Source: a virus. From it: DNA of 64,000 nucleotides. The position numbers were made by a program, and so were the translations under genes. Shown piece by piece: positions 1-64,000 of this stretch (position 1 is the first letter of the stretch; each line of letters starts with the position of its first letter). The stretch lies in the IMG/VR virus record IMGVR_UViG_3300010885_070871, positions 1 to 64,000 of that record. The stretch is one strand, 5' to 3'. The notes under the pieces were generated by a model. It did not search any database. It was given only the letters and a program-made list of their open reading frames with translations, and was not told where the DNA came from.

Positions 1-1727
<1,727 letters not shown>

Positions 1728-1729
1728 AA

Positions 1730-2008
1730 ATGATAAAAATTCATAAAAAATCAATATTAACAGCACTTGGACCAATTAGTATAGAAAATATACCAGATGG
1801 TCCAAAAAAAGAATTAGAGGATATTATTTCTATTACTAAATCTTTTTTCTCTTTTCCTGATTATACAATCATCTATTTTGACGATAAAGTAATATCCATC
1901 CAATGGAAAGCTAAATTTGATTCAAAGAACATTGAAGATTTAGAAAAAAGCTATAGGGATAAAATAGATTCTTTTATTAAAAAGATATACAATCCAGAAA
2001 ATAATTAA
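1730..2008 (+). CDS. Small unknown protein in the fibre cluster
   Basis: 92 residues starting MIKIHKKSILTALG. I chose the ATG at 1730, two bases past the stop of the fibre gene; an upstream ATG at 1685 would overlap that gene by 43 bases. The protein looks like a compact alpha/beta fold with the strands 'YTIIYFDDKVISIQW' and a charged C-terminal helix. It lies between two large fibre-type genes, so it could be a fibre chaperone or small connector, but no family is recognised. Function unknown. Confidence 0.6.
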   Translation: MIKIHKKSILTALGPISIENIPDGPKKELEDIISITKSFFSFPDYTIIYFDDKVISIQWKAKFDSKNIEDLEKSYRDKIDSFIKKIYNPENN

Positions 2009-2013
2009 AAAAA

Positions 2014-3855
2014 ATGGGAAAAACGTATCAAAGTAGAGCATTTATATTTGATCATAATCCAACAGTTTTAACTGCTGGAGCTTATAATGTTGTAGAATCA
2101 GACGAGTTATTAAAATGTGATGTTAGTTCAGGCATCATCGATATAGATCTATTACCAATAGAAGAAAAATGGGATTATGAATATAAATTATATGTTATAG
2201 ATTCTATAGGAACTGCATTAACTAATAATATTACTATTTATGCTCCTGTTGGTCATTTAATTAACGGACAAAGCAGTATAACGATTAATAATAACTATGA
2301 ATCTGTTTTAATTAGAATAGTAGATTCTACTAATTACATTGCACAATTCAGTTCTTCTTCGAACTATCCTGGAATTATTAATACAACATATTCTGCTTTT
2401 GATAATTTTGTTAGTACTAATTCTTTAATCCCGGGTGCTTGGTATAGAATTTCAGATTATCAAACAGTACATTACATTTTAGAGGATCCTTCTTTACCGA
2501 TAAATACGGGACCAATTGAGCCTATTTATGTTTTTGCAATAACAGATACCTATTATGATAATAGAGTAATTTCAGAGGATTACCGTCAGGATTTAATTTA
2601 TTGGAGACACGATTCTAAAGAGATTTTAATTGATGCTGCTTTTTCTCATAATGTATTCCCAGGTCCTGGATTATCACCAGTAGATGGATTTAAAGGTAGA
2701 ATAACATATAGGAAAGATACAATAAATAATATTGAAACTTATTACGACTGGAGAGTTTTTTTATTTAGAAGATGGGCAATAGATACTACTGGTATTCCTA
2801 CATGGGATAACGTTACCGGATATCTTTCAGGCACATTAGTTTTTGATTCAGTGGATAATTGTTACTATTTAGCAATTCTTGATGTTGTTGCTAGTACATA
2901 TCAACCATACCAGCAGGGTGGATTTATTAAAGTATTAGATACAAGTAATTCTTATATTTTTCCTCAGCCATATGCCCACAGTTTCAATTTAGGAAAAACT
3001 TCTACCTTTGTAACAATTCCAGTAAAAAGCGATGACTATCAGGATTTTTTGACTATTAGTCCTAATTTTACAGTTGCTAAAAATATTAGTATAGAAGAGA
3101 GAGGAGGGTTTCCCTCTGTAGAAGGAGATAGCATTGATACCTATTATTTTACAGGTCAGCCTATAGATAATACTTCTATACCTAATATAATTCTAGTAAC
3201 GGATCTTGGTATTTCTACTGGTACTTCCAGTACTATAAACGGATTTTATTCGAAAGGTAATTCTTCTTTGTCTACCTTTTATTTTAAATATACTGGTGCT
3301 ATTGATTGTATAAACAAAAACATAGAAATAAATTCCTCAATAGGAATTCTCTTTAGCTTAGCTTATACTGGTTTGCTACCTGAACCTATTTACCCTAAAG
3401 CCAATTCTATAGAGTTTAAAAACTGTAATTCTAATATTCTAGCTTGTGATTATGTAGAATCATTTAGCTTAGATAGTTCACAATTTAACATTTTTAATTC
3501 CTCAATAATTGCATCAGATTTTAAAGAAATTACAAATACAACTTTCAGAAGTACTTTTGGTAATCCAAATGCTTCTGCTCATTCACAGTTTAATTATATT
3601 AATTCTAGTAATTATTTTGCCCAAATATCAAATTGTAAATTTAATTATATTACATCTTGTTGGTTTGGCTATTTATTTACTCAACAAGAAATATTAGCAT
3701 GTGATGCTAGTACTTGTAATTCTGAAGATTATACAGGATCAACACACATATATAATGCAACATACGATACAAAGATTATGGGTACTACAGGAGGTTCTTA
3801 TTTAATTTATATCGATGGAACTGGAACACTTCAGACGGATTTAGCTACAAATTAA
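2014..3855 (+). CDS. Putative tail fibre / beta-helical structural protein
   Basis: 613 residues. The first 110 look like a small beta-sandwich domain (IDIDLLPIEEKWDYEYKLYV and following strands). The middle holds an aromatic-rich domain. Residues about 450-570 contain many short Asn/Ser-rich strands of the kind 'FKNCNSNILACDYVESF' and 'FNYINSSNYFAQISNCKF', which suggest a right-handed beta-helix. The C-terminal segment ends in 'GGSYLIYIDGTGTLQTDLATN'. No enzyme motif is visible. Position next to the collagen-stalk gene supports a virion surface role. Inference only; it could also be a glycan-degrading tailspike. Confidence 0.6.
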   Translation: MGKTYQSRAFIFDHNPTVLTAGAYNVVESDELLKCDVSSGIIDIDLLPIEEKWDYEYKLYVIDSIGTALTNNITIYAPVGHLINGQSSITINNNYESVLIRIVDSTNYIAQFSSSSNYPGIINTTYSAFDNFVSTNSLIPGAWYRISDYQTVHYILEDPSLPINTGPIEPIYVFAITDTYYDNRVISEDYRQDLIYWRHDSKEILIDAAFSHNVFPGPGLSPVDGFKGRITYRKDTINNIETYYDWRVFLFRRWAIDTTGIPTWDNVTGYLSGTLVFDSVDNCYYLAILDVVASTYQPYQQGGFIKVLDTSNSYIFPQPYAHSFNLGKTSTFVTIPVKSDDYQDFLTISPNFTVAKNISIEERGGFPSVEGDSIDTYYFTGQPIDNTSIPNIILVTDLGISTGTSSTINGFYSKGNSSLSTFYFKYTGAIDCINKNIEINSSIGILFSLAYTGLLPEPIYPKANSIEFKNCNSNILACDYVESFSLDSSQFNIFNSSIIASDFKEITNTTFRSTFGNPNASAHSQFNYINSSNYFAQISNCKFNYITSCWFGYLFTQQEILACDASTCNSEDYTGSTHIYNATYDTKIMGTTGGSYLIYIDGTGTLQTDLATN

Positions 3856-3866
3856 AAGATTAATAA

Positions 3867-4403
3867 ATGACAATATCAGAAAAAAATAAAGTACTAATAA
3901 ACAGGGTTCTGGATACGATTGATTGGGATTTAATCTATAAGTTCTATAAATTGGTTGGTAGAAGTGTAGGTACAGAAACAACACAAATTCCTGGTATTAA
4001 AAAATTAGAAAAAAGTGTAAAATTAAATAAGGATCACATAAAAGAAGAGGTTAGATCTGTTATTAATCATATAGTAGAAAACGACCTCTCACAATTTATG
4101 TACGGTCCTTGGAATGTAATTTGGGTTAACGGAGAATGGGAAGCGGAATTTCCAGAAACAGACGAAAATGGAAATGAAATACAAGGAGGGGGAAGTCAAT
4201 TTATTCCAATCTTAGAATCTATATTAGAAGTTCATTTTTCTCCAATGGTTGTTATCTCTAAAGAAATGGTGCACGAGGAAGAAAAAACAGATTCAGCAAC
4301 ACAGGATCTTCAAGGACAATTGGATAAAGCACTAAAAGAAGAAAACTACGAGCTTGCTTCTAAAATCAGGGATCTGATAGATACTTATAAAAAACAAAAA
4401 TGA
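3867..4403 (+). CDS. Unknown protein with a C-terminal UVR-like helical hairpin
   Basis: 178 residues. The last 30 read LDKALKEENYELASKIRDLI, which matches the UvrB/UvrC (UVR) interaction motif: acidic residues, then [AS]-x-x-[IL]-R-D-x-I. The first 145 residues have no family I recognise; they contain 'YGPWNVIWVNGEWEAEFPE' and an acidic Gly-rich linker. UVR hairpins also occur in Clp adaptors (McsA, ClpC), so a protein-protein contact role is as likely as repair. The gene overlaps the next by 4 bases (ATGA), so the two are probably translationally coupled. Confidence 0.6.
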   Translation: MTISEKNKVLINRVLDTIDWDLIYKFYKLVGRSVGTETTQIPGIKKLEKSVKLNKDHIKEEVRSVINHIVENDLSQFMYGPWNVIWVNGEWEAEFPETDENGNEIQGGGSQFIPILESILEVHFSPMVVISKEMVHEEEKTDSATQDLQGQLDKALKEENYELASKIRDLIDTYKKQK

Positions 4404-5272
4404 AAAATACTATTATAAAACCCTTAAATGAATACTTTTCACAGACACTAACTGGTGACAGTTTTAATAGCTCAAATGGAGTTTTTAAAGTTAGTTATAA
4501 AGCTTATGATGATTTATCTATAGCAGTTGGGAGAGATCCAGATCCAAGTCTTTTGGTTAAAGATTCTGCTTTTCAAATAGGTGATTTAGTCAAGGGTAAT
4601 GTAAAAGGAAGAAACAAAAAAATAGAGGGTGAAGTAATAGAAACATATAAAGAAAAAGACGGAAAATCTTATAAGATTAAAATAATGCGATCTAAGGATA
4701 ATAAAATTTATACACTTATTCCTGGATCATTAGAGTTTGTAAGCGATAGAGGTAATTCAACAACAGATATGAGACAAGGAATTACTGCAAGACAAAAGAA
4801 TGCTCAGAATTTAAAGTACACAGGTGGTAACATTGTTTGGGGATCTTTAGAAAATAATAATACAGATTATATTAATACAGACGGAGAAGGTCTAGCAGAA
4901 GGACCAATGGGAACAGGATGGAAAATAAAATTTGAAGACGAAATTCCAGCAGATCAATTAATCTTTAAAGAATTCATGATTGATCCTACAAGTCAAACAA
5001 TAACATGTAAAAGATCTGATAACCTTAAGGACTTGAAAAATAAAATAAAAGCTGTTGAGTGCTACTCATATTTAATGAATCATCCTGAAATAAAAGATGT
5101 AATTGAAGATATAAAGTGCTTAGCAAGTATTTTATTTTTAGAAATGAAGAACGAACAAGAAGCTAAGAAATTTATGATAATGAATTTCCCAGAAGCAACC
5201 GGAAAATCTTACGGAGAAGTTAGAGATAACCATTTGAAAGATTCAACAGATCTTATTAACAGATTTATTTAG
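4400..5272 (+). CDS. Unknown protein with a possible head-targeting-like N terminus
   Basis: 290 residues starting MKNTIIKPLNEYFSQTLTGD. The start weakly resembles the N-terminal tag seen on several proteins near the capsid genes ('MK-x-x-I-x-x-x-x-x-F'). Residues 55-110 form a small beta-barrel-like segment ('FQIGDLVKGNVKGRNKKIEG', then 'YKIKIMRSKDNKIYTLIPG'), reminiscent of SH3/KOW-type folds. The C-terminal third is helical. No catalytic motif is seen. It overlaps the upstream UVR-motif gene by 4 bases, so the two may act together. Confidence 0.55.
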   Translation: MKNTIIKPLNEYFSQTLTGDSFNSSNGVFKVSYKAYDDLSIAVGRDPDPSLLVKDSAFQIGDLVKGNVKGRNKKIEGEVIETYKEKDGKSYKIKIMRSKDNKIYTLIPGSLEFVSDRGNSTTDMRQGITARQKNAQNLKYTGGNIVWGSLENNNTDYINTDGEGLAEGPMGTGWKIKFEDEIPADQLIFKEFMIDPTSQTITCKRSDNLKDLKNKIKAVECYSYLMNHPEIKDVIEDIKCLASILFLEMKNEQEAKKFMIMNFPEATGKSYGEVRDNHLKDSTDLINRFI

Positions 5273-5279
5273 AATTAAA

Positions 5280-6074
5280 ATGTCAATAGAAAGAAAAAGA
5301 AATCTATTGAGAATCAGCAGGGAGATATCAAGAAATCCAAACTATGTTCCTCCTAGCAATTATGGTTCTTATGAATTAAAAGAAAACAATAAAGAAGAAG
5401 TTTTTAATACTCCTATGTATAGTGGAAAAAGAATAAAAACAACTATAAAAAGTAGTTACTTAGGACACAACCTAAATCCTGATTATATAGGAAAATTCAA
5501 GGGAGAAACATTTATAGTTGCTGGATGCGGAAGCTCAATAAATCTTTTTGAAGATTTTAGCAAATATTACATTGTAGGGGTAAATGATATTGAGAGAATA
5601 TTAACCCCTGATTTTTTAGTTGTAGTTAATGATATAAAGACTTTTATGAGAGGAAGATGGGATTATATCAGAGATTCACAAAGTCCAGTTATTTTTACAC
5701 ATTTAGATAAACCTGGTCCAATAACAAGAGCAGGAAATATTGCAAAGATAAAAATAGGAAAAAGAGGCGAGCCTAATTTGGATAATTTTAATGCTGTAGA
5801 TCACACTATGAATTCACCTTATATGGCGGCAATAATAGCTTACCAAATGGGTGCAAAGAAAATAGGAATGGTTGGAGTTGATTTCTCACAGAATCATTTC
5901 TTTTCAGAAACAGGAACACATAAACTCTCCAAACATTTAAAAAATATAGATCTAGAATATTCTTCTTTAAGAAATGAGTTAGAAAAAAGAGGTGTTAAGG
6001 TTGCAAATCTTTCACCTATAAGCTTATTAGAATCTTGGCCTAAAATGACTTTAGAGCAGTTTGATTCTTTGTAG
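5280..6074 (+). CDS. DUF115 / GT42 sialyltransferase-like protein
   Basis: 264 residues. From residue about 75 there is a Rossmann-like start 'FIVAGCGSSINLFEDFSKYY', then 'GVNDIERILTPDFLVVVND', and later 'NSPYMAAIIAYQMGAKKIGM' followed by 'VGVDFSQNHFF'. This order (GxGxS near the start, a Tyr-x-x-Ala-Ala helix, then G-V/I-D-F) is that of the Cst-type GT42 sialyltransferases and the related DUF115 family. The fold suggests a CMP-sugar-type transferase, probably acting on surface glycan, but substrate cannot be assigned. It lies away from the main glycan operon (26767-38924), behind the fibre genes. Confidence 0.6.
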   Translation: MSIERKRNLLRISREISRNPNYVPPSNYGSYELKENNKEEVFNTPMYSGKRIKTTIKSSYLGHNLNPDYIGKFKGETFIVAGCGSSINLFEDFSKYYIVGVNDIERILTPDFLVVVNDIKTFMRGRWDYIRDSQSPVIFTHLDKPGPITRAGNIAKIKIGKRGEPNLDNFNAVDHTMNSPYMAAIIAYQMGAKKIGMVGVDFSQNHFFSETGTHKLSKHLKNIDLEYSSLRNELEKRGVKVANLSPISLLESWPKMTLEQFDSL

Positions 6075-6106
6075 AAACTTCGCTTTATTTCTTTGATAGA
6101 AATAAT

Positions 6107-6862
6107 ATGGATAATATAAGAAACGGTATTGTGATTAGGCTTCCTGATCCTGCTTTAAGTAGAGAAGCATCTCTAGCAAGAAGAATATGTGATCAAATAA
6201 AAAGCTCATTAAACTTAGGATATAAACTTTTTGTTGTTGAGCTTTCTGAAAGAGATATAGAAAGTAATACTGAAGTTTCCTATCCTGAAAAGGAAAGATT
6301 TTTACATTTTATGGACGATCTAAATATTAGGATTGGTTTCTATATAAAAAGTAAACACTATGTTGTTTCAACAGATAAGAATTCAAAAAAGTTAGCAAAA
6401 AACGAAATACTTAAAGTTGGTAAGCTTATAGAAGAAATTGACGCAGGAAAATTCGATATACCTTTAGTTTGTCATATAGGAGGTGCTAAGGGAAATAGAA
6501 GAAAAAGTATGCTGGAATTCTGCAAATTTTTTGAGAGTGTTCCTTGGCAAATACAAAAACAGATCTGCATAGTTAACGATGAAAAACCTAGTCTTTTTTC
6601 TGTAAAGGATCTTCTTTCAGTTACTTATGTAGAAAAGAAAATTCCTATAGTTTTTAGAACTTCGTCACATAGAACTAACCAAGGAGGATTAACATATAAG
6701 GAAAGCTTTTTTCTTGCAGCTTCGACTTGGGCAGAAAGAGATAATCCAATTATGTTTTATTGTCCTTCTAATAGTGAAGAGATTATAAAAAATGAGGATC
6801 TTAATCCTTATAATTTAGTAGTTGATGTGGCTTTTGATAATAATTTACCTAATCCAGAATAA
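6107..6862 (+). CDS. UvsE/UVDE-like TIM-barrel protein, active site degenerate
   Basis: 251 residues. The barrel core resembles UV-damage endonuclease UvsE: 'IPLVCHIGGAKGNRRKSM' corresponds to the H-P-G strand, 'QICIVNDEKPS' to the 'ENDD' strand, and 'IPIVFRTSSHRTN' to the 'FDxxHH' strand. Several metal-binding positions differ: Val replaces the usual Glu before Asn-Asp, and Arg and Ser replace the Asp and first His. It is therefore either an inactive or re-specialised homologue. It lies 17 bases upstream of a DNA glycosylase gene, which supports a nucleic-acid role. The family call is from memory of the motifs. Confidence 0.55.
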   Translation: MDNIRNGIVIRLPDPALSREASLARRICDQIKSSLNLGYKLFVVELSERDIESNTEVSYPEKERFLHFMDDLNIRIGFYIKSKHYVVSTDKNSKKLAKNEILKVGKLIEEIDAGKFDIPLVCHIGGAKGNRRKSMLEFCKFFESVPWQIQKQICIVNDEKPSLFSVKDLLSVTYVEKKIPIVFRTSSHRTNQGGLTYKESFFLAASTWAERDNPIMFYCPSNSEEIIKNEDLNPYNLVVDVAFDNNLPNPE

Positions 6863-6879
6863 TTTTTTATATTTGCGAT

Positions 6880-7698
6880 ATGCCTGAATTAGCTGAAATA
6901 AAAATAATGAGCGACCATATTAACAACAAATGCTCAAATAAAAAATTTTATAAAATATGGAAAAATCCATCTCATAAATCTAAGACGGATTTATCTGAGG
7001 TTGAAAAAATTCTTTCTGAGGGAGCTTACATAAAAAGCGAATCTAGAGGAAAGGAACTAAGAATAGATTTCTATAACGAAAGTAATAACATATCTGTTTA
7101 CTTTATGATGGGTATGTCTGGTAATTTTAAGTACACAGAGCAAATTTCAGAAATTCCCAAGCATACACATTTAAAATTCTGTAGCGATCAATACGACTTG
7201 TGTATGTACGATTTAAGGAGGTTTGCTAGATGGAAAGTTGACAATAAATGGAATGAAAACAGAGGACCTTGTCCTGTTACAGAGTTTGACGATTTTTCTA
7301 AAAAAATATACAATTCTTTAGAAGGTAAAAATTTTCATAAGCCCATGTATGATTTAATCATGGACCAAGAATTTTTTAATGGAATAGGGAATTATTTAAG
7401 AGCAGAAATTTTAGGAAGAATTAACTCTAATCCTAAATCCCCTGCAAGGGATTACATAAAATCCAATCCCGAAGTAATTACTCTATGTAATAAAATACCT
7501 AAAGAGGCTTATTTATTAGGTGGTGGAAGGCTTAAAGATTGGTATAACAACGAGGATATTCTAGATAAAGGAATGGACTTTAGATCATGGATGAAATTTT
7601 ACGGGGTTAGAGAAAAATGTTTTCCTTTAAAGGATTCCAAAAAAAGAACTTTTTGGATTGATAAAAAATGGGTAGAAGCTAACTACCAACCAACGTAA
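6880..7698 (+). CDS. nei: Formamidopyrimidine/endonuclease VIII-type DNA glycosylase, NEIL1-like
   Basis: 272 residues. The start MPELAEIK keeps the catalytic Pro2 and Glu3. 'SRGKELRIDF' carries the conserved Lys; 'MGMSGNFKY', 'YDLRRFARWKVDNKW', 'RGPCPVTEF' and 'DQEFFNGIGNYLRAEILGRI' match the Fpg/Nei core and are especially close to eukaryotic NEIL1. The C terminus has no four-cysteine zinc finger; instead 'FYGVREKCFPLKDSKKRTFW' matches the zincless finger of NEIL1, with Arg and Phe/Ile-Trp in the same places. It would excise oxidised bases by beta/delta elimination. It converges on and overlaps the next gene by 16 bases. Confidence 0.9.
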   Translation: MPELAEIKIMSDHINNKCSNKKFYKIWKNPSHKSKTDLSEVEKILSEGAYIKSESRGKELRIDFYNESNNISVYFMMGMSGNFKYTEQISEIPKHTHLKFCSDQYDLCMYDLRRFARWKVDNKWNENRGPCPVTEFDDFSKKIYNSLEGKNFHKPMYDLIMDQEFFNGIGNYLRAEILGRINSNPKSPARDYIKSNPEVITLCNKIPKEAYLLGGGRLKDWYNNEDILDKGMDFRSWMKFYGVREKCFPLKDSKKRTFWIDKKWVEANYQPT

Positions 7699-7949
7699 CC
7701 TTTTGGTTTTCTTTTATTTTCTATTGAGGTAGAAGCTTTACTACTAGCTCCAATTAAATCATCTATAGTTTTTACAAAGTATCTAGTTTGTCCAGGCATT
7801 CCCCAATCTCCCTGTGTACCCCAATCTATGAAATCATAATTTGTTAAATGCTTTTTTTCAGGCGGGCCATAATTAATTTTTCCTCCTTTTTTTGAAGCTT
7901 TTTCAAATTCACGTCTAGAATTAATATTCTTATAACCGTATTTTTCCAT
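7683..7949 (-). CDS. Small unknown protein, minus strand
   Basis: 88 residues starting MEKYGYKNINSRREFEKASK, rich in Lys, Gly and Trp, with 'HLTNYDFIDWGTQGDWGMPG' in the middle. No family is recognised. The 3' end overlaps the tail of the DNA glycosylase gene by 16 bases on the opposite strand. The start lies 14 bases from the divergent exonuclease start, with an AT-rich TATATA element between them that could serve both directions. The Lys-rich composition allows a nucleic-acid-binding role, but this is a guess. Confidence 0.6.
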   Translation of the reverse strand: MEKYGYKNINSRREFEKASKKGGKINYGPPEKKHLTNYDFIDWGTQGDWGMPGQTRYFVKTIDDLIGASSKASTSIENKRKPKGYVGW

Positions 7950-7954
7950 ATTAA

Positions 7955-7963
7955 TTATATATC
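7955..7963 (+). promoter_or_regulatory. TATATAT late-promoter-like element between divergent genes
   Basis: TTATATATC immediately precedes the ATG at 7964. It belongs to the recurrent GATATATAG-like family found upstream of many genes in this window. Because TATATA is palindromic it may also serve the minus-strand gene starting at 7949. No -35 element was identified. Confidence 0.4.
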
Positions 7964-8662
7964 ATGATACCAAAAAATTTAACAGACAACACAGTTTATT
8001 TCGACATAGAAACATCTGGATTATACAATACTCTTAAAGATCTTAAGGATAACGATCCACACTTATCAGATCTTTGGGTTAAAAGATGTAAGTGGTTACA
8101 AAAAAATATTGAACCTGGTGAATCTTCAGATCCAGAAGATTTATGGATGAATAGATCATCACTGCATCCTGAATTCGGTAGAATTGTTTGTGTGAGCTTT
8201 GGTTTTTTTACTCCTGAGGGAACAGAGAAAATCGTGAGTTTTCATGGAGAAGACGAAAAAGATATTTTAGAAAAAACCAATAAAATCCTAGCAAACACTA
8301 GATCAAAGGGATATAAACTAGGAGGACAGAATATTAAAAATTTTGATATACCTTTTCTCGGAAAAAGAATGCTTATTAATTCAATAACACCAGATCCTAT
8401 TATCCAGACATGGAATAAAAAACCATGGGAAACATCTTTTATAGATTTGGGTGAAATATTTGCTTTTGGTGCTTGGGGACAAACATTTTCATCTTTAGAT
8501 TTAATATCACATGTTTTAGGAGTTCCAACTTCCAAAGACAATCTAGAAGGTTCTAAAGTACACAATTCTTTTTGGGTAAAAAAAGCTTTTGAAGAAATAA
8601 AAGACTATTGTGAAAAGGATGTCTTATGTACAATGAATTGCTTTAAAAAGATCTCCTCGTAG
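7964..8662 (+). CDS. DnaQ/PolB-like DEDDy 3'-5' exonuclease
   Basis: 232 residues, a stand-alone RNase H-fold exonuclease. Exo I is 'VYFDIETSGLY' (Asp and Glu), Exo II is 'GGQNIKNFDIPFL' (Asp), and Exo III is 'YCEKDVLCTMN' (Tyr-x3-Asp), which is the DEDDy type. These residues bind two metals for phosphodiester hydrolysis. There is no polymerase or other domain attached. It probably acts in phage DNA replication proofreading or repair, alongside the adjacent glycosylase. The ATG is directly preceded by a TATATA element. Confidence 0.85.
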   Translation: MIPKNLTDNTVYFDIETSGLYNTLKDLKDNDPHLSDLWVKRCKWLQKNIEPGESSDPEDLWMNRSSLHPEFGRIVCVSFGFFTPEGTEKIVSFHGEDEKDILEKTNKILANTRSKGYKLGGQNIKNFDIPFLGKRMLINSITPDPIIQTWNKKPWETSFIDLGEIFAFGAWGQTFSSLDLISHVLGVPTSKDNLEGSKVHNSFWVKKAFEEIKDYCEKDVLCTMNCFKKISS

Positions 8663-8675
8663 AATATATTTAGAA

Positions 8676-8707
8676 AAACTGGATATATAAAAAAAATATT
8701 CCAGTTT
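8676..8707 (+). promoter_or_regulatory. Inverted repeat spanning a promoter-like element and a TTG start
   Basis: Arms AAACTGGA (8676-8683) and TCCAGTTT (8700-8707) are perfect complements separated by 16 AT-rich bases. The left arm runs into GGATATATAA, a member of the window's recurrent promoter-like motif, and the right arm covers the first two bases of the TTG start of the next gene. In RNA it could form an 8-bp stem occluding the start; in DNA it could be an operator. It lacks a clear T-tract, so a terminator is less likely. Confidence 0.4.
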
Positions 8708-9461
8708 GAAAAATATTTTAAATTTTTATTCTTTCGTAAACGAGCAAGAGCACAGAAACGATTTCTATAAAAATGAATTAAATAATTCATTTTGGAAGGG
8801 TGATTCTTTTGATCCTCAGATAAGAGAAAAGCTAATAAAAATAGCAGAGGATTTTTATAACTCTTTAAATCTAAATGTTCCTATAAGTGATATCCAATTA
8901 ACAGGATCTCTTGCAAATTATAACTGGACAGATAAATCTGATCTAGACGTCCACATATTAGTAGATTTTAGTAAAATAGATGACAATGTAGATCTTGTAA
9001 AAAAATCCTTAGATGGGATGAGATTTATATGGAATCTAAGACATAAAGTTATTCTAAGAGGACATGATGTTGAGGTTTATATACAGGACATAGAATTTCC
9101 CCATACCGCTTCTGGCTTATTTTCTTTAATGAATAATAAGTGGATAAGAGTACCTAAATATAATCTACCAGAAATAGATTACAATGACGTAGACAAAAAA
9201 TTCGACGGAATAGTTTCTGAGATATTAGAAATGGAAAATCTAATAAATTCCACTAATTTCTCATCAGTTTCAGAGGAAGAGATATACCAGCATGCAGTTA
9301 AGCTAAAATCTAAGATAATGAAAATGAGAACTGAAGGTCTTGCAAGAGAAGGAGAATTTTCAGTTGAAAACTTAGTGTTTAAAAAATTAAGAAATGAAGG
9401 ATATATACAAAAGATAATAGAATTAATTTCTAAAGCATATACAAATATATACAATGAATAA
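8706..9461 (+). CDS. Pol-beta-type nucleotidyltransferase with head-targeting-like N terminus
   Basis: 251 residues from a TTG start. The N terminus reads MKNILNFYSFVNEQE, the 'ILxFxxFxxE' tag shared by several proteins here. Residues about 58-90 carry the nucleotidyltransferase signature 'LTGSLANYNWTDKSDLDVHI' (G-S, then D-x-D), and 'HDVEVYIQD' supplies the third acidic residue. Members transfer a nucleotide to small molecules, RNA or protein. The C-terminal 80 residues are helical. No antitoxin-like partner is seen. If the tag works as in T4, the enzyme could be packaged in the head and delivered into the host. It overlaps the next gene by 8 bases. Confidence 0.75.
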   Translation: MKNILNFYSFVNEQEHRNDFYKNELNNSFWKGDSFDPQIREKLIKIAEDFYNSLNLNVPISDIQLTGSLANYNWTDKSDLDVHILVDFSKIDDNVDLVKKSLDGMRFIWNLRHKVILRGHDVEVYIQDIEFPHTASGLFSLMNNKWIRVPKYNLPEIDYNDVDKKFDGIVSEILEMENLINSTNFSSVSEEEIYQHAVKLKSKIMKMRTEGLAREGEFSVENLVFKKLRNEGYIQKIIELISKAYTNIYNE

Positions 9462-12003
9462 TCAATTTAAAAAACCTTACGGGGGATTAAATCCCATCTA
9501 CGAAAGTCTACTTTCTTCTGTAAATGAAGATAAAGACAAAAAACCGGTTGCTGTTGATGCCATAGGTACAGTAGTTAATATAATGAATACTTTTTTCTCT
9601 ATTCTTATGAATTCTCGAATGGAAAATGCTAAAACTGTAAGAGGATTTCAAGAGGTAAAGAATAAAATATTAGAGTGTAAAAGCATGGGAGCTCTAAGAC
9701 AATATTTGATTAGTTCTTTAGAATCTTTCAAGGCTTTAGACAAGGTACAAAAAGAAGCATACGATAAGAACATAAGATATGTTATGGATTCTTTTGCTTC
9801 AGTTGAACAAACTTTAGCTGATCCTAAAATTTTTGACAGTACAAAGAAAGATACTGTAATAAAAATTCTTAATAACTTTGAAGAGGATTTAAAACAGAGA
9901 GAATCTCAAATGAAAAAAACTAATCCTACTCTTTTCAATGAGGTAGTCAAAAAAGGATTAGTTGTTAAAGAATCTACACAAGACTCAGAAACAACCGACG
10001 TAGAAGCAGGAGAAGAAAGAGGAAAAGCTTTTAATAAATCTAAAGAATCTTTAGATGCTTCATCAGCTTTTGTAGGAATGATTGATAGGGATAAGTATAA
10101 CCCAGCATTAAAAGATAATGCAGACGTAAAAAGATACGAAAAAATAGCTTCTGATCTTTATAAAAAAGCTCAGGATCTACAAATGGTAGACAGAAAAGGA
10201 ATAAAAAATATTATTACTCCTTCAGGAGAGATAAAGAGAAGAGATTACCTTAGACAACAAGACAGTCTTATCAACGAAATTATAAGACAGAAAAAAGAAT
10301 ACACAAGAGTAAAAGACGGAGTTTTAAAAAATGCTGGTGCATCTAATGTTATAGCTCCCCCAGTTGAAAGTGTTTGTCCTCCAGACCATGTTTTTGATAT
10401 TGCTTCTGGTGGTTGTATTCCGGTTAAAAAACAGGAAGAAGTTAAACCTACTCCTGCACCGGTTAAAACTAAAGATTGTACTTTCCCTGTAACTTTAAAT
10501 ACTAAATGTAGTCAAATTGGAGAGATTCAATCTAAATTAATGGTTATTGCTCCATCTGTTAAATCGTACTTAAGTAAAAAAGGTGGTTCAGATAATGTTT
10601 ACGGAAAAGGTACGGCAACAGTTTGTAATATTATTTGGGGATATCTTTCTAACAACTCAGGTCAATCTTTAACAGGGGATTTAACTAAAGAAATGTATGA
10701 TGCTATCATGGCACTTACTGAAAATGATATAGACACATCAACAGCTACTGTACTAGGAGCTATAAAAGATAATAGATCAGAAGAAATCTCTATAGATCTT
10801 AAAATTCAAGAGATGGAAAATGTAAAAGAGTCTTCAGTTTTATCTTTTGAAGATTTTTATTCAGTAATAGAGGAATCATATTATTTTTCTAAAATTGACG
10901 AAGAAACTATAGAAGGAAAAGATGGTGGAGGCGTTAAAAATGCTCCAGGAAAAAATTTACCAAAAAAGATAAAAGATTCTTGTATTAAAGATTCAATTGC
11001 TCAAGGTAAAGTAGTACCATGCGATGGTAGTACTGATCCTAAAAAAGATGAAGAAGAAAAAAAGGACGAAGAAAAAATACCACCAACAAGAGATGAATGG
11101 AAAGGTATTAAATACCCAGAAACTGGGACTTATCCAGTTGCTTTTGATGAAAGTTTATTAAGTGCTTGGTCTAAAGAAGTAGCATTAACAGCTATAAGCT
11201 TTGCTATTCCTGGATCAGGATATTTAGCTAAGGCTGGAACATCCTCATTAAAAGCAATAGCAAACAGAGGTGTTGCTATGACTGCAAAAGAATTTGCTAA
11301 AAAAGTTTCTGCTAGATCTTTTGCATCGTGGAATTCTAAACAAGCAGCAAAATGGTTTGCTAAATATAAAGCAATACCTATCATAGGAAGAACATCTGCA
11401 GGACTAATAGGAGGAACAGTTGGTTCAGGAGTAGCAGATTTTATATCAGGAAGAAACTCATTTATTATTACTATAGTTGATGGTTACATTGAAAGAAACA
11501 ATCTACTAGGAATGGTAGGAGGTTTAGTTGATACATTAGATGGATATGTAAGTGACGAAGATTTAGCATGTATAGCAACAGTACTTTCAGTTGTTAAAGG
11601 ATCTTGGACAATATCTAATGATGGTACACCAATCTCTGCTTGGGGAGAAATCAAAAAATTATATTTACAACAAGAAGGAGAAGATCTTTCAGCAGATATA
11701 AATTCAATATCTTCTAAGATGGGAGACGTAGAAGGCTTTCCTTCAATTAAAGCTAATAATCCTCTTATTAAAATATCAGATATTCCTTGGGGATCTGCTC
11801 TTGCAGAAGTGAAAGATTTTGTTGCTAAATTAGATGCTAATGAGTCAACTATTAAACAAAATATTTCTAAGCTTCCTGAAGATTACGTGAAGGCTCACGA
11901 AGAAGGAGCATACGAAGATGTTACACCTGAAGAATTAGCTTCTGGAAAAAAATCTGATAGCAAAGATACTGAAGACGAATTAGAAGTAGAAGAAATAGAA
12001 TAA
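9454..12003 (+). CDS. Large putative internal head/virion protein with tag motifs
   Basis: 849 residues. The start 'NPIYESLLSSVNED' resembles 'NPLFESLLDTAKE' of the protein at 18084. Residues 1-300 are helical and charged. A Cys-containing segment at about 305-430 ('CSQIGEIQSKLMVIAPSVKS', 'TGDLTKEMYDAIMAL') has the shape of a peptidoglycan-binding-like helical bundle. Residues 460-475 read SSVLSFEDFYSVIEES, an internal copy of the tag found at other termini. Residues about 565-670 hold Ala/Gly-rich hydrophobic stretches (ISFAIPGSGYLAKAG, GRTSAGLIGGTVGSGVADF) that could insert into a membrane. The end is acidic. It lies just upstream of the protease-scaffold gene. An ejected internal protein is a reasonable but unproven guess. 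Confidence 0.6.
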   Translation: MNNQFKKPYGGLNPIYESLLSSVNEDKDKKPVAVDAIGTVVNIMNTFFSILMNSRMENAKTVRGFQEVKNKILECKSMGALRQYLISSLESFKALDKVQKEAYDKNIRYVMDSFASVEQTLADPKIFDSTKKDTVIKILNNFEEDLKQRESQMKKTNPTLFNEVVKKGLVVKESTQDSETTDVEAGEERGKAFNKSKESLDASSAFVGMIDRDKYNPALKDNADVKRYEKIASDLYKKAQDLQMVDRKGIKNIITPSGEIKRRDYLRQQDSLINEIIRQKKEYTRVKDGVLKNAGASNVIAPPVESVCPPDHVFDIASGGCIPVKKQEEVKPTPAPVKTKDCTFPVTLNTKCSQIGEIQSKLMVIAPSVKSYLSKKGGSDNVYGKGTATVCNIIWGYLSNNSGQSLTGDLTKEMYDAIMALTENDIDTSTATVLGAIKDNRSEEISIDLKIQEMENVKESSVLSFEDFYSVIEESYYFSKIDEETIEGKDGGGVKNAPGKNLPKKIKDSCIKDSIAQGKVVPCDGSTDPKKDEEEKKDEEKIPPTRDEWKGIKYPETGTYPVAFDESLLSAWSKEVALTAISFAIPGSGYLAKAGTSSLKAIANRGVAMTAKEFAKKVSARSFASWNSKQAAKWFAKYKAIPIIGRTSAGLIGGTVGSGVADFISGRNSFIITIVDGYIERNNLLGMVGGLVDTLDGYVSDEDLACIATVLSVVKGSWTISNDGTPISAWGEIKKLYLQQEGEDLSADINSISSKMGDVEGFPSIKANNPLIKISDIPWGSALAEVKDFVAKLDANESTIKQNISKLPEDYVKAHEEGAYEDVTPEELASGKKSDSKDTEDELEVEEIE

Positions 12004-12009
12004 TAATTA

Positions 12010-12018
12010 GATATATAA
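12010..12018 (+). promoter_or_regulatory. GATATATAA late-promoter-like element upstream of the protease gene
   Basis: GATATATAA is followed by an A/T-rich stretch and the ATG at 12034. It matches the recurrent motif preceding many structural genes and would drive the protease-scaffold and capsid genes as one unit. Confidence 0.45.
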
Positions 12019-12033
12019 AATAATAATTAAAAA

Positions 12034-14091
12034 ATGAAAGATCAAGACTACGTATTAATACTAGAGAAATCATCAAAAAACCTTTCAGTTAGTAGAGAGG
12101 GAGGAGATTATTTCTTGGAAGGTACAGCTGCAGTTTTCGGAGTAGAAAACTCAAATCATAGGATATATGAAGAAAAAGAATATCTTCCACACCTTGATTA
12201 TCTAACAAAGAAAATAGAGCAAAATAGATTAGTTGGTGAATTAGATCACCCTAAAGAATTTGATGTTTCACTTAAGAATATATCACATTTAATTACTGAT
12301 CTTAACTACGATAAAGATAATAGAACAGTTAAAATAAAAGTTAAACTATTAGATACGCCAGCAGGTAAAATAGCTAAAAGTTTAGTTGATGCTGGTATTC
12401 CTATTTCTATCTCTTCTAGAGCAGCAGGTAATGTAAAAGAAAACAAAAAAGTTGAAATTAAAAAGATTTTCACTTACGATTTAGTAGCAGATCCTGGTTT
12501 TGAAAATGCTCAATTAGAAAGAGTAGAAGAGAGCCAAGGATTATACGAAAGTCTAGGATTTGCTGATTTTGCAAAAAATCAAAAGTCTTCAGTAATTTCT
12601 TCACTTGATTTAATAAATGAAAGTTTAGGATTGAGAAAAAATTCTAATACTAAGATATATAGGATTAATGACACAGAGAAAATTACAAAACTCTTAAAAG
12701 AAAACATAAATAATATAAAGAATATGGACAATAACTTTGTCACAGCAGAAGAGCTAAATGAGTACTCACTCATTCTTAAAAAAGAAATGGATTCGTTAAA
12801 AAGCGAAATGAAATCTATTTCAAAAACAAGATCTATTAATGAAAGTTCAGATGCTAGTGATTCTGGTTTAAACGAAAGAATCTCTAGACTTGAAAAATAT
12901 TCTGAGTATCTTGCAGAAAATTTAGAATCTGCTATAAAGTATGGCGATTATATTGCTGAGAATTTAGAAGGATCTATTTCTTATAATAAGTATCTTGCTG
13001 AGAATTTAGATAAAGCTATTTCTTATGCTAAATATTTAGCAGAGCATGTTGATGGTAACATTACATATTCTGAATATATTGCTGAGAACTTAGATAAGAA
13101 TATTTCTTATAGCAAATACTTAGCAGAGAACTTAGACAAGAATATTACTTATTCAGAATATCTTGCTGAGAATTTAGATAAGAACATTTCTTATTCTGAA
13201 TATCTTGGTGAAAACTTAGACAAGAATATTTCTTATTCAGAATATCTTGCTGAGAACTTAGATAAGAACATTTCTTATTCAGAATATTTAGCTGAAAAAT
13301 TAGACAGAAACATTTCTTACTCTGATTATTTAGCTGAGAACTTAGATAAAAACATTTCTTATTCTGATTATTTAGGAGAAAAATTAAATGGTAACATTAA
13401 CTACTCTGAATATATTGCTGAGAAAGTAAAATCTAATATTGAATATTCAGAATATCTTGCTGAATCAATCAATAACAAAGGAGTTACTAAAAATCAAATG
13501 ATCAATAAAGTTAATGAATCTATAAACGAAGGAAAAAGAACTTCAGGATTTGCTGGAGATTATAATTCACTTTCTTCTAAAGTAGATAAACTTATTGAAT
13601 CTGTAACTACAAACAAACAAGATCAAATTATTAACGAAAATAAATACTCTTTCTTAAAACTTGTTGATGACAACACTAAGAAAGGATTTTTAACACTAAA
13701 CGAGGCCGAAAAACAAAAGGTCACTAAAGCTCTTAATGAGCAGAATTACAATTCGGGTACGGATGTAGTTCAAATTATGGGATCCGCACTAGCTGAACAA
13801 AATGCTTCAGGAGTGAAATTCCTCGATATGATGCCAGAAGATTTAAAAACTGTTTGGGAATCTTTAAATGAATCGCATAGAGCTTCTATTGTTGCTCAAA
13901 GCAAATTCTATAAATTAGATACCTCTTATCAGATTAATCACTTCTGGAGAACAAGAGGTCTTTCTGCACCAAAAGCAAATTTAGAAAGAATAGAGGAATC
14001 TCAAAATCCAAATCCAGCGGTTAATACCGGCATTAGCAATAGCTATATGCAGAATATTGCAGCTGAATTGGATAAAAGATTTAAAAAATAA
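12034..14091 (+). CDS. 21: Prohead protease fused to a repeat-bearing scaffold
   Basis: 685 residues. Residues 1-170 match T4 gp21-type prohead protease: 'NRLVGELDHPKEFDVSLKNI' carries the catalytic His, 'IPISISSRAAGNV' the catalytic Ser region, and 'YDLVADPGFENAQLE' the final strand. After a helical linker, residues 289-484 are 14 copies of a 14-residue repeat. The C-terminal 200 residues include 'VVQIMGSALAEQNASGVKFL' and 'INHFWRTRGLSAPKANLERI' and look like a helical scaffold. In T4, gp21 (protease) and gp22 (scaffold) are separate genes before gp23; here one protein seems to do both. Repeats with 'YLAE' offer many L-x-E sites for self-cleavage. Capsid gene follows 11 bases later. Confidence 0.85.
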   Translation: MKDQDYVLILEKSSKNLSVSREGGDYFLEGTAAVFGVENSNHRIYEEKEYLPHLDYLTKKIEQNRLVGELDHPKEFDVSLKNISHLITDLNYDKDNRTVKIKVKLLDTPAGKIAKSLVDAGIPISISSRAAGNVKENKKVEIKKIFTYDLVADPGFENAQLERVEESQGLYESLGFADFAKNQKSSVISSLDLINESLGLRKNSNTKIYRINDTEKITKLLKENINNIKNMDNNFVTAEELNEYSLILKKEMDSLKSEMKSISKTRSINESSDASDSGLNERISRLEKYSEYLAENLESAIKYGDYIAENLEGSISYNKYLAENLDKAISYAKYLAEHVDGNITYSEYIAENLDKNISYSKYLAENLDKNITYSEYLAENLDKNISYSEYLGENLDKNISYSEYLAENLDKNISYSEYLAEKLDRNISYSDYLAENLDKNISYSDYLGEKLNGNINYSEYIAEKVKSNIEYSEYLAESINNKGVTKNQMINKVNESINEGKRTSGFAGDYNSLSSKVDKLIESVTTNKQDQIINENKYSFLKLVDDNTKKGFLTLNEAEKQKVTKALNEQNYNSGTDVVQIMGSALAEQNASGVKFLDMMPEDLKTVWESLNESHRASIVAQSKFYKLDTSYQINHFWRTRGLSAPKANLERIEESQNPNPAVNTGISNSYMQNIAAELDKRFKK
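12898..13485 (+). repeat. Fourteen 42-bp repeats coding YSEYLAENLDKNIS-type units
   Basis: Fourteen head-to-tail 14-residue units with no insertion or deletion between them, each starting with Tyr. The consensus is Y-S-E-Y-L-A-E-N-L-D-K-N-I-S; the outer units diverge most and the central ones are nearly identical. Fourteen residues equal two heptads, so a long helical rod or coiled coil is likely. Each unit carries an L/I-A/G-E triplet of the kind gp21-like proteases cut after. Confidence 0.95.
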
Positions 14092-14102
14092 ATCAAAAAA
14101 CA

Positions 14103-15875
14103 ATGCAACTCTTAAATCAAAACGAGATCTACGAATCATGGTCTCCAATCATCGAGAGCAAGACCGGCATTACTGATCGTACAAAAGTTGAATGGCTTTC
14201 TAAATATTGTCACTTCCACTCATTAAACGAATCTGCTGGAGCTTATAACTCTCTTTCTGTACTAAACGGCATGAGCTCAGTTCAGCCTGCTGGTAACTAC
14301 TCAGGTGGTGCTGCTGATAACGGTACTTATGGTAATGGTTTCTATTACAATAATACTTACAATGCAGGACGTCCTTACGTAGGTTCTGGTGATAAATTCC
14401 CATCATTACTTCCATTGGCTATTCAGGTAGCTGCTAAAACCGTAGGTTTTGACATCGTTCCTGTTATTCCAATGAGCGGTCCAACTGGGGTATTATCTTA
14501 CCTAGACTATGTTTATGCTGGTGGTACTTTAGCTGGTTCATCTGCAGATAGTAGTACTAACTTTACTACAAACACTCCTGATATGATTAAAGTTCCTATC
14601 GGTGTTGCTTCTCCAGTATTTGGTACTTTAACAGTAGGTGCTTATTACATTATTTATGTAACTAGTGCTAACCCTGCTATTGATTCTGCTAAAGGTCAAT
14701 TCGTTGGATATTCACGTATCGACGGTTTCCCTATCTTCAGAATTACTGCAATGACTACTGGTAATTCTATTGCTTCTGTTGTTACTGCAGCTTCTGAAAT
14801 CTTATTAGCTTCTTCTCAAGCAGATGATCAGACTATGACTACTGCAGGTTCTGTTTTAGCTTTCTCTGGCGGTAACGCAGTTTTAGTTAAAACTTTAGAA
14901 GATCACATCCAAGGTTTCTCTGGTGCTGGTGCTAATAACACTAACAACTGGCAAGGTCCTTATGTAGACGGTACTCAAAACTACGATCCAATGAACAGAG
15001 GAGTAGGTGAGTCTAACTACTATAAGTCTTTAGGTCTTTCTACATTCACTAAGTTCGTTGAAGCTGGTACTTTCCAAGTTGCTGCTTCTGTTACTACTGA
15101 GCAAATCCAAGATCTTAACAAGCAATTCGGTATCGACGTAGTTTCTATGATCGAGAACGCTCTTGTTAATGAGGTTTCTCAAGCTATTAACAAGCACATC
15201 TTATCAAGAGGTTTTGCTTTAGGTTGGTCAAATCACTCTCAATTCTTAGTAACTGAGGGAACTAACTTAAACTTAAACTTAGTAATTGGTGGTGTTTCTA
15301 CAGGTTACAACGTTCCTAACTATGTAGGTAAAACAGGTCAAGCTTTATCTGGTTCTTCTAAGCCAGGTTCAGTAGCTGGTCCAGTTTCAGGTACTTTTGA
15401 GAACTTATCAACAGTTCAAAGAAGACTTTACAGCCGTATCTTAGCAGCTGCTAACGTAGTAGCTAATAGAGGTCGTAGAGGTCCTGCTAACTTCATCGTT
15501 ACAAACTCTCAAATTGCGTCTGCTTTACAAGACATCAGTCAGTTTACATTCGCTCCTTTCACAAACACTCTTACTCAGAACAATGGTACACTTTACCCAG
15601 TAGGTTCACTTGCTGGTATGACTGTGTATGTTGATCAGAACATGTCATTCGGTGACACTAGAGTATTAGTTGGACGTAAAGGTGCTGATGATGAACCAGG
15701 TTTAAAATTCATGCCTTACATGATGGCAGAATCTATTCAGACAATCTCTGAAGGAACTATGTCACCAAAAATCGCAGTTAAGTCTAGATATTCTTTAGTA
15801 GAAGCTGGACACTTACCTGAGACTATGTACTTCTGCTTCCATGTTAATACTGGATCAGCTACTTCTATCATCTAA
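14103..15875 (+). CDS. 23: Major capsid protein, gp23-like
   Basis: 590 residues, directly downstream of the protease-scaffold gene as in T4. Similarity to gp23 is seen in 'RRGPANFIVTNSQIASALQD', 'YPVGSLAGMTVYVDQNMSFG', 'GLKFMPYMMAESIQTISEG' and 'SPKIAVKSRYSLVEAGHLPE'. A long Gly/Ala/Ser/Thr-rich segment at about 60-270 probably forms a surface insertion domain. The N terminus offers possible maturation sites after Glu18 (I-I-E|S) and Glu43 (L-N-E|S), both of the type cut by gp21-like proteases. Codon choice differs from the neighbours: many C-ending codons (AAC, TAC, TTC, ATC) and CGT, consistent with very high expression. A strong terminator follows. Confidence 0.93.
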   Translation: MQLLNQNEIYESWSPIIESKTGITDRTKVEWLSKYCHFHSLNESAGAYNSLSVLNGMSSVQPAGNYSGGAADNGTYGNGFYYNNTYNAGRPYVGSGDKFPSLLPLAIQVAAKTVGFDIVPVIPMSGPTGVLSYLDYVYAGGTLAGSSADSSTNFTTNTPDMIKVPIGVASPVFGTLTVGAYYIIYVTSANPAIDSAKGQFVGYSRIDGFPIFRITAMTTGNSIASVVTAASEILLASSQADDQTMTTAGSVLAFSGGNAVLVKTLEDHIQGFSGAGANNTNNWQGPYVDGTQNYDPMNRGVGESNYYKSLGLSTFTKFVEAGTFQVAASVTTEQIQDLNKQFGIDVVSMIENALVNEVSQAINKHILSRGFALGWSNHSQFLVTEGTNLNLNLVIGGVSTGYNVPNYVGKTGQALSGSSKPGSVAGPVSGTFENLSTVQRRLYSRILAAANVVANRGRRGPANFIVTNSQIASALQDISQFTFAPFTNTLTQNNGTLYPVGSLAGMTVYVDQNMSFGDTRVLVGRKGADDEPGLKFMPYMMAESIQTISEGTMSPKIAVKSRYSLVEAGHLPETMYFCFHVNTGSATSII

Positions 15876-15896
15876 TTGATATAAGTATATCACTCT

Positions 15897-15930
15897 AAAA
15901 AAGGCCTCCCGTAAGAGGCCTTTTTTATTT
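15897..15930 (+). terminator. Rho-independent terminator after the capsid gene
   Basis: Stem GGCCTC (15903-15908) and GAGGCC (15915-15920) with loop ccgtaa, preceded by A6 and followed by T6, so the stem extends by A-T pairs. It lies 27 bases after the capsid stop and is the clearest terminator in the window. Confidence 0.95.
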
Positions 15931-15945
15931 TTATAGGGATCAAAA

Positions 15946-15956
15946 GGATATATAGA
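15946..15956 (+). promoter_or_regulatory. GGATATATAGA late-promoter-like element
   Basis: It lies just past the capsid terminator and 15 bases before the ATG at 15972. A transcription start is needed here because the terminator ends the upstream unit, which makes this one of the better supported members of the motif family. Confidence 0.6.
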
Positions 15957-15971
15957 TAAAAATGAATATCC

Positions 15972-16925
15972 ATGTTATTTGAAAATATTAATCAATACAA
16001 TAAAGCTAAAAATGTTCTAATAGAGTCAGAAGGAGATATTGAATTAGCTCTTGAGTCTTTAAAAAAAGATAATTCTTTCTCAGATATGAGTGAAAATGAG
16101 CTTTATGATTCATTAAAAGGATTAAAAGAAGGATTAGGTGATAAGTTGCTTAATTTATTCAGTGGTGCTTTAGGTGGAGATATATCAAAAATTAAGACTG
16201 TTCTTTCACAGATGAAAGATCAAGAACTTAAATTCAACAGGGAAGAATTAGAAATAAATAAAGAATTTCTTAGTAGTCTTCAAGACGAGGAAGCTCTCCA
16301 AAAAGATAAATCAAATCCAGATTATCAAAATTTAATGAATTCTATAAAAACAAATAGGAATTCTTTAAATAACAGATACAAAGATTTACAAAAAATGTAT
16401 GACGACATTTTTAATGCTTTAGAACAAAAAGTAAAAGATTTAACAGAAAATAGCACAAGAAAGAAAAAATTCTTTAATGCTCAAAGAGCAATAGATGTTA
16501 TCGAAACTGCACAAGACAGATATGAAAAAAGAAAATCTGTAAATCCAGGAAAAAAATCAAAAGATCTAGAAGACTTTTTTGGACTAAGCTCTGATAAATT
16601 AAAAAAAGATGTCGAAAAAGCTAAAGACAAAGCTAAAAAATCTGAAGAAACTTTAACTGCAGTTCCTCCAAGTAAAAAAGGAAGAAGCGTTTACGACGAA
16701 GATCCTGAAAAGGGATTTTATTTTGATTTTTTACAAACTCAAAATTCTCCAGGTGGTTTTACTTCTAAAAGAAAATACTTAAAAAAGATTTTAAAAGATA
16801 TAGAAGACGAGGTAAATTCATCTGGATTTAAAAGTTATAGTGGAGAAAAACAAAACGATATTCTCAATATTAGATCTATGGTACAGGATTACTATAACAG
16901 AAAAGAAAAAGAAGATAGAGGATGA
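15972..16925 (+). CDS. Coiled-coil protein, putative internal head protein A
   Basis: 317 residues, strongly charged and helical. The N terminus MLFENINQYNKAKNVLIESE contains a possible L-I-E|S processing site. 'KEGLGDKLLNLFSGALGG' at about 50 is a hydrophobic amphipathic helix; residues 75-190 are coiled coil. The section with 'NPDYQNLMNSIKTNRNSL' aligns with 'TPEYRYYSTNLNRQSRIL' in the next gene, so the two look like diverged duplicates. It is the first gene after the capsid terminator and overlaps the next by 4 bases (ATGA). A role as core or packaged protein is inferred from position and tag. Confidence 0.6.
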   Translation: MLFENINQYNKAKNVLIESEGDIELALESLKKDNSFSDMSENELYDSLKGLKEGLGDKLLNLFSGALGGDISKIKTVLSQMKDQELKFNREELEINKEFLSSLQDEEALQKDKSNPDYQNLMNSIKTNRNSLNNRYKDLQKMYDDIFNALEQKVKDLTENSTRKKKFFNAQRAIDVIETAQDRYEKRKSVNPGKKSKDLEDFFGLSSDKLKKDVEKAKDKAKKSEETLTAVPPSKKGRSVYDEDPEKGFYFDFLQTQNSPGGFTSKRKYLKKILKDIEDEVNSSGFKSYSGEKQNDILNIRSMVQDYYNRKEKEDRG

Positions 16926-17788
16926 CATTCATTAAAAAAATAGACGAATTTAATACTGTAAACGAAGGTTTTTTTAAATCCTTGTTTGGTGGTATAGGAG
17001 ATATTTTTAAATCGAAAAAATCTAAATTATCATCGATACTTAAACAAATAGGTAGGGTTAAAAATGAAGAGGCTGATGAGCTTATAAAGATAGAAAAAGA
17101 GATAGCTGAATTACCAAAAGAAAATACACCAGAATACAGGTATTACTCTACTAATCTAAATAGACAATCTAGGATTCTTAAATCAATGAAAGCGGTTGAA
17201 GTGAATAACTTAATAAAAGAAGCAGAGGAAATAATAGATGAGGATCCAAAACTTTACGCATACTTCTCTTCCGAATTTGCAAAAATAAACAAAGAAAGTA
17301 AAGAGAAATACATTAAAGGTGTTTCTACTTATCTTAATAAGAGTGATTTAAAGGATTTAGTTGACGAGTTTGAAAGATTAGTAAAGGATGCCAATTATAG
17401 ATCCAAATATTACGAAGATTATCCAGAACAGGAAATAGGAGATATTTACCCAGAGGTAAAAGAGAATATTAAAAATTTTATAGATATGAGTCCTCAACAA
17501 TCTAAAGACATTCTTGATAATTTAGATTATAAGGAATTAAAAAACCTTTATTCAGGAATTAAAGAATTTCAGTTTGATATGGAACAGATATTGGATAACA
17601 AAATATCATCTATAAGAATACAAATTAAAAAATCTGAAAAAGAAGGAGATAGTGGTATAATACCATATCTTAGAAGGAAAGAGTCTTTAATTAAATATGA
17701 ATACAAAGAGTATATAAATTTAATAAAGTCTAAAACTGCTTTAATAGAAAAAGAAATGAAAAATAAAAGATATGTCTCTAATAATTAA
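16922..17788 (+). CDS. Coiled-coil protein, putative internal head protein B
   Basis: 288 residues starting MTFIKKIDEFNTVNEGFFKS. The first 15 residues fit the shared tag 'I-x-x-[IL]-D-x-F-x-x-V-x-E', ending in V-N-E|G, a plausible gp21-type cut site. Next comes a Phe/Gly-rich amphipathic stretch 'FFKSLFGGIGDIFKSKKSKL', like that of the preceding gene, and then charged coiled coil to the end. Probably a paralogue of the 15972 product. It overlaps both neighbours, so the three are likely made together. Confidence 0.6.
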   Translation: MTFIKKIDEFNTVNEGFFKSLFGGIGDIFKSKKSKLSSILKQIGRVKNEEADELIKIEKEIAELPKENTPEYRYYSTNLNRQSRILKSMKAVEVNNLIKEAEEIIDEDPKLYAYFSSEFAKINKESKEKYIKGVSTYLNKSDLKDLVDEFERLVKDANYRSKYYEDYPEQEIGDIYPEVKENIKNFIDMSPQQSKDILDNLDYKELKNLYSGIKEFQFDMEQILDNKISSIRIQIKKSEKEGDSGIIPYLRRKESLIKYEYKEYINLIKSKTALIEKEMKNKRYVSNN

Positions 17789-18071
17789 ACTAGATAATTT
17801 TTCTAAAGTATCCGAACAACAAAAAACACCTGAACAAAAGACAAAGGATCTACAGGCGAAGGCTAATATAGATAAAGAGCTTTTAGAAATAAATAAAAGA
17901 ATCTCAGATATAGACCTTGCAATAGCAAATCTTGCTAAAAGGGAAAAAGACGGATCTCTTTCTAGGAGTGAATCTTTTAAGCAACAAGCAGTAGAGCTTC
18001 AGAAAAAAGTAGCAGAATATTCAAAAAAATCTGTTTCTCTTAAAAAAATGGAAGACCTAACTAAAAAATAA
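17772..18071 (+). CDS. Short coiled-coil protein, putative internal head protein C
   Basis: 99 residues starting MSLIIKLDNFSKVSEQQKTP. The tag 'IIKLDNFSKVSEQ' is nearly the same as 'IKKIDEFNTVNEG' of the gene before. The rest is one charged coiled coil (ELLEINKRISDIDLAIANLA and onward) ending in lysines. It overlaps the upstream gene by 17 bases. It looks like a shortened third member of the group made of this and the two preceding genes. No enzyme features. Confidence 0.6.
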   Translation: MSLIIKLDNFSKVSEQQKTPEQKTKDLQAKANIDKELLEINKRISDIDLAIANLAKREKDGSLSRSESFKQQAVELQKKVAEYSKKSVSLKKMEDLTKK

Positions 18072-18080
18072 GATATATAA
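18072..18080 (+). promoter_or_regulatory. GATATATAA late-promoter-like element
   Basis: GATATATAA begins right after the stop of the preceding gene and ends 3 bases before the ATG at 18084. If it is a -10 element, transcription would begin within the first codons, so either the mRNA is leaderless or the element has another role. Confidence 0.45.
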
Positions 18081-18083
18081 AAA

Positions 18084-18614
18084 ATGAAAAAAGAATTTTA
18101 CAATCCACTTTTTGAATCATTATTAGATACAGCCAAAGAATATAAAACTGTATATAATTATAGAATTCACGAGGAAGCAAACGAAAAATTTAAAGACAAG
18201 GATCAGGCTTTAAAATATTTTAAGATGATATTTGATTCATGGGGTAATGCAGTAATAGCATTTACTAAAAGCTGTTTAATACCTGATGTAAAAAGTGAAA
18301 TCTCTAAACAGGTTTCAGAAAATATTATAAAACTTGGTACTTCATCTAATTCTTCTTTAGATAACATAATAAAAGTATTAAAAGAAAGCTCAGATGTTAT
18401 ATCAGAAAAAATTTCTGGTCAAAATAAAAGCGAAACAATTAAAATTGTTTACAAGAATTTTGAAGAGGGTGTTGGTTCTTTAGAAGAAGCTTATACTGCT
18501 TATAAAGAAAGAGCAGGTAGTATGTTAACAGATAGTGATTTATTAGCTAAAATAAATTCACATATCCAGAGTTACGTAGAACAGATTAAAAAAAATCAAG
18601 AGAAGAAAAAATAA
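18084..18614 (+). CDS. Helical protein of the internal-head cluster
   Basis: 176 residues starting MKKEFYNPLFESLLDTAKEY. 'NPLFESLLDTAKE' resembles 'NPIYESLLSSVNE' at the start of the protein at 9454, so the two share a second tag type. The remainder is predicted all-helical with 'MIFDSWGNAVIAFTKSCLIP' as the most hydrophobic part and a lysine tail. No family is recognised. It sits between the coiled-coil genes and the gene at 18622, in the same direction. Confidence 0.6.
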   Translation: MKKEFYNPLFESLLDTAKEYKTVYNYRIHEEANEKFKDKDQALKYFKMIFDSWGNAVIAFTKSCLIPDVKSEISKQVSENIIKLGTSSNSSLDNIIKVLKESSDVISEKISGQNKSETIKIVYKNFEEGVGSLEEAYTAYKERAGSMLTDSDLLAKINSHIQSYVEQIKKNQEKKK

Positions 18615-18621
18615 ATTAAAC

Positions 18622-19668
18622 ATGAAAAATTTAAGTAACACATATTCAAAGCTTACAGAAAGCATGAAATCTTCTGACAGAAAAGAAATTTTTGAAGATA
18701 AAGACGAGAGAGAGAAAAGAAGGGAAGAAAGAAGAAAAAAAAGATTGGAAAAAGGATTCGGAGATAAAGAACAAGGTGGGGAAGACGATGAATTCAATCT
18801 TAAATCTTTTAAAAAAGCAGTAGATGAATTGAGAGGTCAATCCTATGCTCAAGAAGATGATTGTGCTTTACAGATTAAATTAAACGGTCCTGGAAAAAAA
18901 TCAGCAGAAGAGAATGCTTCTAAATTTCGTTCTATTTCACAAAGATGTTCCAAGCTTCTAGGAGAAATTGCATATCGAATTAATAAAGAAGGAAAAAGAT
19001 TAGAATCAACTGATGAAGAGGATATGACCTTAATAAAGTCGTATAGAGAAACATATAATGATTTAGTAGAAGATCTTAAAGAAACAATAAAAAGCTACAA
19101 TAAACAAAGTGCAGATTCGGTTAAAGGTTTTTTTGATAATCAAAAATTTAAAGATATTGCAGGAAAGGTAGAAGAAGCCGATGCAAAATTTAAAAAAGGT
19201 ATAAATGAATTAATAGATAAAACAACTGATATTCAATTAGAATATGGACAAGGGTTATCTGTTTTATCCCCTACAGCAGCACCAGCAGGAGCAGCAGCAC
19301 CAGCAGGAACAGCAGATACTGGAGCAACTGACATTAAGATAAAAGAACCAGTTAAAAAAGGTACAGGTTCAAAATCTAATCCTGATGAAACGGTTAAAAA
19401 AGTTCAGGAGCTTATTAATAAAAAATTCAAGAACGATAAAGAGGTAACAAAAACCGCAGAATGGGAAAAATTTTCTAAATATGGTGCAGATGGAGCTTTT
19501 GGTAATACAACAGGAAATTTAATTATATTAATAAAGAAAAAATTTAATTTACCTGCAAAAAATTCTCAAATCACACAAGAATTCATTGACAAACTTATGG
19601 AAATAAAAGAATCTAAATTTAGTGGGTCATTACTTTCTTTTGAGGACTTTTTAAGCAACAGAAAATAA
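18622..19668 (+). CDS. Tagged protein with C-terminal peptidoglycan-binding-like domain
   Basis: 348 residues starting MKNLSNTYSKLTESMKSSDR, with L-T-E|S as a possible processing site. The next 200 residues are charged helices. An Ala/Pro/Gly linker (about 215-232) leads to a segment with 'VKKVQELINKKF' and 'YGADGAFGNTTGNLIILIKK', which fits the PG_binding_1 pattern (V-x-x-[LV]-Q, D-G-x-F-G-x-x-T). The protein ends SGSLLSFEDFLSNRK, carrying the 'LSFEDF' motif also seen inside the 9454 product. It could be an internal protein that meets the cell wall during DNA entry; this is inference. Confidence 0.65.
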   Translation: MKNLSNTYSKLTESMKSSDRKEIFEDKDEREKRREERRKKRLEKGFGDKEQGGEDDEFNLKSFKKAVDELRGQSYAQEDDCALQIKLNGPGKKSAEENASKFRSISQRCSKLLGEIAYRINKEGKRLESTDEEDMTLIKSYRETYNDLVEDLKETIKSYNKQSADSVKGFFDNQKFKDIAGKVEEADAKFKKGINELIDKTTDIQLEYGQGLSVLSPTAAPAGAAAPAGTADTGATDIKIKEPVKKGTGSKSNPDETVKKVQELINKKFKNDKEVTKTAEWEKFSKYGADGAFGNTTGNLIILIKKKFNLPAKNSQITQEFIDKLMEIKESKFSGSLLSFEDFLSNRK

Positions 19669-19718
19669 AATAATTCGGAATTTTTAATTAATTTAGGGGT
19701 ATAATCAAATAAAAGGTT

Positions 19719-20255
19719 ATGCCCCTTATTATTATCGAAGGTCCAAGAAAGTCAGGTAAATCACATCTTATAGCACAACAGGAAACTTTTCCTGTTTTTA
19801 AATTTGATTTTAATAATAATTTTAGCACTTGGGATTTTAAAAAAAATTCAGAAAAAGTTCATTGGTTTGGTTTAGGTAAGGAAGTTATGCTTCATGAATT
19901 GGATGCAACTGGTATGCTTCCTAAAATGATAGTTGATAGAGGTATACTAACCAATTCAGTTTGGGGAGTTTTCCAAAAAAGAATAACAGTAGAAGAAGCT
20001 AAAAAGGATCTTATTAATTTTAATAAAAGAAATTTTTTCCGTGGTACCAAAATAATCTTAATAGAAGGGTTATCTGAAGAAAAAAGAACTAAAGACATTT
20101 GGGACGAAGATGATAAGAGAAGAGAGGAAGAATATTCTCTTTTTTCATCGTTTTCTAGCTTGCTACGAGACTTTGGGGTGGAGGTCCATGTTTTCCATAA
20201 TAACTTCGATTTGGACTCTGTAATACGATTTAAAACAATTATTAAAGAATTATAA
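19719..20255 (+). CDS. P-loop nucleoside/nucleotide kinase-like protein
   Basis: 178 residues. Walker A is 'IIIEGPRKSGKSHLI' at the N terminus. 'KMIVDRGILTNSVWGVF' matches the D-R motif of thymidylate/deoxynucleoside kinases, and 'KIILIEGLSEEKRTKDIWDE' includes a lid-like Arg/Lys segment. Length fits a small dNMP or nucleoside kinase. Such enzymes feed phage DNA synthesis. The substrate cannot be read from the sequence. A purine-rich AAAAGG lies 3 bases upstream of the ATG. The following gene starts 1 base after the stop. Confidence 0.75.
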   Translation: MPLIIIEGPRKSGKSHLIAQQETFPVFKFDFNNNFSTWDFKKNSEKVHWFGLGKEVMLHELDATGMLPKMIVDRGILTNSVWGVFQKRITVEEAKKDLINFNKRNFFRGTKIILIEGLSEEKRTKDIWDEDDKRREEEYSLFSSFSSLLRDFGVEVHVFHNNFDLDSVIRFKTIIKEL

Positions 20256-20256
20256 A

Positions 20257-21675
20257 ATGTGTGGAATTTTAGTAGCAAAAAGACCTTCTGATGAAAGAAT
20301 AGAATCAATATCGCATAGAGGAATCGAACATAATATTATTTACAAAGACGATCTTTGTTTAATACATCACAGATTACCTATTCAAACATTAGATGGTGAT
20401 AATTGGTCACAACCAGTTTCTATAGGAGAAGATAGATGGCTTTTGTTCAATGGTGAAATATTTAACTATCCTGGGGATTTTGAATCAGATACCGCTTATT
20501 TACAAAACCTATTTAAAACTTTTAATTTTAGTGGGATAGGAATGCTACAAGCAATATATGAACCACATATTGTTTCTTGGGATGGTTTTTGGTCCATAGT
20601 TTTAGTAGATACTAAGAAAAGGGAAGTTTATGCTTTTACTGATCCATTAGGAAAAAAATGCCTTTATAAAAACGATAAAGGTGAAGTTTGTTCTGAAATA
20701 AAAGGATTAATAGAAAAAGATGAAATAAATCCTATAGATCATTCATTTTTTAGTGGTGTTATAAAATTTGGATATCTTACAACTAATCAAACACCGTACT
20801 TAAATATTAAAAAATTAGAACCAAATAAATTTCACCATTGGAGTTTAGATCATTCAATAAAAATGGATGTTTCAGATCCATATTACAATTTTAATGTATT
20901 TGATGCTGGACTAGTTACATACGATGATAGAATGGATTGGCTTTGGAATAAATTAGAGGATTCTGTACAATCAAGACTAATCTCTAAAAACTATCCAACT
21001 TCTTTATTGCTTTCAGGCGGATTAGATTCATCGATAATAGCAGGACTTCTCCTTAAGTTAAATGCAGACGTTAGTTTTTATTCTATATCAAACGGAGAAG
21101 ATGAACACTACATAAAAGATTGTGAAAAATATTGGGAAATAGAATCAAAAAGACTTAAATATGATATTGATCTAGAAAGTGAAAAAGGTAAGCAGGAGTT
21201 AATAGAAATATACAAAAAATGGAACGAATCACCCGTAGATATGGGAAGTGTTATTCCGCAATATCATCTTTTTGATGCTATAAAGAAAGGAACAAATACT
21301 AGAATAGTAATATCAGGAGACGGTGCAGACGAATTATTTGGTGGTTACAGAAGAATAAACGAATATGATTCACAACAATCTGATATATTCCATGAATTAA
21401 CTTCATATCATTTACCTAGACTGGATAAGATGTCAATGGCTCATACACTAGAACTTAGAAGTCCTTTTCTAAATCATGATATAGTTAGATTTGCTATAAA
21501 TCTTCCGTTTGAAGAAAGAAAGAATAAGAAGATTTTAAAAGATACTTTTAGCGGATTAATTCCAGATTCTATTATAGAAAGAAAAAAATTGGCTCTTAAA
21601 AATACTAAAATAATTGAGGATCAAATAGAATATAGAAAAAAAATAGTTGAATTATTCCTTGTTTCCGTTTCCTAA
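20257..21675 (+). CDS. asnB: Asparagine synthetase, glutamine-hydrolysing (AsnB-like)
   Basis: 472 residues. The start MCGILVAK places the nucleophilic Cys at position 2, followed by 'SHRGIEHN', 'LFNGEIFNYP' and 'FTDPLGKKCLY' of the class II glutaminase. The synthetase half has the PP-loop 'LLLSGGLDSSIIAGLL', then 'VISGDGADELFGGYRR' and 'LPRLDKMSMAHTLELRSPFL'. All key motifs are intact, though the protein is shorter than typical AsnB (about 550). It would make Asn, or amidate another carboxylate, using Gln and ATP. Its 3' end overlaps the convergent RimK-like gene by 24 bases. Close 1-base spacing to the kinase gene suggests one transcript. Confidence 0.92.
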   Translation: MCGILVAKRPSDERIESISHRGIEHNIIYKDDLCLIHHRLPIQTLDGDNWSQPVSIGEDRWLLFNGEIFNYPGDFESDTAYLQNLFKTFNFSGIGMLQAIYEPHIVSWDGFWSIVLVDTKKREVYAFTDPLGKKCLYKNDKGEVCSEIKGLIEKDEINPIDHSFFSGVIKFGYLTTNQTPYLNIKKLEPNKFHHWSLDHSIKMDVSDPYYNFNVFDAGLVTYDDRMDWLWNKLEDSVQSRLISKNYPTSLLLSGGLDSSIIAGLLLKLNADVSFYSISNGEDEHYIKDCEKYWEIESKRLKYDIDLESEKGKQELIEIYKKWNESPVDMGSVIPQYHLFDAIKKGTNTRIVISGDGADELFGGYRRINEYDSQQSDIFHELTSYHLPRLDKMSMAHTLELRSPFLNHDIVRFAINLPFEERKNKKILKDTFSGLIPDSIIERKKLALKNTKIIEDQIEYRKKIVELFLVSVS

Positions 21676-23133
21676 AGTTACTTCTACACCAGCTTCAGCT
21701 TTTCCTTTTGCTTCTTTTGGAGAATATCCTTCAGGTCTATCAGTCAATACAAAATCTTCAGATGGATCTACAACTAAACCTGCAGCACTTAAGAAATCTC
21801 TATTTAGAAGTAATGGTGTACTTTTTTCAGTTCTGTCTACTAAAGAGAATTTAACTTTTTTATAAACTATACCATTGAAATTAACATCTAAGTTAACAAC
21901 AGATCTTTTGTGTATTTTTTCACCAACCTCTGCTTTAGATTGACCAACAATTTTATTTTTAAATTCCTGTCCTCCTAAAGTCCAATTTACATGCCCGTCA
22001 ATTTCTTCAAAACTGTCAGCATGTAGAGAACAAGATGTTGCTCCGTTTCCTGTATCTAATTTTCCTACAAATGTACCAACCCCTTGAACTGTAACTAGTT
22101 CTCTAAACCCTGTAACTTTCTTAGGTTTAACCCAGTTTTTCTTATCTAAAAGAAAATCTACTATCACATCAGTAACTGGTATTCCTGTAGTTTTTTCTAT
22201 TCCTGTTGTACCAGGTGAAGCATTAACTTCTAGAACATAGGGTTTTTCAGATTTCTTATCAACGATTATATCTACACCACACCAGAGACATCCAGTAGCT
22301 TTAGCAGATTCTATTGCTATTCTTTCTATATAATCAGGGAGTTCAACATTTTCTGTTTCACCACCTAAAGAGTAGTTAGTCCTAAAATCCCCCTCTATTT
22401 TGATTCTTTTCATCGCTGCGATGACTTTATAGTTGCGGCCAGACATATTATCGCTTTCAGCAATAACATGTATTCTTAAGTCATATTCAGCTTCAATTTT
22501 TTCTTGTAGAACTATCTCTGTTCCTGGTGATAAATGCCATATTGCTTGTAAGGTAGAAATAAGAGACGGTCTTGAATCTATCATGAATACTCCAATACCT
22601 TTAGTTCCTGAGATAAATTTACAAACTACTGGATATTCACCACCTACTTCTTCTACTGCTTTATCTATATCATTTTCTGATGATATTAAAGATGTTTTAG
22701 GTGTAGGTATATTAGAAAGCTGTAATTTTCTTGTTGTTTCTAATTTATCCTCACATATATTTACAGATTCATATGAATTTACACAAGGAAAACCTAGATC
22801 CTCCATTTTCTTAAAGAACCCTTTTGCTGCATTATTTTTTATAGCAGACCTTCTAGTTAATACTATGGTTCTATCTAAATATATTTCTTTTGGCTTACTT
22901 CCACCACTTGATATTAGAAATGTTCCTTTTGTTGTTTTTTGAATAGATCCTTTTTCTGTGTCTATTATTATAGATCTTATTCCTTTGTCCTCACAAATTT
23001 TAGTTAACTTGTCAGTTGTTGGAGCGTTTTTTAGACTCTTACCTAATTTAGTAGTCAGGACAACAACAGTTAAAGGATTTTCTTTTCCTTTAATTCCTTT
23101 AAATATAAATTTTTCAAATAAATAATCGCTCAT
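21652..23133 (-). CDS. RimK-like ATP-grasp ligase fused to RimB-type aspartic protease
   Basis: 493 residues. Residues about 90-325 are an ATP-grasp domain: 'CEDKLETTRKLQLSNIPTPK', 'YPVVCKFISGTKGIGVFMID', and 'KPYVLEVNASPGTTGIEKTT' with the metal-binding E-V-N-A-S. This is the RimK type, which adds Glu to the C terminus of ribosomal protein S6. Residues about 340-470 match the ATP-dependent zinc protease/RimB family: 'GFRELVTVQGVGTFVGKLDT', the D-T-G motif, 'KRSVVNLDVN', and 'TPLLLNRDFLSAAGLVVDP'. RimK and RimB are usually separate genes, so this is an unusual fusion. The substrate may be a ribosomal or phage protein. A GATATATAG element lies upstream. Confidence 0.88.
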   Translation of the reverse strand: MSDYLFEKFIFKGIKGKENPLTVVVLTTKLGKSLKNAPTTDKLTKICEDKGIRSIIIDTEKGSIQKTTKGTFLISSGGSKPKEIYLDRTIVLTRRSAIKNNAAKGFFKKMEDLGFPCVNSYESVNICEDKLETTRKLQLSNIPTPKTSLISSENDIDKAVEEVGGEYPVVCKFISGTKGIGVFMIDSRPSLISTLQAIWHLSPGTEIVLQEKIEAEYDLRIHVIAESDNMSGRNYKVIAAMKRIKIEGDFRTNYSLGGETENVELPDYIERIAIESAKATGCLWCGVDIIVDKKSEKPYVLEVNASPGTTGIEKTTGIPVTDVIVDFLLDKKNWVKPKKVTGFRELVTVQGVGTFVGKLDTGNGATSCSLHADSFEEIDGHVNWTLGGQEFKNKIVGQSKAEVGEKIHKRSVVNLDVNFNGIVYKKVKFSLVDRTEKSTPLLLNRDFLSAAGLVVDPSEDFVLTDRPEGYSPKEAKGKAEAGVEVTLGNGNKE

Positions 23134-23136
23134 GTT

Positions 23137-23147
23137 CTATATATCAG
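23137..23147 (-). promoter_or_regulatory. TGATATATAG late-promoter-like element, minus strand
   Basis: Read on the minus strand it is CCTGATATATAGAAC followed directly by the ATG of the RimK-RimB gene. A terminator for the upstream gene lies just behind it, so an independent transcription start here is plausible. Confidence 0.55.
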
Positions 23148-23155
23148 GAATTCAC

Positions 23156-23180
23156 TAAAAAGCACAGAAAATCTGGGCTT
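23156..23180 (-). terminator. Rho-independent terminator after the acidic repeat gene
   Basis: On the minus strand AGCCCAG and CTGTGCT pair with one mismatch around an A/T loop, then a run of T follows (the plus-strand A run at 23157-23161). It begins 9 bases after the stop of the acidic gene and separates it from the RimK-RimB gene. Confidence 0.7.
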
Positions 23181-23188
23181 TGATCTTT

Positions 23189-23890
23189 TTAGTTAAAAAA
23201 ATTATCAAATCTTATGACTCTTTGGGTTTCTTCCTCTTTTTCTTCTGTATTTTGTTCTAAGTCAGACTCATCTTCTTCTTCGGTATCATCATCGTCATCG
23301 TCATCATCGTCATCTTCCTCCATTTCTACCTTTGTTTGATATTCATCATCATTTTCACCTTTCATATCTCCACCTTCTATATCTTCCTCCTCGTCGTCCT
23401 CATCTTCTTCTTGAGTATCTTCTTCCTCATCGTCCTCGTCTTCTTCTTGAGTATCTTCTTCCTCGTCGTTGTCCTCTTCTTGAGTATCTTCTTCGTCGTC
23501 CTCATCTTCTTCTTGAGTATCTTCTTCCTCTTTAGAATCGTCCTCTTCTTGAGTATCTTCTTCCTCATCGTCCTCATCTTCTTCTTGAGTATCTTCTTCC
23601 TCTTTAGAATCGTCCTCTTCTTCTTGAGTATCTTCTTCCTCATCGTCCTCATCTTCTTCTTGAGTATCTTCTTCCTCTTTAGAATCGTCCTCTTCTTCTT
23701 GAGTATCTTCTTCCTCTTTAGAATCGTCCTCTTCTTCTTGAGTATCTTCTTCCTCGTCGGCGTCTTCTTCCTCTTCTTTTTCCTCTTCCTCTTCTTCTTC
23801 GCCTATTTTAGCTCCTTTCCAAAGCTCATTCTCTTTAAAATTTACGTTTCTTTTTGAGAATTCCTCAAATGATAAAATACTATTTTTCAT
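23189..23890 (-). CDS. Extremely acidic repeat protein with tag-like N terminus
   Basis: 233 residues. Residues 1-29 (MKNSILSFEEFSKRNVNFKE and a short tail) carry the 'ILSFEEF' tag. Nearly everything after is Glu/Asp: ten units begin D-T-Q-E-E, spaced 11-13 residues apart, then a run of Asp and Glu. The last ten residues, RVIRFDNFFN, are the only other hydrophobic part. T4 prohead core proteins gp67/gp68 are also acidic, so a core or DNA-mimic role is possible; the neighbouring Glu-ligase gene raises the idea of further glutamylation. Both are guesses. The opposite strand gives a hydrophobic open frame that is only a shadow. Confidence 0.8.
   Translation of the reverse strand: MKNSILSFEEFSKRNVNFKENELWKGAKIGEEEEEEEKEEEEDADEEEDTQEEEDDSKEEEDTQEEEDDSKEEEDTQEEDEDDEEEDTQEEEDDSKEEEDTQEEDEDDEEEDTQEEDDSKEEEDTQEEDEDDEEDTQEEDNDEEEDTQEEDEDDEEEDTQEEDEDDEEEDIEGGDMKGENDDEYQTKVEMEEDDDDDDDDDDTEEEDESDLEQNTEEKEEETQRVIRFDNFFN
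23385..23760 (-). repeat. Acidic D-T-Q-E-E coding repeats
   Basis: Ten imperfect copies of a 33-39 base unit coding D-T-Q-E-E followed by either E-D-D-S-K-E-E-E or D-E-D-D-E-E-E type segments. The two unit types are interspersed. The coding strand is almost purely purine at first and second codon positions. Copy number probably varies by recombination. Confidence 0.9.
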
Positions 23891-23904
23891 GTTTTTATTA
23901 TTTT

Positions 23905-24156
23905 TTATTCTGTTATTCCTATAGAAGCTGCACTTCCACTTTCTGTTGCTCCAAATCCTGGATAGTCTATTTTAGACGTTCCTTTAAAAACTGCATCTTT
24001 ATAACCCACATAATCATAAGCAGCTTCTGGAGTTATTTTATGTAGCCCTGTTCTATCCTCTTTGCTAAGATTAGCAGGATTCCAAGGATCCCCTATAACT
24101 TTTAAAAAATCTTTATAGGACAATATTTCTCTTTTTTTTACGTTTTTCTGATTCAT
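23905..24156 (-). CDS. Small tagged protein
   Basis: 83 residues. The N terminus has 'REILSYKDFLKVIGDPWNPA', again a version of the 'ILSF/Y-x-x-F' tag, here 10 residues in. The rest ('AAYDYVGYKDAVFKGTSKID', then a Gly/Ser-rich tail) matches no family I know. It lies between the acidic gene and the 24162 gene, all on the minus strand with short gaps, so the three may be one transcript. Confidence 0.6.
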   Translation of the reverse strand: MNQKNVKKREILSYKDFLKVIGDPWNPANLSKEDRTGLHKITPEAAYDYVGYKDAVFKGTSKIDYPGFGATESGSAASIGITE

Positions 24157-24161
24157 TTTTT

Positions 24162-24872
24162 TTACATATTTTGGAATATACTAGAAAGTCCTGTTTTCAT
24201 AGCTTTTGCATATATTCCAGGATCTTTAGTTTCTGCTTTTTCTATTTCAGTAGCTAATTTTTGTTTATCTTGTGGACTAAAACTTTTACCAGATATTATA
24301 TCTCCTAGACTAAAACCACATATTTTATCAGCTATCATTGCCTCTACTTTATTCATGAAACTAGTATCATTCACGTAATTAGTTAAAGCCTCTCTTAAAC
24401 TAGCTGCTAGTGTTCCTCCTAATCCAGTATTCATATCCATTCTTAAACCTAATTTAGGTAAAAGATAATCTATTCCTCTTTCTTCGATTGTTTCTGCTAA
24501 TCCTTCAACAATTGCTCTTGACCAATTTTTACAAGAACCTTTACCAAAATATTTACCTATTTGTGTAAAGTGTACTCCTTCTATAACGTTTCTAACTAAT
24601 TGGTAAAAAAATGTTGGTTTATTCTCGTCGTCATATGGTTCAATTCCTAATTTTTCTGCTGCCCAATCTATTATATAGTCTTTAAAGGTATCAGTAAAAC
24701 CTCCCCCAAGTGATCCAAAAAATGAAGTAAATATATTTTCGTTTATTTGGGCTTCTGTTAATCCTTCAGATTTTAATCTTAAATATTCACTCTCCAAAAG
24801 CTGAAATTTTTCCTGATGATCTACGTTAGACTTAGATTCAGATATAAATTGAGAATATCTTTGTATTTTCAT
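24162..24872 (-). CDS. Tagged helical protein, possibly membrane-active
   Basis: 236 residues from the ATG at 24872, starting MKIQRYSQFISESKSNVDHQ; an upstream ATG at 24899 would overlap the promoter-like element. The start is the best match in the window to the remembered T4 internal-protein tag (MKTYQEFIAEA), with I-S-E|S as the possible cut site. The body is helical with a Gly-rich 'FFGSLGGGFTDTFKDYIIDW' stretch and 'LGGTLAASLREALTNYVND'. No family is recognised. A packaged, injected protein is the working idea. Confidence 0.65.
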   Translation of the reverse strand: MKIQRYSQFISESKSNVDHQEKFQLLESEYLRLKSEGLTEAQINENIFTSFFGSLGGGFTDTFKDYIIDWAAEKLGIEPYDDENKPTFFYQLVRNVIEGVHFTQIGKYFGKGSCKNWSRAIVEGLAETIEERGIDYLLPKLGLRMDMNTGLGGTLAASLREALTNYVNDTSFMNKVEAMIADKICGFSLGDIISGKSFSPQDKQKLATEIEKAETKDPGIYAKAMKTGLSSIFQNM

Positions 24873-24889
24873 TACAACACTTTTTAATG

Positions 24890-24899
24890 TATATATCAA
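24890..24899 (-). promoter_or_regulatory. TTGATATATA late-promoter-like element, minus strand
   Basis: Read on the minus strand as TTGATATATA, 17 bases upstream of the ATG at 24872. It faces a plus-strand copy 17 bases away, giving a compact divergent promoter pair. Confidence 0.5.
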
Positions 24900-24915
24900 T
24901 TCTGCTTATAAATTC

Positions 24916-24930
24916 TGATATATAGTATAA
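24916..24930 (+). promoter_or_regulatory. TGATATATAGTATAA late-promoter-like element
   Basis: Best consensus copy of the motif. It ends one base before the ATG at 24932, and is the plus-strand half of a divergent pair. The extended form TATATAGTAT recurs before the gene at 40887, and a partial TATAGTAT before the gene at 26767. Confidence 0.55.
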
Positions 24931-24931
24931 G

Positions 24932-25339
24932 ATGTCAAGAATTCCAAAAATAGATAATTATCAAAAAGATTTTCCAAATGTATATGGAATAGAATCTGAT
25001 TTTTGTTATGCTGTAGTTGAAGACTTTACAGCAGAAGCATTAATAGAGTATAAAGAATCTGGTACTATATCAGGGATTAAATGTTATGAACCTTCTTGGA
25101 ATTTAATAAATATACTTGATGGTGACTATTTGATGTCTAGTAAAAATGGATTATATGTTTTATTAAAGGATTTTGATGGATTAATAGAGATAAGACCACA
25201 AAAAAATATAGGTTCACAAAAACCATCATTTGATTTTATAAATAAAGAATGCCTCGTAAAAATAGGGAAAGATTCTGTTAATTCAAAAATTATGTCCTTA
25301 GAGGAAAGAACAAAAATTATACCTATAAGAGGAATATGA
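24932..25339 (+). CDS. Unknown protein
   Basis: 135 residues starting MSRIPKIDNYQKDFPNVYGI. 'IPKIDNYQKDF' is only loosely like the neighbouring tag. The middle has alternating strands ('YEPSWNLINILDGDYLMSSK', 'LYVLLKDFDGLIEIRPQ'), suggesting a small beta-rich domain. No family is recognised. It overlaps the next gene by 4 bases (ATGA) and has its own promoter-like element immediately upstream. Confidence 0.6.
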   Translation: MSRIPKIDNYQKDFPNVYGIESDFCYAVVEDFTAEALIEYKESGTISGIKCYEPSWNLINILDGDYLMSSKNGLYVLLKDFDGLIEIRPQKNIGSQKPSFDFINKECLVKIGKDSVNSKIMSLEERTKIIPIRGI

Positions 25340-25890
25340 AAAAAATATTAGATTTTAACCAGTTTTCTTTATCAGAAAGCAGCGCAGCAGGCAACAGGGA
25401 ACAAACACACCATATTCCTTTTTCTTACACATCTCATGATCCTAAAGAGGGATATAGCAGTAAAAGTTTTATATCAGATTTAAAAGCTATATTTATAGAT
25501 AAACCAGAAATTAAAAAAGAAATAATAGAATTTTTATCATCTAAAGTTGGGATAACAAGAATAGACGATTTAGAAAAAAGACCTATATCTTTTATAGCAA
25601 AATTAATTCCAGAGATAGAAAGAATAATAGATGCAGGTGAATACGAGCCAGAGGTAACGATGCCAGGTGGTGCACTATTATTTATTAGAAACAAAAAATT
25701 CAGTGATGGTACAGGAGCTGATTTTTATATTAATAAAAAAGGAACTAAAATAGAGGTTGTGACGGAAGACAATTTAGGAAAAGAAAAAGTAATGTCTTTT
25801 GAAATTGATAGTTTTCCTTTTGATAGATTTGAATTTAAAGAGGAAGAAAAAGAAGAATTAAATGCTCTTAGAAAAGCAAAAGGAGTTTAA
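25336..25890 (+). CDS. Tagged unknown protein
   Basis: 184 residues starting MKKILDFNQFSLSESSAAGN, a clear 'ILDFNQF...LSE|S' tag with a gp21-type cleavage triplet. After it comes a polar segment and a helical region ('EIKKEIIEFLSSKVGITRID') followed by strands ('GGALLFIRNKKFSDGTGADF'). No enzymatic motif is seen. It converges on the next minus-strand gene, with a 4-base overlap and no terminator between them. Confidence 0.65.
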   Translation: MKKILDFNQFSLSESSAAGNREQTHHIPFSYTSHDPKEGYSSKSFISDLKAIFIDKPEIKKEIIEFLSSKVGITRIDDLEKRPISFIAKLIPEIERIIDAGEYEPEVTMPGGALLFIRNKKFSDGTGADFYINKKGTKIEVVTEDNLGKEKVMSFEIDSFPFDRFEFKEEEKEELNALRKAKGV

Positions 25891-26603
25891 TCCCCTCTGA
25901 AATTATTAATTATCATCTCAATAGATTTTTCTTTAGATATTTCTGTTCCTGTTTCCATATCAACTTTATTAGATATGCTAGATATTATTATACAGTCATG
26001 TTTACCAGAATAATCTTTTATATTAGTTTTTAAAAATCCTTTTATCTCTTTAATTTCTTTTGTAGTTTCACATAACGGATCTAGAAGCTCGGTCATAAGT
26101 AATGCAACACTTTCCTTTCCTGATATCTTTACAATAGAAAATCCCCAGGAAAAAACTCTCATGTATTTTTCGGTATCCTTCCTAATAATTATAAATCCTT
26201 CATCCCATAAATTATACCTGTTGCAATAGCTTTCAAGTTTGACCATAGAATTATAAAGAGCTTCAGTTTCTTTATTTTCTTGTAGAAATTTCTCAATTAC
26301 TTTTATAGAATTTTTAACTATACTATCAATTTCCCCTATATCATCTAAATTTTTATCTAATAGATTATAAAAATTATTTTTTTCATCTTCTGTCATTGAT
26401 ATCAGGGTTCTTTGAGTTAGCTCTGAGCTATTATCAAAATTAACAAGATCCTTCTGCATATTCAAAAGACTGGAGAAATTTTTAACAAAATTAGTCTTAC
26501 CCATACTTTTCTTTGTTTTAACAAGAAAATCCATAAGGATATAGTATTTGTGTTCAGTGTCTAGCGGAGCTTCTAAAAACCAGTATGGCTTTAGTTTTTT
26601 CAT
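25887..26603 (-). CDS. Unknown helical protein
   Basis: About 238 residues, starting MKKLKPYWFLEAPLDTEHKY from the ATG at 26603; an ATG nine bases upstream is possible. Mostly helical, with 'YWFLEAPLDTEHKYYILMDF' near the start and 'DCIIISSISNKVDMETGTEI' near the end. No family is recognised. A minus-strand TATATA element lies about 23 bases upstream. It ends the mixed-strand island; the large plus-strand glycan operon begins beyond its promoter region. Confidence 0.6.
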   Translation of the reverse strand: MKKLKPYWFLEAPLDTEHKYYILMDFLVKTKKSMGKTNFVKNFSSLLNMQKDLVNFDNSSELTQRTLISMTEDEKNNFYNLLDKNLDDIGEIDSIVKNSIKVIEKFLQENKETEALYNSMVKLESYCNRYNLWDEGFIIIRKDTEKYMRVFSWGFSIVKISGKESVALLMTELLDPLCETTKEIKEIKGFLKTNIKDYSGKHDCIIISSISNKVDMETGTEISKEKSIEMIINNFRGD

Positions 26604-26625
26604 AAAATTCAAAAAAATGTCTTAT

Positions 26626-26637
26626 ATTATATATAGA
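26626..26637 (-). promoter_or_regulatory. CTATATATAAT promoter-like element
   Basis: On the minus strand CTATATATAATATAAG lies about 23 bases upstream of the ATG at 26603. The TATATA core is palindromic and could also act rightward. Confidence 0.4.
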
Positions 26638-26766
26638 TGAATCAAAAAAATTACCATTAAAAAAAAATTTAATAAATTAATTAAAACGTGAAACTTATTT
26701 TCCAAAAAGGTCTAAAAAATTTACCTAGTAAATCCCGGGCCATGAATCATAAAATATAGTATCTCT
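26638..26766 (+). promoter_or_regulatory. Leader of the glycan operon with promoter-like element and possible start-masking hairpin
   Basis: This 129-base gap holds no gene. ATATAGTAT (26754-26762) precedes the ATG at 26767 and fits the late-type motif. GGGCCAT (26737-26743) can pair with ATG-A-GCCC (26767-26774) leaving one bulged A, which would cover the start codon of the first glycosyltransferase. The GC cluster is striking in such AT-rich DNA. Function is inferred. Confidence 0.4.
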
Positions 26767-27390
26767 ATGAGCCCCCAATTTTTAGTTATAGCATATTACA
26801 CCAAAAACACAAGCTACCAAAACTTAGCTAACAGTTTAAAACAATCTTTAGACAGATTCACAATCCCCAATTTTATAAAACCAATAGAAGATCTAGGCTC
26901 ATGGGAAAAGAACACACATCATAAAGCATATTTCATTAAAGAGTGTCTGGAGACAAAACAAGAAAACCTACTTTATGTTGACGTAGATGCTGTTTTTAGA
27001 AGGTACCCAGATCTTATACCAAATCTTGATTGTGATATAGCATACAGAACTGAAAACTTTAGATGGAGAGCAGATGAAGCTTTGTCGGGAACCATATTCT
27101 TAAAAAATAACGATAATATTAAAAAGATGGTTAATCGTTGGATCGAGCTAAACCAAGCTACTCCTGCTGAAAGAATGAAACCAGAAACTTGGGAACAGAA
27201 AAATATGCAAAGGGCACAGAGAGAATTTCAGGATTTGACTTATTATAACTTTCCTCCTGAATATACTTTTATTACAGACCACACTAGAAGGATGTATCCT
27301 AATATAAGTCCTGTTGTTGAACATTTCCAAGAATCAAGAAATGTTCATAAATCCCCGAATCAAAATCCAGGTTTTAGGCTAAGAAGATAG
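26767..27390 (+). CDS. Glycosyltransferase-like protein (GT-A, DVD motif)
   Basis: 207 residues. It starts with 'FLVIAYYTKNTSYQNLANSL', has 'DLGSWEKNTHHKAYFIKECL' and then 'ENLLYVDVDAVFRRYPDL', where D-V-D is the likely metal/sugar-nucleotide site of a GT-A fold. Two proteins further on (28126, 28766) share this plan, so they are paralogues. First gene of a tightly packed plus-strand operon; the next begins 1 base after its stop. Sugar donor and acceptor are unknown. Confidence 0.7.
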   Translation: MSPQFLVIAYYTKNTSYQNLANSLKQSLDRFTIPNFIKPIEDLGSWEKNTHHKAYFIKECLETKQENLLYVDVDAVFRRYPDLIPNLDCDIAYRTENFRWRADEALSGTIFLKNNDNIKKMVNRWIELNQATPAERMKPETWEQKNMQRAQREFQDLTYYNFPPEYTFITDHTRRMYPNISPVVEHFQESRNVHKSPNQNPGFRLRR

Positions 27391-27391
27391 T

Positions 27392-28129
27392 ATGATTTTA
27401 AAACATGCTGTTCTAAGCTCAAACTCGAACCCAGAATATCTTGATTTTTGGCCTTATGTTGCTAAGGCATGGAGAGATGTTATAGGATTAAATCCTGTAC
27501 TTCTTTATATTGATAGTTCAGAACCCCCTGAGTGGGTATATGAACATGGTATTGTTTTTCATCTAGAATCTATAAATGAATGGTCAATTGCTCAACAAGC
27601 ACAATCAATAAGATTCTGGGGAGCACGTATATTGAAGGAACCTTTTATAATCTCAGATATGGATATGTTACCTATATCTAGAGATTATTATGAGAATGGG
27701 GTTAAAGATATAGGAGAAAGAGGTATAGTTTCTTATAGCTCTGATATTATCAAATACCGATGGTATAGAACTAATCCACAATATCCTATGTGCTATCTTG
27801 CAGGTGATCCTAAATCGTTTGTAGATCTTCTAGATCTGAATGATCTTGACCATAAATCTTTTTTGAGAAGACTTATGAGAATGAATATAAGATTTGGAAC
27901 AGACCAAAAGTTTTTTTATAATCAATCACTAATTAAGAAGAATGTGACTATAAAACATTTAGAAAGAGGTTGGATAGAAGAAAAATATGCTACACGAAGA
28001 TTGGATAAAGCAATCTGGCCAAAAACGGACTATTTAGCACAAGAATATATAGACTGCCATTTACCTAGACCTTATAATAGTAATAAAGGAATTTGTGATA
28101 ATCTTTTTGATAAACTTAATTTAAAATGA
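27392..28129 (+). CDS. Putative GT-A glycosyltransferase (DMD motif)
   Basis: 245 residues. 'KAWRDVIGLNPVLLYIDSSE' and 'IRFWGARILKEPFIISDMDM' are typical of GT-A-fold sugar-nucleotide transferases, with D-M-D as the metal-binding site. 'NIRFGTDQKFFYNQSL' and 'RRLDKAIWPKTDYLAQEYID' form the acceptor side. It overlaps the following gene by 4 bases (ATGA). It differs enough from its neighbours to be a separate transferase family. Confidence 0.65.
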   Translation: MILKHAVLSSNSNPEYLDFWPYVAKAWRDVIGLNPVLLYIDSSEPPEWVYEHGIVFHLESINEWSIAQQAQSIRFWGARILKEPFIISDMDMLPISRDYYENGVKDIGERGIVSYSSDIIKYRWYRTNPQYPMCYLAGDPKSFVDLLDLNDLDHKSFLRRLMRMNIRFGTDQKFFYNQSLIKKNVTIKHLERGWIEEKYATRRLDKAIWPKTDYLAQEYIDCHLPRPYNSNKGICDNLFDKLNLK

Positions 28130-28764
28130 ATAACCCACTTTTTATATCATACTACACAAAAAACGACTACTATCAAGAATGTTCTAGAAATTTAAAATCA
28201 ATGTGTGATTCTCTAGGTATTGAGATAGAAATAGCAGAAGTTCGTGATTTGGGTTCATATTGGAAAAATACATTATATAAACCAACCTATATTTTAAATA
28301 AAATAAAGGAGAAAAAAGTAGATTTGATATGGATAGATGTAGATACCAAAATAAAAAAATATCCAGATTGCTTTAAAAAATGGAATACAGATCTTCTTTT
28401 TTCTAGTCATACTGGAGATCTTCAAGGTATAAAAGCTTCACCTATAGGTTTTAAGTATAATGATAGATGTATAAATTTTCTAGAAGAATGGTCCAAAAAA
28501 TGTAATGAAAAAATAGAAAAAAATGACATAGACATGGATCACGATGTTTTAAAGTATGAAATAATTTCTGATTTTTGTGGTAAGATATCTTTAGATGTTA
28601 TGAAAGACGGATTTAACTTTAAAGATTTTAGTGATGGAGAAGTAATAGACAATGGTATATCTAGAGGAATATCTAAACATCAAGAGGTAAAAATAGTTAT
28701 GAATAAAAACAGAAAAAGATCGTATGATTTTGATAAAACATCTATACAAAAATTTATTATCTAA
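28126..28764 (+). CDS. Glycosyltransferase-like protein, paralogue of the 26767 product
   Basis: 212 residues. 'LFISYYTKNDYYQECSRNLK' and 'DLGSYWKNTLYKPTYILNKI' repeat the plan of the first operon gene, and 'VDLIWIDVDTKIKKYPDCF' gives the D-V-D site. The late acidic segment 'DIDMDHDVLKYEI' may help bind metal. Likely a sugar transferase with a related donor. The next gene starts 1 base after its stop. Confidence 0.7.
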   Translation: MNNPLFISYYTKNDYYQECSRNLKSMCDSLGIEIEIAEVRDLGSYWKNTLYKPTYILNKIKEKKVDLIWIDVDTKIKKYPDCFKKWNTDLLFSSHTGDLQGIKASPIGFKYNDRCINFLEEWSKKCNEKIEKNDIDMDHDVLKYEIISDFCGKISLDVMKDGFNFKDFSDGEVIDNGISRGISKHQEVKIVMNKNRKRSYDFDKTSIQKFII

Positions 28765-28765
28765 T

Positions 28766-29620
28766 ATGAGAAAGATTGTAAGAAGATTTCTTTTTAGCGA
28801 TGAAAGAAACAATAAAATAACAAAAGGAAGTAATTCTAAAAATATAAACGATACAAAATCAGAAGAGGAAAGAAAAATAAAAGAAGAGGAAGAAATAAAA
28901 AAAATAGAAGATATGTTATTTAATACATTACCAAATTCTAAAAATAGAGAATTAGTAACAAAATGGGAAAGATTAACTGGAAAAGAAACAATATTTGTTT
29001 GTTTTATATCAGATCCTCCAGAAAGTAATTTCTATACAACTAGAATATTGTCTTTGATTGATAAAATCAATTCTTTAGGATATGATTATATTATACACAA
29101 TTATAAGTCAGATAGAAATTATTTTCAGAACTGCTGTTATAAACCCGTTTTTATAAATGATATTCTTAAAGCTAATGAAAAAAATTTAGTTTGGATAGAT
29201 GGTGACACAAATTTAAAAAACGATATAGGAGATTTTATTGATACTGAAAAAGATTTTGATATAGGACTAGTTACATATAATGGGGATATAAACGGATTTA
29301 TTGCTTCTCCTTTATTTATAAGAAACACCACTACAGGAAATCAATTAATAGAATCCTGGATGGATCACTGTACAAGCATGGTAGAATCTGGAAATTGTGA
29401 ACTGGACCACGATGCTCTAAAGCATGTAACAATTCCTAAATTTAGAAACAGTTTAAAAATAAAATTAAACTGGAATAACACAAACGATCTTCATAAAGGA
29501 ATGATATTAGAAAATGTAAATTCTGATGTTCCCTATAAAAGGGAGATATTAAGAAAAATGACTTTTGTTAATCAAAATAGACCGTTTAATTTTAAAAACA
29601 ACGATTTTATAATAGTATAG
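28766..29620 (+). CDS. Glycosyltransferase-like protein with charged N-terminal extension
   Basis: 284 residues from the ATG at 28766 (MRKIVRRFLFSDERNNKITK); an ATG at 28724 would overlap the preceding gene by 41 bases. An Arg/Lys-rich start and a Lys/Glu-rich helix (about 30-60) precede the transferase body: 'TIFVCFISDPPESNFYTTRI', 'NYFQNCCYKPVFINDIL' and 'KNLVWIDGDTNLKNDIGDFI' with D-G-D. The body is related to the 28126 product. The extension could anchor it to a membrane surface or partner. Confidence 0.65.
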   Translation: MRKIVRRFLFSDERNNKITKGSNSKNINDTKSEEERKIKEEEEIKKIEDMLFNTLPNSKNRELVTKWERLTGKETIFVCFISDPPESNFYTTRILSLIDKINSLGYDYIIHNYKSDRNYFQNCCYKPVFINDILKANEKNLVWIDGDTNLKNDIGDFIDTEKDFDIGLVTYNGDINGFIASPLFIRNTTTGNQLIESWMDHCTSMVESGNCELDHDALKHVTIPKFRNSLKIKLNWNNTNDLHKGMILENVNSDVPYKREILRKMTFVNQNRPFNFKNNDFIIV

Positions 29621-29621
29621 T

Positions 29622-30464
29622 ATGAATAAATTAAAAGCATCATGGGCACCGTTCCCTCAAGAATATTCTTCTTGTTCAAGTTTAAAACCTAAAAATTTCG
29701 AATGGTCAAAAACAGATGGTATTGCTAATGTGTACATTGATAATAATATACTGAACCATAGAGGTCCAGCACACAGAAACTTTGGATGGTTTTGTGAATC
29801 CTCTGAGATTATTCCTGATCTTAAAAAGCATCTTCTAAATAATCTAGGAACACTAAGAGTTCATTTTCAAAATATATTTACTTGTGATTCTGAAATAATA
29901 AACAGAGATCCCTCGTTCTTTTTATTTAATCCACCAGGATCAAATCTACCATGGACAAATCCTAATTCTTTTGGAATACATCAAAAAAGTAAATTAGTCT
30001 CTATGGTTTGTAGTTCTAAAGATATGACAACAGGACATAAATTAAGATTAAGTGTTGCTTCAAAAATAAAAGATAAAGTTGATCTTTTTGGAGGAGCACA
30101 CGGAAGTCCTAAATCTGGAAGTGGAATAGGTCCATCAGGTGATTGGTGGAGATCTAGAGATGAATCATTAGCTCCTTATATGTTTTCTGTTGTATTTGAA
30201 AATTCATCTTATGACAACTATTACACTGAAAAAATAACAGATTGTTTTGCCAATGGAACTATTCCTATCTATTGGGGAGATTCTAAAATATGCGAAACAT
30301 TTGATTGTAACGGAATAATAAAATGGAATGAAAATTTTGATTTTAATTCATTAACCGAAGAATTATATAAAAGTAAATTAGATTCTATTACAAAAAACTT
30401 CGAAATTGTAAAAAAATTAGATTCATCAGACGATCTACTATTTAATAAAATAAAAAACAGATGA
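29622..30464 (+). CDS. GT10 alpha-1,3-fucosyltransferase-like protein
   Basis: 280 residues. The GT10 donor-binding signature is clear: 'FSVVFENSSYDNYYTEKITD' followed by 'CFANGTIPIYWGDSKI'. Upstream 'KLVSMVCSSKDMTTGHKLRL' and 'KVDLFGGAHGSPKSGSGIG' fit the same family. GT10 enzymes transfer fucose from GDP-fucose, and the GDP-fucose synthase encoded at 34576 could supply that donor. No signal peptide or membrane segment, so it acts in the host cytoplasm. It overlaps the next gene by 4 bases. Confidence 0.88.
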   Translation: MNKLKASWAPFPQEYSSCSSLKPKNFEWSKTDGIANVYIDNNILNHRGPAHRNFGWFCESSEIIPDLKKHLLNNLGTLRVHFQNIFTCDSEIINRDPSFFLFNPPGSNLPWTNPNSFGIHQKSKLVSMVCSSKDMTTGHKLRLSVASKIKDKVDLFGGAHGSPKSGSGIGPSGDWWRSRDESLAPYMFSVVFENSSYDNYYTEKITDCFANGTIPIYWGDSKICETFDCNGIIKWNENFDFNSLTEELYKSKLDSITKNFEIVKKLDSSDDLLFNKIKNR

Positions 30465-31183
30465 ATAAAATAAACTTGATTGCTGCTTCTAGAGAAAGAT
30501 CTATAAGAATGAGTGAAGTTATTCTTAAATGGTATCATAGTGCATCCAACCCAGAGAATATAGAGTTTATTATTTCTATTGATACTACAGATCATATGGT
30601 GGAAAGATACAAAAGAAATTTTAGAAATCTAGAACTTCAATATGGTGTAAAAATAAAATTAGTTATAAACGATAACAAGAACACTGTACAAGCAATAAAC
30701 GCAGCTAAACCTCATATAAATGGTGATATTATTTTTATAATATCTGATGATACTGATTGTTTTCAAGGATGGGATAAAGCAATATTGGATGTAGTAAAAG
30801 ATAAAAATGATTACTATATAATTAAAACTAACGATGGAATAGGAAAAGATTTAATTACTATGCCTATATTCTCTAGAAAATATTTAGATTCTAAGGATTA
30901 CATATATTATCCTAAATATGAGCATATGTTTTGTGATACTGAATTGACATGCGTTGCACATTTAGAAGGATGTATAATAGATGCTAGTAATATAACTTTT
31001 AAACATTTACATTACACTCAGGGATATCACGAAAAGGATCATAATGATGTAAAAAACCAGTTTACTTTTTATACAGGTATGGAAATATTTAAAGAAAGAT
31101 TAGGCTTAAATTTTGAAATTCCAAAAGAAAAACAAAAAGGGGAAATCCCAAAAAATATAATAGAATATATAAACAACAACTAA
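30461..31183 (+). CDS. GT2-like glycosyltransferase
   Basis: 240 residues. 'INLIAASRERSIRMSEVILK', 'IEFIISIDTTDHMVERYKRN' and 'NGDIIFIISDDTDCFQGWDK' follow the GT-A/GT2 layout, with D-D-T-D as the metal-binding motif. 'ISRKYLDSKDYIYYPKYEHM'-like residues near 140-160 and the late 'HYTQGYHEKDHNDVKNQF' may bind the acceptor. Length is short for GT2, so it is a single-domain enzyme. Confidence 0.75.
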   Translation: MNKINLIAASRERSIRMSEVILKWYHSASNPENIEFIISIDTTDHMVERYKRNFRNLELQYGVKIKLVINDNKNTVQAINAAKPHINGDIIFIISDDTDCFQGWDKAILDVVKDKNDYYIIKTNDGIGKDLITMPIFSRKYLDSKDYIYYPKYEHMFCDTELTCVAHLEGCIIDASNITFKHLHYTQGYHEKDHNDVKNQFTFYTGMEIFKERLGLNFEIPKEKQKGEIPKNIIEYINNN

Positions 31184-31196
31184 AAAAATAAAAAAA

Positions 31197-31772
31197 ATGC
31201 AAAATTCATCAGGAGCTTTCAATGAAGATCATTTTATGTCTAAAAAATTTTTAGATATAAAAAACAAATACACTTTAGATACTGTAATAGAAACAGGTAC
31301 CTATCACGGAGTAACCACAGAATGGTTTGCTCATAATTTTGATAAGGTATACACAGTTGAGTGTAGTCAACCTTATTATGAAGAGGCTCAAAAAAGAATA
31401 GGTTCTTATTCTAATGTACATAGCTATTTAAAAGACAGCCCAGTTTTTCTAAAAGAAATATTAAGCACTATTCAGGATAATAAAACAATTATTTTTTTAG
31501 ATGCACATTGGTACACTAATCCTGTTTTAAATGAGCTAGATGCTATAAAAGAATCTGGTAAAAAACCAATAATAGCAATTCATGATTTTATGGTACCAGA
31601 TCATCCAGAATTCGGATACGACATTTATCCTGACCAAAATATAGTTTATAATTGGGAATGGATTCAAGGCAAAATAGAATCTATATACGGAAAAAGTGGA
31701 TATACTAAAGAATATAATAACGAAGCAACAGGAGCTATGAGAGGTTGTATATTCTTATTTCCAAATAAATAA
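31197..31772 (+). CDS. Class I SAM methyltransferase-like protein
   Basis: 191 residues. 'LDTVIETGTYHGVTTEWFAH' is motif I in the form E-T-G-T-Y-x-G, 'DKVYTVECSQPYYEEAQKRI' carries the acidic residue that binds the ribose, and 'NKTIIFLDAHWYTNPVLNEL' is motif IV with D-A-H-W. This variant fold is common in glycan O-methylation clusters. The substrate is presumably a sugar or glycan intermediate. Confidence 0.65.
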   Translation: MQNSSGAFNEDHFMSKKFLDIKNKYTLDTVIETGTYHGVTTEWFAHNFDKVYTVECSQPYYEEAQKRIGSYSNVHSYLKDSPVFLKEILSTIQDNKTIIFLDAHWYTNPVLNELDAIKESGKKPIIAIHDFMVPDHPEFGYDIYPDQNIVYNWEWIQGKIESIYGKSGYTKEYNNEATGAMRGCIFLFPNK

Positions 31773-31793
31773 ATAATAAATAATAAATAAAAT

Positions 31794-32480
31794 ATGAGCA
31801 CAAACAATACACTAAGAAGCATAGGATCAAAATACGGAACTGATAAAGTATCCCACGGATTTTGCGAAGTATACGAAGAAAAATTTAATAATATTAGAGA
31901 ATCTTCAAAAAATATTTTAGAAATAGGGGTTTTCTTTGGAGCTAGTATTTTAATGTGGAGAGACTATTTTTCTAATTCTACGATTCATGGATTTGATACC
32001 TTTGAAGGACTACAAGGAAATGGTCACAGATTTCAAAATTCAGACAAATTTCTTAATGAATGGAAAAATGATGTAAATCTACAAAACAGAATTGAACTTT
32101 ATAAGTACGATCAAGGGAAAGAAAGCGATCTTATTTCATTTATATCAGATATTAAAAAGAAAAACATATCATTTGATGTAATAATTGAAGACGGTTCACA
32201 TCTAATGGTAGATCAACAATTAGATCTAAAATATCTATTTTCTACAGTCAAATCTGGAGGATATTATGTTATTGAGGATATACACAGTTCATTGGGTGCT
32301 TATGATGTGATGAGTGATTTTTCAAATACTACACTAACAATGATTAATAGATATAAAGAAAAAAAAGAATTACATTCTATTTATGTAGATTTAAGTGACA
32401 TTAAACCTTTAATTAAAAATATGGAATTATTCACAGTAGAATCTACTGGAAGTATGACATGTATAATAGAAAAAATATAA
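31794..32480 (+). CDS. Methyltransferase-24 / macrocin-O-methyltransferase-like protein
   Basis: 228 residues. 'SIGSKYGTDKVSHGFCEVYE' and 'KNILEIGVFFGASILMWRDY' (E-I-G-V-x-x-G), then 'IHGFDTFEGLQ' and 'SFDVIIEDGSHLMVDQQLDL', closely fit the sugar O-methyltransferase group near macrocin methyltransferase and cephalosporin hydroxylase. The D-G-S-H segment binds metal in related enzymes. The stop and the next start overlap as TAATG. Confidence 0.75.
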   Translation: MSTNNTLRSIGSKYGTDKVSHGFCEVYEEKFNNIRESSKNILEIGVFFGASILMWRDYFSNSTIHGFDTFEGLQGNGHRFQNSDKFLNEWKNDVNLQNRIELYKYDQGKESDLISFISDIKKKNISFDVIIEDGSHLMVDQQLDLKYLFSTVKSGGYYVIEDIHSSLGAYDVMSDFSNTTLTMINRYKEKKELHSIYVDLSDIKPLIKNMELFTVESTGSMTCIIEKI

Positions 32481-33166
32481 TGGAAAAAAAATGTATAATA
32501 AATTTTTCCGATAATGCTAGATATATTCTGGGACAAAATAGATTATTAGAATCCTTAAAAAATACTGGCTATACTGGGGATGTCTTTGTAGAAAATAATG
32601 AAAAAAATATACATTTTAAATCGCACAAAGAAATAAATTATGGATTTAAAGCGGGAATGATTAATAAGGTAAAAAACCTAGGATATCGATATGTATTATG
32701 GATAGATTCTTCAGTATATGCTGGGAAAGACGTGTCACCAATATTTGATTACATTGAAAAAAATGGATATTTCGTTTTACAATATGATGAGGGTGTATCT
32801 ACATCTGGAGAATGGTGTTGTGATACTGCACTAGTACCTTTACAAATAACAAGAGAAGAATCTTTTGAAATCCCTCACGCATATGCAACAGTTTTCGGAT
32901 TAGATTTAAAAAAACACTCTGGATTTTTTGATGAATATTTAAGACTTGCAGAGGAAGGAACTGCATTTAATGGTGATTGGTATAACCGAGAAAATCAATG
33001 TTCTTTTGATCCTAGAGTAAAGGGACATAGACACGATCAGACGGTTATGTCTGTACTTATGTGGAAAATGGGAATGAGAAACTGGATAACAAAAAATACA
33101 GTAAAGGATTTTACCAATTTTTATAATTATAAAGAATCCAAAGAATCCATATTAATATATGGATAA
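32480..33166 (+). CDS. Glycosyltransferase-like protein, first of a paralogous pair
   Basis: 228 residues from the ATG at 32480, which shares its A with the previous stop; an upstream ATG at 32459 lies inside that gene. 'YGFKAGMINKVKNLGYRYVL' and 'WIDSSVYAGKDVSPIFDYIE' suggest a GT-A-like core, with D-S-S in place of D-x-D. 'KGHRHDQTVMSVLMWKMGMR' near the end is conserved in its paralogue at 33889. The family is not one I can name. The two paralogues flank a methyltransferase gene. Confidence 0.65.
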   Translation: MEKKCIINFSDNARYILGQNRLLESLKNTGYTGDVFVENNEKNIHFKSHKEINYGFKAGMINKVKNLGYRYVLWIDSSVYAGKDVSPIFDYIEKNGYFVLQYDEGVSTSGEWCCDTALVPLQITREESFEIPHAYATVFGLDLKKHSGFFDEYLRLAEEGTAFNGDWYNRENQCSFDPRVKGHRHDQTVMSVLMWKMGMRNWITKNTVKDFTNFYNYKESKESILIYG

Positions 33167-33181
33167 AAATAAAATGATAAA

Positions 33182-33868
33182 ATGATAAATTTAAACGATT
33201 ACAGAAGACAAGTTTATAGTCAAACTGGGGAAGATGGAATAATCGAAAAAATATTTCAAACTCTAGATATAAAAAATGGGTGGTATTGCGAATTTGGTGC
33301 AGGAGACGGTAATTGGATTTCTAACACTAAAAAACTTAGAGAGGAAGGATGGAAAGGAGTTTTAATTGAAGGTGACGAACCTTCTTTTAATAATCTAAAA
33401 TCAAATTTCGGAGATAATCCAAATGTTAGCGTAATAAATTCTTATGTTAGCTGTGAAGAAAAAGAATCTTTAGATTATCTTCTCAGTAAAACTAAAATTC
33501 CAGTTGATTTTGATATTCTTTCTATTGATGTGGATGGAAATGATCTATGGATATGGAAATCCTTAATTAAATATTCTCCTAAAATTGTAGTCACTGAGTA
33601 TAATGCTTCATATGATTCTCATATAAGTTTAACTATCGAATATAACAGGGATCATAGATTTAATTCGGACAATTATTATGGAGCAACTCCTGGTGCTTTT
33701 AATAAGCTTGCTGAGGAAAAAGGTTATGTTTTAGTTGGATTTACCCCCAGCTTGAACTTATTTTATTGTAAAAAAGAATTTGCTAGTCATTTTAGAGAAT
33801 TAGAAATAAACGAAGTTAGCAGTGGTGTGGGATGGCCAAGAAGCTCTAAATCCATGGTATCGTATTAA
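33182..33868 (+). CDS. FkbM-type methyltransferase-like protein
   Basis: 228 residues. 'VYSQTGEDGIIEKIFQTLDI', 'GWYCEFGAGDGNWISNTKKL' (E-F-G-A-x-D-G), 'GWKGVLIEGDEPSFNNLKSN' and 'VDFDILSIDVDGNDLWIWKS' match the FkbM-like SAM-dependent methyltransferases common in polysaccharide clusters. Conserved 'KIVVTEYNASY' follows. It lies between two paralogous transferases, so the three probably act on one glycan unit. Confidence 0.75.
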   Translation: MINLNDYRRQVYSQTGEDGIIEKIFQTLDIKNGWYCEFGAGDGNWISNTKKLREEGWKGVLIEGDEPSFNNLKSNFGDNPNVSVINSYVSCEEKESLDYLLSKTKIPVDFDILSIDVDGNDLWIWKSLIKYSPKIVVTEYNASYDSHISLTIEYNRDHRFNSDNYYGATPGAFNKLAEEKGYVLVGFTPSLNLFYCKKEFASHFRELEINEVSSGVGWPRSSKSMVSY

Positions 33869-33888
33869 AAAATATAACTTATAAAATT

Positions 33889-34575
33889 ATGAGTAAAAGA
33901 TGTGTTTTAAATTTTTCAAATGGCAGATATATTCGGGGACAAGAAAGACTTGTTTCTTCTTTGAAAAATGTTGGATATAAGGACGGGATTTTGGTAGATA
34001 CAAAAGAATCTGATATACCTTTTAAAACACACGATGAAGTAAATTATGGATTCAAAGCCGGGATGATAAACAAAGCTTTAAAATTGGGTTATGAATCAGT
34101 ATTATGGATAGATTCTTCAGTATACGTTGGTAAAGATGTATCGCCAATATTTGATTATATAGAAAAAAATGGATATTTTGTTTTTCAGTACGGCAAGAAT
34201 CACGGTGTAAATTCGGGTGAATGGTGTGCTGATGTAGCACTTGAACCATTAGGTATAACTCGAGAAGAATCATATCAAATTCCCCATGCATACGCAACTC
34301 TTTTTGGTATAAATCTTAAGAAGCATCCTGATTTTTTTAAAGAATATTTAAGACTTGCAGAAGATGGTAAAGCGTTTACTGCTCCTTGGCATAATTCAAA
34401 TTATGAAGCATCGGTAGAAAAAAATGTACACGGTCACAGACATGATCAGACTGTTATGTCAGTTTTAATGTGGAAAATGGGTATGAGAAACTGGATAGGT
34501 GAAGAAGAAAGATATGAATGGTATAGGAATTATTTAGATCCAGGAAATGCCATTTTGTTACAACATCCAATATAA
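33889..34575 (+). CDS. Glycosyltransferase-like protein, second of a paralogous pair
   Basis: 228 residues, clearly homologous along its whole length to the 32480 product: 'NYGFKAGMINKALKLGYESV', 'SSVYVGKDVSPIFDYIEKNG', 'SGEWCADVALEPLGITREES' and 'GHRHDQTVMSVLMWKMGMRN' have near-identical counterparts there. Divergence is concentrated around residues 20-50 and at the C terminus, which may set substrate choice. The next gene starts immediately at a GTG. Confidence 0.65.
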   Translation: MSKRCVLNFSNGRYIRGQERLVSSLKNVGYKDGILVDTKESDIPFKTHDEVNYGFKAGMINKALKLGYESVLWIDSSVYVGKDVSPIFDYIEKNGYFVFQYGKNHGVNSGEWCADVALEPLGITREESYQIPHAYATLFGINLKKHPDFFKEYLRLAEDGKAFTAPWHNSNYEASVEKNVHGHRHDQTVMSVLMWKMGMRNWIGEEERYEWYRNYLDPGNAILLQHPI

Positions 34576-36279
34576 GTGAACAGCGAAAAATATAATATAG
34601 GAGATATTGTTTCTGTTCCTAATAGGAGCAAAAACTTTTCTGTTCATAATCATGAGGACCAAAAAATAACTAAAGATGTTTTATCGTTATTTAATACTTT
34701 TTTAGAATATAATATTAAGAAATGTAGTTTTTTAATAGTAGAATATTCAAAACGGTATCCATATCTTTTAAACCTTGATATTAAAATTTTTTTATATTTA
34801 TGTTATTTAGATAATTATAAAAAATACAAAGATTTTTTTAGATTATTATATAAAAAATATCCTTCAAAAGAAAGTGCTTGTATACTCCAGTTAATTTCGC
34901 ATAGAATATATGAAACTGAGGGATATAATAGATATTTAGAAAAAGATTTAATTAATAGTATTTCTTTTTTTGAAGAAAGCCAGTGGCATAAATGGAGAAT
35001 AAGTGGAAAATTTTTTCTTGGTTTATATTCTAATAAGGAAGATGTTATCTTTGATAATTTTATACAATGTTTAGATATTGATAAGATGGCAATTGATATG
35101 GATTGCTATCAGGATAAACTTGTTTATATAGTAACATGGTTAAGATGTAAATATCCAAAAGAATCTGAACCCTATGTAAAAAAATTGTACGATAAAATAG
35201 AAAAATTTGGATTAGATTATAGCAATGCAATGGATTGTGCTATTAAATTTCATAATCCTAAGCTATTGGAAAAATACCTTTATGGATTCAAAACTAGTGC
35301 TTTGTGGGGATATATTAATGAATTAAAAAAAAATATGAAATATAAAAGAGTTTGTATTCTAGGATCTACTGGTTTGGTAGGATCTAATTTATATAAAAAA
35401 TATTCTGAATTATATCCTGCTTGTGTTATATTTAATCCTAAAAGATCTGATCTTAATCTAGAAAATAGAGAAGATGTTATAAAATATTTTATAAAAAATA
35501 AACCAGATTTAGTTTTCTTGTGTGCAGCTAAAGTTGGGGGAATAAAAGCTAATAATGATTATAAGGCAGATTTTATAACAATAAATATAAAAATACAAAC
35601 TAACGTAATAGAGGCTTGTCATTTAGCAGATATTAATAAAATTGTTTTCCTTGGATCTTCTTGCATATATCCTAAAAATTGTCTAATTCCTATAAAGGAA
35701 GAATATTTAATGACCGGACATCTAGAAGATACAAACGATGCTTATGCAATTGCTAAAATAGCAGGTATTAAAATGTGTCAATCGTATAATCAGCAATATA
35801 AAAGAGATTATATTTCAGTTATGCCGTGTAATTTATATGGACCAGGAGATAACTTTGATTCTGATAATAGTCATGTTCTTCCTGCACTTATCAGAAAAAT
35901 TGACGAAGCAAAGAAAAATAATATCGAATATATTAAAATATGGGGAACTGGTAAACCTATGAGAGAATTTTTATATGTTGAGGATTTAGTTGATGCTCTT
36001 ATTTACCTATCTGAAAATTATACATCTAGTGAAATAATAAATATAGGTACAGGTGATGACATTTCAATACACGACCTAACTAACGTAATAGCCAAAATTA
36101 TTGGATATGAAGGAAAAATAAAATTTAATACTGATTATCCTGATGGTACATACAGAAAATTGATGGACGTTTCTAAAATTTTCGAAACAGGTTGGAGACC
36201 TAAAATACCTATTGAGGAGGGTATAAGAAAAACATACAATTATTATAAAAGTAATATAGATAATAAAAATGGACTATAA
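34576..36279 (+). CDS. fcl: GDP-L-fucose synthase with an extra N-terminal helical domain
   Basis: 567 residues from a GTG start directly after the preceding stop. Residues 1-253 are a helical, aromatic- and lysine-rich domain with no family I recognise, perhaps TPR-like. From residue 254 (ATG at 35335) it is a complete GDP-4-keto-6-deoxymannose epimerase/reductase: 'VCILGSTGLVGSNLYKKYSE' binds NADPH, 'VFLGSSCIYPKNC' holds the catalytic Ser, 'YAIAKIAG' the Tyr-x3-Lys, and 'PCNLYGPGDNF' follows. It makes GDP-fucose, probably used by the GT10 enzyme. The internal ATG could yield a normal-length Fcl. GDP-mannose dehydratase is not in this window. Confidence 0.88.
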   Translation: MNSEKYNIGDIVSVPNRSKNFSVHNHEDQKITKDVLSLFNTFLEYNIKKCSFLIVEYSKRYPYLLNLDIKIFLYLCYLDNYKKYKDFFRLLYKKYPSKESACILQLISHRIYETEGYNRYLEKDLINSISFFEESQWHKWRISGKFFLGLYSNKEDVIFDNFIQCLDIDKMAIDMDCYQDKLVYIVTWLRCKYPKESEPYVKKLYDKIEKFGLDYSNAMDCAIKFHNPKLLEKYLYGFKTSALWGYINELKKNMKYKRVCILGSTGLVGSNLYKKYSELYPACVIFNPKRSDLNLENREDVIKYFIKNKPDLVFLCAAKVGGIKANNDYKADFITINIKIQTNVIEACHLADINKIVFLGSSCIYPKNCLIPIKEEYLMTGHLEDTNDAYAIAKIAGIKMCQSYNQQYKRDYISVMPCNLYGPGDNFDSDNSHVLPALIRKIDEAKKNNIEYIKIWGTGKPMREFLYVEDLVDALIYLSENYTSSEIINIGTGDDISIHDLTNVIAKIIGYEGKIKFNTDYPDGTYRKLMDVSKIFETGWRPKIPIEEGIRKTYNYYKSNIDNKNGL

Positions 36280-36850
36280 ATCACTGATAGAAAAAGAAAT
36301 AGAAGCAATAAGAAGAATTCCCACACAAAGGATTATTGATATTGTTGCTGCAATATCTAGAAATATGCACGATAGAACTAGAGTTATAACTTCTGGTATG
36401 GGGAAAGCAGGACATATAGCTCATAATTTTGCTATGACCCTTAGCTCTACAGGTACACCTTCTTTTTTCTTACATCCTTCAGAAGCACAACATGGTGATC
36501 TTGGAATAGTATGTCCTGGAGATATTATAGTTATTTTTAGTAATTCTGGTAAGACCAGAGAAATACAAGAGCTCATAGACCTTATACATAATCTAGGAAG
36601 CGGCAATTTAATATTTGCAATAGTTGGTAAAGGTAATGAAAATATATCTCTTAAATGCGCTGATTATATTGAATTCGGTGAGGTTGAAGAAATATGTCCA
36701 TTAGGATTAACCCCTACAACATCTACCACAGTTATGTCTGTGATATGTGATCTTATAGTTGTTGGGTTAATGAAACAAAACACGTTTACTAGATTAGAAT
36801 ATAGTAAACGACACCATGGGGGATATCTCGGAGAAAAATCTAAACAATAA
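36269..36850 (+). CDS. kdsD: Arabinose-5-phosphate isomerase (KdsD-like SIS domain)
   Basis: 193 residues, a lone SIS domain without the CBS pair of the full-length E. coli enzyme. 'RVITSGMGKAGHIAHNFAMT', 'FFLHPSEAQHGDLGIVCPGD', 'IIVIFSNSGKTREIQELIDL' and 'PLGLTPTTSTTVMSVICDLI' are diagnostic of arabinose-5-phosphate isomerases, including the catalytic His in the H-G-D-L segment. It converts ribulose-5-phosphate to arabinose-5-phosphate, the substrate of KdsA encoded next. It overlaps fcl by 11 bases and kdsA by 35 bases. Confidence 0.92.
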   Translation: MDYKSLIEKEIEAIRRIPTQRIIDIVAAISRNMHDRTRVITSGMGKAGHIAHNFAMTLSSTGTPSFFLHPSEAQHGDLGIVCPGDIIVIFSNSGKTREIQELIDLIHNLGSGNLIFAIVGKGNENISLKCADYIEFGEVEEICPLGLTPTTSTTVMSVICDLIVVGLMKQNTFTRLEYSKRHHGGYLGEKSKQ

Positions 36851-37613
36851 ATTACTAATAGCAGGGCCTTGTGTTATTGAAACAGATACACTCTGTATTC
36901 AAATAGCAGAAGAGGTTAAAAGAGTTGCTGAACTCTATGGATTTCGTCCTGTTTTTAAAGCAAGCTTTGATAAAGCTAATCGTACATCAAAAACAGGATT
37001 CAGAGGAGTTGGAATTGAAAGGGGATTAGAAATACTTTCTTTAGTAAAAAAAGAACTAAACATAGATATCATAACGGATGTACATGATATTACTCAAGTT
37101 AAAAAAGTAGCAGAAGTAGTTGACTTTCTACAGGTCCCAGCATTTCTTTGTAGACAAACAGATCTTATTGAGGAGTGTGCTAAAACAGGATTACCAACTT
37201 TAGTTAAAAAGGGACAATTCTTATCTCCTGAAAGCTGTAAATTTATAGAGGAAAAATTTTACGGAGCTTGGGGAACTCAATTATTAATAGGGGAAAGAGG
37301 AACGACATTTGGATATAATGATTTAGTTGTTGACGCAACTTCTATAAAAAGAATAAAAGACTCTTGTCCTAATTCTTTGGTAATAATGGACTGCACACAC
37401 AGTTTACAGATACCAAATAATTCTTCAGGAAAAACCAAAGGAAGAGGTGAAATGATAGAAACTATTATTAGATTTGCAGCGTCTTCTAAATCTGATGGTC
37501 TTTTTATAGAGGTTCATCCTGATCCTAAAAAATCTCCTTCCGATTCTGAAAACATGCTGGAATTAGATCAATTAGAAAATGTAATCAGAAAGGCAAGAAA
37601 AATTTATGACTGA
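36816..37613 (+). CDS. kdsA: 3-deoxy-D-manno-octulosonate-8-phosphate synthase, metal-dependent type
   Basis: 265 residues. 'LLIAGPCVIETDTLCIQIAE', 'VFKASFDKANRTSKTGFRGV', 'IITDVHDITQVKKVAEVVDF', 'LQVPAFLCRQTDLIEECAKT', 'LVKKGQFLSPE', 'GERGTTFGYNDLVVD' and 'LFIEVHPDPKKSPSDSENML' are the KdsA signature set. Cys in A-G-P-C-V-I-E and Gly in K-K-G-Q-F are the features of the metal-dependent class; E. coli-type enzymes have Asn and Pro there. It condenses arabinose-5-phosphate with PEP to Kdo-8-phosphate. No KdsB or KdsC is seen, so the host would finish CMP-Kdo. Confidence 0.95.
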   Translation: MGDISEKNLNNKLLIAGPCVIETDTLCIQIAEEVKRVAELYGFRPVFKASFDKANRTSKTGFRGVGIERGLEILSLVKKELNIDIITDVHDITQVKKVAEVVDFLQVPAFLCRQTDLIEECAKTGLPTLVKKGQFLSPESCKFIEEKFYGAWGTQLLIGERGTTFGYNDLVVDATSIKRIKDSCPNSLVIMDCTHSLQIPNNSSGKTKGRGEMIETIIRFAASSKSDGLFIEVHPDPKKSPSDSENMLELDQLENVIRKARKIYD

Positions 37614-38325
37614 GAATAAAAAATTAGATGTTATAATAATAAGCTATGCTAAGGATGAATATTGTGAATCTATAACTAAGAGTTGTTTAGAATCCCTAAT
37701 TCAATCTGAAGATGATTCACAAGACATATTTAATATAATAGTTGTTGAATCTGCTAAAGGTGTTAAATGGGAAAGTTTAGGAACTAATGTAAAAACATTA
37801 GAAGCACCACTTCCTTATGGATATCATAAGTTTCTTAATTATGGCAGAAAGCATGGAGATTCTGAATGGGTAGCACTTTGTAATAACGATTTACATTTTA
37901 CCAAACATTGGTTTACTAGAATAATTGATGCACACGAATCTAATCCAGAGGTTATTTCTTTTTCTCCTATCTGTCCAATGACACAAACAATTTATGGTAT
38001 AAACCCACATACGGGAAATCTACCTGGGTATGAAATAAGAAAACAAATATCAGGATGGTGTATAGTTCATAAAAGAGAAATATACAATTTAATAGGGGAT
38101 TTAGACGAGAGATTTTATCACTGGTTTTGTGATAATGATTATTCTATGGAATTATGGACTAAAGGAATTAAGCATCTTTTAGTTACTGATTCTATAGTTA
38201 TACATCATGATAAAAACATAGGAAAGACAACAGAAAAAGTTATAGAAACAAATGAAGAGATGTACAGATTAACTAGTGGATCTACTCCTATATTTAAAGA
38301 AAAATGGAAAAACTACATACAATGA
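37606..38325 (+). CDS. GT2-family glycosyltransferase
   Basis: 239 residues. 'KLDVIIISYAKDEYCESITK', 'LPYGYHKFLNYGRKHGDSEW', 'VALCNNDLHFTKHWFTRIID' (N-N-D as the donor/metal site), then 'ISGWCIVHKREIYNLIGDLD' and 'ERFYHWFCDNDYSMELWTKG', the last being the W-C-D-N-D-Y motif of rhamnosyltransferase-like GT2 enzymes. It overlaps kdsA by 8 bases and the next gene by 4. The donor is unknown; with KdsA adjacent, the acceptor may contain Kdo. Confidence 0.85.
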   Translation: MTENKKLDVIIISYAKDEYCESITKSCLESLIQSEDDSQDIFNIIVVESAKGVKWESLGTNVKTLEAPLPYGYHKFLNYGRKHGDSEWVALCNNDLHFTKHWFTRIIDAHESNPEVISFSPICPMTQTIYGINPHTGNLPGYEIRKQISGWCIVHKREIYNLIGDLDERFYHWFCDNDYSMELWTKGIKHLLVTDSIVIHHDKNIGKTTEKVIETNEEMYRLTSGSTPIFKEKWKNYIQ

Positions 38326-38924
38326 CAAGACATGAAATAATAAACAAAATCATTCAATCAAATGGATTTAATGATTACCTAGAAATAGGAGTTAGAAACG
38401 GAGAATGCTTTAAAGAAATTAAATGTACAAACAAGATAGGTGTAGATCCTAATCCAATAAGCAACGACACAACACATAAAATGACTTCTGATGAGTTTTT
38501 TGAAACCTGGGATTCATCAAAGAAATTCGACGTTATTTTTATCGACGGATTACATTTAGAAGAACAGGTTGATGTTGATATTCAAAACTCTTTAAATTTC
38601 TTGAATGAAGGAGGTTACGTAGTACTTCACGACTGCAATCCTCCAACTTCGTATCATGCTGCAGAACAACCAGTTTTTACTGCACCTGCTAACGGTAATT
38701 GGAACGGTACTGTTTATAAGTCTATTATTAAAGTTAGACTATATAGAAGTGATTTAGTTTTAGAAACTGTAGATTCTGATTGGGGTGTAGGAATTTTAAG
38801 AAAAGGAGGATCTAAAACATTAGATGTTTTTCCAGCTGAGGCTATGACATGGGATTGGTTTTCAAACAACAGAAAAGAAGTACTTAATTTAATTACACCT
38901 GAAGAATTTATTAGTAAGTACTAA
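38322..38924 (+). CDS. Methyltransferase-24-like SAM methyltransferase
   Basis: 200 residues from the ATG at 38322, which overlaps the previous stop (ATGA); the ATG at 38304 lies inside that gene. 'FNDYLEIGVRNGECFKEIKC' (E-I-G-V-x-x-G), 'TNKIGVDPNPISNDTTHKMT', 'KFDVIFIDGLHLEEQVDVDI' and 'NEGGYVVLHDCNPPTSYHAA' match methyltransferase family 24. Last gene of the glycan operon; a 61-base gap follows. Confidence 0.8.
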   Translation: MTRHEIINKIIQSNGFNDYLEIGVRNGECFKEIKCTNKIGVDPNPISNDTTHKMTSDEFFETWDSSKKFDVIFIDGLHLEEQVDVDIQNSLNFLNEGGYVVLHDCNPPTSYHAAEQPVFTAPANGNWNGTVYKSIIKVRLYRSDLVLETVDSDWGVGILRKGGSKTLDVFPAEAMTWDWFSNNRKEVLNLITPEEFISKY

Positions 38925-38985
38925 TATTTTTTATGAATATAGGAAATTATTATAAAATTATCAATATAAATTAGAAAGGATTTTT

Positions 38986-39243
38986 GTGAAAATAGATTAT
39001 GGTAAAAAAATAGTAGCAGATCGACCTTCAGGAAAATCAAGAATTGAAATATCTAGACATCCTGATTCTATAATGAATAATATATTAGTTGTAAATAGAA
39101 TAGGAAAAGAAAAAGAATCTTCTTGGATAATAGAAAAGGATTTAGGAACCTGGTTAAACTATCTAAAAACCGAAGGATTCACCAAGACAAAAATAGTTCA
39201 AGATGTGGAAACTTCTAAGAAAAATATTAAGAAAAAAAAATAA
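38986..39243 (+). CDS. Small unknown basic protein
   Basis: 85 residues from a GTG start, preceded by AGAAAGGA 5 bases upstream, one of the few Shine-Dalgarno-like sequences in the window. It contains 'GKSRIEISRHPDSIMNNILV' and 'KESSWIIEKDLGTWLNYLKT', and ends in a lysine run. The pattern of strands and one helix suggests a compact fold, maybe nucleic-acid binding, but no family is recognised. Confidence 0.6.
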   Translation: MKIDYGKKIVADRPSGKSRIEISRHPDSIMNNILVVNRIGKEKESSWIIEKDLGTWLNYLKTEGFTKTKIVQDVETSKKNIKKKK

Positions 39244-39244
39244 A

Positions 39245-39868
39245 ATGGAAAATCTGCAAGAGATAGATCTGGAAATGCTCGATAAAGAGTTAAAACCATT
39301 TTTTTATAAATGGACCAAAGGTGATAACAACGGACAAGTATGTGAGTACGAAAGCTTATTTAAAGATCCAGCTTCTGGTATAATCTGGATTAATTTTAAA
39401 GGGGGAACTAGGATAAACTATAGCGTCATGTCTGAATATATGATCGAGATAGATCCTATTCCTCAGAGCAATTCTACGAATCAACTTCAACCAATAACAA
39501 AAGCACAAAATAGCAGAATACCAGTTCAGGATCAATTTCCTGTAAAAAATGTTATGCTTGCTGATAATAGAGACTCTAAAGTTATTGATGAAAACCCTAT
39601 AGTTTCTTTGCTACAAAAACAAAAACCTAATTGGGTAGAAGTTGGAATAAAACTGAAATTAAATTTACCTACTAAAAACCTTTATAATGTTTTAACCTCT
39701 TCTTTCGAAGATGCAGAAAACGAGATTATAGAATTTGTGGTCAATGACCTCGACTTAGAAATAATCAAAGAAAGTTTGAGGATAAATATAAAAGAAATAT
39801 ATAAAGGTAATCATGCAAATATTCGAAAACCAGGAACAGATCTCAATAAAGAAGAACAAGAGAATTGA
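39245..39868 (+). CDS. Unknown protein
   Basis: 207 residues from the ATG at 39245 (MENLQEIDLEMLDKELKPFF), one base after the upstream stop; an ATG at 39203 would overlap that gene by 41 bases. A small N-terminal beta-rich domain ('GIIWINFKGGTRINYSVMSE') is joined by a polar linker to a helical C-terminal domain ('PTKNLYNVLTSSFEDAENEI', 'DLDLEIIKESLRINIKEIYK'). No family is recognised. It overlaps the Nudix gene by 56 bases. Confidence 0.55.
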   Translation: MENLQEIDLEMLDKELKPFFYKWTKGDNNGQVCEYESLFKDPASGIIWINFKGGTRINYSVMSEYMIEIDPIPQSNSTNQLQPITKAQNSRIPVQDQFPVKNVMLADNRDSKVIDENPIVSLLQKQKPNWVEVGIKLKLNLPTKNLYNVLTSSFEDAENEIIEFVVNDLDLEIIKESLRINIKEIYKGNHANIRKPGTDLNKEEQEN

Positions 39869-40376
39869 AGTCTTAGAGATAAACGAACACCTATTTATTA
39901 AGCAAATATATCCCGGTGTTATAATAATGCCCTATACATTAGACGATGAAGGTAATCCATCAAAGATTGGTATTATAAACGAGGTATTGGAGCAAAGACC
40001 TGGTGGAATGGCTAAGACATTAATAACTGGAACACCTGATGAAGACGACGATAATATTTTTCAAACTGCCATAAGAGAATTAAAAGAGGAATCTGGTTTC
40101 AAAGTACCTGATATTAAGAGATGGAAATTTTTAGGAACCCTTTATACATCTAAACTAGTACTTAACTCTAATCCCTGCTTTTCTGTAAACATAACTTCTA
40201 TTGTTGCAGAAGAAAAAACTACAGACGGATCTACAGAAGAAAAAGATTCTAAATTTGAACTTATAAGTATAGAAGAAGCTTTATCCTTAGAAGATTCCTT
40301 AATCAGTACTCTTTTTATAAAAACATTTAAAGATATTTTCATTAAAAAAGAAAACAATGAACAACCAACTACCTAA
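39813..40376 (+). CDS. Nudix hydrolase
   Basis: 187 residues. The Nudix box core 'TAIRELKEESGF' (R-E-x-x-E-E-x-G) is intact, preceded by an Asp-rich stretch that stands where the first Gly/Glu of the motif lie, off by one residue from the consensus. 'GVIIMPYTLDDEGNPSKIGI' begins the fold. Nudix enzymes cleave nucleoside diphosphates linked to another group, such as NDP-sugars, ADP-ribose or oxidised dNTPs. Given the glycan operon next door and the DNA glycosylase elsewhere, either role fits. The ATG is placed inside the previous gene. Confidence 0.82.
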   Translation: MQIFENQEQISIKKNKRIEVLEINEHLFIKQIYPGVIIMPYTLDDEGNPSKIGIINEVLEQRPGGMAKTLITGTPDEDDDNIFQTAIRELKEESGFKVPDIKRWKFLGTLYTSKLVLNSNPCFSVNITSIVAEEKTTDGSTEEKDSKFELISIEEALSLEDSLISTLFIKTFKDIFIKKENNEQPTT

Positions 40377-40539
40377 TAGAAGAGAAAGAAGAAAAGCTGC
40401 AAAAGTAGCAGGTCTTTTTGGTAAAAAAGAAAGTAACAAACAAAAGGAAGAGAGAAGACAAAGATCTCTAGTTACTGGAAATTTAATAAGACTTAGAAAT
40501 TTAACAGAGCAAAGAAACAGAAACAAATCCCCTGAATAA
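40357..40539 (+). CDS. Very small basic protein
   Basis: 60 residues, over a third Arg/Lys: 'NRRERRKAAKVAGLFGKKES', then 'RRQRSLVTGNLIRLRNLTEQ'. It overlaps the Nudix gene by 20 bases and is followed 3 bases later by the next gene, so it fits the tight packing. A nucleic-acid-binding role is suggested by composition only. The antisense frame is a shadow. Confidence 0.5.
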   Translation: MNNQLPNRRERRKAAKVAGLFGKKESNKQKEERRQRSLVTGNLIRLRNLTEQRNRNKSPE

Positions 40540-40542
40540 TCT

Positions 40543-40863
40543 GTGAACCTTAAATATATTATAGTAAATAAATCAGAAAAAATAAAGTCCCCTAAATTTG
40601 AGGGGATAGAAATACATCAGATAGATGTGAATTCCTGGTTTAAGAGTAACAGCCTTAATCCTTCAGAAATGAACGAAATAAGACAGTTTATATTCGAAGA
40701 ATGGATCATAAAAAAAATACAAAGTACTAAAAATAAAATACTTCCTGGGGCTCATGTAGTTATAATTTATGATAATCCGAGCCCATCTTTTATATCATTT
40801 CTGGAACAAAAAATATCCTTAATTTTTGAATGTGAATCATGTGAGTTAATTTTGATTAACTAA
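40543..40863 (+). CDS. Unknown small protein
   Basis: 106 residues from a GTG start: MNLKYIIVNKSEKIKSPKFE. Alternating strands and helices ('GAHVVIIYDNPSPSFISFLE', 'KISLIFECESCELILIN') suggest a small alpha/beta fold. No family is recognised. It closes the small-gene group before the tail module; a promoter-like element lies directly after it. Confidence 0.55.
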   Translation: MNLKYIIVNKSEKIKSPKFEGIEIHQIDVNSWFKSNSLNPSEMNEIRQFIFEEWIIKKIQSTKNKILPGAHVVIIYDNPSPSFISFLEQKISLIFECESCELILIN

Positions 40864-40873
40864 AATTATATAG

Positions 40874-40886
40874 GGTATATAGTATC
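40874..40886 (+). promoter_or_regulatory. GGTATATAGTATC late-promoter-like element
   Basis: It directly abuts the ATG at 40887, which opens the tail module. The extended form TATATAGTAT is the same as the one before 24932. Confidence 0.55.
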
Positions 40887-42740
40887 ATGGCAACACCAGG
40901 AACAGATAGTATAGGTAAACAAGTAGATGGATCATCGTCTGGAAATTCTAGTAATTTAGCAGATCCTGATATTCAAAGATTTGCAAACGGACTTTACAAA
41001 TTTGATTCAGATAAAATATATGGAACTTTTGAGAGAAGTGAATTAGCAGCACTTCCAAAAAGTTTATTTTATGATGGGGCAACAGCTTATGAAACATACA
41101 ATGGGCTTTTTGCTTATTATGTTTTGGGTAAAAATAGTCAAGGAGGAAGAGCTAGATATCACATTTCTGAAAAAACAGCAGAATTAAGTAAAATAACTCC
41201 TAATTATTCTAGAAATCCCACAGCAAAACAAATAATAGAAACAGTAGCAGGTCCTACTCAATCAGGAATTCCTGCTTTTCTAGATCCTGCAAGTCCTTTT
41301 AGAGGACAAATTTATAGTGTTAAGGATTTCATATTTTGTAAGCATTATGGAATAATGCCAAACAATAGAATGCTTACGCTTAGAAGATTTGCCTATCCAA
41401 CATTAGATTCTTTAAGAATAATACCAAACAAACCAAGGGATTTTGGTATCTCAGAAGATGGTAAGAAAGCAGAATTGCAACAGTCTTCTGCAGAAGGAAT
41501 AGGACTTATAAGAGATTTTAAAGGTGAATTAAACACAGCTCTTCCTGTTTCTCAAGCTGTAACATTTTTTGGAGGTGATACAGGAAATAATCTTTCTAGT
41601 ATTTTAGGTATAAATACAGGTCTTAATTTTGAATACCAAAAACAAGATCCTGTAAAAAATGAACAAACAGGGGATCCTGGTCTTATGAATTCCCCTTTTG
41701 GAGACTTAATTAAATCTTTTATAACAACAGGAAAATCTGATCTTAATCCAGAAGCAATCAGTAATTTAATAGGAACATTAGCTGCACCGGAAAAAAATGA
41801 AAGAGCATTAAAAAGGTTATTATTAAATAATGCTCTTGCTCAAGACGGACCACTTTCTAAAAAGATTTTTGTTAATGTTAATACAGTTGACCGAGTAATG
41901 ACAAGACAGCAGGGATTTGCAGGGGGGACTGAATCGTTTACTTTAACTTTTGATTATAACCTAACCTCTGCTGGAGAGGTAAATTCTAAACTACTCTTTT
42001 TAGATTTAATGACTAATCTTCTTTCTTTAGGGTCTGATTATGGACAATTTCTTTCGCCTGAATTAAGATTAGAGCAGACTAACGTTGGTTTAGGATTTCC
42101 AGGAGGTGCTTCTGGTTATATTAAATCTATAGTAAATCCAATACAATACATAAGAGACCAAGTTTCTGGAATTCTTTCTAGTCAAACAGTAAACAAATTA
42201 AATTCAGCAGAAGGAGGGTTAAGTAAGGATATACAAGAAATAACATCTGAATTAAAAGCTTTCGTCCAAGATCCTGATAAAAATCCAATACAAGAGGGAA
42301 GTAAATTTTATAAATCTATAGCAGTAATGATGAGTGATATTTTTCTTAAAAAAATATATTATCAACCATTAATGCTTTCAGGTTATCCAACAGGTGAATG
42401 GCATCTAGTAGTGGGAAATCCATTAAATCCTATAGCAATGATGGGAAATTTAGTTTGCAATAATGTGAAAATAACATTTAATGATGAATTAGGTCCTGAT
42501 GATTTTCCTACTGAAATGAAAGCAGTTTTTACTCTTTTTCCAGGAAGACAGAGACATAGAGGGGATTGGGAATCTATTTTTAATAGAGGTAACGGTAGAT
42601 TATACTTAGGCCAGTTAACAGAAAGTAGTGAAACGGTAAATGCTTGGAGAACATCAAGTGGATATGCACCTAATGATTTCCCTGAAGATGGTACAGATAT
42701 TTACAAAGTGACAACTCAAGGGGCAGCTCAAGGAAGTTAA
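40887..42740 (+). CDS. Putative tail/baseplate structural protein
   Basis: 617 residues starting MATPGTDSIGKQVDGSSSGN. Segments such as 'NGLFAYYVLGKNSQGGRARY', 'LTLRRFAYPTLDSLRIIPNK' and 'SGYPTGEWHLVVGNPLNPIA' look like packed virion domains, and 'ELGPDDFPTEMKAVFTLFPG' near the end suggests a tail-tube or sheath-type connecting domain. I do not recognise the exact family. It opens the plus-strand run of tail genes that includes gp5-, gp25- and gp6-like proteins. Confidence 0.6.
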   Translation: MATPGTDSIGKQVDGSSSGNSSNLADPDIQRFANGLYKFDSDKIYGTFERSELAALPKSLFYDGATAYETYNGLFAYYVLGKNSQGGRARYHISEKTAELSKITPNYSRNPTAKQIIETVAGPTQSGIPAFLDPASPFRGQIYSVKDFIFCKHYGIMPNNRMLTLRRFAYPTLDSLRIIPNKPRDFGISEDGKKAELQQSSAEGIGLIRDFKGELNTALPVSQAVTFFGGDTGNNLSSILGINTGLNFEYQKQDPVKNEQTGDPGLMNSPFGDLIKSFITTGKSDLNPEAISNLIGTLAAPEKNERALKRLLLNNALAQDGPLSKKIFVNVNTVDRVMTRQQGFAGGTESFTLTFDYNLTSAGEVNSKLLFLDLMTNLLSLGSDYGQFLSPELRLEQTNVGLGFPGGASGYIKSIVNPIQYIRDQVSGILSSQTVNKLNSAEGGLSKDIQEITSELKAFVQDPDKNPIQEGSKFYKSIAVMMSDIFLKKIYYQPLMLSGYPTGEWHLVVGNPLNPIAMMGNLVCNNVKITFNDELGPDDFPTEMKAVFTLFPGRQRHRGDWESIFNRGNGRLYLGQLTESSETVNAWRTSSGYAPNDFPEDGTDIYKVTTQGAAQGS

Positions 42741-42752
42741 TTAAAATAAAAT

Positions 42753-43358
42753 ATGTTAGCAATAGATGTAATAGAGTCAAAGGGTTTTAGATTAGATCAA
42801 AAAACCAAAAGCCAGGTCTTAGATCTTGTTACTGTTTCTTGGAATACTAGAGATATAAATTATCAGTTAAAATCTATAGCTTTTGTCACAAGTGAAACTG
42901 AAATGAGACCAGATCTTGTTTCTCTTCTTTATCAGAACGATCAAAGTAGAGTGGGATCTTTATTAAAATTAAATAATATTTCAAATCCTCTTTCTGTTAA
43001 GATGGGTGAAATATTAGCAGTACCTACAGATGAAATGACTAATAATTTATTTCAAAGTGGTAAAAATATAACAAATCAAAAGCAAAAAGCAAGATCTTTT
43101 AGAAAAGAATTACAAGAAAAAATATCTCAGGTTTCTCAAGAGCGATTAAATTATCTTAATTCTAAAAATATTTCAAATCTTGCACAAACACCGCTTCCAC
43201 CAAATCTTTTACAAGAAGGACAACAACAGATCCTTGTTGAGGATGGAAAACTTTTATTTGGTCCTGATATAGGACAATGTAAAACAAAAGCAAAAAAGAG
43301 TGTTTCTGTTACTGACATAAAAACAAAGCTTGCTCAGAAAAACATTTTTAGAAGATAA
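42753..43358 (+). CDS. Baseplate protein with LysM-like segment, possibly gp53-like
   Basis: 201 residues. 'RPDLVSLLYQNDQSRVGSLL' followed by 'KLNNISNPLSVKMGEILAVP' has the LysM layout (a helix, then N-x-I-x-x-P-x-x-[IV]-x-x-G-x-x-L-x-[IV]-P). T4 baseplate wedge protein gp53 carries a related domain and is similar in length. The C-terminal part is helical with Gln/Lys. The last base of its stop is shared with the next ATG (TAATG). Confidence 0.55.
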   Translation: MLAIDVIESKGFRLDQKTKSQVLDLVTVSWNTRDINYQLKSIAFVTSETEMRPDLVSLLYQNDQSRVGSLLKLNNISNPLSVKMGEILAVPTDEMTNNLFQSGKNITNQKQKARSFRKELQEKISQVSQERLNYLNSKNISNLAQTPLPPNLLQEGQQQILVEDGKLLFGPDIGQCKTKAKKSVSVTDIKTKLAQKNIFRR

Positions 43359-44980
43359 TGGCAAATTTTAATTTAAGAAAATCCATATTACAATACAGAA
43401 ATCCTGATATAGTTCTGGATGAACTTTCTATTGTTGATACAGGATCTCAGAAGGGAGATCTACAAAAAAATGATAGAGAAGGAAATAACATCCAGAAGAA
43501 ATATACAGGGATGGCTGAGCCACTAATTAAAATAAACAATGTTGTAGTTTCTGGTCTTAGTTATTTTAAATTGGATTTATCTGGATTCAAACCTAAATTA
43601 ATTTTTAAATTTAGTACGATAGACGAAAGATTTATATACACATCATTTCCAAAGGATGGAGATATAATTTCTCTTTATATAAGAGCTTACGGGGAAATGT
43701 TTAAGCCAATTAGAATGGATTTTATAATAACTGAAGTAATTTCACCTTTTTCTTATAGTGCAAGTGTTGAAAATGATAAAACAAATCTTGATGCAGGATC
43801 TGGTAAATATCAAACATATACTATATTTGGCGAGGTAAGAGTTCCTAAGCTTTATAAACATGTGAGTAAATCATTCAAGGGAAACAGTACAGATGCTTTA
43901 ATAAAGATATCAGAAGATCTTGGCCTTGGCTATGCTTCTAATGAAGCTAAAACAAAAGATGAAATGACATGGATTTCACCTAATGCAGATTATGAGACAT
44001 TAATAAAAAATATAGTAAATAGCTCTTGGTTAAGTGAAGAAGATTATTTTGATTGCTGGATAGATCAATATTATAATATAAATCTAGTTAATCTTAGAAA
44101 ACAATTCGATGAACAAAATCAAACAATAGAAACTATGAGAATGGCTTATGGTGTTGATGAAACACCTGATATGTCAGCAGGAACAGAACCACGAGAAGTT
44201 GAATTTCCTATAGTTTTAACAAATGCAACAAATTATGCTAAATCCCCTTTGTATATTAGATCTATGTCTATAGAACATAATGCAGGACAAATTAATAACG
44301 ATCTAGGATATTTTCAGAGAGTTCAGTTTTATGATTCTAAATTGAATTCAGACAAGCCTAAAAACAAATATGTTGAATATAATATAGAATCTGTTACAAA
44401 TAAAACTGTAGGTTCAAGGGACACTTTAAACAAAGGAAGATTAGGAGAAAGTATCTACAAGGAAGAGATTAAAAAAACTTACGTTGGAACTATGTATTTT
44501 GAAAATGTACATGAGAATTTTCATCAGGCACAGATACAAAATATATTTAATCGTAACGATAGTTATAAATTAATACTAAAAGTTAAGACAAGAGCATGGA
44601 TGCCTTGGCTTTACAGAGGAAAATCAATTCCAGTTAATATAATACAAGAGGGTAGCACCACTGCTTCTAGTGATTCTAAATATTCTGCAAAAGGTGGTGA
44701 AAAATCTTCTCTTGCACCTCCTGCTGAAAAAAGAGTACCAAATGCTTTTCTTTCTGGTGATTATGTTATATTAGGAATAAACATAGAATTTAATTTAACA
44801 GATAGATTACATCAGGTTTTAATACTCGGTAAAAAACAATGGGTACTTAATCCAGGTATTGCTTCAGATCCGTCAACAGTAGATCCTACAAGTGATGAGG
44901 GAGACTTTAACGATCTCACTCAAAACACATCCTCTATAACACAAAAGGATGCTGGTGTTTTAAATAATAGTGTGTTTTAA
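43358..44980 (+). CDS. Putative baseplate hub protein (gp27/gpD-like)
   Basis: 540 residues. The first 180 are beta-rich ('YFKLDLSGFKPKLIFKFSTI', 'GDIISLYIRAYGEMFKPIRM'). 'STDALIKISEDLGLGYASNE', 'WISPNADYETLIKNIVNSSW' and 'YFDCWIDQYYNINLVNLRKQ' resemble the second tube-like domain of phage hub proteins (gp27, gpD, gp44). A later Thr/Ser-rich domain ends in 'YVILGINIEFNLTDRLHQVL'. It lies two genes before the gp5-like spike gene, which suits a hub. Similarity is structural guesswork from motifs. Confidence 0.55.
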   Translation: MANFNLRKSILQYRNPDIVLDELSIVDTGSQKGDLQKNDREGNNIQKKYTGMAEPLIKINNVVVSGLSYFKLDLSGFKPKLIFKFSTIDERFIYTSFPKDGDIISLYIRAYGEMFKPIRMDFIITEVISPFSYSASVENDKTNLDAGSGKYQTYTIFGEVRVPKLYKHVSKSFKGNSTDALIKISEDLGLGYASNEAKTKDEMTWISPNADYETLIKNIVNSSWLSEEDYFDCWIDQYYNINLVNLRKQFDEQNQTIETMRMAYGVDETPDMSAGTEPREVEFPIVLTNATNYAKSPLYIRSMSIEHNAGQINNDLGYFQRVQFYDSKLNSDKPKNKYVEYNIESVTNKTVGSRDTLNKGRLGESIYKEEIKKTYVGTMYFENVHENFHQAQIQNIFNRNDSYKLILKVKTRAWMPWLYRGKSIPVNIIQEGSTTASSDSKYSAKGGEKSSLAPPAEKRVPNAFLSGDYVILGINIEFNLTDRLHQVLILGKKQWVLNPGIASDPSTVDPTSDEGDFNDLTQNTSSITQKDAGVLNNSVF

Positions 44981-44993
44981 TTAACTAAAAGAA

Positions 44994-47798
44994 ATGGCAG
45001 ATTTTTCAGATTTTACATCAGGCATAAAAAGTAATCTAACCCCAGATGGGAAAGGAATATTGAATAGAAAGATAGATTTTCAGAGAGAAAAATTTCTGAA
45101 AGGAGTTTCCACTACAAAGCACGGTAAAAAGGAAGATCCTACTTACCTCTATTTTAAATTTGTGTTTGATTTTGGAGATACTGGAATTATAGATCCTACA
45201 ACATTTTTGCCACCTTCTCCTTTATTTAGATCAACAGCAAATCTTAGTGGAAGAGAGCAAGACAATCTTATTGAAAGAACATCTGAGAAAAATACAAGAA
45301 ATAGCGACAATCTAGCACCAGGACAAGATGCTGGTAATAATGATGCTATTAGAGAAGTAACAGAGGCAGCAGCAGGAACTTTTTATACAACTGATGATTT
45401 CTTCTATACATCAAAATCTAAAATAGCAGGCGCACAAGGTAAATTGTTTTATAACATAAATGGATCTGGAGTTGCTTACATGGGAGCTCAGCAATTTTTA
45501 GCACAGAGATCTGCTAAAAGACAACAAATGCTTCAGGCTTTTAAGAATGGAATAAACTTTATAAATAAAGAATGCCCTTATTATTTTCAAAGTTTAAGCG
45601 GATTAGATAATTTATTAAAAGTAGATATAAAAAATTATCATAAAGCAGGAGGTGCACCAAAAAGAACAGGAACTTTAACTATAGATTGTTTAGAGTCTAT
45701 TGATATGAGAGTTTTCTCTTTAGCTGAACTTTACAGAAAAGCAGTATATGACTACACTTATCACAGAATAATGGTTCCTGAAAATTTAAGAAAATTTAGG
45801 ATGTGGTTAGTAATAACAGAATTAAGAAATATCCAGCTCACCTATGGTGTTAATGATTTATTAAATCCTTTCACTATTCCTTCAGTATCACAGGCAGCAA
45901 ATTTTTTAGATAGCTTTAATTCGCAAACAGGATTATTAGATAAAGTTCAAGGAATTTATGATAAGTCAACAAAGGAAACACCAGATGCTTCTACTATTGG
46001 AACATACTCTATGGGTCCTTACACTTTCATATATCAATTTGATCAGTGTGAATTTGATTTCGATAGTACATATCCTTCCTATGGAACGATTGATGCTAAA
46101 GGTGGACAAGCAGTAAATACTTCATTTAAGATACATGTAGGAAGAGTTCAAGATTATAAGATACAGTTTAATCAACTTGCTGATGTTCTTAAAAAAGATA
46201 ACAATATACAGCAAATGGTTCTTGCAGATGTGTGGGGTTCACCTGGGTCTAGTTATGTTAATTATGATTATGTTAGTACACAGGGTATAGAGAGTGTTAC
46301 TTTTTCTGATAAACCTAATCCTGGTGAATATTTTGCTAAGCTTGCTTCTGATTTCGTAACGAATACTGCAGCAGATTTAAAGAATCAAGGTGTTTCAATA
46401 TTACAAGGTGCACTACTAGGAAACATATATGGACTTGGTGGAGTAAACGCACAACAAGCTGCTTCAAGTGTTCAATCTTTAGTTAGTACAATAAAGGGTG
46501 GAGTTCCTAATCCTTTTGCTAAAAACGATCCACAATCAAATGGATATGGTGGACCTAATGAAAGACAATATCCTAGAATAAATGAGGATCTTTATCCAAA
46601 CTCTGCTGGATCTAACGGAGGAAGTCTTGGTAACGTTTTACCTGGTACTGGACAACCAGGAGGATCTATAAACACTGATGTTTATAATAATAATCCAGGA
46701 AAAGATTTGGGATTACCAGACAGACAATATCCAATAAATAATTCTGACGAATACAATAACGTTCCAGGAGCAGATTTAGGTGCTCCTGATAGAGTTTATC
46801 CAATTCCAGGAGGGGATCAATATCCTGATAATCCAGGAGCAGATTTAGGATTACCTGATAGACAATATCCGGTAAATAATTCAGATGAATATAATAACGT
46901 TCCAGGCTCAGATTTAGGTGTTCCTAGTAGAGTTTATACAGTTCCTGGAGGTGATCAATATCCTGATAATCCAGGAGCAGATTTAGGATTACCTGGTAGA
47001 CAATATCCAGCAAATAATTCTGATGAATATAATAATGTACCAGGTTCTGATTTAGGGGTTCCTGATAGAGTTTATACAGTTCCTGGAGGTGATCAATATC
47101 CTAATAATCCAGGATCAGACTTAGGACTTCCTAATAGACAATATGCTCCTTCAGAGGGAGACGAATACGAAAACGTACCAGGATCTGATTTAGGAGTTAA
47201 TGGAAGAATATATCCAGCTCCTGGAGGTGATCAATATCCTAACAATCCGGGTTCAGATCTAGGATTACCTAATAGACAATATGCTCCTTCAGAGGGAGAC
47301 GAATACGAAAACGTACCAGGACAAGATCTTGGTGTTGGAGATAGGATTTATAAACAACCAGAAGGGGATCAATATAAAAATACTCCAGGATCTGATTTAG
47401 GATTGCCAGATAGACAATATCCTGCGGCAGGTGGAGATGGATACGAAAACGTTCCAGGAAGAGATTTAGGACCAAGAGGCAGAGTTTATGATTTTAAGAA
47501 TGAAGACAAATATCAAAACACACCTGGTCCAGATTTAGGACTACCTTCTAGACAATATGAAAACTCTAATGGAGATGAATATAAAAATACTCCAGGATCT
47601 GATTTAGGACCAAAAGGAAGAGTTTACGAATCTGTTAACGAGGATTTATATAAAAATACTCCAGGATCTGATTTAGGATTGCCAGATAGACAATATTCTA
47701 GTAATAATACTGACGAGTATGATCCTTCTTTAATTCAACCTAATACAAATTTAGGAAGAATATATCAAAGTAATAAATCAAATAATTTGGACAGTTAA
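44994..47798 (+). CDS. Baseplate/tail protein with C-terminal PG-x-DLG repeat rod
   Basis: 934 residues. Residues 1-510 are a globular virion part ('PTYLYFKFVFDFGDTGIIDP', 'RVFSLAELYRKAVYDYTYHR', 'IHVGRVQDYKIQFNQLADVL'). After a Gly/Asn-rich bridge, residues 568-912 are 15 exact-length copies of a 23-residue unit, P-G-x-D-L-G-x-x-x-R-x-Y-x5-D-x-Y-x3, in two alternating subtypes. The last residues revert to unique sequence. The repeats are Pro/Gly-rich and not helical, so an extended or solenoid-like rod is likely. Function unknown. Confidence 0.65.
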   Translation: MADFSDFTSGIKSNLTPDGKGILNRKIDFQREKFLKGVSTTKHGKKEDPTYLYFKFVFDFGDTGIIDPTTFLPPSPLFRSTANLSGREQDNLIERTSEKNTRNSDNLAPGQDAGNNDAIREVTEAAAGTFYTTDDFFYTSKSKIAGAQGKLFYNINGSGVAYMGAQQFLAQRSAKRQQMLQAFKNGINFINKECPYYFQSLSGLDNLLKVDIKNYHKAGGAPKRTGTLTIDCLESIDMRVFSLAELYRKAVYDYTYHRIMVPENLRKFRMWLVITELRNIQLTYGVNDLLNPFTIPSVSQAANFLDSFNSQTGLLDKVQGIYDKSTKETPDASTIGTYSMGPYTFIYQFDQCEFDFDSTYPSYGTIDAKGGQAVNTSFKIHVGRVQDYKIQFNQLADVLKKDNNIQQMVLADVWGSPGSSYVNYDYVSTQGIESVTFSDKPNPGEYFAKLASDFVTNTAADLKNQGVSILQGALLGNIYGLGGVNAQQAASSVQSLVSTIKGGVPNPFAKNDPQSNGYGGPNERQYPRINEDLYPNSAGSNGGSLGNVLPGTGQPGGSINTDVYNNNPGKDLGLPDRQYPINNSDEYNNVPGADLGAPDRVYPIPGGDQYPDNPGADLGLPDRQYPVNNSDEYNNVPGSDLGVPSRVYTVPGGDQYPDNPGADLGLPGRQYPANNSDEYNNVPGSDLGVPDRVYTVPGGDQYPNNPGSDLGLPNRQYAPSEGDEYENVPGSDLGVNGRIYPAPGGDQYPNNPGSDLGLPNRQYAPSEGDEYENVPGQDLGVGDRIYKQPEGDQYKNTPGSDLGLPDRQYPAAGGDGYENVPGRDLGPRGRVYDFKNEDKYQNTPGPDLGLPSRQYENSNGDEYKNTPGSDLGPKGRVYESVNEDLYKNTPGSDLGLPDRQYSSNNTDEYDPSLIQPNTNLGRIYQSNKSNNLDS
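46695..47729 (+). repeat. Fifteen 69-bp repeats with strict A/B alternation
   Basis: Fifteen in-frame units of exactly 69 bases with no indel. Odd units carry 'DLGLP-x-RQY', while even units carry 'DLG[AVP]-x-x-R[VI]Y', so the true period is 138 bases (46 residues). Several adjacent pairs are nearly identical in DNA, pointing to duplication of A-B dimers. Confidence 0.95.
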
Positions 47799-47813
47799 AA
47801 GAAACATATATAA

Positions 47814-47827
47814 TTATAATTATATAA
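47814..47827 (+). promoter_or_regulatory. ATATATAATTATAAT promoter-like region
   Basis: AT-only stretch ACATATATAATTATAATTATATAAA lies in the 35-base gap before the ATG at 47834. It contains a weak copy of the TATATA motif. Less convincing than the other copies because the flanking TG and AG are missing. Confidence 0.3.
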
Positions 47828-47833
47828 AACTAG

Positions 47834-48625
47834 ATGACTTTAATAAATAGAAATAAACTAGCAAGCAGTAACACAGAAATTACACATTATCTGGGTGTTG
47901 TTGTAGATAATAAAGATCCAGAATTCAAAGGAAGAGCTAAAGTTAAAGTTTTTGGTGTTTTTGATGACCTTTCTGATGATGATTTACCTTGGGCACATCA
48001 AAGATTTGAAATGAGTTTCGGATTAAATGGAGGTTCTGGAAGAATGTCAGTACCTAAATTAGGATCTGTTGTACATGTTCAATTTAATAATGGAAATTAT
48101 TATAGCCCTGAATATAAAGCTGTTCAGGAGCTTTCACCGGATTTAATAGATGAAATAAGTGCAAGTTATGACGGGGCTCATTCTATAATATATGATGGTG
48201 TTGAAAAATTAAAAATGTATTATACTGTAGCTAAAGGAATAGTTATAGATTTAAAAGAGTCTCAAATCATAATAAAAAATGATAATTCTATTTTAATAAA
48301 GCATGCAAATGATTCAACTTCTATAGAATTAAAGGGAGGAAAAATAACAAAATACGCAGATCAGGAAATAGAGAACACAGCAGTTACTAGAATAAAACAT
48401 TCTTCACAAGAAGTTTGGATGGATGGCAAAACAACTAATCTAGGACACACCCCTGTTTTTTCTGCAGTTTGTGCAGAACCTCTTTGGGATTTTCTTAAAA
48501 AATTAGCTGTTGCTGTCGATGCAAAATTACCTCTTAGTCCTGGCGTTAGTTCAACTTTGGCTGCAAGCTTTGAACAATTATCCACTAGTAAAACAGTTAA
48601 GGTAACCAGAGAAAATGTTGGATAA
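47834..48625 (+). CDS. Baseplate spike protein with gp5/VgrG-type OB fold
   Basis: 263 residues. 'THYLGVVVDNKDPEFKGRAK' and 'VKVFGVFDDLSDDDLPWAHQ' and 'SVPKLGSVVHVQFNNGNYYS' form the OB domain common to gp5, gpV and VgrG. 'IVIDLKESQIIIKNDNSILI' and 'DSTSIELKGGKITKYADQEI' give the start of a beta-helical needle. There is no lysozyme domain, unlike T4 gp5. The C terminus ('LSPGVSSTLAASFEQL') is helical. It would form the central trimeric spike of the contractile tail. Confidence 0.85.
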   Translation: MTLINRNKLASSNTEITHYLGVVVDNKDPEFKGRAKVKVFGVFDDLSDDDLPWAHQRFEMSFGLNGGSGRMSVPKLGSVVHVQFNNGNYYSPEYKAVQELSPDLIDEISASYDGAHSIIYDGVEKLKMYYTVAKGIVIDLKESQIIIKNDNSILIKHANDSTSIELKGGKITKYADQEIENTAVTRIKHSSQEVWMDGKTTNLGHTPVFSAVCAEPLWDFLKKLAVAVDAKLPLSPGVSSTLAASFEQLSTSKTVKVTRENVG

Positions 48626-48636
48626 AAAATTAATAG

Positions 48637-51600
48637 ATGGCAACTATAGAGGAAAGAATTGACGAGTTATTATCTAAAGATATAGCATCGCTTTCATCAG
48701 ATCAAATTATAAGTATAATAACTGGTGAGAGTACTCCACAAGTATATGTAGACCCACAATCAGAAGAGGGATTTAACAGTGAAGCTGATAAAATAGGAAA
48801 GGATGTAGATGATCTTATAAAGAGTCTAGAACCAAAAGATCCTCCTATTCCAATGGAAGAGATAGAAAAACTTTCGTGTGATTTTGAAGGCGATGAATTA
48901 TATTCTGAAGTTTTATTAGAATCATTAAAATCAAAAGATAAGGATCTCTATAATCTGCTACTAAATTCTCCAGATTTTTTGGAAGATAAGGAGATAGAGA
49001 GTATTGATATAGGAATAAAAACAGAAATACCTTCCATCAATAAAAATAAAGCATCATCTAACACTAACGCCAACACTAACGCTAAAAAAGGTAGATCCTC
49101 TAATGGAATAACTAAATTTTTAAATAGTAAGAATCCCAAACTTCTAGAAAGTTTAAATGAATCACTTTTTGATAAAATAGATCCTTTTTTATTTGGTAAA
49201 CCAACCAATGCTGGTTCTAAAAAAAAGAGAGATCTTAATATATTAGGATTCAAAGTTCCTTTAGAATTTATAACTGCTAATGGAAAAATACTACATGTTA
49301 AATTAGTAGGTCCTGATATAACTATACAGCAAGCAGAAGAAAGAGTAAAAAAAAGCTCAGAAGCTCAGAGAAAGAATTTAAAAGATTGCGAAACTAAAGA
49401 CGTTAATGAAAAAGAAGGGGCAGGTTCAAATAGTTCAACAGATTCTAGTAATAATCAAAAAGTAAATGTTGGTGGTATACTTCCTAATGATTACGAAACT
49501 GAGAAGTATAAAGATTATGATTACGATTTTATTAGAGATAAAAAAACAGGGGAAGCTAACGAGGATCCTGCAATAGAGGATGATAACTGTAATGTAATAG
49601 CAGAAGATCCAATTACAGGAGATCCAATAGTAACAAAAGAAAGTATAGAAGGAATATTAGATGAATTTTGTGATCCAGAGCCTAGTGATCTTTCTGGATT
49701 AGATATTGAATTAAATACAGGAGCAGGGTCTGATATAAACAGCAATGAAGAAAAAGAAAATGAAGATGCACAGGTTAGTGAAGATTTTTCAGAAGCTCAA
49801 ATAAATGAGATTGAAGGATGCTTAGATTCAACTATTGTTAAATACGAAAAAATAGACAAAAGAACTTTAGAGTTAGCTAGATGGAAAAATATAGAAAAAA
49901 ATCTAGAAGAAATAAATTATCATTATGAAATAGTATGGGAGTATCAAAAAACTTTATATGAAGAATGGACTGGCAGATTAAGCGGTAACCAAACACAAAC
50001 AGGTGATGGTTCAAACTTAGATCTAGCAATATCTATATTAACATACACTGATATAATAAGAGAAACAGAAAGAGAAGTATTTTTTGCAACAGAGGATTAT
50101 AATACAACAAAAAAATTATTTTTAGAAAACAATAATATATTTACTGAAAATATATTTCTTTTTACTATACCAGAGACTGAAGTCTCTTCAGTTGAACTTG
50201 AGACTCTTTTTGAGATTAAAATAAATAATGATATCTCCCCTATAAATTACGACCAGGAAAAACAATTATGGCCTATACAGGATGGGGTAAATAAATTTAT
50301 TTCTTTAGTCGAGAATATAAGATTTATTATAATAAAAGGAAGTCAAATAGATTTACTAAATAAAAAAATACAAGAGAATACAGATTTAAGAGGTGCTGAT
50401 ATAGAATCTTTAGAAAATAAATTAGGGATTACCATTAATATTGATGATTTAGAAAAAGCATTTAAGGATGCTAGTAACTGGATTCCTTATTCTGGATTCA
50501 CGACAGAAAGAGACTATGCACAAGAAATATTTCAATCTGATTCTTTTAGTAACAATAATAACAATCCTTATAGAGGATATGGGTATGAATTTAAAAACCT
50601 ATTAAGTAAATTTTCAGTTAGATTTAGTAATGTAGCATTTGATTATGATGATGTAGAGCTTAAAATGAAATTAAGTTTTTTTACTGATATTGGTAATCCC
50701 TTGCCATATAAACAAAAACAAAAGCCAAACAAAATATCACTAAAAGGAACACCTCAACCTATATTTAAAACAGTATCTGAGCCTGATGTTGAAAGAATAA
50801 AATTGGGAAATGAATACGCAGGAAACGGAGGTCTTTTAGTAAATTATCCTAAAGATTATTTTAACGGGAACAGATTTTTAACTCTTAAGAATTACAAACA
50901 AGGCGAAAAGGATATTGCAGATTTTTATGATTTTATTAATGATATAATCTCTACTGGAAAATCTAAGACAACTATAGTAAATGAAATTAAAACAAAGAGA
51001 GGAATTTTATATGCTCAACTTATAGAAAAATCCGCTTCTAATTGGCTTTTCTTTACTCCTGAAGAAAGAGGCGATAATGATGCTAGAAATCCAGCAAATC
51101 TAAGACCTGCTAGTTTTACAGCAGAAGGAGAACCAACTCCTGTATTTGTTGATTTCTGGAGTAACTATAAAACTAAATGGAACGAAAAATATTTACAAAA
51201 TAAAGGGGCATTCATTAATCCAGAAATAGAAAAAATAAAAGTTGAAGCTAGAAAAGCAGGTCTAGCTATGGGAAGGACAGTGAATACTGATGATATAAGG
51301 GGTATAAGAATAGTAGAAAATTATTTTGATATTCAGAAAAAGTATGAACAGATCCAAGAACTTTTATTAGTCTCTGCACAAAAAATAGCAGAAATAGAAG
51401 AAGCTATTAAACCTGAAAATATAGAAAAAGAATTTGCCTCAATTAGTTGTGGAGCGGGAGTAGATCCTAATCTCTCTATTGAGTGTCCACCTAAATGTTG
51501 TGGTGCAGCAGGATCAGATTTTAAAACTGAAAACTTTCTTCTTTCAACACCTCCTGGATCTGATTGTCCTTCAATTTTTTCTAAATGTTGGATGAAACAG

Positions 51601-53919
51601 TTCACTAAGCATTTAACTTTAGTTGGACTTCTTCCTTATCCGAATGGTTTACCCCCTATAGAAAATACAGCATTTTTTCTAGGCGGAGGTCCAAGTGTTA
51701 GATTAGGATTTAAGTATTGGCCTGTTGGATATCTTCCTCCTGCTTTTATTCCACTTCCTGTTCCTAATCCTGTGGATGGACAACCTTATATAAGAATACC
51801 TCTTCCTATGATATGGACTATAATAGATCCTATCGTAATACCATTACCTTTAAATTTAGGAACGCTTATAATTTTCATTCCTTTCATAGGAGGATTTATG
51901 CCAACCCCTTTATTCTTTATAAAAGAAAATGTAAATGGAACATCATTCTTTTTAACTGGTTTGAGAGGACCTAGATTTATTCCTAGAAAATCTGATCCTA
52001 AAATTAATGACCCTACTGAAAAAATAAAACAAGCAATATCTTTTGGGTTCCCTGATAAACTAGTACCTTTACCTGGATTTGGCTCCGATAATATTGATTC
52101 TCTTCCTAGAATATTAGAAGATATAAAATCCAATATTACAAAAATAATGGATAATATTCCTCCTCCTAGTAATTTAGAACCACTTAGAACATTACAAGAA
52201 AAAGAGTTATCTATAAAGAATAGTATATCTAGTAAAATAAAAGATTATAATAAAAAAGCAGCTTTATTGGATGATCCTGAACCTAATTTAGATGGTGAAA
52301 GAAATCAACTTAATTCTATAATAGCTGAAAGAAAATCTGTTCTTGCAAAAATAATATCAAACTATATAAGTAAAGGTGTACCTAATCCCAAAACTATAAG
52401 TTATCCAAAAGATAAGGACAACTTAAAAATTGATATTCCGGGTAAGGTTAAATCTATTATTGATTTGGCTCAGCAGAAGTCTAGCTTAGTTCCTTTGAAA
52501 CCCCCTCCTACCATAGATATGAAGGATTATTTTAAAGATATTCTTAAAAATACTAAAATACCAACACCTTCAGAATATGATTTAGAAAATGAAAATGTTT
52601 CTAATAATAACAGGATAGTTGTTAAAGTGAACCAGGATCCTAGAAATATGAATGAGGAAGAATTTAAGGCATTTACTAAAAAAGTAAAACAACCTTGTAT
52701 TGAATTCACTAAATATATGGTTAGTGGAAACGGAGCTTCTGTAATAAAAGAAAAAAGAAAAGGTGCATTCTCTTCTTTAGAGTTTACACAATTTCAAGGA
52801 ATTTTTCAATTTCCAGATCCTACCGTATTAGATCCACCTCCAGGGGGATTAAGTTTTTCTAAAATTCCTAATCCTTTAGTTGATCAAGTTACAAAGGTTA
52901 TGACTAATGGAATTTCTAGTGCACCTTTTAAACCATCTGATTTTACTAAATATGTTAGATCAGACGAAAATGGAAATCCTGTGGTTGCGTTAAGAGTAAA
53001 AGATATAAAAAAAATAGTTTCTAGTAAAATAGGTTTAAGCAAGAAAAAAGCAGGTGAGGCAGATAGACCGATGGATCAAATAAATTCACTAGTAACTAAT
53101 TTTCCTTTCCCTGCAGGTCCTTTAGCTTCTTCACAAGCTCTAGGACAATCATTTGGGAGTGCAATAGCTCTTTTTGAAATACCTACTGCTTTTCCGGTAA
53201 AACAAGATCAAATATCACAATCTCCTTTAGCAGGAGGTCTTGTACAAATTGCTATACCAGGAGCAGTAATAAAACAATTCTTAAGTAAAGCAGTTGAGGA
53301 ATTATTAAAAAAAGGAGACGGTTTTGATAAATATTTTCCTGAGATAAATGATCCTAATTCCACTAAATTTACTAACCTAGATCCTAATGATATCCAGAAA
53401 ATGGTTAGAACTATGATGGAGGATTTTCTTAATCCAGATTCAACTAGTATACCTGATTTTTTAAAAATAACACAAATACCAATTCTTCCAAAATCGAGAC
53501 CAACTGATGTTTTAGAACAGGTATTAATAGGATTAGGGGTTCCTCCTCCTGCTAGAATAGTTTATAGTTTAATCTGGAAATATTTTAAAGGACTTCCTAA
53601 ATCACCTCTTCCGGAAGAAGTGACCAAACCTATATTCGACGCAGCTGCAAAAATATTAACAAAGATGCCTTGGCCTATAGTTGTTCTTTTGGGTAGAAAT
53701 GTACTTAATATAATAAATCCAATAGCAATGTCTGATGATCTTCCTGCTTGGAGAAGAATGAGTCTTAAAAATGCTTATTATGTTGTTTATCTAGATGAGT
53801 TCTTAAGGAGTGCTGCAGATGTCTCAGGACTATTCAAATTTTTCTTTGGAGATCCAGTGTATCCTATCCCAGAATTACCAAGCGAATTGCAAAAAACATT
53901 TAATGTAAAAAAATATTAA
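48637..53919 (+). CDS. Giant baseplate/tail structural protein
   Basis: 1760 residues. The N-terminal 350 are acidic and low-complexity. Residues about 390-700 are helical ('ELARWKNIEKNLEEINYHYE'). A Cys cluster at about 937-986 ('SISCGAGVDP', 'SIECPPKCCGAAGSD', 'GSDCPSIFSKCWMKQF') is followed by about 115 Pro/Ile/Phe-rich hydrophobic residues ('MIWTIIDPIVIPLPLNLGTL'). A charged coiled segment and another Pro/Leu-rich section close the protein ('MPWPIVVLLGRNVLNIINPI'). Position between the spike and wedge genes supports a virion role; it is not obviously a tape measure because long helices are limited. No family is recognised. Confidence 0.6.
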   Translation: MATIEERIDELLSKDIASLSSDQIISIITGESTPQVYVDPQSEEGFNSEADKIGKDVDDLIKSLEPKDPPIPMEEIEKLSCDFEGDELYSEVLLESLKSKDKDLYNLLLNSPDFLEDKEIESIDIGIKTEIPSINKNKASSNTNANTNAKKGRSSNGITKFLNSKNPKLLESLNESLFDKIDPFLFGKPTNAGSKKKRDLNILGFKVPLEFITANGKILHVKLVGPDITIQQAEERVKKSSEAQRKNLKDCETKDVNEKEGAGSNSSTDSSNNQKVNVGGILPNDYETEKYKDYDYDFIRDKKTGEANEDPAIEDDNCNVIAEDPITGDPIVTKESIEGILDEFCDPEPSDLSGLDIELNTGAGSDINSNEEKENEDAQVSEDFSEAQINEIEGCLDSTIVKYEKIDKRTLELARWKNIEKNLEEINYHYEIVWEYQKTLYEEWTGRLSGNQTQTGDGSNLDLAISILTYTDIIRETEREVFFATEDYNTTKKLFLENNNIFTENIFLFTIPETEVSSVELETLFEIKINNDISPINYDQEKQLWPIQDGVNKFISLVENIRFIIIKGSQIDLLNKKIQENTDLRGADIESLENKLGITINIDDLEKAFKDASNWIPYSGFTTERDYAQEIFQSDSFSNNNNNPYRGYGYEFKNLLSKFSVRFSNVAFDYDDVELKMKLSFFTDIGNPLPYKQKQKPNKISLKGTPQPIFKTVSEPDVERIKLGNEYAGNGGLLVNYPKDYFNGNRFLTLKNYKQGEKDIADFYDFINDIISTGKSKTTIVNEIKTKRGILYAQLIEKSASNWLFFTPEERGDNDARNPANLRPASFTAEGEPTPVFVDFWSNYKTKWNEKYLQNKGAFINPEIEKIKVEARKAGLAMGRTVNTDDIRGIRIVENYFDIQKKYEQIQELLLVSAQKIAEIEEAIKPENIEKEFASISCGAGVDPNLSIECPPKCCGAAGSDFKTENFLLSTPPGSDCPSIFSKCWMKQFTKHLTLVGLLPYPNGLPPIENTAFFLGGGPSVRLGFKYWPVGYLPPAFIPLPVPNPVDGQPYIRIPLPMIWTIIDPIVIPLPLNLGTLIIFIPFIGGFMPTPLFFIKENVNGTSFFLTGLRGPRFIPRKSDPKINDPTEKIKQAISFGFPDKLVPLPGFGSDNIDSLPRILEDIKSNITKIMDNIPPPSNLEPLRTLQEKELSIKNSISSKIKDYNKKAALLDDPEPNLDGERNQLNSIIAERKSVLAKIISNYISKGVPNPKTISYPKDKDNLKIDIPGKVKSIIDLAQQKSSLVPLKPPPTIDMKDYFKDILKNTKIPTPSEYDLENENVSNNNRIVVKVNQDPRNMNEEEFKAFTKKVKQPCIEFTKYMVSGNGASVIKEKRKGAFSSLEFTQFQGIFQFPDPTVLDPPPGGLSFSKIPNPLVDQVTKVMTNGISSAPFKPSDFTKYVRSDENGNPVVALRVKDIKKIVSSKIGLSKKKAGEADRPMDQINSLVTNFPFPAGPLASSQALGQSFGSAIALFEIPTAFPVKQDQISQSPLAGGLVQIAIPGAVIKQFLSKAVEELLKKGDGFDKYFPEINDPNSTKFTNLDPNDIQKMVRTMMEDFLNPDSTSIPDFLKITQIPILPKSRPTDVLEQVLIGLGVPPPARIVYSLIWKYFKGLPKSPLPEEVTKPIFDAAAKILTKMPWPIVVLLGRNVLNIINPIAMSDDLPAWRRMSLKNAYYVVYLDEFLRSAADVSGLFKFFFGDPVYPIPELPSELQKTFNVKKY

Positions 53920-53975
53920 TATTATGGAAATTTTATCTCCATTTTAAAGTAAAAATAATAATCTAAATCAAAAAT

Positions 53976-55085
53976 ATGAGAAATAAAAACTATACCTCTT
54001 TTGAATATGAAGAACAAGAAAGAGAAAAAATGAATCGCCTATATGATATAACTTTTCCAGAGGATACTGGTAATTTTGTTGGTAAAGATATAGAGAGCAA
54101 CACTTCAGTAGATGTAAGAGTAATTAAAGTTGACAATGAAAAAGAAATTGTCATTGCTGAAACTAGATATGGTCAATCTATTGTGATAGATCTTAAAAAA
54201 GAAAGAAAAGGAATGAAAAGATTTGGTCATTCTGAATTAAATATTAATCCAGGAGATTCAATCGAACTGGTTGTTTACAAAGAGAAGAACGGAAATTTCA
54301 GTGGATCAGTTTCTGCAGGATATGAGAAAATTTTAAAAAGAGAACTTCACAGATCTGTAAAAGAAGAGAACTGCGCATTTCATGTAAAAGTTACTTCTGT
54401 TTGTAATGGAGGATTTATGGTAGATCTATCTGGTATAGTATGCTTCCTTCCTGGTAGTCTAGCTGCTGCAAACAGGATAATGAATTTTGCCGATTATATC
54501 GGAAAAGAACTTACAGTAATGACAGAAATTTACGATCAGAAAAGAGATATTTTCGTAGTTTCTTTCAAGAAATACCTTAAAAAAATTATAGATAGCAAAG
54601 CTCAGGAATTATCATTCTCTAATAAATACGAAGGAACAGTTACAGGTGTTTCTGGAAACATAGTATTTGTTGAATGGGATGAAATATTTACTGGAATTAT
54701 AAACTTTGATGAGAGCGAAATCTCTAAAATTTCTGATTACAAATCCGGAGATAAGGTTAGTTTCTATGTAATAGACATAAAAAATCCACAAAGAATAGCA
54801 ATCTCTTTAACTGAGCCTAATCACAAAATGAAATCTTTACAAGATTTAAAGGATTCTTCTTTAGAAAAAGTTGGGGAAGATACAGAAACACAATCTTATA
54901 AAGCAGAGATAACTAAGCTTAAAACATTTGGTGCTTTTGTTAAATTAGAAAATGGATTAAATGGCCTAATAGAAAAAGAAAAACTAAGATTTTCTATGGA
55001 TCAATATGAGGTAGGACAATCGTTAGAGTGCTTTATTTCTAGCGTAGATTTATCTAATCTTAAAATCCAACTCGTAGAAAAATAA
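53976..55085 (+). CDS. Ribosomal protein S1-like protein with about four S1 domains
   Basis: 369 residues. Four OB/S1-like domains lie at about 20-105, 110-200, 205-285 and 305-369. The clearest are the second, 'FHVKVTSVCNGGFMVDLSGI' then 'VCFLPGS', and the fourth, 'YKAEITKLKTFGAFVKLENG' then 'LNGLIEKEKL', which match the G-x-F-V-x-L-x-x-G-x-x-G-x-[IL]-x-x-S pattern. Host S1 helps ribosomes bind mRNA. A phage copy may steer ribosomes to phage messages or protect RNA. The gene sits alone inside the tail module and is followed by a strong terminator, so it looks like an inserted unit. Confidence 0.87.
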   Translation: MRNKNYTSFEYEEQEREKMNRLYDITFPEDTGNFVGKDIESNTSVDVRVIKVDNEKEIVIAETRYGQSIVIDLKKERKGMKRFGHSELNINPGDSIELVVYKEKNGNFSGSVSAGYEKILKRELHRSVKEENCAFHVKVTSVCNGGFMVDLSGIVCFLPGSLAAANRIMNFADYIGKELTVMTEIYDQKRDIFVVSFKKYLKKIIDSKAQELSFSNKYEGTVTGVSGNIVFVEWDEIFTGIINFDESEISKISDYKSGDKVSFYVIDIKNPQRIAISLTEPNHKMKSLQDLKDSSLEKVGEDTETQSYKAEITKLKTFGAFVKLENGLNGLIEKEKLRFSMDQYEVGQSLECFISSVDLSNLKIQLVEK

Positions 55086-55110
55086 CATTTATCTTATAAA
55101 TTTCAAGGAA

Positions 55111-55144
55111 AAGAGTTTTATCAAAAAGATAAAACTCTTTTTTT
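55111..55144 (+). terminator. Rho-independent terminator after the S1-like gene
   Basis: AAGAGTTTTATC (55111-55122) and GATAAAACTCTT (55128-55139) are perfect 12-bp complements around the loop AAAAA, followed by a T run. It lies 26 bases after the stop codon. Confidence 0.93.
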
Positions 55145-55161
55145 GTTTTATTTTTATTTTT

Positions 55162-55175
55162 CTGAATATATAGAA
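55162..55175 (+). promoter_or_regulatory. TGAATATATAGAAT late-promoter-like element
   Basis: It lies between the S1 gene terminator and the ATG at 55177, so a promoter is expected here. It differs from the main consensus by one extra A (TGAATATATAG) and is nearly identical to the copy at 57527. Confidence 0.6.
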
Positions 55176-55176
55176 T

Positions 55177-56616
55177 ATGAATTTAAGTAGTGTAAACTTT
55201 TTTTATTGTGTTAATATTGGATTTGAATTTGAGCTTTATAGTGACTTAAATAGGAACGAAATTGCTTTAGATCTAGGGAAGGTATTAGGTAAAAAAATAA
55301 TGGTATTTTCAAAGTACCACTCTAGTTTTAAGCCAACTAAGGATATCTTTAAAATAGAACCTGATTATTCAGGAGGATCTAAAATGGTTGAGTTAATAAC
55401 TGGACCTTTACCTTATTTTGAATCTATTCCTATTCTAATAAAAACTTTAAAATGGATAGATGAAAATGGTTACACAGATAAAAAATGTGCTTTTCAGTTT
55501 GGAGTAAGTATAGACACTTCAATATATCCTGAAATAACTCCTGTTGATAAAATAAACATTCTTAAATTTATACTAGGATTTGATGAGAATGTAATCTATA
55601 AAAAATTCCCAGATAGGTACGGATCTTTGTATGCTAAATCCATAAAAAGAATTATTCCGTCAAATAGATTTGTGGATCCTACTAATCTTTCTTTCATTGA
55701 TAAAAATCTTTTTGAAGTTCCTTTAGAAAAGAATATGGGGATAAACTTCTTAAAAGTACCTGAGGGATATTTTGAGGTTAGGTATTTAGGGGGAAAAGAT
55801 TACCAGAAGAAATATACATCTATAAAAGATGTTATGGACTATATAATAACTTATACATTCCAAGTTTTAGAGACTAATGATGGATTCAGTGAAAATGATC
55901 TTAAAATATTAAAATCTTTTCTTTCTGAAATTTATAAGAATGCTTCAAGTTTTATAGATTCACAAACCTTCCAAAAAAATTATCCTCACTTAAATGTGAT
56001 GATAGATCTTAAATCTGATCCGCAAATACTTAGATCTTTTTTCCTTAATGTAAGGGATGTTTTATACGATTTAATAGTTGAAAACAACATTAAAGAAGGA
56101 ATGATTAACTACGATAGTAATTTAGGAAAATTCCAAATAAAAGATGTCGAAACACAGAGAGCTTATCTTTTAAAAGATTATGACATATTAGATTCTAAAA
56201 TATCTGGAAACATTCTTAATTGTAGACTTTTTGGTTGTAACTTGAGTAATTCAACTATAGAAGATTCAGATTTAATTACTACTAATGAGATTGATAAATC
56301 TAAGATAATTAACACAGATGTTATGTTTAGTAACACTGTACATGATTCTTATATTGATAACAAAGAAAAAGAAATAAACTGTGAAGTTTACGGAGGAATT
56401 ATTAGATCTGGTTATATTGGAAAACTTGCTACAATTTCACCTGAAACTGAAGTCGTTGACGATGCTTCAGATGATAAAAAAATGAAGGGAACATTAAAGA
56501 AAAATTTATTTCCTAACCGAAATGATAAAGGTTCAATCCCCGCACAAATAAAGTTTAGTGACAACAATGCTAAGCCTTCAGGTATTCCTGGTATAAATTT
56601 TAAACAAAATAATTAA
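55177..56616 (+). CDS. Amidoligase-like protein with pentapeptide-type C-terminal region
   Basis: 479 residues. 'VNIGFEFELYSDLNRNEIAL' (G-x-E-x-E), 'FKIEPDYSGGSKMVELITGP' (D-x-S-x-x-x-x-x-E-[LI]-[IV]-T-x-P), 'KKCAFQFGVSIDTSIY' and 'VPEGYFEVRYLGGKDY' (E-x-R) follow the motif order of the COOH-NH2 amidoligase family, which has a glutamine-synthetase-like fold and joins carboxylates to amines using ATP. The usual His after the third motif appears to be Gln/Phe here. Residues about 330-430 ('ILNCRLFGCNLSNSTIEDSD') look like pentapeptide-repeat or beta-helical sequence. It lies in the baseplate operon, so a structural role is also possible. Confidence 0.6.
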   Translation: MNLSSVNFFYCVNIGFEFELYSDLNRNEIALDLGKVLGKKIMVFSKYHSSFKPTKDIFKIEPDYSGGSKMVELITGPLPYFESIPILIKTLKWIDENGYTDKKCAFQFGVSIDTSIYPEITPVDKINILKFILGFDENVIYKKFPDRYGSLYAKSIKRIIPSNRFVDPTNLSFIDKNLFEVPLEKNMGINFLKVPEGYFEVRYLGGKDYQKKYTSIKDVMDYIITYTFQVLETNDGFSENDLKILKSFLSEIYKNASSFIDSQTFQKNYPHLNVMIDLKSDPQILRSFFLNVRDVLYDLIVENNIKEGMINYDSNLGKFQIKDVETQRAYLLKDYDILDSKISGNILNCRLFGCNLSNSTIEDSDLITTNEIDKSKIINTDVMFSNTVHDSYIDNKEKEINCEVYGGIIRSGYIGKLATISPETEVVDDASDDKKMKGTLKKNLFPNRNDKGSIPAQIKFSDNNAKPSGIPGINFKQNN

Positions 56617-56617
56617 A

Positions 56618-57397
56618 ATGACAGAAGCAGATTTAATCCAAGAAATCAAGGATGAAATATCACATTCTTGTGCACTTCCTTATAATCTTAACGATCAGGA
56701 GATAAAAAGGATAATAAAAAGAGCAAGAGCTTATTTCTATGATAACTATCAGTATTCAGTAGAAGATAGAATATTTGTTTTAGGTAAAGAGCTTTTTTCA
56801 ACACCTTCTTTTAGAGCAACTAGACAAATACAATTACCACAGTGTGTTGTTTCTGTTTATGATGTTAGACAAGTTAATGGATCAGGACTTACCGGAACAC
56901 CAGATAAAGATTTTGGAGATTCAAAATTATTAGGATCAGAACTTATGCTTTCCCCTTTTGCTGGAGATAACTTAGTTTATAGAACAGTTCTTTACTCGTT
57001 TTTTGATTTAGCAAAAGCTTATTTATTAGAAAGCTATGCCTTTAATTATAATAAGAATACCAAAAAATTAACTATAAATGGTAGAGATCCAGCAAGAACT
57101 ACTTCGACAGCAGGTGGATCAGATACAACCCTTTTCAGTGGAACTGATGTGGGAATAAGAGCTTATATTGCTATTCCTGAAGAAAGCTTATATGATGATG
57201 AATTATTTGTGAGATATTGTCTTGCAGAAGCAAAAATAAATATTGGTAGATTACTAGGAACATTCGAATACAATCTTCCTGGAGGTGTAAGAATAAACGC
57301 AAATAATATACAATCTTTAGGAACTGCTGAGAAAACTGAGATTCTTGCAATGATAAAAGACGAAAACACTCCAAGTTATTTCCTTCAATGGAATTAA
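56618..57397 (+). CDS. Virion structural protein of unknown role
   Basis: 259 residues. It starts MTEADLIQEIKDEISHSCAL, has 'NDQEIKRIIKRARAYFYDNY', central strands ('FRATRQIQLPQCVVSVYDVR'), and a helix-rich end 'LPGGVRINANNIQSLGTAEK' then 'TEILAMIKDENTPSYFLQWN'. The layout of an N-terminal helix pair and a C-terminal helical end with Pro-x-x-[FY]-F is one I associate with widespread structural proteins of T4-like phages, but I cannot name the T4 counterpart. It is immediately downstream of the amidoligase-like gene. Confidence 0.55.
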   Translation: MTEADLIQEIKDEISHSCALPYNLNDQEIKRIIKRARAYFYDNYQYSVEDRIFVLGKELFSTPSFRATRQIQLPQCVVSVYDVRQVNGSGLTGTPDKDFGDSKLLGSELMLSPFAGDNLVYRTVLYSFFDLAKAYLLESYAFNYNKNTKKLTINGRDPARTTSTAGGSDTTLFSGTDVGIRAYIAIPEESLYDDELFVRYCLAEAKINIGRLLGTFEYNLPGGVRINANNIQSLGTAEKTEILAMIKDENTPSYFLQWN

Positions 57398-57544
57398 AAT
57401 TTATACACTATTAGGATATTCAAGAAGTTTAAAAAAAAGCTTCAGAACTCCTGGGGATTTCTTTTGAATTTTGGATCTACAATGATAAAAGGGAAAAAAC
57501 AGTAAAATAGCCTTTATTTTCGATACTGAATATATAGATTCAAG
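57398..57544 (+). other. Intergenic stretch with promoter-like element
   Basis: 147 bases without a gene. The right end holds TGAATATATAGAT (57527-57539), almost the same as the copy before 55177, 5 bases before the ATG at 57545. The left part contains only weak inverted repeats, including ATTCAA/TTGAAT (about 57418 and 57467) and GAAG/CTTC; none is a clear terminator. Confidence 0.5.
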
Positions 57545-57916
57545 ATGGCAAGATTATCCGAAATTTATCCTAGAAATCCAGACGATCCCAACTACAAAGA
57601 AGGGCTTTTACACACTGATGATGAATTAGAGATTCTTATCGGTATGATAAAACAGTGTATGTTAACTAGGCCAGGAGAGGTTTTAGGTGATCCCTATTTC
57701 GGTATAGATCTAGAAGGATTAATTTTTGATCTTAATATTGACCAAGCAACTCTTGAAAGATCAATAAGATTACATCTTTTAACATATGTTCCTATGGCTA
57801 ATGAGCAATTCGATGTTGATTTTAAAATTGGATTTTTTAAAGGTGAAACTAGAGATGCTTGTGTTATAGATTTTGCTATAAAAGGAAACCCTTTATTAGG
57901 TATTAAAATAATTTAA
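57545..57916 (+). CDS. 25: Baseplate wedge protein gp25-like
   Basis: 123 residues, the normal size for gp25/GPW. 'DELEILIGMIKQCMLTRPGE' then 'VLGDPYFGIDLEGLIFDLNI' carries the family signature: T-R-P-G-E, P-x-F-G-x-x-L, and L-I-F-D. gp25 is the conserved wedge nucleus that contacts the sheath and gp6. It is followed directly by gp6, as in other contractile systems. Same promoter-like element as above lies just upstream. Confidence 0.92.
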   Translation: MARLSEIYPRNPDDPNYKEGLLHTDDELEILIGMIKQCMLTRPGEVLGDPYFGIDLEGLIFDLNIDQATLERSIRLHLLTYVPMANEQFDVDFKIGFFKGETRDACVIDFAIKGNPLLGIKII

Positions 57917-57917
57917 A

Positions 57918-59615
57918 ATGGATTTACTACAAAAAAATAAAGCAAAAATATCAGACCTCATAAGTCAAACTTTTGATCTTATTCAAGCAAGATATTCAAC
58001 TTCTAATCAATTATTTACAGTTGCTTCTATCTGGGGACAAATTATTTTTGTTCTTGATAACTTAACTCAGTTTATATTATTCTTTATTGAAGATTCTATT
58101 ACAGAACTAAATATTAATCAGGCAACTAGAGAATCCTCGATTTATGGATTAGCAACACTTGCAGGACATAATCCCACAAGATCTATATCTGCTAAGGGAG
58201 AAATATTAATAACTTGGAATGGAAAAAATTTAGAAGATGTTGCAGGTAGTGCAGTTCTTATTCCGAATTATGCTCAGGTAAAATGTACAAACAACGGAAA
58301 AACCTATATACTTAAACTAAATCAGGAATACGTAAGATTAAATTTAGATCCAACATCTAAATTAAAGGTTCCTATATTAGAGGGTGTCATAAATAAAAAT
58401 CAGTACACAGGTACAGGTTCTAAACTACAAAGTTATAATGTTTCATCAAGAGGTACTTCGAATATAGAAAATTTCGAGGTTGAGATTAGAGTAAATGGGG
58501 AGGTTTGGAAAAAGTATGATTCTTTATATGATATACCAAGAAATGCAAAAGGATATCTTGTAAAAAGTTCTTTAATATCCGGAATTGATATATTTTTCGG
58601 AACGATAGATTTTGGAACTCCTCCTGTTGCAGGTTCAGTAATAGAAGTTACTTATTTAGAATGTGCTGGGTCTCAAGGAAATATATTAGTTGAGGATTCT
58701 TCTCTCGTTTTATTCAGTTTTGATTCAGACGGAACAGATCTTTATGGAAGAAGTATATCTCTTGCTGATGTTCTTCAAGTATCTTGTACGATAGCTCCTC
58801 AATTAGGAGCAAATCAAGAATCTATAGATCTTACAAGATTAATTGCACCAAAAACATCTAGAAGTTTTGTTTTGGCTAATCCAACAAATTACATAACATT
58901 TTTTGAAAAATTTGGACAATTTTCTATAATAGAGGCTTTCACAACATTTGATGATGAGTACATAAGTGACGATAATGTTATTTATATTATTTTAGTTCCT
59001 GATATACAGCTAACTTTAAAGAGCAATGAAACATATTTTGATATTCCATTGTCTAGGTTTAAATTGACTAAACCCCAGATTGATAGAATATATCAATTAC
59101 TAGATGAAAGTGGACAAAAGATAGTTACAACTGTTGTTAAAATAATCGATCCTATAATTATAAAATATGTTGTTAATGTTGCAATAACAATTTTTGAAGG
59201 AAACGATCCAGAAACAATAAAATCTCAAATAGTAAATATTCTAAGTAACTACTTCTTAAATATAAGAAGAAGGGATAAAATACCAAGATCAGATTTAGTT
59301 GCAGCTATAGAAGGAATAGAAGGAATTGATTCGGTTTCACTTTATTTTGTGGGAGAAAAAAACGAGGCAGCTAAAAGAAGAAATAAAAATTCTCCTGATG
59401 TAGGCTTTGATGAATTTGGAGATATAGTTATAGGAAAAGACGAGGTAGTAGCTATTTCCGGAGGATGGGAAGATAGAAATGGTGTTTATTATGATTACGG
59501 AGCTAGTATGCAAACTCTTTCTTCTGTTAACATAGATGTTAGATCTATAGTTCCTAATACATATAATACTAGAGTAAATAATATACTTAAGTCAACATTA
59601 AAAACTGCAAATTAA
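57918..59615 (+). CDS. 6: Baseplate wedge protein gp6-like (J-type)
   Basis: 565 residues, starting 1 base after the gp25-like gene. 'FIEDSITELNINQATRESSI' and 'YGLATLAGHNPTRSISAKGE' fit the start of gp6/baseplate J proteins. 'AVLIPNYAQVKCTNNGKTYI' and 'IAPQLGANQESIDLTRLIAP' lie in the beta domain, and 'IRRRDKIPRSDLVAAIEGIE' then 'GIDSVSLYFVGEKNEAAKRR' form the C-terminal core-bundle contact. gp6 forms the inner baseplate ring. Order and spacing with gp25 make this call strong. Confidence 0.88.
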   Translation: MDLLQKNKAKISDLISQTFDLIQARYSTSNQLFTVASIWGQIIFVLDNLTQFILFFIEDSITELNINQATRESSIYGLATLAGHNPTRSISAKGEILITWNGKNLEDVAGSAVLIPNYAQVKCTNNGKTYILKLNQEYVRLNLDPTSKLKVPILEGVINKNQYTGTGSKLQSYNVSSRGTSNIENFEVEIRVNGEVWKKYDSLYDIPRNAKGYLVKSSLISGIDIFFGTIDFGTPPVAGSVIEVTYLECAGSQGNILVEDSSLVLFSFDSDGTDLYGRSISLADVLQVSCTIAPQLGANQESIDLTRLIAPKTSRSFVLANPTNYITFFEKFGQFSIIEAFTTFDDEYISDDNVIYIILVPDIQLTLKSNETYFDIPLSRFKLTKPQIDRIYQLLDESGQKIVTTVVKIIDPIIIKYVVNVAITIFEGNDPETIKSQIVNILSNYFLNIRRRDKIPRSDLVAAIEGIEGIDSVSLYFVGEKNEAAKRRNKNSPDVGFDEFGDIVIGKDEVVAISGGWEDRNGVYYDYGASMQTLSSVNIDVRSIVPNTYNTRVNNILKSTLKTAN

Positions 59616-59616
59616 T

Positions 59617-59862
59617 ATGGAAAAGAAAAGCTGGTATGAATTCATAAACTCACAAAACGACATTAGATCTAATGTGGGATTTGACTATGAAGGAAAAATA
59701 TTCGAGAAAACATTATCAAATCAGGTTTTACGAGGAGATAAAAACAGGATGGATATTATTGAAAGCATGGAAAAAATTGTATATCAATTATTTGAAACTA
59801 CAAAGTATATTAAAAACTATATTAATTATACAGTTCCAAAAAATAATAAGTACGTAAGATAA
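59617..59862 (+). CDS. Small unknown protein between baseplate wedge genes
   Basis: 81 residues starting MEKKSWYEFINSQNDIRSNV. 'RGDKNRMDIIESMEKIVYQL' then 'FETTKYIKNYINYTV' form one or two helices. The gene begins 1 base after the gp6-like stop and the next starts 1 base after its own stop, so it is firmly part of the operon. Perhaps a small wedge linker. No family recognised; a shorter frame inside it is a shadow. Confidence 0.6.
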   Translation: MEKKSWYEFINSQNDIRSNVGFDYEGKIFEKTLSNQVLRGDKNRMDIIESMEKIVYQLFETTKYIKNYINYTVPKNNKYVR

Positions 59863-59863
59863 A

Positions 59864-62800
59864 ATGACTTTACAGAATCTTTTATTCTTCAATAAAAAAG
59901 GAGATCAATACAATTTCAAATTTAACGGAGATTACTGGGAAGGGTCGGTACTATTTCCTAAAGTTTCTGAAAAACTTTTTGAAATAGAACATGTATTCAT
60001 AATAGAAAAATTCTTAAATCCTACACAGGATATTGAATATGGTTTTCCTCATAGTTATGGAGTTAGTCCAGGATCACCATTATGGAAAACAGAATGGGAA
60101 TCTAAATATGACGAAAAAACCGATGTTAGTTCAATAATATACACATATGAACTTGGGATAGATCCTGAACTGGATTCTCCTGTTTTAGTTAAAGCTGATA
60201 GCATTGAATATTATCCTGAAGTTGTACCAGGAGATGCAATAGCTTCACCTTCTGGATTAGTAATAACTTCTAGTATAACATCTTCTTCAATTCAAGTAAA
60301 TATTGCATTAAACTCTGATAATGAAGGAGTATATGATAGAACTTTGTACATCAAGGATTATACAGATCCTAATAATCCTGTAACAATATTAAAGGTAAAC
60401 TTTCACGGTGAAGTTGAAGGAGAAGATAGCAGATTATCTGTTTTATTAGCAAACTTTGGTAGAAGCTTTAATATAGATGATTCTTTTATATCTAGAGATT
60501 CTGATATAAAAGAGCCTTTACCAGATTTTGAATTAATAAACCAAAAGAGAAAAGAATTACTACTAACAGGAGAAAGTATTTTTCCTTATTTAGGTTCATA
60601 TAAATCTTTATTTAATGCTATAAAGTTTTTTGGTTATTATGATTTAAGAATAAAAGAGTATTGGTTAAACGTAAAAAGAGATAGTGCTACAGTACTAACT
60701 CCTTTACAACAAAATGCTAAAATGCTAAAAGAACTTTCTAGACCAAATTTAGAAGGTCAAAATTCTTTAGAATTGATAAGTTCTTTAATCGAAGATGAAA
60801 ATAAAGGAAAATTTAAACAAGTTGAAATATACGGAAAAAGAAAAGATGGATCTTTTGGATTAAAAAAATCTTTTGAAAAATTATTTCCTTCTAAATCCTA
60901 TAAAAAAACTGCTTTATTTGGTCTTTTTTATGATATAAATAGAGTAGTAGAAGATCAAGACGAAGATCAATTCGGATATCCTATAGTTGAAGATGCTTTT
61001 ACTTTTAGCCCTGAAGAAGTTCTAATAAAACTTTTTGGATTAAGAGAGAGATTAAAAAAAGACTATTTACCTCTTAATGCAAGGATAGTAGATATAACAG
61101 GAGAAGGAGTTTATTTTAATATTTATAATACAAGAGGTTGGGTAGATCAATTAGGAATCGATGAAGTTAAAAGTGGAATAGAAGTAAAATTTAAAGCTTT
61201 TCCTGAAGTTGGATATGTTGAGGATCTAAGAGTATTTTCAACCAAACCTAATCAGCAAGGCATTTTATATCCTGCAATAAATGGTGCAGAGCCAGGAATA
61301 AGTTATTACGGAAATGAGATAGATCCTTATTCATATTATCAACAATATCCAGTTCCTAATATCCCTCTTTTAACCAATGCAATCCAAAGTTTTTATGATG
61401 ATATAAAGAAAGGAGAAATGCCTAAATTTTTAGGTAACGGAGATTATGATCCACCTGGATATAAGCTATATTCTAACGGAGAAGATTACGTTCTTCCTGC
61501 TGGATGTCCAATAGTACTAACAAATGCAACTTTTGATTTAGCTTGGGAAGAAATTAGTGGAAGCTGGAATTCTTTAGATCCTTCAGTAACAACTACACTT
61601 TTAAATGTAGCAAATTACACAAGTACAATTAATCCAAATCCTGGAACCCCTGCACAATCTGTAAACAGTTTAAGTACTTACACTATAAGTTCAACTTTAC
61701 CACAGACTGTCGTTATCAATATAGGTACTGGTAATCTTTGGTTTTCTACTATACCAAATGAGGTTGTTTTTGTTAGAGTTGAATCTGTTTCTTCTCCTGG
61801 AAATCTAATACTTGGATACGTAAATACTGGTGACTATAATAACATATCTGGTAACTTAACTATTCAAGTTATTTCTGTAAGAGGGTCAGGAACATATTCT
61901 AACTGGACAGTAACACCAACTAATATAAATTTCAATACATATTCTTTTGAGTATTTTCAAAATTGGATTTATCCTGGAGGATTTTATTCTTGGGATAGAC
62001 TTCCTTATTTAGATTTTTATGAGATAGAATGGACAATCTATAAAGAAGATGAATCCCCTTATTATTTTCAGATAAGAGGCGGATTACCGGATCTTGAAAT
62101 TTTACCACACTTTCTTCCATACACTGGGGAATATACAGTACAATGTAGATTGTGGGACACTTTAAATTCCATTTCATTAGGAATAACAAGAAGTGCAATA
62201 AAAGTTGATAAGAGACAGATAGAGCTTAATTGTTTAACTAGATTTAGAGAATCTGAAACATATGATTGGAATAACGTCCCACTTAAATGGGAAAGCTATC
62301 CTTCACAATGGATTTGGCCAGTTGAAAATACAGATCAGACTACCAAGATATCAGACGTTATTCAAAACTTCCCTGAATATTCCAACAATTTCAACGAGGG
62401 TCAATCATGTGAAGTTTTAACTAAGATCCCTGAAATAAAAGCAGAAACAGTTTTTGAAATAGGAGTAACTGGAGTTTCTATTGTAAACATAGCTAGTTTA
62501 CCAATAGGGGGATCTCCTGCTTTTTCTTATGGATTTGCAATTGTTACAACTTTAACTTCTCATGGATATTCTTCGGGAAGCAATGTTTGGATATATGATT
62601 CTTTAGGTAATCCTTATGGACAATTTCCTATAACCGTTTTATCACCTACAACTTTTGAAATACCTCAAGTTGTTATAACTCCTATAACAGGAGGTTCAGT
62701 TTTCGGCCAAGGTACAATAATTATAACAGCAGACGGTTTACAGATAGCGAATACAACATATTCAGGAACAATAAATTCCACTGCAGGAGTTATCTATTCA

Positions 62801-64000
62801 CAGATAAACAATTCTGTAGTATCTCCTAAATATAAAATAATAAATTTAGTTGATTCTATTACGACAAATCAAAAAGTTATAACTTTACAAGCTCCTAATA
62901 ATTCAGGGTCTTTATGGAATGGTAAGATAGTAACTATACAAACAACGGGTTCATTATATTCAGTTTCTTCAAGTTCAGTATTTACTGGTGGAGTTAATGA
63001 AACGGAGCAATACCTTCCTTATGATTTCAACTATCTACCTAAACCAGAAATGAGATATTGGGGTACTAAGAAATTATCTTGGGACACATTTGAAGATTTT
63101 GAATTCAGTAAAGCTTACGCACACACGTGGGATATGTATGACTACCATAATGATTGGTTAGGAGGATTTGATTTATATGGGGTTCAGTATAATGATAGAG
63201 TTAGAGTTACTTCAGAAACTAATGGTTTAGTATTTACTGAATATAGTTCTCCTATGAATAGTTATTTAGGATTGGATGAAGCAGTAGATCAATTAAATGA
63301 TTCAATAGATCCTAACATAAAAAGATTTAGTTACATTTCTAGAAATTATTCTAATTTACCAAATAACTTTTATCCTAATAGTTCACCTATATCTCCTGAA
63401 CTTAGTACAGATCCAGGACCTAAAAATATAAATTCTAAATTCTTTAAGCTGCCTACTTATTCACCTGTTACATTCACTCCTACTGGAATTGCTTGGGATG
63501 GTGATGGTGAGATTTGGGTTACTGGAGAAGATGCTATAAAATTTGACGGATTAAATTTTTATAACTATGATTCTAGTAACAGTCCTATGCCTGGTGTAGG
63601 TATAAAAACTAATTGTATAAAAATAGATCGTAATGATGTTAAATGGATAGGAGTAGATAACGATTTAGTTCCTTTAGTAAAAATAAACGAAAAAGATCCT
63701 TCACAAAGTGTTGGTTATAACGTTTCTGATTTTGTTGACAATAACGGAAATCCTGTTTGTCCGATAGCAAATTCAAGTATAAATGTAATAGAAATAAATC
63801 CTAGAACTGGAGATATATTTGCAGCTTTTGTTTCTAATACTTCTCCTAGTTATGATGGATTATTATTTTATGATAATGCAGCTAAATCCTGGGTTCTTTA
63901 TACCACATCCAATTCTGGAATACCTTCTGATGAAATAAGAGATTTAAGATTAGAATACTATGGAATTAATAAATGGTATTTATGGATTGCCACGGATAAT
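59864..64000 (+). CDS. Large gp7-like baseplate wedge protein with beta-propeller (3' partial)
   Basis: The frame starts at the ATG at 59864 and is open to the right edge: 1379 residues without a stop. It begins MTLQNLLFFNKKGDQYNFKF. Helical and beta domains fill the first 550 residues, followed by Ig-like beta segments. From about residue 1200 ('TPTGIAWDGDGEIWVTGEDA', 'IKFDGLNFYNYDSSNSPMPG', 'IKIDRNDVKWIGVDND') it has blades of a two-component-regulator (Reg_prop) beta-propeller, which continues past the edge. Synteny after gp6 suggests gp7, which is 1032 residues in T4, but sequence similarity to gp7 is not evident. The propeller may bind a receptor or partner. Confidence 0.7.
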   Translation, partial: MTLQNLLFFNKKGDQYNFKFNGDYWEGSVLFPKVSEKLFEIEHVFIIEKFLNPTQDIEYGFPHSYGVSPGSPLWKTEWESKYDEKTDVSSIIYTYELGIDPELDSPVLVKADSIEYYPEVVPGDAIASPSGLVITSSITSSSIQVNIALNSDNEGVYDRTLYIKDYTDPNNPVTILKVNFHGEVEGEDSRLSVLLANFGRSFNIDDSFISRDSDIKEPLPDFELINQKRKELLLTGESIFPYLGSYKSLFNAIKFFGYYDLRIKEYWLNVKRDSATVLTPLQQNAKMLKELSRPNLEGQNSLELISSLIEDENKGKFKQVEIYGKRKDGSFGLKKSFEKLFPSKSYKKTALFGLFYDINRVVEDQDEDQFGYPIVEDAFTFSPEEVLIKLFGLRERLKKDYLPLNARIVDITGEGVYFNIYNTRGWVDQLGIDEVKSGIEVKFKAFPEVGYVEDLRVFSTKPNQQGILYPAINGAEPGISYYGNEIDPYSYYQQYPVPNIPLLTNAIQSFYDDIKKGEMPKFLGNGDYDPPGYKLYSNGEDYVLPAGCPIVLTNATFDLAWEEISGSWNSLDPSVTTTLLNVANYTSTINPNPGTPAQSVNSLSTYTISSTLPQTVVINIGTGNLWFSTIPNEVVFVRVESVSSPGNLILGYVNTGDYNNISGNLTIQVISVRGSGTYSNWTVTPTNINFNTYSFEYFQNWIYPGGFYSWDRLPYLDFYEIEWTIYKEDESPYYFQIRGGLPDLEILPHFLPYTGEYTVQCRLWDTLNSISLGITRSAIKVDKRQIELNCLTRFRESETYDWNNVPLKWESYPSQWIWPVENTDQTTKISDVIQNFPEYSNNFNEGQSCEVLTKIPEIKAETVFEIGVTGVSIVNIASLPIGGSPAFSYGFAIVTTLTSHGYSSGSNVWIYDSLGNPYGQFPITVLSPTTFEIPQVVITPITGGSVFGQGTIIITADGLQIANTTYSGTINSTAGVIYSQINNSVVSPKYKIINLVDSITTNQKVITLQAPNNSGSLWNGKIVTIQTTGSLYSVSSSSVFTGGVNETEQYLPYDFNYLPKPEMRYWGTKKLSWDTFEDFEFSKAYAHTWDMYDYHNDWLGGFDLYGVQYNDRVRVTSETNGLVFTEYSSPMNSYLGLDEAVDQLNDSIDPNIKRFSYISRNYSNLPNNFYPNSSPISPELSTDPGPKNINSKFFKLPTYSPVTFTPTGIAWDGDGEIWVTGEDAIKFDGLNFYNYDSSNSPMPGVGIKTNCIKIDRNDVKWIGVDNDLVPLVKINEKDPSQSVGYNVSDFVDNNGNPVCPIANSSINVIEINPRTGDIFAAFVSNTSPSYDGLLFYDNAAKSWVLYTTSNSGIPSDEIRDLRLEYYGINKWYLWIATDN

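Follow-up and report, generated by a model that had tools for sequence, protein, structure and literature searches.

A fused prohead protease-scaffold gene with a 14-residue repeat rod and a predicted nested scaffold gene in Mahaphages and their relatives

The fused gene and its relatives

The window analyzed here is a stretch of 64,000 nucleotides (positions 1 to 64,000) of an 80,922-base viral record, IMGVR_UViG_3300010885_070871. On its plus strand, an intact open reading frame with an ATG start (positions 12034 to 14091) encodes a protein of 685 amino acids, in which a T4 gp21-type protease domain is followed by a helical rod of 14 units and a small C-terminal domain; homologs have an equal layout. 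The gene downstream (positions 14103 to 15875, plus strand), separated from the first by a gap of 11 nt, encodes a major capsid protein of the gp23 type (Pfam Gp23, 9.1e-39). The original prediction had placed a gp21-type protease and a scaffold segment in one gene, with a 14-unit rod and directly 5' of the capsid gene. The open reading frame, the profile matches, and the register scan described below agree with it, and the separate protease gene found in T4 agrees with its premise that gp21 and gp22 are two genes in that phage. Directly 5' of the fused gene, positions 9454 to 12003 encode an 849-amino-acid protein with no Pfam or PHROG match. No portal gene was recognized among the window proteins scanned.

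The protease domain spans approximately residues 20 to 160 (positions 12091 to 12513, plus strand). It matched Pfam Peptidase_S77 (39.9 bits; cutoff, 27) and S80 (33.2 bits; cutoff, 23.4), as well as PHROG 207, "head maturation protease" (5.8e-38), and the description of the N-terminal domain as clearly gp21-like was therefore upheld. A sequence search against solved structures gave no useful match for the fused protein; the best Foldseek matches of its predicted model were 5jbl chains (E value, 3.8e-10), indicating the gp21 fold. Residues H72, S127, and S128 were invariant across 42 sequences, and from knowledge of the family we take H72 and S127/S128 to be the active-site His and Ser. Between the protease and the scaffold lies a candidate release site, I-N-E/S (residues 194 to 197; positions 12613 to 12624, plus strand; the slash marks the putative cut), which resembles the capsid site described below. 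Its Glu196 is at least 90% conserved, and the protease would separate itself from the scaffold by cutting here. Short stand-alone relatives of the protease domain were seen at W03:C1:154846-155139, W04:C1:11386-11787, and G009:C1:49710-50045 (loci L151, L152, and L155). These are probable inactive gp21 paralogs, which have lost both the Ser of SSR and the conserved His (GELDHP changed to GELYNP, GELGYP, or GELGFP).

Three scans of IMG/VR yielded 118 loci, a few duplicates among them, and 111 homologous proteins were aligned. The fused layout was common to more than 100 homologs, including those of Mahaphages of 634 to 735 kb. In an annotated phage collection, the nearest relatives were LR756500, LR745206, LR756504, LR756502, and LR756501/03 (genomes of 462 to 735 kb), followed by the Lak phages. 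The 634-, 636-, 642-, and 735-kb genomes are reported to be complete, to belong to the Mahaphage clade, and to have predicted Bacteroidetes hosts (PMC7162821). The protease gene is separate in T4, P-SSM4, PA5oct, OC, Cr30, XaC1, Vibrio 2.275, and Sphingomonas PAU, and fused in PTm1, MA9V-2, MaF61, Lak, and the Mahaphages. Fusion of protease and scaffold has precedents in lambda, P2, herpesviruses, and the PTm1 gene, which already carries the annotation "prohead core scaffolding protein and protease"; a similar name is in use for Bacteroidetes phages (PMC9723584).

The C-terminal helical domain (approximately residues 535 to 646; positions 13636 to 13971, plus strand; pLDDT of at most 83) is common to the fused proteins of PTm1, Lak, and MA9V-2 (hhalign probabilities of 97, 90, and 82%, respectively; 2% for MaF61), and is conserved across the fused protease-scaffold proteins of Bacteroidota phages. 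The C terminus had been called scaffold-like. It stands as a conserved domain of fused proteins, without a detectable sequence relationship to T4 gp22: the scaffold part had no match to PHROG 237 and an hhalign probability of 0.4% with gp22, and the C terminus was rejected as a gp22 homolog. The original prediction had also proposed a search for a separate gp22-like gene, and none of the T4 type was found in eight relatives with PHROG 237, for which the T4 and P-SSM4 controls were positive. This is weak evidence that a stand-alone gp22 is missing, because gp22-type scaffold proteins diverge fast and a single profile was used. A scaffold role is supported by the place of the gene before gp23 (the place of gp22 in phages with split genes), by the long helices, and by the density of [LI]xE tripeptides.

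The 14-residue rod and its candidate cleavage sites

The rod consists of 14 units of 14 residues each (residues 289 to 484; positions 12898 to 13485, plus strand). A 42-nt period was detected over positions 12949 to 13424 (TRF), and a position-specific scan placed all 14 units in perfect register, with the consensus YSEYLAENLDKNIS. The motif [LI]-x-E was present in 14/14 units, in the form [LI]-[AG]-E that had been predicted for each of them. Such a rod is not due to chance, because nearly all related genes contain between 8 and 15 copies of the same unit in the same register; a degenerate rod was seen only in the lineage of the 462-kb genome. Rod helices were predicted, at low confidence (pTM, 0.29), for residues 277 to 364, 369 to 446, and 455 to 479.

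Among 623 units from 49 representatives, positions Y4, E7, Y1, and A6 were conserved in 99, 98, 96, and 91%, respectively, and positions E3, N8, and D10 in only 65 to 68% (E3, 65%). In the capsid protein of the window, a candidate maturation site, L-N-E, was located near the N terminus (residues 41 to 43; positions 14223 to 14231, plus strand). Its Glu was present in 68 of the 74 aligned capsid proteins, with Asp in the remaining 6, and its consensus across relatives, [LI]-[NHY]-E, resembles the [LI]-x-E of the rod. The sequence at the known 65-residue cut of T4 gp23 (PMC9958956) is LTE. The conservation of E7 compared with E3 and the likeness of the capsid motif support the earlier proposal that each unit carries the type of site that the protease cuts. 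Computation establishes that protease and scaffold are fused, that the repeats form a lattice with a conserved Glu, and that rod and capsid protein have a site motif in common.

The scaffold part of 455 amino acids contains 25 [LI]xE tripeptides (7.9 expected), i.e., 5.5 per 100 amino acids and 3.2 times the shuffled level, and T4 gp22 contains 16 (5.7 expected), or 5.9 per 100. Other proteins in the gp22 position had 4.2 to 5.6 per 100 amino acids; other window proteins had about 1, and counts were near expectation in most of them and in the protease domain. Because the density matches that of T4 gp22, which gp21 is reported to degrade into small peptides (PMC9958956), we favor the reading in which the protease shreds the scaffold to which it is fused, and the protease likely cuts all along the rod. 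The original prediction of a scaffold shredded from within is favored in this form. It is not a distinctive trait, as T4 already treats gp22 in this way; cutting along the rod would be a more regular version of what happens in T4.

Alternatively, the rod Glu might be purely structural, serving helix packing or salt bridges in a rod that is left uncut while the protease trims only the scaffold ends and the capsid protein. We regard this as unlikely. Charges are commonly conserved in helical repeats, but E7 is conserved far above the other charged positions. Units of the 462-kb lineage have lost the Glu and yet kept the hydrophobic pattern in several cases, which a structural role for the repeat would accommodate; however, the enrichment of [LI]xE over the whole scaffold remains in homologs whose repeat has decayed, and the reported degradation of T4 gp22 at equal [LI]xE density likewise argues for cutting.

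Two to three copies of the 14-residue unit also occur in other phage proteins, at W04:C1:620141-620266 (L149), G017:C1:264647-264796 (L150), and W01:C1:460486-460635 (L148), one of which contains a collagen-like stretch. Units on these three proteins might be core-targeting tags. Several otherwise different proteins of the 735-kb clade (L092, L098, L149, and L152) have a common C-terminal tail, DPYGEE(D/N)W.

A conserved internal start codon and a promoter-like motif

An internal, in-frame ATG (positions 12724 to 12726, plus strand) encodes Met231, in the linker between the protease and the rod. A nested, 3' co-terminal open reading frame of 455 amino acids (positions 12724 to 14091, plus strand), encoding the scaffold alone, is predicted from this conserved start and from the motif upstream of it. 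An alignment of this otherwise gap-rich linker had a Met in 79/79 homologs. In the wider set of 111 homologs, the Met231 column was kept in 95, within a variable linker, and the other 16, all of clade F, had Met-Glu/Asp a few residues upstream of that column; a loss of Met in clade F was thus rejected.

Relative to the gene average, synonymous variation in windows spanning Met231 fell to 0.37 (clade A), 0.38 (clade B), and 0.26 (clade C). Seven clades were tested, clade H being left out as too uniform, and a dip was found in six of them. With amino-acid-matched resampling, P values (best of six windows, uncorrected, and referring to codon columns rather than to independent events, as homologs within a clade are kin) were <2e-4 for each of clades A, B, and C; for clades G, E, and F, they were 0.003, 0.007, and 0.026, respectively. 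In clade D, which comprises the 634- to 642-kb phages, synonymous variation was not significantly lower over the Met (P = 0.16), and this counts against a nested gene. No Shine-Dalgarno-like sequence was seen before the internal ATG, and the start of the full-length gene generally lacks one as well.

The motif GATATATA occurs 24 nt before the ATG of the fused gene (positions 12010 to 12017, plus strand) and again inside the gene, upstream of Met231 (positions 12654 to 12661, plus strand). Its placement in the window, not its number (10, compared with 7.8 expected), is unusual. Eight of the 10 copies (7964 [minus strand], 8682, 9400, 12010, 15947, 18072, 23146 [minus strand], and 24917) lie on the same strand as a called start and within 60 nt 5' of it, a zone for which area alone predicts about 3%; of the other two, one overlaps a called TTG start and one is the internal copy. 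In an unbiased count of the 8-mers 5' of starts, GATATATA ranked first in both clade A and clade B. From this distribution, GATATATA likely marks promoters of the phage.

Of the 82 distinct homologs, 51 have an internal copy that precedes the Met by 47 to 79 nt, whereas random synonymous recoding gave an expectation of 1.9% and a maximum of 5.4%. In clade F, the internal motif is encoded as Gly-Tyr-Ile, and elsewhere it lies across Lys/Arg-Ile-Tyr in a different reading frame; it is therefore not kept for the sake of the protein. Conservation extended to clades A, B, C, F, and G. The exact motif was absent from clades D and E, where the internal sequence reads GATATATG and the motif upstream of the genes is AATATATA, so that an internal promoter is unsupported in these two clades. 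In most clades, then, both the internal motif and the start are conserved at the DNA level, and we infer that the internal GATATATA may act as a promoter. The nested gene, the internal motif, and the start codon were absent from the original prediction.

These features could also be explained if a single fused protein is made, with protease and scaffold at 1:1, the internal motif is a promoter for the capsid gene, and the Met is kept for some other reason. Because GATATATA is absent between positions 12662 and 14103, the internal copy could indeed serve the capsid gene, and the fused gene of PTm1 has no obvious internal Met, which counts against a nested gene. Against a single product, however, the synonymous constraint surrounds the Met itself, and the Met is conserved within a variable, gap-rich linker and moves with that linker in clade F. 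We therefore consider a single product quite unlikely, and a scaffold-only protein is probably made as well, as in UL26/UL26.5 and lambda C/Nu3.

Head assembly in comparison with known systems

The T4 core contains about 580 copies of gp22 and 55 of gp21, or roughly ten scaffold molecules per protease (PMC9958956). With these numbers, a 1:1 fusion would need an extra source of scaffold, and whereas the fused gene alone would give equal amounts, the Met231 product would restore the excess. A two-product head-assembly gene with protease-driven clearing of the core is, in our judgment, likely to be the best explanation of the locus. Full-length translation would give the protease-rod-domain protein, whose scaffold part would enter the prohead core and bring the protease along. 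The internal promoter would give a second, shorter transcript, which could also serve the capsid gene, and translation from Met231 would yield the scaffold alone in amounts exceeding the protease. Once the shell is complete, the protease would cut after [LI]-x-E at INE/S, in the rod units, in the C-terminal part, and at the capsid protein N terminus. The core would thereby be reduced to small peptides, whose exit would make space for DNA. We infer from the sequences that a scaffold-only product exists and outnumbers the protease, that the [LI]-x-E sites are cut, and that events follow this order.

The original prediction had further proposed that the repeat number acts as a ruler, the count of 14-residue units setting head size; this is very improbable, because unit number did not track genome size, our proxy for head size (rho, 0.19 [n = 7], or -0.09 without the degenerate rod [n = 6]), and the fused gene of the Lak phages (540 kb) contains no 14-residue rod. 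Well-scoring units numbered 12 in the 374-kb genome, 13 in the 482-kb genome, 11 each in the 635-, 636-, and 642-kb genomes, and 13 in the 735-kb genome, with 4 recognizable units in the degenerate rod of the 462-kb genome. The 374- and 482-kb contigs were taken as complete on the basis of terminal direct repeats, and the 462-kb record was included without a completeness check. In favor of a ruler, unit number varies by whole 14-residue steps, and total scaffold length was correlated with genome size (rho, 0.86; n = 7; genomes not independent). In genomes taken as complete, unit number nevertheless did not follow genome size, and the ruler was not supported. The original interpretation thus survives for the fusion and for the rod Glu as a predicted cleavage site and, with the qualification given above, for shredding. 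The two contigs with end direct repeats, G017 (482,156 bases; locus L062) and G019 (373,759 bases; locus L069), look like complete circular huge-phage genomes.

Compared with T4 gp21/gp22, the window gene shares the protease family and fold, the scaffold just 5' of gp23, the dense [LI]-x-E in the scaffold, and the capsid N-terminal site; it differs in being one gene instead of two, in its 14-residue lattice, and in having no gp22 sequence match. The fused genes of PTm1, Lak, MA9V-2, and MaF61 likewise join a gp21-type protease to a scaffold-like part, and the first three have the C-terminal domain in common with the window protein, but all four lack the YSEYLAENLDKNIS rod. In herpesviruses, an in-frame, 3' co-terminal scaffold gene (UL26.5) lies inside the protease-scaffold gene (UL26), with a release site between protease and scaffold (PMC4498786). 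The candidate INE/S site between the protease and Met231 corresponds to the release site upstream of the UL26.5 start. The herpesvirus protease, however, belongs to a different family (weak Foldseek similarity, E value of 0.03 or worse), and in the window gene the nested product is a prediction from sequence; homology of the scaffolds is not claimed. One gene also encodes protease and scaffold in lambda (C/Nu3) and P2 (GpO) (PMC8508860). Unlike the window gene, these have no repeat rod. A conserved, in-frame, putative internal start of the UL26/UL26.5 and C/Nu3 kind is present in the window gene. The lambda C and Nu3 genes overlap, and to our knowledge the lambda C and P2 GpO proteases are unrelated to gp21.

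Tentatively, and with limited confidence, we suggest for the Mahaphages the combination of a nested, separately promoted scaffold gene, one protease site per 14-residue unit that would yield uniform short peptides, and units on a few other proteins (for example, in W04 and G017) that may tag them for core coassembly. If true, the nested gene would explain how a fused gene yields much scaffold and little protease. It would also extend to a T4-lineage phage family, with its gp21-type protease, the gene logic known from herpesviruses and lambda. For huge phages that have not been cultivated, GATATATA provides a promoter motif that can be tested, and annotation of the fused gene with one product may overlook its most abundant product.
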